A stretch of 40,054 nucleotides of DNA, from contig JACABB010000038.1 in the NCBI GenBank assembly GCA_013376985.1, positions 1 through 40,054 of the forward strand, given 5' to 3'. How positions within the stretch are numbered: position 1 is the stretch's first letter; each line of letters opens with the position of its first letter. The notes beneath the pieces are model-generated. The model saw only the letters and a program-made list of their open reading frames with translations. It was not told the origin of the DNA and searched no databases. Position numbers and translations under genes: made by a program. This document shows, piece after piece, positions 1 to 40,054 of the stretch. Source of the stretch: Bacteroidales bacterium (GTDB taxonomy: Bacteria; Bacteroidota; Bacteroidia; Bacteroidales; Tenuifilaceae).

Positions 1-102
1 TAAGGCAAAATTAAAAAAAGTTCTTAAATAATTTGGAATTTAACACAGTACCTCCAGACCGCACCAATTCAAAATAATATTAAACCTACCCCGTTCGTCA
101 AA

Positions 103-152
103 GGCTGTAAGCAACTAAAACAAAAATGATTGGGTTGTACGGTTGGTTATAC
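103..152. repeat. Left copy of an imperfect ~50 bp direct repeat
   Basis: This segment matches positions 3671-3719 in the same orientation at roughly 80% identity by eye, with one single-base gap. The best conserved core reads TGGGTTGnACGGTTGGTTnTA. It lies just past the 3' end of the AraC-type gene, and the second copy lies just past the flavodoxin gene, so the pair brackets the redox module. The hairpin seen in the right copy has decayed here. The remaining bases from 1 to 169 show no gene. Confidence 0.6.
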
Positions 153-169
153 TATCGACAGTTTTATTA

Positions 170-1063
170 TTAATTCAATGACCTGTATTCATTAGGAGTA
201 TAACCCGTTTCATTTTTAAACATTCGGCTAAAATGCTGTGGATACTTAAACCCTAATTCATATGCTATCTCGCTGACGGATTTACTTGTGTCAAAAATTC
301 GCTCTTTGGCAATATTCATCAGCTTCAATTGTATATGCTCCTGAGGTGATTTCCCAGTCTCTTTTTTTATCAAATCACCCAGATAGTTTGCTGATAAGTG
401 AATATTCTCAGCACAATATTTTACTGTGGGTAATCCTAGTTTTTGAGGTAATTCAGATTGAAAGTAATCATCCAGTAATCTTTCAAATTTTACCAATATA
501 TCATTATTAACATGGCTACGGGTTATAAACTGGCGGTCGTAAAAGCGCATGCAATAGTTAAGGAGCAATTCAATATTATTAGCAATTAACGTTTTACTAT
601 GCTTATCGATAGACTGTTTCAATTCATAATCAATCTTATTCAGGCAATCTAGTACAATTTGCCTCTCCTTCTCCGATAGGTGCAAGGCTTCATTTGCTTC
701 GTACGAAAAGAAGGTATAATTTTTAATATTGTGTCCAAGCGAAGTCCCACGTATCAAATCAGGGTGAAAAAGTAATGCCCATCCTTTAGGTTGGATATAC
801 TCCTTGCTATTTACACCAAGAACTTGTCCCGGAGCAACGAATACAAGCGTTCCCTCTTGATAATCGTAATAGTTGCACCCATACTTTAAATCGCCACACT
901 TTATCTCTTTTAGAAAAACACAGTAAAAGCCAAAATGTATTCGTGCGCTTTGCGTAGGACTTGCATTCGACATATCAACAACGCTTACCAATGGATGCAG
1001 TGTTTCTACTCCCCTTAATGAATTATATTGAGCAATATTGTCCAATTTCAATATTTCGTCCAT
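170..1063 (-). CDS. AraC-family transcriptional regulator
   Basis: A 297-residue protein with the classic AraC layout. An N-terminal cupin-like effector/dimer domain spans about residues 40-170. A C-terminal double helix-turn-helix spans about 195-297; its second HTH carries the signature 'SVSEIAYELGFKYPQHFSRM' followed by FKNETGYTPNEYR. The gene is divergent from the aldo/keto reductase operon across a 177 bp gap, a usual arrangement for a regulator and its target operon. I infer that it controls the three redox genes to its right; the inducer is unknown. The family call is secure, the target is an inference. Confidence 0.93.
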   Translation of the reverse strand: MDEILKLDNIAQYNSLRGVETLHPLVSVVDMSNASPTQSARIHFGFYCVFLKEIKCGDLKYGCNYYDYQEGTLVFVAPGQVLGVNSKEYIQPKGWALLFHPDLIRGTSLGHNIKNYTFFSYEANEALHLSEKERQIVLDCLNKIDYELKQSIDKHSKTLIANNIELLLNYCMRFYDRQFITRSHVNNDILVKFERLLDDYFQSELPQKLGLPTVKYCAENIHLSANYLGDLIKKETGKSPQEHIQLKLMNIAKERIFDTSKSVSEIAYELGFKYPQHFSRMFKNETGYTPNEYRSLN

Positions 1064-1191
1064 AACTTGTGTTTTAAATTCATTGTAAAGATAAGTTGCT
1101 TTTCAGCTAATTATCAACAGCTAAAATCAATATCCGTAATCTTGGTATAAGAACCAGTAATTTGTATAAATACCATTAGGTTTTTTCAGCT

Positions 1192-1200
1192 CAACTTTGC
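1192..1200 (+). promoter_or_regulatory. Weak candidate -7 box for the redox operon
   Basis: CAACTTTGC differs by one base from the Bacteroidota -7 consensus TAnnTTTG(C) and lies about 40 bp before the ATG at 1241. No TTG -33 element stands at the usual spacing, which would fit an activator-dependent promoter served by the divergent AraC protein. This is a suggestion only. Confidence 0.25.
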
Positions 1201-1207
1201 ATCGTAA

Positions 1208-3097
<1,890 letters not shown>

Positions 3098-3107
3098 TTA
3101 ATTTCAA

Positions 3108-3644
3108 ATGAAACAATCAAATAAAAAATACCTTATTGCATATTACTCCCGTAAAGGCAATAATTATGTAGGTGGCAATATTGTAAACCTTCCAATTGGA
3201 AATACTGAAGTTATCGCCAAAAAAATTAAAGGTTTTATTGGAGGAGATTTATTCGAAATCAATACAATAAAACCTTACCCAGCAGATTACACCGAAACTA
3301 CTGAGGTAGCAAAGATTGAATTACGTACAAATGCACGCCCTGAATTAACCAATTCAATTAAAAATATAGCTGATTATGATGTGATTTATCTTGGCTATCC
3401 CAATTGGTGGGGAACTTTCACGATGGCAGTTTTCACCTTCTTAGAATCGTATAATTTTTCGGGAAAAACAATTGTTCCCTTTTGCACGCACGAAGGGAGT
3501 GGAATTGGTAACAGCGAACGAGATATTAAAAAACTATGTCCTGACGCAGAACTTCTACCCGGTTTAGCCATTCGTGGAAGTTCAGTTTCAAAAGCTGATA
3601 ATTTGGTTCAAGATTGGATAAAAAAGCAGGCTCTCCCACGTTAG
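3108..3644 (+). CDS. Flavodoxin family protein
   Basis: A 178-residue protein of the Flavodoxin_4 type, expected to bind FMN and act as a one- or two-electron carrier. The phosphate loop is altered by an insertion: YYSRKGNN is followed by about 11 residues before GNTEVIAKKI. Further FMN-contact segments are 'YPNWWGTFTMAVFTFLE' and FCTHEGSGIGNSE. It ends the AraC-linked operon, 18 bp after an aldo/keto reductase. I infer that it supplies or takes electrons in the same redox response. There is no signal peptide, so it is cytosolic. Confidence 0.9.
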   Translation: MKQSNKKYLIAYYSRKGNNYVGGNIVNLPIGNTEVIAKKIKGFIGGDLFEINTIKPYPADYTETTEVAKIELRTNARPELTNSIKNIADYDVIYLGYPNWWGTFTMAVFTFLESYNFSGKTIVPFCTHEGSGIGNSERDIKKLCPDAELLPGLAIRGSSVSKADNLVQDWIKKQALPR

Positions 3645-3670
3645 AATGAGATTCCACCTCTTTCGATGGA

Positions 3671-3730
3671 GGTTGTAAACTACTAAACAAAAATTACTGG
3701 GTTGGACGGTTGGTTGTACAGCCGTCCAAC
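3671..3730. repeat. Right copy of the direct repeat, with a strong hairpin
   Basis: Positions 3671-3719 match 103-152. At 3701-3730 a near-perfect inverted repeat is present: GTTGGACGGT pairs with GCCGTCCAAC, extended by TG/CA around a six-base loop. A smaller inverted repeat (ACCTC/GAGGT) lies just before it at about 3655-3674. No T-run follows the large hairpin, so it is not a textbook terminator, although it could still end transcription of the flavodoxin operon. The rest of the gap up to 3892 holds nothing I recognise. Confidence 0.6.
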
Positions 3731-3892
3731 TATTCTGCAAGATCTTACCCATTCACAATGGGATCCATTCAATGAATTGTGCCTTTCAAGTTTATTTGCT
3801 CCTTTCTAATATATTGTCTAGCTTTGAATAACATAAACAGATATACACAACAACATTAACTTACCTAATCTGAGACTTATAAGTTTAATTTT

Positions 3893-4462
3893 ATGTACTT
3901 ATTCTTTGATACCGAAACAACAGGATTACCAAAAAATTGGAAAGCACCTGTAACTGACTTAAATAATTGGCCACGACTTGTACAACTAGCTTTTCTATAC
4001 TATGACGGAAATGGCAACAAAATTTCGGATGGTGATTTTATAATTAAACCCGAAGGATTTACCATTCCAGCAGATGCTTCTCGTATCCATGGAATCTCAA
4101 CAGAAAGGGCACTCAAAGATGGAAAGTCATTAAAGGAAGTTTTAGAATACTTTCATTCATTAATAAGTGAAGCAGAGGTTCTTGTTGCACACAATATGAG
4201 CTTTGACGAAAAAATTGTAGGTGCAGAATATTTAAGAATTGGAATGCAAAACTCAATTCCCACAAAAAAGAAAATATGCACAATGCAAAGCACCACAAAT
4301 TTTTGTGCCCTTAATGGTCCATACGGTTATAAATGGCCTAAACTATCGGAGCTACACTACAAACTATTCAAAACAGGATTCGAAGAAGCACACAATGCAG
4401 CAGTAGATATAACCGCAACCGCAAAGTGTTTTTGGGAGCTAAAAAGAATTGGAAAGATATAG
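3893..4462 (+). CDS. DnaQ-like 3'-5' exonuclease (DEDDh)
   Basis: A 189-residue single-domain exonuclease. All five DEDDh residues can be placed: Asp6 and Glu8 in FFDTETTGLP, Asp105 in HNMSFDEKIVG, His167 and Asp172 in AHNAAVDITATA. These bind two metal ions and remove nucleotides from 3' ends. It lacks a polymerase or GIY-YIG extension, so it resembles stand-alone epsilon-like or exonuclease X-like proteins. It is monocistronic, convergent with argS over a 531 bp repeat-rich gap. Whether it proofreads for polymerase III or acts in repair cannot be decided here. Confidence 0.88.
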   Translation: MYLFFDTETTGLPKNWKAPVTDLNNWPRLVQLAFLYYDGNGNKISDGDFIIKPEGFTIPADASRIHGISTERALKDGKSLKEVLEYFHSLISEAEVLVAHNMSFDEKIVGAEYLRIGMQNSIPTKKKICTMQSTTNFCALNGPYGYKWPKLSELHYKLFKTGFEEAHNAAVDITATAKCFWELKRIGKI

Positions 4463-4760
4463 TTCAAAGCATTTATTAACAGCAAAACCAGTTAGAATAT
4501 TTCTAATTTAACGTCAGTTCAAAAAAAGAAATTACATTGAAAAGTTGAGAATTTAGGTATTACGCATTGTAGATTTTGCATTTATGCAGAATCTACAAAA
4601 CTCCGTGTTCTCTGTGCTTCTCAATGTCAATAAACATCTTTATGGCAAGATTGTATCTTATTAAAACGACCATTTTGTTAAATCCAGAACTTAAACCCTC
4701 TGTGTTAAAACTTATATCGAACTCATTACACTATATCCTTCAAAGAAGTTATATCACAAC

Positions 4761-4796
4761 AAAAAAGCCCTCTTACCAAGGGCTTCCATTTTTTTC
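4761..4796. terminator. Bidirectional rho-independent terminator
   Basis: AAGCCCT (4765-4771) pairs with AGGGCTT (4779-4785) around a seven-base loop. On the minus strand the stem is followed directly by TTTT; on the plus strand by CCATTTTTTT. It can therefore stop both argS transcripts coming leftward and exonuclease transcripts coming rightward. Confidence 0.75.
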
Positions 4797-4800
4797 CTAT

Positions 4801-4836
4801 CAACTCATAACTCTCAACCGTCAACTCTCAACTGTC
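4801..4836. repeat. Degenerate TCAACT hexamer repeat, first block
   Basis: Successive CAACTC, AACTCTC, CAACCG, TCAACTCTC and AACTGTC units form a short degenerate tandem array. A second, related block lies at 4944-4990. I know of similar TCAACT-type intergenic repeats in other Bacteroidota. The copies here are too diverged for a fixed unit. Confidence 0.5.
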
Positions 4837-4867
4837 TCCTAAATTTAATCGCAAAATGTGATAATTC

Positions 4868-4908
4868 GTTATTGGATTACTTGGTTATTCGGTTAATAGG
4901 TTATTTGG
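4868..4908. repeat. Degenerate GGTTATTC tandem repeat
   Basis: Units reading TTATTGGATTAC, TTGGTTATTC, GGTTAATA and GGTTATTTGG follow one another, a degenerate array with a period near 8 bases. It lies between two blocks of TCAACT-type repeat downstream of argS. Confidence 0.45.
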
Positions 4909-4943
4909 CGTGCCTCTTCCCACTTATCGCTTTTCACTTTTCA

Positions 4944-4990
4944 CTGTCAACAATTAACTATCAACAGTCAACTAATGACTGTCAACTATC
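4944..4990. repeat. Degenerate TCAACT hexamer repeat, second block
   Basis: At least four TCAACa/TCAACT units (for example GTCAACAATTAACTATCAAC) run up to the 3' end of argS. The block resembles 4801-4836. Confidence 0.5.
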
Positions 4991-4993
4991 TCT

Positions 4994-6787
4994 CTACATC
5001 TTCTCCGGCACATCAATCCCCAGCAACCACATACTTTTCCGTATAGTATCGCCAACAATTTTGGATAGCGATAACCTCAGAGCTTGAACATCCAACTTCT
5101 CCTCCTTTAGGATTGGGAAATCGTGGTAAAACTGGTTGTACTCCTTGGTAAGCTCATAAGCATAGTTAGCCACAAATGATGGGCTTAGCTCCTTCCCTGC
5201 CTGCTCAACAACGGTAGGAAATTCGCTTATCAGCTTAATCAGCTCAATCTCTTTAGGTGCAGTAAAACCTTGCATTGAGATTGTTTTTGGTAAGTTAATA
5301 CCCAACTCCTCCGCTTTGCGAAGTACCGAGCAAATTCGAGCATGGGTGTACTGAATAAATGGCCCAGTGTTCCCATTGAAATCAATTGATTCGCGGGGAT
5401 TAAAAGTCATATTCTTTTTAGGATCAACCTTAAGAATAAAGTATTTAAGCGCACCAAGTCCAACCATTTGGCAAATTGCAGCAGCATCATTGCTATCAAC
5501 ACCATCGAGTTTTCCTAGCTCAGCCGACATATCGTGAGCAGTTGAAACCATCTCATCAACCAAATCATCAGCATCAACAACTGTTCCCTCGCGCGATTTC
5601 ATCTTGCCCTCGGGTAGCTGAACCATCCCGTAGGATAGGTGAAATAAATTATCGCTCCACTTATAGCCAAGTTTTTTTAGGATAAGTTTCAAAACCTGAA
5701 AATGGTATTCCTGCTCGTTTCCAACAACATAAATATGCTCATCCAAATGATGCTCATCAAAACGTTGGATTGCAGTTCCAATATCCTGAGTGATATATAC
5801 GGATGTTCCATCGGAACGCATTAGAATCTTCTCATCAAGCCCATCATTGGTAAGGTCAATCCAAATCGATCCATCATCCTTACGTTTGAAAACACCTTTA
5901 TCAAGTCCCTCCAAAACAGTTGCTTTCCCTAGAAGATAGGTTTGCGATTCATAATAAGTCTTATCAAAAGTAATTCCTAATGCATTATAGGTTTTTTCAA
6001 ACCCATTGTAAACCCAACCATTCATCCTCTCCCACAAGGTATATATTTCAGGATCTTTAGCTTCCCATTTACGGAGCATCTCCTGAGTCTCAAGCATTAT
6101 AGGAGCTTTTGCTTTGGCCTCATCCTCCGATAATCCTTTAGATTTTAGATCCTCAATCTGCAATTTATACTCTCTATCGAATCTAACATAGTAATCGCCA
6201 ACCAGATGATCTCCTTTCTTACCCGCTGATTCAGGGGTTTCACCATTCCCAAATTTCTGCCATGCCAGCATCGATTTGCAAATATGAATACCCCTATCGT
6301 TAACAAGGTTCACCCTTTTAACTTTATTACCATTCTTTTCGAGGATTCTGGAAACAGAAAAACCAAGTAGGTTATTCCTAATATGACCCAAGTGAAGTGG
6401 TTTATTGGTATTAGGCGATGAAAATTCAACCATCACGCTCCTCCCCGATGCATCAGATGGCAAAAAGCCATAATCATTGGTCAAGGAGATGTTGGTAAGA
6501 ATTTCTGCCCAATATTCATTGGACATCGAAAGGTTAAGAAATCCCTTTATTACATTAAAACGAACAATCTGCTTACAATTATCAACCAGATACTGACCAA
6601 TTTCCTGAGAAGTTGCCTCAGGATTTTTCTTTGATATTTTAAGCAAAGGAAAGGCGACCAAGGTATAGTCGCCTTCAAATTCCTTTCGTGTTTTCTGTAT
6701 TTGCAGCTGCGAAGCTTCAGCAATCACACCATATAACTTCTCAACCGCTATTTTTGCTTCATTTTGAAGAAATAATTCTGTAGACAT
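4994..6787 (-). CDS. argS: Arginyl-tRNA synthetase
   Basis: A 597-residue class I aminoacyl-tRNA synthetase that charges tRNA-Arg with arginine at the expense of ATP. The N-terminal Arg-tRNA-synthetase-specific domain (about 1-100) is followed by the HIGH motif as HLGH (132-135, in SPNTNKPLHLGHIRNN). The KMSKS loop appears as KMKSREGTVV near residue 395. The C-terminal anticodon-binding helical domain ends in GIDVPEKM. Length is normal for the family. It stands alone between repeat-rich DNA and a palindromic repeat, upstream of which lies secA in the same direction. Confidence 0.97.
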   Translation of the reverse strand: MSTELFLQNEAKIAVEKLYGVIAEASQLQIQKTRKEFEGDYTLVAFPLLKISKKNPEATSQEIGQYLVDNCKQIVRFNVIKGFLNLSMSNEYWAEILTNISLTNDYGFLPSDASGRSVMVEFSSPNTNKPLHLGHIRNNLLGFSVSRILEKNGNKVKRVNLVNDRGIHICKSMLAWQKFGNGETPESAGKKGDHLVGDYYVRFDREYKLQIEDLKSKGLSEDEAKAKAPIMLETQEMLRKWEAKDPEIYTLWERMNGWVYNGFEKTYNALGITFDKTYYESQTYLLGKATVLEGLDKGVFKRKDDGSIWIDLTNDGLDEKILMRSDGTSVYITQDIGTAIQRFDEHHLDEHIYVVGNEQEYHFQVLKLILKKLGYKWSDNLFHLSYGMVQLPEGKMKSREGTVVDADDLVDEMVSTAHDMSAELGKLDGVDSNDAAAICQMVGLGALKYFILKVDPKKNMTFNPRESIDFNGNTGPFIQYTHARICSVLRKAEELGINLPKTISMQGFTAPKEIELIKLISEFPTVVEQAGKELSPSFVANYAYELTKEYNQFYHDFPILKEEKLDVQALRLSLSKIVGDTIRKSMWLLGIDVPEKM

Positions 6788-6828
6788 TTTCGTCCTTAGT
6801 ATCTAGTGTTATGTTAATCATATTTTGA

Positions 6829-6910
6829 CGTCATTGCGAGCGTTCTTTGCGAAGCAATCTTTATAATCAACCAGATTGCTTCGCCTCAAAGAACGAGGCT
6901 CGCAATGACG
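6829..6910. repeat. 82 bp palindromic intergenic repeat (MITE-like)
   Basis: The left arm begins CGTCATTGCGAGCGTTC and the right arm ends GAACGAGGCTCGCAATGACG. The inner arms GCGAAGCAATCT and AGATTGCTTCGC flank a spacer of about 12 bases. It fills most of the 160 bp between argS and secA. The CGTCATTGCGAG...CGCAATGACG family is widespread in bacterial intergenic DNA, notably in Bacteroidota. It codes for nothing; I infer a non-autonomous mobile or REP-like element that would form a long hairpin in RNA. Confidence 0.85.
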
Positions 6911-6947
6911 GGTCTGGTATTGTATGCTTAACTTAAACTAATTAAAC

Positions 6948-9900
6948 TCACGCTTCATTCCTACCATGACAAGCCTTGTACTTTTTACCGCTACCGCAAG
7001 GGCAAGGATCATTACGTCCAACCTTTTTCTCAACACGGATAGGTTCATGTCTCTTTTCCTGAGTATTAGAACCAGCATTCAAAGCATCGGTGCGGCTTGT
7101 CTCATACTTACTCATATCGAGTTTGCGGTGCTGACGAGCCTCCTGAACCTGACTTGGATCTCTGTTAGGAATAAACGCTTTAACAAGTATAGATGCAACA
7201 TCCCTATTCATCTTATCAAGCATTACTTTAAATAGCTCGTATGCTTCAAACTTATAGATTAATAGAGGATCCTTTTGCTCATAAGTGGCATTCTGAACGC
7301 TCTGCTTTAGCTCATCCATTTCACGTAAATGCTCTTTCCAGTAATCATCAACAATCATTAAACTGATAGATTGACTAAATGAACGAGTAAGCTCTTTTCC
7401 CCCTGATTCGTAAGACTTTTTGAGGTTTGTTATTATTTGATAAACCTTTTGACCATCGGAAATTGGCACTACAATGTTCTCATATATTGCCGACTGTTTC
7501 TCATATACCTCCTTGATAACAGGATAAGCTTGATTTGCAATAGTTGAAGATTTGTGTTTGTAAGAGGCTAGTGCCGATTTATAAATACAATCGGTTAAAT
7601 CACTTGCACTTATTTGAAGATATTCTTTCCCGTCAATAGGAGATTCTAATGACAAATTCCTAATAAGATCAAGGTTGAAATCTTCAAAACTAGAGTTTCC
7701 ATGATTCTCATTTACAATTGCCTGGCAAACATCATACATCATGTTAGCAACATCAACATCAATACGTTCTCCAAACAGAGCATGACGACGACGTGTATAG
7801 ATAACCTCACGTTGTGAGTTCATTACATCATCGTATTCGAGCAAACGTTTACGAGTACCAAAGTTGTTCTCTTCAACCTTTTTCTGTGCACGTTCAATCG
7901 ATTTTGATATCATTGAATGCTGAATAACTTCACCCTCTTTTAGGCCAAGTCTGTCCATAATCTTAGCAATACGATCAGAGCCAAAAAGCCTCATCAATTC
8001 ATCCTCAAGTGATACAAAGAATTGCGAAGTACCTGGATCTCCCTGACGACCAGCACGACCTCGAAGCTGGCGGTCAACACGACGTGATTCGTGACGCTCT
8101 GTACCAATAATAGCCAAACCACCAGCAGCACGTACCTCGGGTGTTAATTTGATATCAGTACCACGACCAGCCATATTCGTAGCAATGGTTACCGTTTTAG
8201 GTCTACCTGCTTCAGCAACAATATCAGCCTCACGTTGATGCAGTTTAGCATTCAAAACATTATGCTTAATACCCTTTATTTTGAGCATTCGGCTCAATAA
8301 TTCCGAAATCTCAACGGACGTTGTACCAACAAGAACTGGGCGATTATTGTTTGTTAAATTTACAATCTCATCAATAACAGCGTTATATTTTTCACGCTTG
8401 GTTTTATAAACTAAATCTTCCATGTCCTTACGCACTACAGGTCGATTTGTGGGTACTACAACCACATCAAGTTTATAGATTGTCCAAAACTCACCAGCTT
8501 CAGTCTCAGCAGTACCTGTCATACCAGCTAGCTTATGGTACATCCTGAAATAGTTCTGAAGTGTAATAGTTGCAAAGGTCTGCGTAGCAGCCTCAACTTT
8601 CACTTTTTCTTTAGCTTCAATAGCCTGATGTAAACCATCGGAATAGCGACGCCCCTCAAGAATACGACCAGTTTGCTCATCAACAATTTTAACCTTGTTA
8701 TCCATCACCACATACTCAACATCCTTCTCGAACATGGCATAGGCTTTCAGCAGCTGGTGAACGGTATGTACACGCTCCGATTTTATTGAATAGTCCCTTA
8801 GTATGGTCTCTTTTGCTTCTAATCTTTGCGAAGGACTTAAATTGCTCTTCTCAAGTTCAGCAACCTCGCTACCAAAATCAGGGAGAACAAAGAACTTTGA
8901 ATCTTCGGAAGAGCTAGTAATTAAATCAATCCCCTTATCGGTGAGCTCTACTGAATTTAATTTTTCATCAATAATAAAGAAAAGATCATCAGTAGCAATA
9001 TGCATGTTTTTGTTATTGTCCTGCATATAAAAGTTCTCCGTTTTTAGTAGAAGAGCTTTCATACCTTGCTCACTTAAAAATTTAATAAGAGGCTTATACT
9101 TTGGCATCCCTTTATGAGCCCTAAGTAGGAGTTTTCCTCCCTCTTCAGTTTTATCTTCTGAAATTAATTTTTTAGCATCGGCAAGCAGCTGTGTTACATA
9201 ATTACGCTGTGCGTTTACTAGTTTTTCAACCTTTGGTTTAAACTCATCAAACATCTGGTCATCGCCCTTAGGCACAGGACCTGAGATGATTAATGGTGTA
9301 CGAGCATCATCAATAAGTACGGAGTCCACCTCATCAACAATAGCATAGTGATGCTTACGTTGAACAAGATCTTCTGGCGAAATAGCCATATTATCGCGCA
9401 GATAATCGAAACCATACTCGTTATTAGTCCCAAAGGTAATATCAGCTAAGTAAGCCCTACGACGTTGCTCCGAGTTAGGTTGATGCTTATCAATACAATC
9501 AACCGATAAGCCATTGAACTCATATATTGGACCCATCCATTCCGAGTCACGACGAGCCAAATAATCGTTAACGGTTACCAAATGAACACCTTTACCTGCC
9601 AAAGCATTTAAGAATACGGGTAATGTTGCAACAAGGGTTTTACCTTCACCCGTCCCCATCTCCGATATTTTTCCTTGGTGCAGTACAACACCTCCCAAAA
9701 GCTGAACATCGTAATGAACCATGTCCCAAACAACCTCGTTTCCACCAGCCATCCAGCGATTGTAGATTGCCTTATCGCCCTCGATGGTAACAAAATCTTT
9801 TTTAGCAGCAAGATCTCTATCAAAGTCATTAGCTGTTACAACAATTGTTTCGTTTTCCTTAAAACGGCGGGCGGTTTCCTTTACTATAGAAAAAGCCTCT

Positions 9901-10232
9901 GGTAGGATTTCATTAAGAATCTCTTCTATCTTAACATCAATCTGCTTAATAAGTGAATCTACTTCGGAGTAAACCTTTTCCTTCTCGTCATAATCAATCC
10001 CCTCGGCATCCATCTGAGTTTTCAACTCAACTACCCTACTCTCTTCCGCTGCAATATATTCCTTGATTTTTTTCTTTAATCTCGCAGTTTCACTTCGAAG
10101 TTCATCGTTACTGATGTTAACAAATCGTGGATATGCCTCTTTAACCCGATTAACTATTGGCATCAGCTCTTTCAAATCACGTTCGGATTTGGTACCAAAG
10201 AGTTTAGCAATTATACCATCTATAAGACCCAT
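6948..10232 (-). CDS. secA: Preprotein translocase motor subunit SecA
   Basis: A 1,094-residue ATPase that drives unfolded preproteins through SecYEG. In order: the N-terminal helix and DEAD motor 1 with [15 protein letters not shown] (Walker A) and [10 protein letters not shown] (Walker B); the preprotein cross-linking domain with a long helical insertion, seen in Bacteroidota; motor 2 with [12 protein letters not shown] and [11 protein letters not shown]; the helical wing/scaffold; and a C-terminal zinc finger [20 protein letters not shown] that binds SecB or ribosomes. It is about 190 residues longer than the E. coli protein, normal for this phylum. A good -7 promoter box stands just upstream. 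Confidence 0.98.
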
Positions 10233-10267
10233 TATTTTGATATTTTTAGACTACTTTTTTTGAATCA

Positions 10268-10276
10268 GCAAATTTA
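10268..10276 (-). promoter_or_regulatory. Candidate secA promoter, -7 box
   Basis: On the minus strand the sequence is TAAATTTGC, an exact match to the Bacteroidota -7 consensus TAnnTTTG. It lies about 37 bp before the secA ATG. I see no clear -33 TTG at the right spacing. Confidence 0.45.
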
Positions 10277-10324
10277 ACCGTTTTTTTCGATTTGCCAGAA
10301 GGTTATTCATTCTCAAATAGTATG

Positions 10325-10356
10325 CAAAAACAAAAAGGGCGCATTTTATTGCGCCC
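10325..10356 (-). terminator. Ferritin gene rho-independent terminator
   Basis: GGGCGCA (10337-10343) pairs with TGCGCCC (10350-10356) around a six-base loop. Reading leftward the stem is followed by TTTTTGTTTTT. It lies about 70 bp past the ferritin stop codon, on the same strand. Confidence 0.85.
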
Positions 10357-10428
10357 AAAATGAAATTACATGACAATTACTGAAAATATTCTATGAATTA
10401 TACGCCATTATGGCATGAATTTAAGTGA

Positions 10429-10947
10429 TTAAGGTTTAGCAGAAGTTGTTGGGTCAACAAAAACTCGAAGTTTTAATTCACGGTCTAAAAGGAGTAAACC
10501 ATCGCCTTTACCACCAACAAGGCGTAAGTTATCAACTATGGCTTGTGCATTTGCTTCCTCTTCAACTTGTTCATCAACAAACCACTGTAACATACTTTTT
10601 GTAGCATGATCTTTCTCTTCAATGGCAACATCCATTAAATTATTTATTAATGCAGTTACATGCTGTTCATGCTTTTGCACCTCTTCGAAAGCTTGTAATG
10701 GATTATCCCATTTCTTTGGAACATCAGCAATCTGAGCAAGAATAGGGTTTCCCCCTCTTTCGATTAAATAATCAAAAAATTTGAGTGAATGGGCAACCTC
10801 TTCCTGCCATTGAACTCGCATCCAGTTGGCAAAACCACTTAATCCAATCGAAGCATAATATGCTGACATGGATAAGTATAGATAAGCAGACCAAAGTTCT
10901 GCATTTATCTGCTTGTTAATTGTTTCCTCAACTTTTTTTGATATCAT
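10429..10947 (-). CDS. ftnA: Non-haem ferritin
   Basis: A 172-residue four-helix-bundle iron store that oxidises Fe(II) and keeps Fe(III) in a 24-subunit cage. The ferroxidase residues fall at the same numbers as in E. coli FtnA: Glu17, Glu50, His53, Glu94 and Gln127. No haem-ligand Met pattern of bacterioferritin was noticed. It is monocistronic, with its own terminator and a candidate -7 box upstream. The C-terminal tail VDPTTSAKP is short and disordered. Confidence is high. Confidence 0.96.
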   Translation of the reverse strand: MISKKVEETINKQINAELWSAYLYLSMSAYYASIGLSGFANWMRVQWQEEVAHSLKFFDYLIERGGNPILAQIADVPKKWDNPLQAFEEVQKHEQHVTALINNLMDVAIEEKDHATKSMLQWFVDEQVEEEANAQAIVDNLRLVGGKGDGLLLLDRELKLRVFVDPTTSAKP

Positions 10948-10980
10948 ATCTTAATGAATTAGTATTTAATTAATAAGTAA

Positions 10981-10989
10981 ACAAAAATA
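10981..10989 (-). promoter_or_regulatory. Candidate ferritin promoter, -7 box
   Basis: On the minus strand TATTTTTGT matches TAnnTTTG exactly, about 35 bp before the ferritin start. A TTTG on the same strand lies only about 13 bp further upstream, short of the usual 19-21, so only the -7 box is supported. Confidence 0.4.
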
Positions 10990-11017
10990 CTTAAAATATG
11001 CTCAAAAAAATATTTAA

Positions 11018-12736
11018 TTAGCTGAAATCGAGATTAAGTTGCTGTTTTAGTTTTGCTAAGGTTGGATTTTTTTGAAGCATAAATTTGAACTTGTCGTCTG
11101 AGGTGTAAAGCCTATTCTGAGTTTGTTGCTCCTCAATTGTTTCAACTATTTCTATCCGTTTATTTTTAAGTTGATTACGAATGTATAATAGTAGGTCAGG
11201 TTTTATTTCGGAAAACAAATCAACCTGTAGCTGACTTTCGAGAACAATTTCAATTTTATAATCATCAATAAGGTGAGGTTGATATGATTGAAGTATACTG
11301 CTATGATTTGGTTTGTCTTCTTTTATTTGGTTGATAAATAATCGCCAACCATTAAGAAGGTTTTCCTCGGATATAACAGAAACCTCAACATCAACAATAT
11401 TGCTATTTCCATATTCATCAGGAATGGGTTCGGCAATAATCTCAGAGGTCTCTACCTTAGTAGCAGAAACAGTGCCATTTACAGCATTTTTAATTGATAT
11501 GGATTTGGGGGCAACTCTATTTACCTGAGGTTTAGCAGGTATTTCATTCAAAGATGAACTAATTGGTTGCCTTGGTATACTTTTCTTTACCTCCGGTTCA
11601 AGATGAACATCGTCTAAATCTTGGTTACTATCTTTTTTTTTTTCCTGATTAAGACCGCAAAGTTTAATCAGCATCAGCTCAACGTGAAGTCTTTGATTCG
11701 TGCTTTGCCGGAATGTGACATCGCATTGGTTTGCTTGATCTAATGCGCTAATCAAAAAATCTGGTGGGCAAATAGCAGCCATATTTTTATACCTCTCAGC
11801 AATTGCGGCTCCAACCTCAAGCAAAGAGAGTGTTTGACTATCCTTGCAAACCAGCAGGTTTCGAAGGTGATTGCTTAATCCCGATACAAATTGCTGAGCA
11901 TCAAAGCCCTTTGACAAGAGTTCGTCAAAAATCCTTAATGAATCGGTGTAATTGCCACTATTAAAATTCTCCGTCAGCTTAAAGTAGTATTGATAGTCAA
12001 GAACATTCAAGTTTTCAATTACATTGCTGTATGTAATGTTGTTATCGCTAAAACTTACTACCTGATCAAATATAGATAATGCATCACGCATTGCTCCATC
12101 GGCTTTTTGAGCAATGATGTTTAATGCCTCTACTTCATATTTAACTCCTTCATTTTTAGCAATATGTTCTAAATAGGTAACAGTGTCTTCAACTTTTATC
12201 CTATTAAAATCATATATCTGACAACGTGAAAGAATGGTAGGAAGTATTTTATGCTTCTCGGTTGTTGCCAATATAAAGATGGCATGAGCAGGTGGTTCTT
12301 CAAGCGTTTTAAGAAAAGCATTGAATGCTGATTGTGACAGCATGTGTACCTCGTCAATTATGTACACGCTATATTTACCAATCTGAGGAGGGATTCTTAC
12401 CTGTTCTATCAGCTTACGAATTCCCTCTACCGAGTTATTGGATGCAGCATCAAGTTCATGAATATTAAAAGATCGTGATGAATTAAATGAAACACAACTT
12501 TCGCACTCATTACAAGCTTCTATTTGGGGGCTTTGGTTTAAGCAGTTTATGGTTTTGGCGAAAATTCTAGCGCAAGTAGTTTTTCCAACACCTCTTGGAC
12601 CGCAAAATAGATAGGCTTGTGCAAGGTGTTTCCGTTGAATTGCATTTTTTAAAGTAGTAGCTATTGATAGCTGCCCAACTACGCTATGGAAGTTAGATGG
12701 ACGGTATTTTCTTGCCGATACAACAAAATTCTCCAT
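11018..12736 (-). CDS. dnaX: DNA polymerase III subunit gamma/tau
   Basis: A 572-residue AAA+ clamp-loader subunit that loads the sliding clamp and links polymerases at the fork. Walker A is GPRGVGKT (46-53), the zinc cysteines are C65, C75, C78 and C81, Walker B is IIDEVHML, and sensor 1 is FILATTEKHKI. Domain III follows to about residue 360, then a low-complexity linker (about 365-450) and a C-terminal tau-like domain (about 460-572). No programmed frameshift was looked for beyond a run of nine T's at 11634-11642 in the linker region (A's in the mRNA), which could allow slippage to make a short gamma form. Single gene, own candidate promoter. Confidence 0.96.
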   Translation of the reverse strand: MENFVVSARKYRPSNFHSVVGQLSIATTLKNAIQRKHLAQAYLFCGPRGVGKTTCARIFAKTINCLNQSPQIEACNECESCVSFNSSRSFNIHELDAASNNSVEGIRKLIEQVRIPPQIGKYSVYIIDEVHMLSQSAFNAFLKTLEEPPAHAIFILATTEKHKILPTILSRCQIYDFNRIKVEDTVTYLEHIAKNEGVKYEVEALNIIAQKADGAMRDALSIFDQVVSFSDNNITYSNVIENLNVLDYQYYFKLTENFNSGNYTDSLRIFDELLSKGFDAQQFVSGLSNHLRNLLVCKDSQTLSLLEVGAAIAERYKNMAAICPPDFLISALDQANQCDVTFRQSTNQRLHVELMLIKLCGLNQEKKKDSNQDLDDVHLEPEVKKSIPRQPISSSLNEIPAKPQVNRVAPKSISIKNAVNGTVSATKVETSEIIAEPIPDEYGNSNIVDVEVSVISEENLLNGWRLFINQIKEDKPNHSSILQSYQPHLIDDYKIEIVLESQLQVDLFSEIKPDLLLYIRNQLKNKRIEIVETIEEQQTQNRLYTSDDKFKFMLQKNPTLAKLKQQLNLDFS

Positions 12737-12777
12737 AATTAGTAATAATGCACTTTTTTAAATGCGATTGAAGATTA

Positions 12778-12810
12778 CAAAAATAGTTAAAATGATTTTA
12801 GGGATTTCAA
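12778..12810 (-). promoter_or_regulatory. Candidate dnaX promoter (-33 and -7)
   Basis: On the minus strand a TTG (12810-12808) is followed after 22 bases by TATTTTTG (12785-12778), the Bacteroidota -33/-7 pattern with spacing slightly above the usual 19-21. The -7 box lies about 42 bp before the dnaX ATG. Confidence 0.4.
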
Positions 12811-12954
12811 TAATAAGAAAATGATTATGTAGATTATTGTATTATAAACAATTAAGTTATCAACAGGTAGAGGGCAGATAGTGTAGAATGAAAAATGGAA
12901 TATTATTCACTTCTTCATTGGGCTTAGTTAAATATTTCAATCCATAATCACTTC

Positions 12955-12989
12955 AACTTAACAATAATATATTTAATTTATTGTAAGTT
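12955..12989 (-). terminator. AT-rich hairpin after the che cluster
   Basis: AACTTAACAATAA (12955-12967) pairs with TTATTGTAAGTT (12978-12989), with one bulged base and a ten-base loop. It begins ten bases after the stop codon of the last che-cluster gene. No clear T-run follows on the minus strand, so it is at best a weak terminator or mRNA 3' end stabiliser. Confidence 0.35.
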
Positions 12990-12998
12990 AATCAATTT

Positions 12999-15281
12999 CT
13001 AGAATAAATCAACTGAGATATTTTGTATGAAAGCGGTATAGGTTATCTCTTTGCCAATTTTGGTCTCAGAAAGAAGCATTAGAACTGGAATTTCTTTTCC
13101 ACTTTTGGACGTAATATTAATCTCCCTACGCTGACCAACTATTTTCTGTTTCTCAGGATCAAGGTACGCATCAAGAAAATCGTCTTTCCCATCAATTTCG
13201 TTAGGGAAAAGTAAACGTATGTTTTGATCAATAATATAATTCTTACTAACTTCAAATAATTGCTCAGCAGCATTATTAAAGAAGTTTACAATTCCATCCT
13301 GATCGGTTATAACTACAGCATCCAAGAAGCCTTCAAGTATTTTCTCATTTCTTATTTTAGTTTTTTCAATTTCTTTAAACTGATTTTTAACTTCCTCACG
13401 AGCTTGGCGAAGTTTTCTGTTAAGTTCAACCTCATTCTGCCGAAGTAAATCTTCTTGAACCATTAAGCGATCTGTTTGTTCTTTCGATTCCTTCTCCATC
13501 GCCTTCTCCCTGGTAATATCATTGGCTATGAAAATAACCTTGGCAATCTCTTCATACATATCCTTTACAACAGAGAAAGTAACTCTTAGCCAACGCTCGT
13601 CCTCTGCTTTCGTTAAAAATTTCAAGGGGCCTTCAAAAGAAATTCCATGGGTAAGATCATCCCATATTCTTTCAAGGTTTTTTCGATCGTTTTCTGCTAC
13701 AAAATCATAAATTGATTTTGTTTTTGCATCATGAAAATTATATCCAGTAGTTGCTAAAAACTTCTCATTTGCATCAAGCAATTCACCCGTTGGAGAGAAT
13801 TCGCTTTTAATACTAGAAATGTTAAGTGCATTTATTTGACCTTCAAAATCTAGACTTTGTTTCTTTTGATCTGTAGTATCTATAGCAAGAAATAACACTT
13901 TTTCAACTCCTCCAAACTGATTTCGAACACATGTATATGTTGCAATTGTCCATAAATCTTTACCACTTCTTGTAACATGTTTCAAATCTCCTTCAAAATG
14001 CTTACCTCCTTTAGCAAGGTTTTTCCAAAGATCATCAAACCAAAGTCTATCTTTCTTATTGATAAACATATATATATTCTTTCCCTCAACTTCGCTATTA
14101 CTACTATATTCAAGTTTGTTAAGAAAGCGAGTATTTGCATATAGCAATGTTCCATTAACATCATACTCAGCTCGAATAAGCGTATGGTTAACTGAATTGG
14201 TAAAACTTATAAACTTTTCCGCTTGTCGAGACGCTTCTTCTTGAGTAGCTTGTAATTCTTCCATATTCTGTCTCATTTGCTCTTCCTGAGCAGCAAGAAT
14301 TTCAGATTGACTCTGTGATTCGCGCAAAAGTTTGGAAGTTCTAATGTTTATTTTTACAGTTGCTATAGTTGATGCAATACTTTCTGCAACCTTCTCAACG
14401 AAATCAATCTGATATTTTTCAAAAACATTAAAAGAGGCAATTTCTATTACCCCATGAATTTCATCACGAACCTTTAAAGGAACTACAAGTAAACATTTGG
14501 GGTTTGCCTTACCAAGGCCTGACGTAATATTCAGATAGGTATCTGGTACTTTTTTAAGAAAAATAGTTTGCGCCTCTAATACGCAGGTTCCAACAATGCC
14601 TTCTCCCCACTCTACTCTTTGATCTGCGAATTTTCTACGTTCATAAGCATAGCATGCTGTTTGTAGAAAATGCTTATCACCAGGATCATTATCTTCTAAT
14701 AGATAAAATCCACCTTGATTAGCACCAACATATTTTACTAGATTACTGATAACTTGATAGGATAATTCCTCCATATTATCATTGTCCGAGCGAAGAATTT
14801 CACCGAATTTGGCCATTCCTTCTGCCACCCAGTTTCTCTGCTCATCTTCTTGCCGTCTAGTAATCTCCTCCTGCTTGCTTATTTTAAGATTATCTCTTAA
14901 GTTAACAATGGATTTTCCTAAAATATCAGATTCATCAAGAGCGTAATCAGCATCAATATCACCCCCTCTTAATTTTTCAACAAAACGATAGAGTTTGCGC
15001 TGACGAGAAAGTTCGGTTTCTAAGTTATCGTTGAGTTCTGTTTGAACAGTTGAAACGTATCGGGCAACATAGTATGAAACAGTTACAAGTAAAAAAGGCA
15101 ATAGATCAAAAAAGTATAATATTGGTGTTATCCTATGCAGTTCTAAAACACCTGAAAAGGTTAAAGCTATTTTATATACAATCGCCTCGATTAAAAAAAT
15201 AATAAATAATAAAAAAAGTCCAATAAAAAACCCAATCAGGGTATATCTAAAAACAAATGATTTTGAGTATTTACGATCCAT
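12999..15281 (-). CDS. Membrane GAF and multi-PAS sensor protein without output domain
   Basis: A 760-residue protein. Two membrane helices (about 12-38 and 52-73) are followed by a coiled coil, a GAF domain (about 160-315), a second coiled coil with QMRQNMEELQATQEE (about 335-349), two PAS domains (about 360-475 and 490-605), a third coiled coil (about 610-655) and a third PAS (about 655-757). There is no HisKA, HATPase, GGDEF, EAL, methyl-accepting or phosphatase domain. It is in the same direction as cheB, separated by 291 bp, so it may be the end of the che cluster or have its own promoter. I infer a ligand- or redox-sensing scaffold for the Che proteins. It ends in SVDLF. Confidence 0.85.
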   Translation of the reverse strand: MDRKYSKSFVFRYTLIGFFIGLFLLFIIFLIEAIVYKIALTFSGVLELHRITPILYFFDLLPFLLVTVSYYVARYVSTVQTELNDNLETELSRQRKLYRFVEKLRGGDIDADYALDESDILGKSIVNLRDNLKISKQEEITRRQEDEQRNWVAEGMAKFGEILRSDNDNMEELSYQVISNLVKYVGANQGGFYLLEDNDPGDKHFLQTACYAYERRKFADQRVEWGEGIVGTCVLEAQTIFLKKVPDTYLNITSGLGKANPKCLLVVPLKVRDEIHGVIEIASFNVFEKYQIDFVEKVAESIASTIATVKINIRTSKLLRESQSQSEILAAQEEQMRQNMEELQATQEEASRQAEKFISFTNSVNHTLIRAEYDVNGTLLYANTRFLNKLEYSSNSEVEGKNIYMFINKKDRLWFDDLWKNLAKGGKHFEGDLKHVTRSGKDLWTIATYTCVRNQFGGVEKVLFLAIDTTDQKKQSLDFEGQINALNISSIKSEFSPTGELLDANEKFLATTGYNFHDAKTKSIYDFVAENDRKNLERIWDDLTHGISFEGPLKFLTKAEDERWLRVTFSVVKDMYEEIAKVIFIANDITREKAMEKESKEQTDRLMVQEDLLRQNEVELNRKLRQAREEVKNQFKEIEKTKIRNEKILEGFLDAVVITDQDGIVNFFNNAAEQLFEVSKNYIIDQNIRLLFPNEIDGKDDFLDAYLDPEKQKIVGQRREINITSKSGKEIPVLMLLSETKIGKEITYTAFIQNISVDLF

Positions 15282-15572
15282 AATAGTCGAAAATTTGACT
15301 AAAAATAGATAATTTTTGATTCTAATGATACGTTGTGATTCTTTTTTTTAAAAGAATCAAATGTTTTTGATTCAATAGTATTCTTATCGACCTAATATTT
15401 AACTAGATGAAAGGTTTCATAAAGGAATAAAAGGTGCGATTGAAAAATATAAGAAAAACTGTTTTAAGCCTAGAGGAAATGTTTTATGACCAATATAATA
15501 ACCTATTATTCCAGTATAGTTTAAAAGAAAACTACGTAAAATGATATCCTTCTTTAAAAATATGTAACCAAC

Positions 15573-16646
15573 TTACCAACTAGGTTTTAAAATAAACGGA
15601 GCAATACCCTCTAGGGGTAGAATCTTATCTACAGCACCTAATTTAATTGCTTCTTTAGGCATTCCAAATACAATACAACTATTTTCATCCTGTGCAATTG
15701 TTTTGGCACCCGCTTCTTTCATTTCCAGCAAACCTCTAGCTCCATCATCGCCCATACCTGTCATAATAACCCCTACGGCATTTGCGCCAGCATATTTTGC
15801 AGTACTCCTAAAAAGAACATCAACAGAAGGTCGATGACGGTTTACCAAAGGTCCTTCTTGTACTTCAACATAATACCTAGCCCCGCTTCGTTTTAAAAGC
15901 GTGTGATAATTGCCTGGAGCAATTAGTGCATGTCCAGGTAAAACAGCATCTCCATTTTTAGCTTCTTCTACAGTAATTTTACATATTTCGTTCAACCGAT
16001 TTGCAAACGATTTTGTAAATTTTTCAGGCATGTGCTGCACTATAACAACCCCAGGGCAATTAATAGGTAAAGCTTTTAAAAACAATGTCAGTGCTTCTGT
16101 TCCTCCTGTTGATGCCCCCACTGCAATGACTATTTCAGTTGTTTTTAACATACTATTAGCACCAACCAGTGGCGATAGAATAACATCTGCTGATAATTTC
16201 GGTTGCACCTCATGAATATCAATAATTTTCCTTCTTTTGATTTTCGAATTTGCTGCTGCTTTTATGGCATCACAAATCCGAATCTGAGATTCTTCAATAA
16301 ACTGCTTGGTATTCATCTGCGGTTTTGTAATAATCTCTAAGGCACCATACTCTAATGCTCTTATCCCAGTCTTGGTTCCGGCCTCAGTTAAGCTTGAAAT
16401 TATTACAACAGGTATTGGATGTTGAGACATTATCTTTTTCAGAAAGGTCAAACCATCCATCCGAGGCATTTCTACATCTAAGGTTATTACATCAGGAACT
16501 TCTTCTGCTATTTTTTTTGCAGCATAAAATGGATCTGGTGCAGTTCCCAGCACCTCCAGCATGGGATCATTAGAAATAATTTGTGATAAACTCTGCCGCA
16601 CAACTGCTGAGTCATCCACTATTAATACTCTAATTTTTTTTGACAT
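15573..16646 (-). CDS. cheB: Chemotaxis protein-glutamate methylesterase CheB
   Basis: A 357-residue two-domain enzyme that removes methyl groups from chemoreceptor glutamates and deamidates glutamines. The receiver domain (1-120) has acidic residues D11/D12, phospho-acceptor Asp57 ([12 protein letters not shown]) and Lys109 (ITKP). The esterase domain (about 170-350) shows catalytic Ser179 (VGASTGG), His205 (VQHMPE) and the Asp of MTGMGDDGA (300/301). CheD lies 19 bp upstream in the same direction. Full length and apparently intact. Confidence 0.97.
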
Positions 16647-16665
16647 CTATTTAAAGTATACGTAG

Positions 16666-17151
16666 TTAAACCAAATTATTTTTACTCGCATCTTTATCAA
16701 TGAAGCGTTGTTTTACTTCCCCTGTAAAAGAATTAAACTCAATTTTGCGACCAAGTTTACCGCCAACACTCTTAGCTACAATAGGAATCTTAAGGCTCTC
16801 TAACATCTCATAGGCTATAGCAATATTTCTAGTTCCAATATTAAAAACTTTTATATTCGATTCAATCACTTCGGCACCACCAAATACTTTAGCGATTAGG
16901 TTACTCTTTTGTGAGCCAAGAAGAAGCATTTTATCAACTAATTTTTCTGCAGCGATATTGCCATACTTGGGACTGGCAAGACCTTGACCATTCCATAAAG
17001 GAAGCATAAAATGGTTTATACCTCCTATTTTTAGGACAGGATCATACAAACAAATTGCAACACATGAACCTAATATTGTATTAACACTTGTAGGTGTATG
17101 GCTTGCGAATAATGTTGATGGATAAAGAAAATATTTTTGAATCTCAATCAT
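16666..17151 (-). CDS. cheD: Chemoreceptor glutamine deamidase CheD
   Basis: A 161-residue deamidase that converts receptor glutamines to glutamates and, in other bacteria, partners the phosphatase CheC. The catalytic Cys30 and His47 are visible in NTILGSCVAICLYD and GGINHFMLP, with VFGGAEV, NIGTRN and SVGGKLGRKIEFNS matching the family's conserved blocks. No CheC or CheX gene is seen in this window, so its usual partner may be replaced or lie elsewhere. It is 10 bp downstream of the degenerate kinase gene and 19 bp before cheB. Confidence 0.94.
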   Translation of the reverse strand: MIEIQKYFLYPSTLFASHTPTSVNTILGSCVAICLYDPVLKIGGINHFMLPLWNGQGLASPKYGNIAAEKLVDKMLLLGSQKSNLIAKVFGGAEVIESNIKVFNIGTRNIAIAYEMLESLKIPIVAKSVGGKLGRKIEFNSFTGEVKQRFIDKDASKNNLV

Positions 17152-17161
17152 TTAATAATTT

Positions 17162-18061
17162 CTAAAACTCTTCAACATCACTAAAAAAAGTCTCATTTGC
17201 ATCAGAAGCAAAACCCTCAGAATGAGCATCAGATTCAGGAATTATAATTGTGAAACATGCTCCTTTCTCTATCTCGCTATCAACCTCTATTCGCCCTTTA
17301 AGCATATCAATTAAAGCCTTAGAAACAGATAATCCTAATCCATGTCCTCTATTTATAGAGTTAATTCCAGAATCAAGGCGATTGAAACGATCAAAAATTA
17401 TTGTATGATTTTCTTTTGAGATTCCAATACCATAATCCTTCACATATATTTTCAGATCATTTTCTGATACCCAAATTTTGATTTCAATTTGATTATCCTC
17501 AAAACTAAAGTTAATAGCATTCCGGATTAAATTTGAAAGTATAAGTTTTAATTTTTCAGGATCGGTTTTAAATACAAAACTTTTCGTTTTATCTAATCGT
17601 TCGTGGTGTTGAACTTTAAAAATCAGTTTTTTCTTCTTTGCCTCGTACTTAAATGCCTCTAAAACGCTATCGACTAGATTATTAATATCTACTGTGAAAA
17701 TTTCTGGGTAAATATCTCCAGCTTCGATCTTTGCAGCAACGAATATGTTACGAAACTGAAAATCGAGGCTAAAGGCTTCCTCATGAATAAGGGCAATCAT
17801 AGAGAAAACCCTTTTCCAATTCTCTTTATCAACAGAAAGAATTGCTTTGGATAATCCGAGAATTGATGTGAAAGGATTAATAATCTCGTTAGTTATGTTA
17901 GAAACAAAATGACTTTTTAGCGATTCTGACTCTTCAAGCTTTTTATTTACTTGAATTAACTCTTCGTTAAGGTTTTTTAAATCTTCGAGTGCTTTTTTAT
18001 TCTCCTCAAATCGCTGCTTAAGTTCAGCCAATAAATCACTGTCGGATAGTTGATTAGTCAT
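17162..18061 (-). CDS. Histidine-kinase homologue lacking the phospho-acceptor His
   Basis: A 299-residue soluble protein with an N-terminal coiled coil (about 10-50), a HisKA-like dimer helix (about 48-110) and a HATPase domain (about 150-275). The H-box reads SNITNEIINPFTSILG: aligned with the usual NMSHEIRTPL, Asn58 replaces the phosphorylated His and the following Arg-Thr is Ile-Asn. The ATP site looks intact: N-box NLIRNAINFS, G1 KDYGIGIS, G2 GHGLGLSVSKALIDM. It probably binds ATP but cannot autophosphorylate in the standard way. It lies between cheR and cheD with tight spacing. The tail ends FSDVEEF. A His-independent regulatory or scaffold role is inferred. Confidence 0.85.
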   Translation of the reverse strand: MTNQLSDSDLLAELKQRFEENKKALEDLKNLNEELIQVNKKLEESESLKSHFVSNITNEIINPFTSILGLSKAILSVDKENWKRVFSMIALIHEEAFSLDFQFRNIFVAAKIEAGDIYPEIFTVDINNLVDSVLEAFKYEAKKKKLIFKVQHHERLDKTKSFVFKTDPEKLKLILSNLIRNAINFSFEDNQIEIKIWVSENDLKIYVKDYGIGISKENHTIIFDRFNRLDSGINSINRGHGLGLSVSKALIDMLKGRIEVDSEIEKGACFTIIIPESDAHSEGFASDANETFFSDVEEF

Positions 18062-18110
18062 AATCTTAATTTTGTTTTACTACCTAATAACCTATCATTT
18101 AATAATGGAA

Positions 18111-18968
18111 CTAAATCTTTTGAAATATTGTTGGTTTAATCTGCTTTAAAGGTACTTTCATATTTAAAATAGACTCTGAATGTCCCAAAAAAAAATATCC
18201 ACCTTCGTTAATTTTTAGACATATTTTATTAATAACTTTCTCCTGTGTTTCACGATCAAAGTATATTAGTACATTCCTACAAAAAACAACATCAAATTTA
18301 TCTTTCAAATTATAGTAATCGTCCATAAAGTTTAATCGCTCAAAGTGAATCTTACTTCTTAGCTGGTTCGAAATTTTCACTGTTGGATTTGTACGTTCCT
18401 TACTACGAAGCAAGTATTTTTGTTTTAAAGAATATGGTATACAGGCTACTCTATCCTCTTTATAAATAGCATTTGCTGCTTTCTGGAGAATATTTGTTGA
18501 TATATCTGTCCCTAGAATGTAGAAATCAAAAGATGGATTTTTTTCTAAGAACTCATATATAACAATTGCTATGGTATAAGGTTCTTCACCGCTAGAACAT
18601 CCGGCACTCCATATTTTTATAATCTTATTGAATTTTACATTACTTATATATTCCGGAAGAATTGTTGATGTAAAAAAATCAAAATGAGCTGGTTCTCTAA
18701 AAAAATCAGTTTTATTTGTGCTTACCACATCAAGCATGTGGATTATTTCATTATTCGAACCCTCATTACTAAAAACATAGTTGCAATAATCCTTGAAAGA
18801 ACTAATTCTTAATTCTTTCAATCTTTTCTGAAGCCGACTCTGAAGCATTACCCTTTTAATAGGTGGCATCTTGATACCACTCTCATGGTAAATAAAGCTA
18901 CTCAACCTATTAAAGTCGTCTAAAGTTAACTCTGCTTTATATATATCATTTAATAATGGATCAACCAT
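18111..18968 (-). CDS. cheR: Chemoreceptor methyltransferase CheR
   Basis: A 285-residue enzyme that transfers methyl groups from S-adenosylmethionine to receptor glutamates. The N-terminal helical domain (about 12-85) has SRLQKRLKEL. The catalytic domain begins NKTDFFREPAHFDFF and has the SAM motif IWSAGCSSGEEPYTIAI (119-135), ILGTDIS and FDVVFCRNVLIYFD. There is no TPR extension. The upstream gene is an outer-membrane barrel (31 bp away) and the downstream gene is the degenerate kinase (49 bp). The receptor at 27.5-29.4 kb has no NWETF-type tether for CheR. Confidence 0.96.
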   Translation of the reverse strand: MVDPLLNDIYKAELTLDDFNRLSSFIYHESGIKMPPIKRVMLQSRLQKRLKELRISSFKDYCNYVFSNEGSNNEIIHMLDVVSTNKTDFFREPAHFDFFTSTILPEYISNVKFNKIIKIWSAGCSSGEEPYTIAIVIYEFLEKNPSFDFYILGTDISTNILQKAANAIYKEDRVACIPYSLKQKYLLRSKERTNPTVKISNQLRSKIHFERLNFMDDYYNLKDKFDVVFCRNVLIYFDRETQEKVINKICLKINEGGYFFLGHSESILNMKVPLKQIKPTIFQKI

Positions 18969-18999
18969 TTAAGGGATTATTCTTAAATATGAAAACGTC

Positions 19000-20274
19000 C
19001 TAAAAATTATATTGAACTACAATCAATAATCGGCCATTGCCTGTTATTTTGGAGTTTGAAACTTTACCTTTATTATTATTGTCTATAATACCATATGCTA
19101 CAGCAGTATATTCAAACTCGGTAGAAATCTGAAATTTATCTTTTATGTAGCTAAACGATGGCGAAAATCGGTACATATAATCAATATCCATTCCGCGACT
19201 ATAATACTTATCCTTTATAAAATTATCTGTTGTTCCAAGGTTTTTGGCATATCCAAAGAATAAACCTAACTGGTATTTTTCACCGTAAGTAATATTTCCG
19301 AACATAAATAGATGATTTGTTGGAGTATAGGTTTCTTTACCCGTTAAACTATCAAGACTACTAATGGCATAACCTCCAAGTAAAAGGTGTTCATAGAGAT
19401 TTTGCCCTAATATTCCTTTTACTCTTACTGCTAATTTTGTAGTTTGATATTTTATATAAAGCATGCTTGAGTATGAGTTTATTCGCTCATTAGTTACATA
19501 CTTTAGAGTTGGTGTCTTTATTGAGGTTGTAAAAAGCCTTGGCCGCAAGGTTTTGTAGTCAAAAGAACCTCCAATGGTAAAAGAGCCACTAGTTAATTGT
19601 AAATTGGCATTTAAATTCGGTTTTAGTCCATTTCTTAGATACGTGGTTGATGCATCATTTGGTCCTAAACTCCTACTGTCGCTCTGATATACTAAAGATA
19701 ATGAAAGCGATAATCCTTCAGTAAGTTTTTGCTTAAAAGTTAGCTGAGGGCTACGGTTAAAGCTCTGAAAAGGGGCTCCCGTATTTAAACTGATAACAGA
19801 GGGAAAAACATCTGTAACAAACATCGGATGCCATGTTAATCCAAAAAGCAATGAACTTTTTTCCCATTGCAACTTGGTATATGCATGACGAAGCCTTATG
19901 CTAACTAATGAATTAGTTCCTGATATATTATTAATTCCCGTAAAATCGCCCTCGAGGATGATTATAGATTTTGCTTTAAAAAGGCTTGGCATTGTTATAT
20001 TGGTCCTAATTCTGGAAGCCATTGCAAGAGCATTTATATTTGGAGCAGCCTGAATATCTGCCCCATTTGCATCCAACTCTGGTTTTTTGGGGTATAGCAA
20101 TAATATACCATCAACGGCATCAACTACTTGACGAGAATCATACCAGTAATCACCTCGAAAAAAGCCACTAAAATCAATCTTTATTTTTTCAATTTTAACT
20201 GAATCAACTGTACTGGCAAAAATATTTGAGCAAGAAAGAAGTAGAATACTCAAATAAAAAAAAAATCTTTTCAT
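19000..20274 (-). CDS. Outer-membrane beta-barrel protein within the che cluster
   Basis: I prefer the ATG at 20274, which gives a clean signal peptide MKRFFFYLSILLLSCSNIFA and a 424-residue protein; an in-frame ATG at 20304 adds ten residues. The mature protein alternates polar and hydrophobic residues in many short strands and ends in VVQYNF, the aromatic C-terminal signal for barrel insertion. It resembles DcaP-like or OprP-type porins in outline, but I cannot name its family with certainty. It lies between cheW (82 bp to the start) and cheR (31 bp), all leftward, so it is probably co-transcribed with them. Its role in sensing or uptake is unknown. Confidence 0.75.
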   Translation of the reverse strand: MKRFFFYLSILLLSCSNIFASTVDSVKIEKIKIDFSGFFRGDYWYDSRQVVDAVDGILLLYPKKPELDANGADIQAAPNINALAMASRIRTNITMPSLFKAKSIIILEGDFTGINNISGTNSLVSIRLRHAYTKLQWEKSSLLFGLTWHPMFVTDVFPSVISLNTGAPFQSFNRSPQLTFKQKLTEGLSLSLSLVYQSDSRSLGPNDASTTYLRNGLKPNLNANLQLTSGSFTIGGSFDYKTLRPRLFTTSIKTPTLKYVTNERINSYSSMLYIKYQTTKLAVRVKGILGQNLYEHLLLGGYAISSLDSLTGKETYTPTNHLFMFGNITYGEKYQLGLFFGYAKNLGTTDNFIKDKYYSRGMDIDYMYRFSPSFSYIKDKFQISTEFEYTAVAYGIIDNNNKGKVSNSKITGNGRLLIVVQYNF

Positions 20275-20386
20275 AAATTTATTTAGACGAATCGTGCTGA
20301 ACATAACTAATTTATTGTCTTTATTTTTCTGTTTAATTCTAATGGATGAAAAAGAAAACTTTCAAATAATGAATAGATTCGTTGTA

Positions 20387-20908
20387 CTATTCAATTTCAA
20401 CGATAGTTGCTGAATTCTCTGTTTCCTTCGTTTTATCTTGAATATTTGCTAACTCATTACCTGAAAAAACCGCATCCATATTAAGAATCATAATGAATTT
20501 ATCATCAATGTTTGCTACACCTTCGATAAATTCCGATTTATACTTACTTCCAATGCTTGGGGCTGGCATTATCTGACTACTATTCAACTCTAATACAGCT
20601 TGAACTGAATCAACAAGAGCCCCAACATGAATAGAATCTCCATCCATTTCTATGTCTAAAACTATAATACAGGTATTTGTTGTATATTCGGTTTTTGTCA
20701 TTCCAAATTTTATACGGGTATCAATTACAGGTAAAACTGTACCACGAAGATTAATTACGCCCTTCATATATTCTGGAGCTTTTGGAACTTCTGTAATTTT
20801 GGTCATCTCAAGGATATTCAAAACTTTTCCAACATGAGCCGCAAATTCTTCTTCTCCAAGTTTGAACGAAAGAAAAGTGTTAATTTTTGCAATGTTTTCA
20901 TTATTCAT
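20387..20908 (-). CDS. cheW: Chemotaxis coupling protein CheW
   Basis: A 173-residue SH3-like adaptor that joins receptors to the kinase CheA in the signalling array. The CheW domain covers about residues 9-150, with TEVPKAPEYMKGVINLRGTV and LPVIDTRIKFGM, the blocks that bind CheA P5 and the receptor tip. The C-terminal 25 residues are an acidic extension without known function. It is 51 bp downstream of cheA. The start at 20908 is followed by a plausible N-terminus MNNENIAKINTFLSFKLGEE. Confidence 0.96.
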   Translation of the reverse strand: MNNENIAKINTFLSFKLGEEEFAAHVGKVLNILEMTKITEVPKAPEYMKGVINLRGTVLPVIDTRIKFGMTKTEYTTNTCIIVLDIEMDGDSIHVGALVDSVQAVLELNSSQIMPAPSIGSKYKSEFIEGVANIDDKFIMILNMDAVFSGNELANIQDKTKETENSATIVEIE

Positions 20909-20959
20909 GATTTTTCCTCCTAACGATTATTTAATTCCATGTCTATCTAAATCCTACTA

Positions 20960-23002
20960 TTAGTAGTTTTCGATTTTAGAAAATAGTTTAATTATTTTAT
21001 TGGTATCCAAAACTAGCGCAATAGATCCATCTCCTAGAATAGTTGCACCAGAAACCATCTCTTGTTTCTTATAATGCTTGCCAAGAGGCTTCAATACTGC
21101 CTGATATTCGCCAATTACGGTATCTACAATAAGACCTACTCTATTTTCCTCATAATTAATAACAATTACCTGTTCAATATCTTGTACTCCATCCGGTAGT
21201 CCAAATTCCCTACGAATGTTAAAAAAGGATACTTGTCTCCCTTCTAAAACTAAAACATTATTAAATGTTTCATAGATTTTTTTCCGCTCAACTGCAAATA
21301 TTTTATCAACGGAAGATAGTGGAATTACATAATGTGTCTCCTCAACCTTTATAAGTAATCCATCTATAATTGAAAGAGTAAGGGGTAGCTTAATTGTTAT
21401 AGTAGTTCCAACTCCCAATTCAGACTCAATTTCAACCTCTCCTCGAATATCGGCAATCTTCCGTTTCACAACATCCATTCCAACACCTCTACCCGATACA
21501 TCTGTTACTTTTTTAGCGGTTGAAAAACCTGGTATAAAAACGAGATCGAGTATTTCCTTTTTAGTAAATTTCTTATCGGGGGGTATAATACCTTTTGAGA
21601 CGGCCTTCTCTCTAATAATATCAGTATCAATACCTGCCCCATCATCTGAAATTAGAATATGAACATTTGCTCCTGAGTAGAATGCTTTGAGCGATATCTT
21701 TCCTTGTTTTGGTTTGCCCCTTTTGATACGCTCTTGTGCTTCCTCAATTCCATGATCCAAACTATTCCTAATAATGTGCATTAAGGGATCCGATAAACTT
21801 TCAATAATAGTTTTATCAAGCTCTGTATCTGCTCCCTCTGTTACAAATACTACATCTTTCTTTAGTTCGTTTGATAAATCTCGAACTAAGCGCTGAAAAC
21901 GGGTAAGCATATTCTCTATAGGAATAAGAACAATGCTAAACGCTGTATCCCTAAGTTGACGCGAAAGCTTTTGTACATTCTCTGAAATACCAGTTAAGCC
22001 TGGAATATTATTTTGTTCGGCAAATAAGGATAATCGAGCTTGTGTTGTAACTAATTCTGAAACCAAATTCATTAACGAGTCTAATTTTTCTGAAGAAACT
22101 CTAATGCTCGAAATTGATGTATCCTTTAATCCAACTTTATCTCTTTTTATTGTTGCCGCTTTGCTTTGGAGAAATCGCTTTTTTGCATCCTCAGCAATTT
22201 TTTGAACAGTTGCAAGCCCAATGTCTTTTTGAATTTTTGCAATTCGTGTAATTTCACTTACAAAATAATCATCATCCAATAAATTATCTTCTGCAATGCT
22301 TTGAATTTGAATGGTTGATTCCCCTTCTACAAAAATAAAAATGTCACTAATATCCGCATAATTGTGGTTTGTAACGAGTATAATCTCCCAGTAAGTATAG
22401 CATAATAGGGGATCTATTTCATTTAACAAAGGTATTTTGTTTAGGTGAACAAAAACTTTTGCGTTACCAAGTGAATGAATTTCATCAATTAAATAAAGAG
22501 GATTTGTGCCGTTTTTAAAAATTCCAATAGAAGGTATAAATCGAATGAAAAATGTTTTTTCTTCCTGTATTTCTTGAATGCTTACCTTACCTTGGTCCGA
22601 TTCATTGGAATTTTCAGAAACTGTTTCTACTTTGATTAACTTTGATACTCTTGAGACAAGCGCATTATGAAGTGTTAGAAAATCCGGATCATTATAGTTA
22701 TTCTCATCAAGAAGAAGTTTAAGATGATCAACTGATGATAAAGTAACATCCAATACTTCTCTCGTTAATTTTAACTTTTTGTTTCGAACGAGATCGTATA
22801 CTGTTTCAAGATCATGCGTATAATGATCAATAAGATCGAAACCAAACATACTACTATTCCCTTTTAGAGTATGCATTACTCGGAAAACTTGTTGAATCAG
22901 CCCAGGATCTTCAGGATTTTGTTCTAAAGCTAAAAGATTTTTTTCTAATCCTTCAATCAAATCGGTGGCTTCCTCTATGAATTTTTTCTTAAAGTTATCC
23001 AT
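20960..23002 (-). CDS. cheA: Chemotaxis histidine kinase CheA
   Basis: A 680-residue kinase that phosphorylates CheY and CheB in response to receptor state. P1/HPt is at about 1-110 with phospho-His44 in MHTLKGNSSMFG. A P2-like region (about 150-235) begins FFIRFIPSIGIFKNGTNPL. Dimerisation P3 is at about 300-365. The P4 ATPase has N-box HIIRNSLDHGIE (409-420), G1 DDGAGID and G2 GRGVGMDVV. P5, a CheW-like domain, fills about 545-680. All catalytic motifs look intact. CheY lies 8 bp upstream and cheW 51 bp downstream. Confidence 0.97.
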   Translation of the reverse strand: MDNFKKKFIEEATDLIEGLEKNLLALEQNPEDPGLIQQVFRVMHTLKGNSSMFGFDLIDHYTHDLETVYDLVRNKKLKLTREVLDVTLSSVDHLKLLLDENNYNDPDFLTLHNALVSRVSKLIKVETVSENSNESDQGKVSIQEIQEEKTFFIRFIPSIGIFKNGTNPLYLIDEIHSLGNAKVFVHLNKIPLLNEIDPLLCYTYWEIILVTNHNYADISDIFIFVEGESTIQIQSIAEDNLLDDDYFVSEITRIAKIQKDIGLATVQKIAEDAKKRFLQSKAATIKRDKVGLKDTSISSIRVSSEKLDSLMNLVSELVTTQARLSLFAEQNNIPGLTGISENVQKLSRQLRDTAFSIVLIPIENMLTRFQRLVRDLSNELKKDVVFVTEGADTELDKTIIESLSDPLMHIIRNSLDHGIEEAQERIKRGKPKQGKISLKAFYSGANVHILISDDGAGIDTDIIREKAVSKGIIPPDKKFTKKEILDLVFIPGFSTAKKVTDVSGRGVGMDVVKRKIADIRGEVEIESELGVGTTITIKLPLTLSIIDGLLIKVEETHYVIPLSSVDKIFAVERKKIYETFNNVLVLEGRQVSFFNIRREFGLPDGVQDIEQVIVINYEENRVGLIVDTVIGEYQAVLKPLGKHYKKQEMVSGATILGDGSIALVLDTNKIIKLFSKIENY

Positions 23003-23010
23003 ACCTTATT

Positions 23011-23376
23011 TTATCTAATTACCTTGTTTAGTGCTGCTATTAATTTAGCGGGAACAAATGGTTTAATAATCCAACCCGTAGCTCCAGCATCCTTTGCTTC
23101 CATTTTACGAGATGTTTGTGATTCCGTGGTAAGGAATAGTATTGGAATACGTTGGTATGTAGGCATCTTTCTAACCTCCTTAATAAGTTCTATACCATCC
23201 ATTTCTGGCATATGTAAATCTGTTATTATAAGATCAATTGATTTACCATCAAGGTACTTTAGAGCATCTTTACCATCAACTGCTACTAGTACATTATAAC
23301 CTTCGTTTTCAAGTGTAAAACTGACAACCTCGCGAATACTTTCTGAGTCATCAACTATTAGGATTGTTCTGGCCAT
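23011..23376 (-). CDS. cheY: CheY-type response regulator
   Basis: A 121-residue stand-alone receiver. The acid pair D9/D10, phospho-acceptor Asp53 (IITDLHMPEMDG), Thr83/Thr84 (FLTTES) and Lys105 (IIKPF) are present, and no output domain follows. Its position 8 bp before cheA makes it the likely main phospho-acceptor. In flagellated bacteria CheY-P binds FliM, but no flagellar gene is seen here, so the target is open. Confidence in the family is high, in the role as the principal CheY moderate. Confidence 0.94.
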   Translation of the reverse strand: MARTILIVDDSESIREVVSFTLENEGYNVLVAVDGKDALKYLDGKSIDLIITDLHMPEMDGIELIKEVRKMPTYQRIPILFLTTESQTSRKMEAKDAGATGWIIKPFVPAKLIAALNKVIR

Positions 23377-23391
23377 AATATTGTGATATAA

Positions 23392-23727
23392 TTATTTTTT
23401 ATTATTCAATAAATCAGCAAACCCATTATGTTCCAAAAGGTTTACATGTTCATCGGAAAGCGAAAGATTGAATGAAACTTCTTTTGACTTTCGCTCAACG
23501 GTCCACTTAAAAGAGTAAAGAAGCTGCAATGCTCCTAAATCAATATTTTCAACATCCTTAATTATAATATCAAAAGAATGGTACTTGTCCAAATTCTGTA
23601 TCATTAAATATTTAATACTTGGTATTTCATCAAGTGTTAAGGCTCCTGTCAGTAATATGGTCGCCTTCTTTTTTCCATCCTCGGTGGATGGGGTAACCTC
23701 ATAGGGTATTTTTTTTATTTTTTCCAT
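23392..23727 (-). CDS. STAS-domain protein of the che cluster
   Basis: A 111-residue single STAS domain, related to anti-sigma factor antagonists. The fold's core is seen in ATILLTGALTLDEIPSIKYL and IDLGALQLLYSFKW. The loop that normally reads D-S-S-G, with a phosphorylated Ser or Thr, reads D-L-G-A here, so control by serine phosphorylation is unlikely. STAS proteins next to cheA are known in several phyla, though their job is poorly defined. It starts 12 bp after the large coiled-coil gene and ends 15 bp before cheY. I infer a protein-protein adaptor. Confidence 0.85.
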   Translation of the reverse strand: MEKIKKIPYEVTPSTEDGKKKATILLTGALTLDEIPSIKYLMIQNLDKYHSFDIIIKDVENIDLGALQLLYSFKWTVERKSKEVSFNLSLSDEHVNLLEHNGFADLLNNKK

Positions 23728-23739
23728 ATCGTATGCAAA

Positions 23740-25563
23740 TTAAAAAAGCTCCACTTCATCAGAACTTCTTTTTGAGCTTTTATTCTCAATATCCTGATCA
23801 TCTATAATTAAGTCATTACCTTCCTTAGATATAACGCTATTGTGGATCATATGCTCTGTCTCCATAGTATACAAACGCTTAATAGAATTGAGGGTTTCAT
23901 CCCTTTGTGATTTATCAAAATCGACACCTATTAATTTTTGATATATTTCCTTGAGTTCAACTATAATTTTTGAAATTGTTTTTTCAAATAAATCGTAGTA
24001 CCGAATTTGTTTAATTGATTCTTTTATCTCCGAAATTGTACTATTACTATGTTTGATATTCTCGTTAAGAAGTTGGCTTATTCTGTTACTTTTTATTTGA
24101 AGCTGACTCAGTATTGAATTAATGCCTTCGGTAGCATTATTTATAGTTTGGTTCTTCCCAAGGGATTCAATAAACAGTTTTACTTCCACTGTAAGCTCAT
24201 TCTCATTTACTAAAATTTGAGACATTATCATTTGAATTGTATTCTCAAATAGTTGTATATCATCAAATACTCCTTTAATCTGTAAAATTGTATCTTTTAA
24301 TGCAGCATACTCTTCTGATTTATGAGAAAAGTGTGAAAGTATACTTTCCGTAACCTTACTAAGCCTATTACTTGAATCAGTTAAACTATTAATACTTTTT
24401 GCTGATTGAGAAAGAAGTGAGTTAAGGTTTCCTATTTGAAATAGCTGATCTTTATTTGTCCCAATGAAATATGAAAATACTTGCTCTGAATTAGATAACC
24501 TTTGAAGTATTCTTGTTAGGTGAATTTCATCGGAGCTATCAGTAGTATTATTCAATCGTTTACAAATATCAGTAATGCTAAACATCTCATTACCTATCTC
24601 AAGAAAGTTTTCTGTTATCTTCTCAATTGCAAGCTGATACTCCTTATTAGCTTTCACAAGTATTGCTGCCTGTAAACCAGAAATATCTTTTATTTTTTGG
24701 TAAAGTTGTGATTGATTTATTTCATTAGCAGTACTCTCTTTTTGAAGTAGATCAAATTCCTTGAGGATAATTTTATGACTCTGTTGTATATGCTCAATCT
24801 TTTGTCGAATTATGTCTTGATATTGTAGATTTGTAATAATATCAGCAATATATTCTGAATTCTTATCCGTTTTTGTGGTTAATTCAGGAATTTGATGCTT
24901 TACTTCTTCATGCTTTTCGGCAAAAAAAACTATTGCGTAGTGAATATTGTTTATAATTGAATCTAAATCAATGGCTTTACTTATCAATACGGATTCAAAA
25001 CCCTTAATAGTGACAATAATTTCTGTTTCTAAACTAAGAATAAGTTTTTCACAATTAATGCATCTTTCATGATATTCATCAATAATCAAATTATTCTCTT
25101 TGATAACATTGATCCACTTTTTTTCTATCTGTGTTGAAAATTTGGAATCGCTGAAGGTTAAATTCGCAAGTAAAAATTTTAATGTCGAAAGATTTTGCTT
25201 TAGGTTTTTGATTGGAATAAAAAACTGATCGAGTAGCGTTTGAACATTCTTAAGACTTTTGGTGCTTTTATTAAGATGAAGGCTAAATTGACTTTGTATT
25301 TTACTCAAATCTTTATACAGCGACTGAAGCTCATTAAACAAATTTCTATTGCTTATTTCAGATAAAGATCTGAAAATTTCATGGGCATTATCAGATATTC
25401 CTTTCGCTTGATTATAAAAAATTTTAAAATTAGAATTCAGACCCAAAAAATCATCCGATGAACATTTATGAAGATCGATAATCTGCTCATCGATAGTCAT
25501 TAATATTGATGAGATTTCCTTAATAACTAAATCATTTAACAATATAGAATTTTTTTTAATCAT
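23740..25563 (-). CDS. Large helical protein with CheZ-like motifs
   Basis: I choose the ATG at 25563 (MIKKNSILLNDLVIKE), giving 607 residues; a TTG at 25578 would add five. There is no signal peptide or membrane segment, and the protein is predicted to be almost entirely long amphipathic helices. Counting from the TTG start, NLQYQDIIRQKIEHIQQ (250-266) and KQIRYYDLFEKTISKII (523-539) both resemble the CheZ active-site helix FQDLTGQVI, with acidic Asp255 and Asp529 placed like the catalytic Asp. The C-terminus SSDEVELF recalls the acidic CheY-binding tail of CheZ. It sits between a receiver gene and STAS-cheY-cheA. Family not recognised; a CheY-P phosphatase or array scaffold role is inferred. 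Confidence 0.75.
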   Translation of the reverse strand: MIKKNSILLNDLVIKEISSILMTIDEQIIDLHKCSSDDFLGLNSNFKIFYNQAKGISDNAHEIFRSLSEISNRNLFNELQSLYKDLSKIQSQFSLHLNKSTKSLKNVQTLLDQFFIPIKNLKQNLSTLKFLLANLTFSDSKFSTQIEKKWINVIKENNLIIDEYHERCINCEKLILSLETEIIVTIKGFESVLISKAIDLDSIINNIHYAIVFFAEKHEEVKHQIPELTTKTDKNSEYIADIITNLQYQDIIRQKIEHIQQSHKIILKEFDLLQKESTANEINQSQLYQKIKDISGLQAAILVKANKEYQLAIEKITENFLEIGNEMFSITDICKRLNNTTDSSDEIHLTRILQRLSNSEQVFSYFIGTNKDQLFQIGNLNSLLSQSAKSINSLTDSSNRLSKVTESILSHFSHKSEEYAALKDTILQIKGVFDDIQLFENTIQMIMSQILVNENELTVEVKLFIESLGKNQTINNATEGINSILSQLQIKSNRISQLLNENIKHSNSTISEIKESIKQIRYYDLFEKTISKIIVELKEIYQKLIGVDFDKSQRDETLNSIKRLYTMETEHMIHNSVISKEGNDLIIDDQDIENKSSKRSSDEVELF

Positions 25564-25670
25564 TATTATATGTACCAAATAAAAAATAGTAAATTTAATA
25601 AATTACCGGTTGTTAGCAGTTTATAGAAAATACTCTACTCTCTTGATAAAATTAATTGTAAACACAAATT

Positions 25671-26048
25671 TTATAGTAAATACTCCTTAAATTTTGAAAG
25701 AAATATAGGAATATCAATTGGTTTTGCAAAAAAATCAGCAGCACCCAACCTCTTACACATTTCAATATTTTCTTTAGTGCTTACAGCAGATACAACAACT
25801 ACAGGTATTTCCGATGTGGATAGGTTGGATTTTAATTTTTCTAAAATTTCAAAACCGCTCACCTGAGGCATAAGTAAATCTAAAAGGATAAGATCGGGTT
25901 TTTTGCGTTCAATAATTGTAAAAGCTTCCTTTGCACTTAAAGCAACATCGGTATTATAACCTTCTTCTTGAAGAATTGCTTCTAACAAAACAAGGTTCGT
26001 TGTAGAATCATCTACAATTAGTATTGAAGCTAAACTATTCTTATCCAT
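25671..26048 (-). CDS. Response regulator, receiver domain only
   Basis: A 125-residue receiver with acidic residues D13/D14, phospho-acceptor Asp57 (LILLDLLMPQVSG), Ser (VVSAVS) and Lys (AKPID). No output domain follows. It is the first gene of the leftward che cluster, about 107 bp before the helical CheZ-like protein. It differs clearly from the CheY next to cheA, for example in the LLMPQVSGFEIL segment. Possibly a phosphate sink or second output regulator; that is an inference. Confidence 0.9.
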   Translation of the reverse strand: MDKNSLASILIVDDSTTNLVLLEAILQEEGYNTDVALSAKEAFTIIERKKPDLILLDLLMPQVSGFEILEKLKSNLSTSEIPVVVVSAVSTKENIEMCKRLGAADFFAKPIDIPIFLSKFKEYLL

Positions 26049-26170
26049 TAAATACTTTTTTTAATTAATGAAAATCTTATTTCAATTTTAAAATCTACAT
26101 AGAATTAAACAAACTTCTATAAAAGTAGTCATAGTATTTCTTAACTCAAAAAACATGACACACATTCACC

Positions 26171-26179
26171 CCAAATTTA
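26171..26179 (-). promoter_or_regulatory. Candidate promoter box of the che cluster
   Basis: On the minus strand TAAATTTGG matches TAnnTTTG, about 125 bp before the first receiver gene. No good -33 element was seen. The divergent Crp/Fnr gene starts 140 bp to the right, so the 271 bp gap probably holds both promoters. Confidence 0.3.
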
Positions 26180-26319
26180 TAATCCTTTTAACTACTTAAG
26201 AAACCTTTGTAATGATATTCCTTTTATTAAAAAATGATTTAGATCATCGCATAAAATTATAATAAAATTTAAATTAGAATCATGTTATTTCTTACATTTA
26301 CAAAAAACCATTTAAGAAA

Positions 26320-27009
26320 ATGGAAACTCCAATTATAAGTACAAACGAAAACTTTAGTTTTGCCCCATTAAATTCCTTATTAAAAAACTCTGAAAAGGAC
26401 ACTCTCAATTTGAATACAAACTTAGTTGAATATTCAAAACGGGATACAATTATAAAGCAGAGTGCCCGGTCATCGCATATAATTTACATTAATCAAGGAT
26501 TGATCAAAATATCCAAAGAATTAAGGAAAGGAAAAAGTTTGATTTTAAATATTATAGGATCCAATAATTTCGTTGGAATCAGCTCTGCTTTTGGAAGCGA
26601 TACTTATAATTTCTCGGTAACTGCAATTGAACCAACGGTTGTTTCTTTTATAGATACAACCTTTTTTAAGGATATCATTGTTAAGAATGGCGCAATTGGA
26701 CTTGAACTAATTTCACAAATAAGCCGAAACAACATTGATATGACTGATAAATTATCTAGTTTACTATACAAACAACTTCCAGGAAGAGTTGCTGATATAA
26801 TTATTTATTTTTCGGAGGATATCTATAAAAATGCTACATTTACTTTTCCATTAACTCGACAGGAACTTGCTGAACTAGCAGGTACAACTAAAGAGAGTAT
26901 TATTAGAACTTTATCAGAGTTTAAACATGATAAAATTATTGATATAGAAAGAAATGTTGTTTCAGTTTTGAGTCCTAAGATTATCCATACTCTAAGTCGA
27001 TTAGGATAG
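26320..27009 (+). CDS. Crp/Fnr-family transcriptional regulator
   Basis: A 229-residue regulator with an N-terminal cyclic-nucleotide-binding-like beta roll (about 25-145) and a C-terminal winged helix with 'FPLTRQELAELAGTTKESII' then RTLSEF. The protein contains no cysteine, so it cannot hold an FNR-type iron-sulphur cluster. The RExxR-type cAMP signature is also not evident. It is divergent from the che cluster and 31 bp before a second receiver gene read the same way. I infer that it may control the che cluster, the receiver or both. Confidence 0.92.
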   Translation: METPIISTNENFSFAPLNSLLKNSEKDTLNLNTNLVEYSKRDTIIKQSARSSHIIYINQGLIKISKELRKGKSLILNIIGSNNFVGISSAFGSDTYNFSVTAIEPTVVSFIDTTFFKDIIVKNGAIGLELISQISRNNIDMTDKLSSLLYKQLPGRVADIIIYFSEDIYKNATFTFPLTRQELAELAGTTKESIIRTLSEFKHDKIIDIERNVVSVLSPKIIHTLSRLG

Positions 27010-27040
27010 TTTTATGATTCCTAATATCAAAATATAGAAT

Positions 27041-27415
27041 ATGGATTATAGAATTTTAATTGTGGACGATATCTATATCAATAGATTATTGTTAAAAGAA
27101 ATCGTTAAAAAATTTTGTAAATGTTATTTTGAAGCTCAAAATGGTAAAGAGGCAATTGATATATTAGTAAATGAAGATATTGATGTTATCATTATGGATA
27201 TTGAAATGCCCGTTATGAATGGGATCGAAACAACCAGATATATAAGAGAATCTTTACCCTCTCCTAAAAAATTCACCCCAATAATAGCCCTTACTGCCCA
27301 TAATCCTGATAATTTTTTTGCTGATTTTCAGAATGTTGGTTTTAATCAACTACTTATTAAGCCCTATTCAATGGATTCCATATTTGAATGCATTAAAAGT
27401 GTTTGCGCTCAATAA
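27041..27415 (+). CDS. Response regulator, receiver domain only
   Basis: A 124-residue receiver with D9/D10, phospho-acceptor Asp53 (IIMDIEMPVMNGIETTRYI), Thr in ALTAHN and Lys in LIKPYS. The sequence is of the type usually found at the C-terminus of hybrid histidine kinases, so it may accept phosphate from such a kinase elsewhere rather than from CheA. It follows the Crp/Fnr gene by 31 bp and converges with the chemoreceptor gene. It is the third stand-alone receiver in 4.5 kb. Confidence 0.9.
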   Translation: MDYRILIVDDIYINRLLLKEIVKKFCKCYFEAQNGKEAIDILVNEDIDVIIMDIEMPVMNGIETTRYIRESLPSPKKFTPIIALTAHNPDNFFADFQNVGFNQLLIKPYSMDSIFECIKSVCAQ

Positions 27416-27497
27416 AAATGATTTTCATTGGCTAAATCAATAGGTCATAGAAATAATTATGAAACACCTTGTAGTTTCTTTTTATTGGTATAATTCA

Positions 27498-29399
27498 TCA
27501 ATCCACTTTTGTTTTAAAGTATGCAACTAAAGTCATAAGTTGTTTTGCTTGCTCTGTCATTATTTCAGAACTTGAAGTCATCTCTTCCGATGAAGTAACA
27601 TTTTGCTGAGTTATTCTATCCAGCTGTTGGATTGCATTGTTTATTTGTTCTGCGCCAATAGTCTGTTCCTTGCTGGCATCAGATATCTCTTGTATTAAAT
27701 GGGATGTTATCTCAATTTGGGGAATAATAGTATTCAATAGTTCTGTGGCTTCTTCGGTTATTTTAACGCTGTTAATTGATAGGTTATTTATTTCATCAGC
27801 AGCAAGTTTGCTTCTCTCTGCAAGTTTGCGTACTTCTGCAGCCACTACTGCAAATCCTCTACCATGCTCCCCTGCTCGTGCTGCTTCTACAGCTGCATTT
27901 AAGGCAAGAATATTAGTTTGAAAAGCTATATCATTAATGATCTTGATCTTACTAGCAATATTTTTAATGGAGACTACGCTTTCCTGAGAGGCATTCTTAA
28001 CTTTTTCTGCATCTTTGGCAACACTAAGTGCAATTTTATCGGTTTGAACAGAATTCACAGAATTCTGTTCAATATTAGACACTATCTGTTCCATGGTTGA
28101 AGAAACCTCTTCTGTAGATGATGCTAATTCCATTGCCCCAGATGAAAGTTGTTGGGCCGTTGAGTTAATCTGATAACTTGCTCTAAAAATATTATTACTT
28201 GCCACTTGGAGTTCATGAACCATTTCAATTAGTTTACTTTGCATAGTATTCAATGATTTCTGCAAGAAACCTAGCTCATCTTTTCGATTCACTTCAACCA
28301 ATGATGTAAGGTTTCCCTTAGCTATCTGCTTTGAAAATTCAACCGCTTTATATATTGGCTTAATAAAATTATCTGCCAAAAAATATATGAATATTGTAAT
28401 AATTATTATTCCTATTAGCCCAGCAAGTAAAGTTTTTACCAAAAGGGTATTTACATCACTCAGCGTTTCCTCAATTGGAACAATAACACATAATGACCAT
28501 GGAGTAATAGAAAATCCAACTTGAATTGGAGTAAAACAAAGAAATATTCCTTTATTAAATTGTTTTGAGGTAACCGAAAGAGTTTTTAACTCACCATTTT
28601 TTATTGTTGTGAGAATATTATTATTTGTAAAATCAAAATTATCGGAAAATTTCTTGCCAATTGCTGCTTGATTGGAATAGGCTGCAATAACACCATCATT
28701 GGAAACTAGTGAACCAAAACCTGTCTTAAATAACCTAATATTTCCAATAATCTTAGATAATTCCTTTAGATCTATATCAATACCTATTACACCGAGAGTC
28801 TTGCCATTATCAACTATTGGAAAAACAATACTAGTTTCGAAAAACATATTTTTTTCATCGCCAGTGTATGAATAATAATATGGCTCATTAATTACTTCTT
28901 TCTGAGTTTTACTAGCAATAGTATAATAATCCTCATTAAACATCGCTATCTTCCCCCGCTCAATCAATATTTTTCCCTTCTCTTTGTAATAGGAAACATT
29001 GTAATGCCCTTCTTCATCATACGGATAAATGGTTTTAAATTTTTCATCGTTCCCATCTAAAGCATTGGTCTCCCACATTGACCATACGGCAAGGAAAATT
29101 TCATTTTTTTCAAGAGTTTCCTTTAATATATTGGAGTAATATTCTCTATTTATATTACCTGCCTTCCTCAATGAATTGAAACTATTCGCCAAATTCCTAA
29201 CAGATTCAATAGGTTTTTCAAGATATAACCTCACCTTAGTTGATGTCTCTAACGATTTACTGATGCTAATCTCAGTCGCATATTTGATAGCTGTTTTTCT
29301 ATTCGATAGCGTAATTACAAAGATTGTTATGGCATAAACCAAAAGGGTAAATCCAAGAATGCTTACTAGCATTTTAGTTTTAAGACTATTCCATTTCAT
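27498..29399 (-). CDS. Methyl-accepting chemotaxis protein, dCache type
   Basis: A 633-residue chemoreceptor. Membrane helix 1 is at about 10-31. A periplasmic double-Cache ligand-binding domain fills about 40-310, with [12 protein letters not shown] and the second-half block [14 protein letters not shown]. Helix 2 is at about 321-345, HAMP at about 346-398, and the cytoplasmic signalling hairpin has its highly conserved tip at 489-530 ([20 protein letters not shown]). It ends FKTKVD with no CheR/CheB tether. The only receptor in the window; it lies 11 bp after a porin-like gene in the same direction. The ligand is unknown, though dCache domains often bind amino acids or amines. Confidence 0.96.
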
Positions 29400-29410
29400 A
29401 TTACAGCTTG

Positions 29411-30127
29411 CTAGAATGACATTCCAAACACTAGATAAACCATTTCCTTTTCGGGATTAACAATAAAATTAGCAGTAAGAGGTAGTTTAAATTTATCAGT
29501 AATCTCAACACTCTTAACTGCCTTAACGCCTATGTTAACAATATTAAAATTCTTACCATAGTAACCCTTGTTAGGTGTTAAACCTAGAAACGGAGTAATT
29601 TCTATATTATGAACAATTGAAGTATATTTTAATTCAAAATAAGTTGAATATCGATTTTTACCATTAAATCCTTTGTCGTTACCATAGAGCATAACACCAG
29701 CAATTAATGATAAAGGAAAGGATTTTGAACAATTCAAGGTAACTAACCCTTCAATAATATGGCGAGTTGTTTTGTTCTTTAGATGAAAGTAATCGCCAGT
29801 AACTCCAAGTGTATCAAAAGGGTTGAAATAATCATTAATGGTAAATGATAAATTCTTTATCGTATAAGTTAAAAAAAGATCTACCTCTTGAAGATTCTCC
29901 CTTGCAAATGAGTATGAACCCCATGATCCAAATAATAAACCCCTATAGCTTAATGCCAAGTTTGGTTGAAAGGCAGGGGATTCTGAGAGATTAGTACCAC
30001 GCCATACATAACGGCTAACAATATCAGATGAAATATCAATTTTTAAATTTTTTTCATATTCTTGTGGAAAAACAAAAAGGCAGGAAAATAAAAAAACACA
30101 AAATAAAAAGGTAAACCTAATTTTCAT
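29411..30127 (-). CDS. Putative outer-membrane protein, TorF/Gcw_chp-like
   Basis: The ATG at 30127 gives a proper signal peptide ([20 protein letters not shown] then PQEYEK) and a 238-residue protein; an upstream ATG at 30178 adds 17 residues. The mature start [20 protein letters not shown] closely fits the Gcw_chp/TorF family of putative porins, with many short beta strands and a C-terminal YLVFGMSF. It lies 11 bp upstream of the chemoreceptor gene and is probably co-transcribed. I infer that it admits the compound sensed by that receptor, or is controlled with it. Transport has not been shown for most of this family. Confidence 0.8.
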
Positions 30128-30178
30128 ACTCAACATATTAAATTGATTAATAATCAAAAAATGAATCATTAAAAGCAT

Positions 30179-30515
30179 TTAAATTATTCCAAACAAACAA
30201 CTTATAAAATTCAATATTGTTAAATTTAATAAAACAATCATTAAACTATTAGTTTAAAAATGTTGCGAAATTATTAAATTACTTCTATTTCCTATTGGAA
30301 TGACTTAGTTTTTTCCTAAATATAGAAAATTCATATAAAGCATATAACTCTTAATTTCTTCGCCACATAAGAGTGCTTAGATATGATAAATTGATTCGTT
30401 TATATGCTATTTCAAGACAGCATATACAAAGTCTATTGATAATCAGCTGAAAACAAAATTGCTCCCATCAAAAAATGTTTGTATTTTTGGATAAAATAGG
30501 ATAAACTACTTCGAT
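30179..30515. other. Divergent intergenic region, 337 bp
   Basis: AT-rich gap between the porin-chemoreceptor pair and the HU/SPOR gene. Apart from the promoter at 30459-30490 it contains no gene or RNA that I can recognise. The leftward promoter is not obvious. Confidence 0.5.
30459..30490 (+). promoter_or_regulatory. Promoter of the HU/SPOR gene (-33 and -7)
   Basis: TTG at 30459-30461 is followed after 20 bases by TATTTTTGG at 30482-30490. Both elements and the spacing fit the Bacteroidota sigma-ABfr consensus (TTG, 19-21 bases, TAnnTTTG). The ATG lies 25 bp beyond. Confidence 0.6.
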
Positions 30516-31871
30516 ATGAATAGCAAGGAGTTAGCCGAATTAATTCGTCAAAACACCAGAATAATTCTTCCAGAATTTGGAGCTTTTCTAGTGAAAGATA
30601 ATGGCGAAAAGGGATTTAATCCCAATAATGTTTCATTTAGCCCTTTTCTTAGATATAACGATGGAATGCTTGAAGTATTCGTGGCAAAAAGCAGAGGGAT
30701 AAGCAAAGATGAGGCGACAAAAGATGTTCGTGATTTTGTTGAAACAATAAAAAACGAGTTACTTGAAAAAGGAGTGTTCCCAATTGAAGGACTTGGGTTA
30801 CTTAAACGCGATCAAAGAGGAGGCCTATCATTTACTCTATCGCTTACTAGTGATATAAAAGTTCAATCAGAAGTTTCAACCTCCGAAAAACTAGTTTCTA
30901 AGAAAGAAAAACAGAATGAGAACGTTGAACCAATGGAAACTTTTGATAATAAAAAAGAAGTTGGTTTAGAAAAAGATAGCCCAATTGCTGATAATGAAGT
31001 ATCAGAAATAAAATCTCCTAAGACAACAGTATCCAAAGCAAAGGTTGAAAAATTAACCGTTTCAAAAAAAACTACTAAATCATCAAAAATAGCTGATGAT
31101 ATTGAACCAATACCTATACCAGAAATAACCAGAGAGGCCACTGTTGAGACTAAAATAGAATTAGAAAAAGAAATAACGCCATCCACTAAGCCATTAATTG
31201 AAGAGGAAACAAAACTAACAGAAAAGATAATTGAGATTAATGAAGTAAAAGATAAAAAGGTTGAAACCGAAAAGACAATCTCAACAAATGAACCAATTAT
31301 TGAAAAAAAGAAGAGAATGGGATTAAAAAGATTTATTTATACAGGCATTGCAATTGCCGTAATAATTTTGATGTTTTTTTTAATAAAAAACTACTATCTA
31401 GCCCCAGATGTAGAGCCAGTAAATGATAACTTATCAACAATCAAAGCACCTGAAAAAGATATTACTAAAATAGATGCTAAAGAAAAAATTGAAAAACCTA
31501 AAGATGATATAGATAAAGTTTTTAACAAAATTGAATCCGATAAGCAAGTAAAACAGGTAAAAACAAAAGAGCAAATAAAAAAAGAAGAAGCACAAGAAGA
31601 AGCCATTAAAAATACAGTGATCAAAAATAGCCAGAACAATGCAATTACTGGAGGTAAGTATCATATTGTAGCAGGAAGTTTTAAGAGCCATAAACTTGCA
31701 GAAAAGTATTTAAATGAGCTAAAGAAATCAGGCTATAAACCAACGATTGTTATTCAACCTTCTGGTATGAATGCAGTGACAATAGGCACCTATTCAACCC
31801 GAAATGAAGCAGAAAAAGAAATGAAAAAATTTAAAGAAAAACTCTCAAATCTCTGGATATTAAAAAAATAA
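30516..31871 (+). CDS. HU-domain and SPOR-domain membrane protein
   Basis: A 451-residue protein with a Bacteroidota architecture. Two HU-CCDC81-like domains (about 1-115, with ILPEFGAFLVK and VFPIEGLGLLKRD) are followed by a long Lys/Glu-rich linker, one membrane helix (about 272-292), a second charged linker and a C-terminal SPOR domain (379-449, GKYHIVAGSFKSHKLAEKYL). SPOR domains bind septal peptidoglycan stripped of stem peptides. The N-terminus should be cytoplasmic and the SPOR domain periplasmic, so it may connect a cytoplasmic partner to the division site. A good promoter precedes it. The peptidase gene follows after two bases. Confidence 0.85.
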   Translation: MNSKELAELIRQNTRIILPEFGAFLVKDNGEKGFNPNNVSFSPFLRYNDGMLEVFVAKSRGISKDEATKDVRDFVETIKNELLEKGVFPIEGLGLLKRDQRGGLSFTLSLTSDIKVQSEVSTSEKLVSKKEKQNENVEPMETFDNKKEVGLEKDSPIADNEVSEIKSPKTTVSKAKVEKLTVSKKTTKSSKIADDIEPIPIPEITREATVETKIELEKEITPSTKPLIEEETKLTEKIIEINEVKDKKVETEKTISTNEPIIEKKKRMGLKRFIYTGIAIAVIILMFFLIKNYYLAPDVEPVNDNLSTIKAPEKDITKIDAKEKIEKPKDDIDKVFNKIESDKQVKQVKTKEQIKKEEAQEEAIKNTVIKNSQNNAITGGKYHIVAGSFKSHKLAEKYLNELKKSGYKPTIVIQPSGMNAVTIGTYSTRNEAEKEMKKFKEKLSNLWILKK

Positions 31872-31873
31872 CA

Positions 31874-32593
31874 TTGCTAACTACATCTAAGAAAATTATA
31901 AACTACCCGAAAATTGGGGATATTACCTACAAAAGAAATTCTAGAGCACGTAGGTTATCTATTTCAATAAATAACTCTAAGGGTGTAAGAGTAACAATCC
32001 CAGGTACACTTTCATTCAGAAGTGCGGAATCTTTTGTGCTATCGAAATCTGAGTGGATAATTGAGAAAGTTCAATACTTTAATAATAGAGTGGATTTGAT
32101 TATTCAGTCGGGAGTTTATAAGACAAGAACCCATACGTTAATTTACTTTCCGGTTAGCAGTACTAAAATTGTGGTAAAAATAGATTCTCAATATATTAAT
32201 GTATTCTACCCTGAACAATTTGATATCTCAAACCAACAAGTTCAGTTAGCTGCAAAAAAAGGAATTGAAAATGCTTATCGCATCGAAGCAAAGGAAATAC
32301 TTCCTCAAAGAGTTGAATTTAATGCCCAAAAATATGGATTCCGATTTAATAGGATAAGTATAAAAAGAACCACAAGTAGATGGGGTAGCTGCTCATCAAA
32401 GAATAATATCAATTTAAGTATTTTTTTAATGAAACTCCCAGATGAACTCATCGATTATATTATAATACACGAGCTATGCCATACAATACACAAAAATCAT
32501 GGATCTAAATTCTGGGCTGCTCTGGATCAAATAACCGGAGGCAATGCCAAAAAATTTTCAAAAGAGGTTAAAAAGTTTAAAACAGGGGTTTAG
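31874..32593 (+). CDS. YgjP-like M48-type zinc metallopeptidase domain protein
   Basis: A 239-residue protein of the DUF45/YgjP family. The zinc site is His199-Glu200-x-x-His203 with third ligand His209 in HELCHTIHKNHGSKFW. The family block RWGSCSSKNNINLS sits at 169-182. The only usable start is a TTG at 31874, two bases after the previous stop, which suggests translational coupling. Related proteins have been linked to peptidase and to nucleotide pyrophosphatase activity, so the substrate is uncertain. Its stop codon shares two bases with the stop of the convergent nitroreductase gene. Confidence 0.85.
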   Translation: MLTTSKKIINYPKIGDITYKRNSRARRLSISINNSKGVRVTIPGTLSFRSAESFVLSKSEWIIEKVQYFNNRVDLIIQSGVYKTRTHTLIYFPVSSTKIVVKIDSQYINVFYPEQFDISNQQVQLAAKKGIENAYRIEAKEILPQRVEFNAQKYGFRFNRISIKRTTSRWGSCSSKNNINLSIFLMKLPDELIDYIIIHELCHTIHKNHGSKFWAALDQITGGNAKKFSKEVKKFKTGV

Positions 32594-33120
32594 AATTTAA
32601 TTTTTTCCCAAAAAACTATATCGCATAGCAATTTTCTTTTCTCTAAATGTTTTTCAGGATTAATCATATCTTTAGGATAGCCCAATGGTATTAATGCTAT
32701 AGGTGTTATATGAGCAGGTAACTCTAGGATAGAAGAGCATTTCATCACGTCAAACTTACATACCCAGCAGGTTGCGAGACCATTATCGGTTGCAGCCAAC
32801 ATCAAATGATCGATTGCAATTGCCATATCAATATCACAATGATCTTTCCCATCTGCACGTCGCCAGGAACGATTATGATCGCCACATGCAACAATAATAG
32901 CTGGAGCGGATTCTAGCCAAGTACGAGAATAGCATGAAGCAATCATTTTCTTTAAAGATTCATCGGAGATCACAACAAATAACCAAGGCTGACCATTAAC
33001 AGCCGAAGGAGCTATTCGAGCGGCTTCAAAAATTTTCTCGATTATCTCCTTTGGGACATCTTTATCCAAAAAAGATCTGCAACTAAATCGCTTACGCGCC
33101 AAATCTAAGAATGAATCCAT
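32590..33120 (-). CDS. Nitroreductase family protein
   Basis: I choose the ATG at 33120 (MDSFLDLARKRFSCRSF), giving 176 residues and a four-base gap to the upstream gene; a TTG at 33135 would overlap it. The FMN-binding signature is RFSCRSFLDKDVP and AARIAPSAVNGQPWLFVV, and the C-terminal half has IALIPLGYPKD. Such enzymes use NAD(P)H to reduce nitro groups, quinones or flavins; the physiological substrate is unknown. Two Cys residues lie in ATCWVCKFD, as in several anaerobe members. It is co-directional with the small gene at 33125-33409. Confidence 0.93.
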   Translation of the reverse strand: MDSFLDLARKRFSCRSFLDKDVPKEIIEKIFEAARIAPSAVNGQPWLFVVISDESLKKMIASCYSRTWLESAPAIIVACGDHNRSWRRADGKDHCDIDMAIAIDHLMLAATDNGLATCWVCKFDVMKCSSILELPAHITPIALIPLGYPKDMINPEKHLEKRKLLCDIVFWEKIKF

Positions 33121-33124
33121 ACTA

Positions 33125-33409
33125 TTAATCTTCAAGAGAATGTAACCGTTCCGTTAACTCAATAATACGATGATAAAAATCTTCAGCTATAGCATTATAG
33201 TAAGCTTTATCTTTAGTTTTATCTACATTTAAAAAACTGGAATTCAATTTACTGACAATTTCATCACGCAACTTTAATGCATCCGAAATAATATCCAAAG
33301 TATTTTCCTGATCTAAAACAACCGAAAAACTTAACTGCGTATAGCATTCATCAATAAAGTGGTTAACCAAGTATTTTACATCTTTTTTAAAATCACGGAT
33401 GCTAGCCAT
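33125..33409 (-). CDS. Small helical protein of unknown function
   Basis: A 94-residue acidic protein, mostly helical, starting MASIRDFKKDVKYLVNHFID. It has no signal peptide, membrane segment or Cys cluster; a single Cys is at position 22. The coding potential is good: it has an ATG start, fills the gap before the nitroreductase exactly (four bases) and has no competing frame. I recall similar short proteins in Bacteroidota but know no function. It is probably co-transcribed with the nitroreductase gene. Confidence 0.75.
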   Translation of the reverse strand: MASIRDFKKDVKYLVNHFIDECYTQLSFSVVLDQENTLDIISDALKLRDEIVSKLNSSFLNVDKTKDKAYYNAIAEDFYHRIIELTERLHSLED

Positions 33410-33536
33410 AATATTTACTTTTCATTTTGTACTCAATAATTTAGCTTAATAAATATAGGTTATTTTAAATATCGTTTTCAGCTATCATACTTTTTTTTCA
33501 ATGATCTTCGTCAACTTTTTGAAAAAGTTAAACTAG

Positions 33537-34001
33537 CTAATAACCATAAACTCTACCCTCAACTCTATGTATTTTGATTTCGAAAACTTTAACGTTATCC
33601 ACAGATGGCTTGCTATAGGTAAAATTAGTTTTCCCTGAATACTTTTCCATTATAATCTCAAGGATTTCAATTTTACTATCATAGCCATCAATTGGCAATA
33701 ATTCACCATGAACCAATGCACTCCGATATTTCATAGAATACGAACAAGCAACAGTTTCATTTTGGATTCTCATCTCATAGCCTGTACTAAAAGCAACACA
33801 AATTCTTGGATTACTTTTCCAAATCTCTATCTTTTTACCTTCGGGCGCACAGTGAATAAACAGTCGACCATTTTTATACCCAAAGTTTAAAGGAAGTACA
33901 TAAGGAAGGCCATCTGTATCAATCATTGATACATGGCAAACAATAGAATCGTTAATGATTTGATCTATCTCTCGTTGTGAAATTCCACTTCTACTTTTCA
34001 T
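33537..34001 (-). CDS. Pyridoxamine 5'-phosphate oxidase-like flavoprotein (NimA-like)
   Basis: A 154-residue split-barrel protein. The FMN-binding pattern is seen in CHVSMIDTDGLPYVLPLNFGYKN, interrupted here as CHVSMIDTDG and LPYVLPLNFG. The later block VACSYSMKYRSALVHGE is typical of the NimA group of 5-nitroimidazole reductases and their relatives. It likely binds flavin or F420-like cofactor and a partner reductant. It lies near the nitroreductase gene in the same direction but 127 bp away. Resistance to nitroimidazoles cannot be asserted from this similarity. Confidence 0.88.
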   Translation of the reverse strand: MKSRSGISQREIDQIINDSIVCHVSMIDTDGLPYVLPLNFGYKNGRLFIHCAPEGKKIEIWKSNPRICVAFSTGYEMRIQNETVACSYSMKYRSALVHGELLPIDGYDSKIEILEIIMEKYSGKTNFTYSKPSVDNVKVFEIKIHRVEGRVYGY

Positions 34002-34128
34002 ACAAAATCTTATTTTTCAATACGATTGAAATTGGTTTGAAAATTAAAGCAACTAAAATAGATATATTTTGATAAATAAAAATAGTAAATATTGATTAAG
34101 GGAATGAATATCCATTACTATACTTTTT

Positions 34129-34137
34129 TATCTTTGC
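34129..34137 (+). promoter_or_regulatory. Candidate yebC promoter, -7 box
   Basis: TATCTTTGC is an exact match to TAnnTTTG(C), 30 bp before the yebC ATG. A TTG at 34092-34094 is too far upstream for the normal spacing, so only the -7 element is supported. Confidence 0.5.
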
Positions 34138-34167
34138 ACATCATTTAACCATTTTAAAGATTTTGAT

Positions 34168-34884
34168 ATGGGACGTGCGTTTGAATACAGAAAAGCTAGA
34201 AAGATGAAACGTTGGGGCAACATGGCTCGCGTATTCACCAGAATTGGCAGAGAAATTACTATTGCTGTTAAAGCTAGCGGACCCGATCCCGAAGGTAATC
34301 CAAGATTGAGACTTCTGATTCAGACTGCAAAATCGGAGAACATGCCCAAGGATAATGTTGAAAGGGCAATTAAAAAGGCAACAGAAAAGGATCAAAAGGA
34401 TTATAAAGAGGTAGTTTATGAGGGTTATGCACCTCATGGTATTGCCGTGCTTGTTGAAACAGCTACCGATAACCCAACAAGAACAGTTGCAAATGTTCGA
34501 AGTTACTTCAATAAATTTGGTGGTTCACTTGGAACCACTGGAATGCTTGATTTTCTTTTCGAGCGTAAATGTTCGTTTAAAGTGGAAATGAAAGAGGGTA
34601 TTAACCTCGAAGAACTTGAACTCGAACTAATTGATTTTGGTGTTGAGGAGATTTTTGCTGAGGATGAAAATATTATGATTTTTGCCGAGTTCACCAATTT
34701 TGGACCTATCCAACGATTTTTAGAAGATAGGAAAATGAATATTCTTAGTTTCAACTTCGAGAGGATACCCAATGATACAAAATCTCTATCACCAGAACAA
34801 CTCGAAGAGGTTGAAAAACTAATTGAGAAGATTGAAGAGGATGAGGATGTAACAAACGTATTCCACAATATTAAAGCATCCTAA
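34168..34884 (+). CDS. yebC: YebC/PmpR-family protein
   Basis: A 238-residue protein of the three-domain TACO1/YebC family. The start MGRAFEYRKARKMKRWGNMA and KAGPDPEGNPRLR-like block (KASGPDPEGNPRLRLLI) are diagnostic, and the middle has VANVRSYFNKFGGSLGTTG. The family was first called a DNA-binding regulator; later work on YebC and TACO1 supports a role in translation through polyproline or difficult stretches. It is monocistronic with a good -7 box, and converges on the metallo-hydrolase gene with a 25 bp gap. Confidence 0.95.
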   Translation: MGRAFEYRKARKMKRWGNMARVFTRIGREITIAVKASGPDPEGNPRLRLLIQTAKSENMPKDNVERAIKKATEKDQKDYKEVVYEGYAPHGIAVLVETATDNPTRTVANVRSYFNKFGGSLGTTGMLDFLFERKCSFKVEMKEGINLEELELELIDFGVEEIFAEDENIMIFAEFTNFGPIQRFLEDRKMNILSFNFERIPNDTKSLSPEQLEEVEKLIEKIEEDEDVTNVFHNIKAS

Positions 34885-34909
34885 ATATAAGGATTAATGT
34901 TTCTCCTTA

Positions 34910-35584
34910 CTAGTTTGCTGATTGCTTTGGAATAATAACCCTAATATTCCCCTCAAGCATTTTTGCAAAATTCTCAGCATCTTCAACTTTTCCTTCATAC
35001 ATTCCAAAATGAATAGGAATTGCGATTGATGCTTTTGTGTCAAGAACTGCTTTTACAGCATCATCAACGGTATTCATTGTATAGGTTTGCCCTAAAGGCA
35101 AAAGGATAATATCGCAAGGGATGTGCTGCATTTCGGGGATTCGTTCAGTATCGCCCGTATGATAAATCCTAACGCCATTAATGGTTAAAACGTAACCAAC
35201 CCAATTGCTACGCCTCGGGTGCTTATCGGATTTAATTACATTATACGCTGGGACTGCCTGAACTGATATTCCCTCCCACTCGGATTTAAATCCAGGGGTT
35301 ACAGGATGAATTTTTGATATACCTAGTATCATTATCTTTTCCTTAAGCTCCACAGGACAGAAAACAACCGTTTCGTTTGTGGCTATTTTCTTAATGTCTT
35401 CAACCGAAAAGTGATCGAAATGAGGATGGGTTATAAATATAACATCCGCTTTATCGGATACCTTTAAGTTGAATGGATCGATATAAATTGTCTTACCAAG
35501 ATGCTGCATTTTAACTGAAGATTGTCCAAACCATTGAATACTTTCGGCGACTGTTCCTACATTTTTTGATGATTGAGTTGTCAT
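34910..35584 (-). CDS. Metallo-beta-lactamase fold hydrolase (UlaG-like)
   Basis: A 224-residue metal-dependent hydrolase of the UPF0173/UlaG type. Metal ligands are His53, His55, Asp57 and His58 in FITHPHFDHFS, the Asp of YHTGDTERIPEM and a late His in IPIHFGMYEG. The N-terminal QWFGQSSVKMQHLGKTIYID fits this branch rather than true beta-lactamases. Two cytosolic zinc (or manganese) ions are expected; the substrate is unknown. It converges with yebC and is followed upstream by the transglycosylase gene, 74 bp away and in the same direction. Confidence 0.9.
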   Translation of the reverse strand: MTTQSSKNVGTVAESIQWFGQSSVKMQHLGKTIYIDPFNLKVSDKADVIFITHPHFDHFSVEDIKKIATNETVVFCPVELKEKIMILGISKIHPVTPGFKSEWEGISVQAVPAYNVIKSDKHPRRSNWVGYVLTINGVRIYHTGDTERIPEMQHIPCDIILLPLGQTYTMNTVDDAVKAVLDTKASIAIPIHFGMYEGKVEDAENFAKMLEGNIRVIIPKQSAN

Positions 35585-35658
35585 AATCAGTCAGTTTATT
35601 GAGTTGTGTTTGGTTATGATCGCTTAAGCAAAAAATAACGAAAACAAGATACAATAAT

Positions 35659-37671
35659 TTAAGGTAAAAGTAAAGCAGTATCCCTCTCAATACTGACTTC
35701 ATCAATACTTATAGAATCCGATATTGTGTTAGTTGTATCAATTAGCATATTTTTTGCTTGCCCATTTAGCTTAATATTATAGGTTAAATTGTTAAATTGA
35801 TCTTCGGAAATCATCCCTCGTGATAGCATTTTATTGCTAACGAATTTGAAATCATCCTCCATAAACGATTTTAGATTTCCATCCTTTTCAAATAAGTATT
35901 TGAATTTTTTAGGGCGAGGAACGATGCTTGCCAAATACAAAGCCTCGTCAAGTGTAACATCCTTGGGGCTTTTACTAAAATAGTATTGACATGCTTCCGA
36001 AACACCATATACATTAGGCCCCCATTCTATGATATTTAAATAGATCTCAAGTAATCGTTCCTTCGAAACTATTGCTTGGTTCTCGATTAACCAAACTATT
36101 AAATACTCTTCTGCTTTACGAAAAAGGTTCTTGTTTTTACTTAAATAAAGATTTTTAACCAACTGCATGGTTATTGTACTTCCGCCTCGGGCATATCTTT
36201 TCTGCTTAATATTCTCAGAAATAGCATATTTAAACGCATCTAGATCAAACCCTTGATTGGTAAAGAATCCACCATCCTCCGAAGTAACAACAGCATCAAT
36301 AATAAAAGGGGAGATCTCGTTTAAACGTTTGAAATTTTTATTGCTCAGATCAATTCGAATGGTTCTAATATACTGCCCTTCATCATATACATCATGGCTA
36401 AAGGTGTCGTTTAATGCGCTAAAATTTCTAGAACCATATTGTAATAGCCCAAAGTTTCTGGTAATCAACTTAGGATTTAAATACACGCTGTCGGGGTTAT
36501 CGAGTCTTACCTTAAAATCTAGAGAATAATCAATGGTTCCATTTGTTTTAATCCCTTTAAGGTTGGTGAACAACCCATCGGGTAAGGCATCAAATAGCTG
36601 CTGCGATTGAAACACACCTGTATTTATTTTAAGTGCAAAGAATCGTTCATCGTTTGGGATATACTCCAGATATAGTTTAGCCTTTAGTCCATTTAAGTCA
36701 ATAGTTGAAGTGCTATCGATAAGGTAGTACTCTGAGTTAATCGCAATATCAATATAACATCCACCATGTTTAACCTTAACAGTTTGATCTGAAAGACGCT
36801 GACTATATAGATCTAGCGATTTAACCGATGAATTTATCTGAAGATGAGTATTATCCCGACTTAACTCTTTTGCTGTAATTCTTAAACTCAAAGTATCGAA
36901 CGAAATATTAAGACCAAGTTTACGGTTAAGCAATGGCAGTGGTTTCTTCTCCCCAACCATAATTGCTTTAAGAGTGATGTCCGATTTTTCCTTATCTGCC
37001 AATCCATTTAAATTAATAAAGTATTTTTCGCCATTTTCATAAACCTCAATCTGTGTATTGAAACCCTTAGCATTCGATTCAAACTCAGGAACAGAAATAT
37101 GCGTGGCATAAGATGAATCCGAATAGCTGAGTAAGAAATTGTTAACATGATACTTTGCCGTAGTTAAACCAAATATTGCCTTAACAAAACGGTAAATTGT
37201 ATATTGTCTATTGCTATGGCTATTACTTTCATCAACCGAGGAATGTTGAATTTGCAAACTATCAATATGATTACCAACTAAGAAATTGTAGTTTGAATTA
37301 GTCTTTTCGCCTACTAGGTTAATTTTAGGATTACTAACCCATATCTCCAGCGGATTAATCTTTAGAAAAACTAGATCGGTAAAATTTAATTTTACCTCTG
37401 CCCTATTGATTCTAAAAAGAGTATCCCTGTTTTCAACTTTGCCTGAGAGGTTTTCAACATAGATATTCTGGAAGCCTGAAAAGCCAATCTTTTCGGCATT
37501 AATGGCAAGTCCATATCGATTTTTAATGCTTGAGCATCGGTTTTGGAAAATGATTTGAACTATACTATTCCGAACCAAAAAAAAGATGATAACAAGAACA
37601 GCTAAAGCATATAGGAAATACCTAAAGTAACCTTTATCCCTCATTCTTTCAAAAATATTGTTTATAATCAT
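35659..37671 (-). CDS. AsmA-like and GT51 peptidoglycan transglycosylase fusion
   Basis: A 670-residue inner-membrane protein. One membrane helix (about 16-34) is followed by a long periplasmic beta-rich region (about 45-440) resembling AsmA-type domains, then a GT51 glycosyltransferase domain (about 445-600) that polymerises glycan strands from lipid II. Catalytic Glu465 lies in TSEDGGFFTNQGFD, and RGGSTITMQLVKNLYL and LLEIYLNIIEWG are the other GT51 blocks. Asn472 replaces the His usual in the E-D-x-x-F-x-x-H-x-G motif. There is no transpeptidase domain, so it is MtgA-like in chemistry but about 430 residues longer. A good -7 box precedes the ATG. Confidence 0.85.
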   Translation of the reverse strand: MIINNIFERMRDKGYFRYFLYALAVLVIIFFLVRNSIVQIIFQNRCSSIKNRYGLAINAEKIGFSGFQNIYVENLSGKVENRDTLFRINRAEVKLNFTDLVFLKINPLEIWVSNPKINLVGEKTNSNYNFLVGNHIDSLQIQHSSVDESNSHSNRQYTIYRFVKAIFGLTTAKYHVNNFLLSYSDSSYATHISVPEFESNAKGFNTQIEVYENGEKYFINLNGLADKEKSDITLKAIMVGEKKPLPLLNRKLGLNISFDTLSLRITAKELSRDNTHLQINSSVKSLDLYSQRLSDQTVKVKHGGCYIDIAINSEYYLIDSTSTIDLNGLKAKLYLEYIPNDERFFALKINTGVFQSQQLFDALPDGLFTNLKGIKTNGTIDYSLDFKVRLDNPDSVYLNPKLITRNFGLLQYGSRNFSALNDTFSHDVYDEGQYIRTIRIDLSNKNFKRLNEISPFIIDAVVTSEDGGFFTNQGFDLDAFKYAISENIKQKRYARGGSTITMQLVKNLYLSKNKNLFRKAEEYLIVWLIENQAIVSKERLLEIYLNIIEWGPNVYGVSEACQYYFSKSPKDVTLDEALYLASIVPRPKKFKYLFEKDGNLKSFMEDDFKFVSNKMLSRGMISEDQFNNLTYNIKLNGQAKNMLIDTTNTISDSISIDEVSIERDTALLLP

Positions 37672-38115
37672 ATTAATACGATAGATGCTGCAAAGGTATA
37701 ATTTTGAAACACTTGATGGAATAAAAAAATTTATTTAAACTTGAAAACTAAATGATTAAAAGTGTTTTAAATTGATATATTCCACAAAATTATTGATTCC
37801 AATACTAATATCTATCTAAAATGATTTTCTTCTAAATCATTATCTCATCAACAAGAAATATTGATACATAATTTATAATGCGTTTTATAAAACCTAACTT
37901 TAGGATATTTAATTATTTGCAACAAAAGTCATATAACAGGACAATATATTCATATAATATTCAATGAATGATTTTTTATATAAAAATAGAAAAAACCTTT
38001 TAAATTGACTTATTTTTTAAATTTTTTAGTGCTTGTAACTTTTGATATTTTCTTTTGTATATATTAGCGACCTTAAGGAGCATATTGGATTACAGGTAAA
38101 GGATATACAAATTGC
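37672..38115. other. Divergent intergenic region, 444 bp
   Basis: Very AT-rich gap between the transglycosylase and TPR-HTH genes. Apart from the -7 box at 37690-37698 I find no gene, repeat or RNA. Its length suggests regulatory sites for the rightward gene, which is preceded by TTTGATATTTTCTTTTG at about 38039-38056, not a clean promoter match. Confidence 0.45.
37690..37698 (-). promoter_or_regulatory. Candidate transglycosylase promoter, -7 box
   Basis: On the minus strand TACCTTTGC matches TAnnTTTG(C) exactly, about 20 bp before the ATG at 37671. No -33 TTG at the expected spacing was found. Confidence 0.4.
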
Positions 38116-39876
38116 ATGATTAGTAAATTGATTCAATTCTTCAAAAAAAAGAAAATAGTTATTGTTCTTACAATAACTATTTGTACCATCATTACACTTC
38201 TAGTTTACAATCAACACTTTGCAAAGGGAAAACGAACCCACGACGCTATTAGTAAACATATTGACAGTCTTCTTTCATGGAATAATGATGTTTATGCCCA
38301 GAATCAAGATAAAGCGTTTGCTATTCTTGATGATGCTAAATCAATGGCAATTGAAACAGCTAATCCTGAGATAATTGGAAATGTACTATATAAGGAAGCA
38401 TTGTTTTTAAGCCATATTGGAAATAATACTAAATCCTTTTTAGTTTTCAAACAAGCCGCTAAGCTTTATGGCAAATCGAATAATTTGAACAAACTGGCTG
38501 ATATTTACTCTGAGATGGCGTATAATTATAAAGTAATAGGGGAGTATATTCAGTCTTTGGATTATTGCAGTAAAAGTTTTGAAATATATCAGGAACTAAA
38601 TAATAAAAAAGGGATAAAGCTATGCTACAGAATTATGGGTAGTGATTATAAATATTTAGATGATTATGATAAGGCAATATTGTACTACAAAAAAAGTTTA
38701 TTTATCTGTCAGGAAATTGGTAATGAGGATGACATTGCTGAAGCGCTTATTAACCTATCAACGGGTTATTCTGCAATGGGAAATGACTCCGCTGCTTATG
38801 AACTAATCCAACAAAGCTTCAAGATTTTCAAAAAAAGTAACGACCTTGGTGGTTTATGCACATGCTACCTTAATATCGGAGCAGATTTTTTAGGAAAGAA
38901 ACAATTAGAACAAGCTATAGAAAATTTCAGGTTAGGGTTAAAATATTCCAAATTAATAGGTTATAAGAAAACTGAATCTCAATCACTTTACGATATTGGG
39001 TTGTATTTTAACGAAAAAAATAAATTTGACTCTGCAATCTACTACTACAATCAAAGTTTAAATATTGCAATTAAATATGGTTTTAAAGAGGGGATTTTAT
39101 CATGCTATAAAACCCTTAGTGAAGCTTTTATAGATAATAAAATGCCCTATGATGCCTATCAGCAATTAATTAAATATAATCAAATACGAGATACTATTTT
39201 GTATGCAAAAAAAAATCAAGAGATAGACAAAATTGAATCAAATTTCGATAAATATAAAGAGCAACTACAAATTACCACTGAAAAACAGAAGCGAAAACTA
39301 CTTTTTATAATATTTGTATTAAGCATTCTAATTTTTAGCTTTGGTTTCATCTATTTAGTAAAACAGTATAAGAGATCATTGTATAGGCAGCAAATGTATA
39401 GCCAAAATCTTATAGAAGAAAAAAGTAAAATAGAGGAAAATCTCTCGGAAAAAGATAAAGAGCTTATTACTTATTCCCTCCAATTAGCCCAAAAACAAGA
39501 AATTGAGAATGCCCTCGCTGATAGAATAAAGGGTGAAATTGAAGGAAGTAGCGGTGAAACTAAAAAAACGTTGCAATCCATTCTAAACAATATTATTGTT
39601 GAATCTCAAAGGGTTAATATTTGGGAGGACTTTGAAGTTCGATTCAATCAGGTAAACAAAGATTTTTATCAAAATCTTCTGGAGAAACATCCATCTCTAA
39701 CTAAAAACGAACGGAGACTTTGTGCTTTTATGAAGCTAAATTTAAGTACAAAAGAGATAACAATTATTACAGGCCAAAGCCCTCATAGTATTAATGTTGC
39801 ACGAACAAGGCTCAGAAAGAAACTTAATCTTTCCAATAACAACCAGAACCTACCCGATTATTTGCAAAGTTTTTAA
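38116..39876 (+). CDS. TPR membrane regulator with C-terminal LuxR-like HTH
   Basis: A 586-residue protein. An N-terminal hydrophobic helix (about 14-31) leads into at least seven TPR repeats (about 50-370, for example YSEMAYNYKVIGEYIQSLDY), a second membrane helix (about 391-415), a coiled coil (about 420-490) and a winged/HTH region (about 525-575: LTKNERRLCAFMKLNLSTKE then SINVARTRLRKKL). The TPRs should be periplasmic and the HTH cytoplasmic, a one-component membrane regulator layout frequent in Bacteroidota. There is no receiver or kinase domain. It is divergent from the transglycosylase gene; its targets are unknown. Confidence 0.88.
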   Translation: MISKLIQFFKKKKIVIVLTITICTIITLLVYNQHFAKGKRTHDAISKHIDSLLSWNNDVYAQNQDKAFAILDDAKSMAIETANPEIIGNVLYKEALFLSHIGNNTKSFLVFKQAAKLYGKSNNLNKLADIYSEMAYNYKVIGEYIQSLDYCSKSFEIYQELNNKKGIKLCYRIMGSDYKYLDDYDKAILYYKKSLFICQEIGNEDDIAEALINLSTGYSAMGNDSAAYELIQQSFKIFKKSNDLGGLCTCYLNIGADFLGKKQLEQAIENFRLGLKYSKLIGYKKTESQSLYDIGLYFNEKNKFDSAIYYYNQSLNIAIKYGFKEGILSCYKTLSEAFIDNKMPYDAYQQLIKYNQIRDTILYAKKNQEIDKIESNFDKYKEQLQITTEKQKRKLLFIIFVLSILIFSFGFIYLVKQYKRSLYRQQMYSQNLIEEKSKIEENLSEKDKELITYSLQLAQKQEIENALADRIKGEIEGSSGETKKTLQSILNNIIVESQRVNIWEDFEVRFNQVNKDFYQNLLEKHPSLTKNERRLCAFMKLNLSTKEITIITGQSPHSINVARTRLRKKLNLSNNNQNLPDYLQSF

Positions 39877-39909
39877 ACCATTTCATTTATAAATATTTAA
39901 GATTTTGTA

Positions 39910-39921
39910 TCACATATGTGA
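39910..39921. repeat. Perfect 12 bp palindrome downstream of the TPR-HTH gene
   Basis: TCACATATGTGA reads the same on both strands and lies 33 bp past the stop codon. The half-sites resemble Crp half-sites but in inverted order. Too short to assign a function; the rest of the window to 40054 is AT-rich and without a gene. Confidence 0.35.
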
Positions 39922-40054
39922 CTATGTTATTCATGATTGTGTCATATTTGTATCTAATAAAATTTATATTGTATTAAATATATGTTCATAAATAATATTT
40001 ATAATATAAAAATATTAATAATATTTACATTATAAAATTTGTAGCATTTTATTT

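Follow-up and report, generated by a model that had tools for sequence, protein, structure and literature searches.

What switches CheY off in a bacterial order that has the kinase CheA but in which CheZ does not exceed its detection cut-off? In the Bacteroidales, CheA was present in 57 of 188 sampled genomes, but none of the order's 295 sampled genomes had a CheZ match (PF04344) over the family cut-off, a single weak match falling short of it; across a sample of the phylum, 48 of 395 genomes had CheZ over cut-off. The genome studied here, a 5.26-Mb assembly of 85 contigs from the family Tenuifilaceae, contains no CheZ over cut-off. We analysed a 40,054-nt stretch of it (hereafter the window), the minus strand of which carries a chemosensory cluster in the order receiver, DxxxQ gene, STAS-like gene, CheY, CheA, CheW, porin-like gene, CheR, histidine kinase, CheD and CheB. 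A preliminary description of the window had proposed that the DxxxQ gene encodes a CheY-P phosphatase or scaffold of ~607 residues, and the open reading frame, both of the peptides quoted there and a tail ending in DEVELF are all present (Table 1). This protein is our candidate for CheY switch-off in the order, with Asp250 and Gln254 as the residues concerned.

Table 1. Features discussed in the text, in window coordinates unless a locus is named
Feature	Position	Strand	Remarks
DxxxQ protein gene	23740..25563	minus	607 aa plus stop; ATG at 25563, stop codon 23740-23742
Motif 1, residues 247-258, QYQDIIRQKIEH	24790..24825	minus	Putative phosphatase active site (Asp250, Gln254)
Residues 298-316, QAAILVKANKEYQLAIEKI	24616..24672	minus	On the helix after the motif 1 helix; holds the second most conserved block (300-314)
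Motif 2, residues 522-534, YYDLFEKTISKII	23962..24000	minus	Second-repeat equivalent of motif 1, degenerate
Residues 565-574, YTMETEHMIH	23842..23871	minus	Conserved block; YTMxSERxxH-like form in distant homologues
C-terminal tail, DEVELF	23743..23760	minus	Proposed CheY (or CheR) docking peptide
STAS-like protein	23392..23727	minus	Between CheY and the DxxxQ gene; window copy weak (STAS_2, E = 0.27)
CheY	23011..23376	minus	Canonical receiver, presumed substrate; site Asp, Thr and Lys align with those of E. coli CheY
CheA kinase	20960..23002	minus	Pfam scan
Second single-domain receiver	25671..26048	minus	Just upstream of the DxxxQ gene; possible alternative substrate
CheX/CheC-like protein	L051:6857-7459 = G000:C78:56856-57458		Flanked by a single receiver and a histidine kinase, outside the che cluster

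The protein had no significant match in Pfam or NCBIfam. It was not over the cut-off of PF04344, the CheC/CheX families (PF04509 and PF13690) were not listed for it at E ≤ 10, and the chemoreceptor signalling domain MCPsignal (PF00015) was not found in it; neither CheZ nor MCPsignal was among the 25 commonest families of 21 members. An alternative TTG start at 25578, five codons upstream of the ATG, would give 612 residues; we number from the ATG, so that Asp255 and Asp529 of the preliminary description become Asp250 and Asp524.

The gene is part of a conserved CheA-CheY-STAS-DxxxQ operon. Of 21 loci (17 double-unit loci together with L058, L097, L098 and L177; L178 was left out of the tally), 20 had CheY-type and CheA genes on the same strand as the DxxxQ gene and no more than 2 kb away from it, two proteobacteria being among the 20, and in Methylosinus sp. 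C49 cheA lies ~7.5 kb upstream of the DxxxQ gene in the same cluster. A STAS family was over cut-off in two of the seven scanned counterparts of the STAS-like protein (L062 and L064). The gene in the cheW/cheR interval (19000-20304, minus strand) has no Pfam match and looks porin-like by eye; its BLAST counterparts occurred in L062 and L066, and none was found in the other syntenic stretches compared. All 32 strong carriers in the 188-genome sample were among the 57 genomes with CheA, which favours the phosphatase reading given below; 25 of the 57 had no strong match to the family, which counts against it. The other 11 of the 43 strong carriers, absent from the CheA list, presumably lay outside the 188.

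Motif 1 (QYQDIIRQK) is the most conserved part of the protein. Gln247, Asp250, Gln254 and His258 were each found in all 61 homologues (61/61), and residues 242-256 formed the lowest-entropy 15-residue window of a 21-sequence alignment (0.19 bits vs a mean of 1.91). The 61 homologues come from 60 genomes, 21 of the protein's own family and 39 others, which include every one of the 43 genomes reaching E ≤ 1e-8 in the 295-genome order sample plus 17 more of its own family; the order search gave 46 matches, three of which (G541, G603 and G663), weak and off the motif, were left out of the count. Among same-family genomes, 22 of 27 had a match, its own genome counted. Alignment A1 was made without L022/L025 (one homologue over two frames), L026 (the same gene as L023), L027 (weak) and L001/L002 (the same genes as L005/L006). 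In G019, whose genome is a single contig, the homologue (L061:8802-10438) is divided between two frames of 408 and 148 aa.

When the protein was shuffled 5000 times, five of the shuffled sequences contained the strict pattern Q[FYVIM][QH]D[ILVMR]xxQ, and the window's other open frames of at least 100 aa all lacked it. An Asp at position i with a Gln at i+4 is the phosphatase motif of CheZ, given as DXXXQ in PMC7750401, where the Azorhizobium residues D165 and Q169 are termed critical. Judged by its sequence, motif 1 is a real CheZ-type DxxxQ site, beyond chance.

The preliminary description had counted two CheZ-like motifs and had named a lack of conservation in homologues as refuting, and by that condition the two differ: homologues keep both the Asp and the Gln of motif 1, but they do not keep those of motif 2 (YYDLFEK). 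Position 524 is Asp in 38/61 homologues and Glu in 13, and the +4 position, 528, is Lys in 32/61 and Gln in only 6/61, so that two active motifs are rejected and motif 2 is not taken as a second active site. As a CheZ motif it does not exceed chance: of 5000 shuffles, 868 contained one or more matches to a loose pattern that admits it.

The idea of an internal duplication fared better. When the two halves of the distant, double-unit relatives were aligned, they matched clearly (Prob 96, E = 4.9e-9 over 229 columns, hhalign E-values here and below being those of a single pair), above 100 of 100 shuffles and with a score of 68.6 vs 33.4 for a reversed half. In the window family itself the signal was weak (Prob 13, score 30.3, as compared with 25.9 for the reversed half and 22.3 for the best of 100 shuffles), but hhalign placed motif 1 on motif 2. 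On these half-to-half alignments the duplication holds, its second site being dead by the conservation counts above.

The acidic tail with a terminal Phe, also singled out from the start, is conserved. Phe607 occurs in 61/61 homologues and Glu605 in 60/61, and the protein ends exactly in [LF]F in 60/61, the remaining one (L147) having a Glu after it. Similar ends occur elsewhere: those of the cluster's histidine kinase (17162-18061), such as DVEEF, DFDKF and DTEIF, and those of chemoreceptors in L054, L055 and L066, such as DFEKF and AFEKY, resemble one another and DEVELF. These ends may possibly serve CheR or CheY as a common docking peptide.

We compared the family with an 86-residue CheZ core, derived from 31 CheZ sequences (E. 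coli, 28 Bacteroidota loci, L032 and L034); the Bacteroidota set comprised 28 of 30 loci, L113 and L114 being left out because no open reading frame was called in them. The profile-profile search that the preliminary description had called for gave a divided answer. The window family aligned with the core in register (Prob 49.8, E = 1.7e-4), and the double-unit set did so more strongly (Prob 92.5, E = 5e-7), with the Asp and the Gln each opposite its counterpart; the window family was out of register with the whole CheZ alignment (Prob 31.7). The core match may be slightly favoured, because L032 and L034 had entered through the family's own search. In controls with the two queries, the reversed CheZ core scored 19.9 and 14.7, and the best of 300 column shuffles per query scored 22.1 and 21.7, outliers aside, as compared with 34.4 and 50.0 for the true core. 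One shuffle per query scored higher, at an implausible ~135; one of these two was inspected, and its alignment covers 12 columns.

Structure prediction of the monomer, also proposed at the outset, yielded no match to a CheZ-like fold. A full-length AlphaFold model (three sequences) was all helix with a pLDDT of 62.5 and helices at 144-275 and 281-338 around motif 1, and a model of the fragment 100-345 had a pLDDT of 62.7, rising to 74-80 in ten-residue blocks over 230-269, with helices at 200-276 and 281-338. With Foldseek, neither model matched a PDB entry at E ≤ 0.001; the matches listed were mostly generic helical proteins, with no CheZ among the 50 listed for each model. As the models are poor and no CheZ fold was matched, the fold speaks neither for nor against CheZ. 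If the two helices do form a hairpin turning near residue 278, residue 250 would lie opposite ~306, within the conserved block 300-314. A search of PDB sequences with the family profile had as its best matches chemoreceptors and designed coiled coils at 326-506, off the motif, which may reflect composition.

The protein's relatives point to chemoreceptors. The family profile matched 15 of 395 genomes of the phylum sample, its own included, nine of them over the motif and six only in coiled-coil parts. The motif-matching relatives include proteins of ~600 aa, 455-461 aa and 218-224 aa. All four of the ~600-aa relatives scanned (L028-L031) matched MCPsignal (E = 5e-11 to 3e-15), and the short relatives matched CheZ, L032 over the cut-off (E = 1.8e-7) and L034 slightly below it (E = 2.3e-6). 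When one 600-aa protein was searched against plasmid records, three were found, in Methylosinus sp. C49, Treponema and Methylobacterium; the Methylosinus sp. C49 match covered 93% and is annotated 'hypothetical protein'. The Methylobacterium protein in turn found 60 records, and most of the 25 matches listed cover only its MCP part; those of Sphaerotilus and Methylosinus trichosporium extend as far as its end and bear the annotation 'methyl-accepting chemotaxis protein'. The four proteobacterial relatives carry QFQDINRQ, QFQDIVRQ, QFQDVVRQ or QIGDNTRQ, and end in IELF in three cases and in DDILFA in Methylosinus sp. C49. MCPsignal was over cut-off in the three single-unit proteobacterial proteins and not in that of Methylosinus sp. 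C49 (E = 0.09). In hhalign, the window family aligned with the double-unit MCP-type set (six sequences) over 573 columns (Prob 99.9, E = 1.3e-34), and the double-unit set with the single-unit set (five sequences; Prob 98.9, E = 4e-17). By profile homology, the DxxxQ motif, the che neighbourhood and an [IV]E[LF]F-type end, the window protein belongs to an unnamed family of MCP-like DxxxQ proteins.

We consider the DxxxQ protein a likely CheY-P phosphatase with a CheZ-like mechanism and one active site. In CheZ, the Gln orients the attacking water, and the Asp forms a pair with the Lys in the active site of CheY. By analogy, the first repeat would be the enzyme: Gln254 and Asp250, placed on a long helical hairpin, would reach into the CheY site, the former orienting the water and the latter pairing with the Lys, while the E[LF]F tail would capture CheY-P. 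The protein would have arisen by tandem duplication of an MCP-like helical hairpin with its DxxxQ helix, and the second repeat, its site lost, probably stands in for the partner subunit, making a pseudo-dimer.

The same features can also be read as those of a scaffold or an adaptor. The protein would then be a coiled coil of MCP origin keeping CheY, the STAS protein, CheA and CheR near the array, and the DxxxQ a non-catalytic binding surface. The MCP-type relatives, the long helices of both models and the conserved blocks beyond DxxxQ would fit such a role, as would the E[LF]F end, which recalls the CheR-binding pentapeptides of receptors; the invariant Gln247 and His258 beside the Asp and Gln could also reflect a binding interface. 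However, an Asp and a Gln spaced i, i+4 in all 61 homologues, in the register of the CheZ core, are what catalysis predicts, and MCPsignal was not detected in the window protein. We regard the scaffold as unlikely.

The protein could also have another main target than CheY, namely the receiver encoded next to it, and be a phosphate-sink regulator. Nine of the 17 double-unit loci, the window counted, have a counterpart of this receiver ~110 bases or less from the DxxxQ gene, but at the other eight the open frames within 4 kb include none whose best match in the window is that receiver, and CheY is still present; this makes the neighbouring receiver a rather improbable main target, and CheY the preferred one.

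The claim that no other phosphatase is seen stands for the cluster, where Pfam scans of 20 window genes (E ≤ 0.001) found no CheZ, CheC or CheX, but not for the genome, which encodes a CheX/CheC-like protein of 200 aa elsewhere (E = 1.8e-6, over cut-off). In addition, the histidine kinase of the cluster (17162-18061, minus strand) has an H-box reading NEIINP, in which the His is replaced by Asn and the Glu and the +4 Asn, the phosphatase position of HisKA kinases, are kept. From these residues it is probably kinase-dead, and it may be a phosphatase or a regulator. The CheX-like protein and this His-less kinase are candidates for other phosphatases and to that extent weaken the DxxxQ-phosphatase reading. 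That the kinase is the phosphatase of the cluster, with the DxxxQ protein only modulating it, would agree with the identical NEIINP in the eight syntenic homologues compared (>50% identity) and with a HisKA match below cut-off (E = 0.0013) beside a strong HATPase, but is very improbable given that L052, L053 and L054 keep CheY, CheA and the DxxxQ gene, the kinase being unmatched within the limited stretches compared.

A CheZ-like DxxxQ phosphatase would here reset the CheY of a system with a probably non-flagellar output, since the genome encodes GldM (E = 6.1e-46), of the gliding/type IX machinery, and has no FliG over cut-off. The finding ties proteins of chemoreceptor type to phosphatases of the CheZ type, and suggests that, within che operons, some genes labelled 'methyl-accepting chemotaxis protein' may encode enzymes, not receptors. 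In the literature searched, the coverage of which leaves subscription journals mostly outside, we recognised no paper on the family. A wider reading, which we offer tentatively and hold to be doubtful, is that of an unnamed, cross-phylum CheY-P phosphatase family made from chemoreceptors, in which MCP hairpins bear a DxxxQ helix of CheZ type and the chain ends in [IV]ELF; its Bacteroidales branch would be a tandem repeat without receptor tips, a soluble monomeric pseudo-dimer with one live and one dead site, and CheZ itself may share this origin.

Among known systems, CheZ (PF04344) shares with the window protein the DxxxQ motif, an acidic C-terminal tail and a cheY neighbour, and 25 of the 28 Bacteroidota CheZ carry LQxQDxxxQ, very close to the NLQYQDIIRQ of the window. 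However, E. coli CheZ has 214 residues and dimerises, whereas the window protein has 607 and a tandem repeat with one site; the window protein also has MCP-type relatives and no Pfam match. The tails also differ, being ID[x][LM]F in 23/28 Bacteroidota CheZ and E[LF]F in the window family. Two of these CheZ, L105 and L108, contain five and four SQDEID[x]LF peptides, respectively, in tandem at the C-terminus in L105, which look in sequence as if they were repeated CheY-docking motifs. CheC, CheX and FliY are likewise CheY-P phosphatases other than CheZ, and differ in fold and motif.

The MCP-like DxxxQ proteins of Alpha- and Betaproteobacteria and of other Bacteroidota share with the window protein Q-x-x-D-x-x-R-Q, a cheA/cheY neighbourhood and, in most, an [IV]ELF-type end, and the double-unit ones are homologous to it over nearly the full length. 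They differ in that 9 of the 10 scanned were over the MCPsignal cut-off, for which the window protein has no match, and the single-unit ones have one repeat and, in some, an N-terminal hydrophobic stretch visible by eye. CheT of Sinorhizobium meliloti offers a further parallel: as described in PMC12654446, it is a DXXXQ protein, not significantly similar to any known chemotaxis protein, which resembles CheZ in predicted structure, forms a complex with CheR and enhances the dephosphorylation of one CheY, and its cluster also encodes the STAS protein CheS, which binds CheA. By this description, and as a parallel only, both the CheT cluster and the operon in the window combine a DXXXQ protein with a STAS neighbour.
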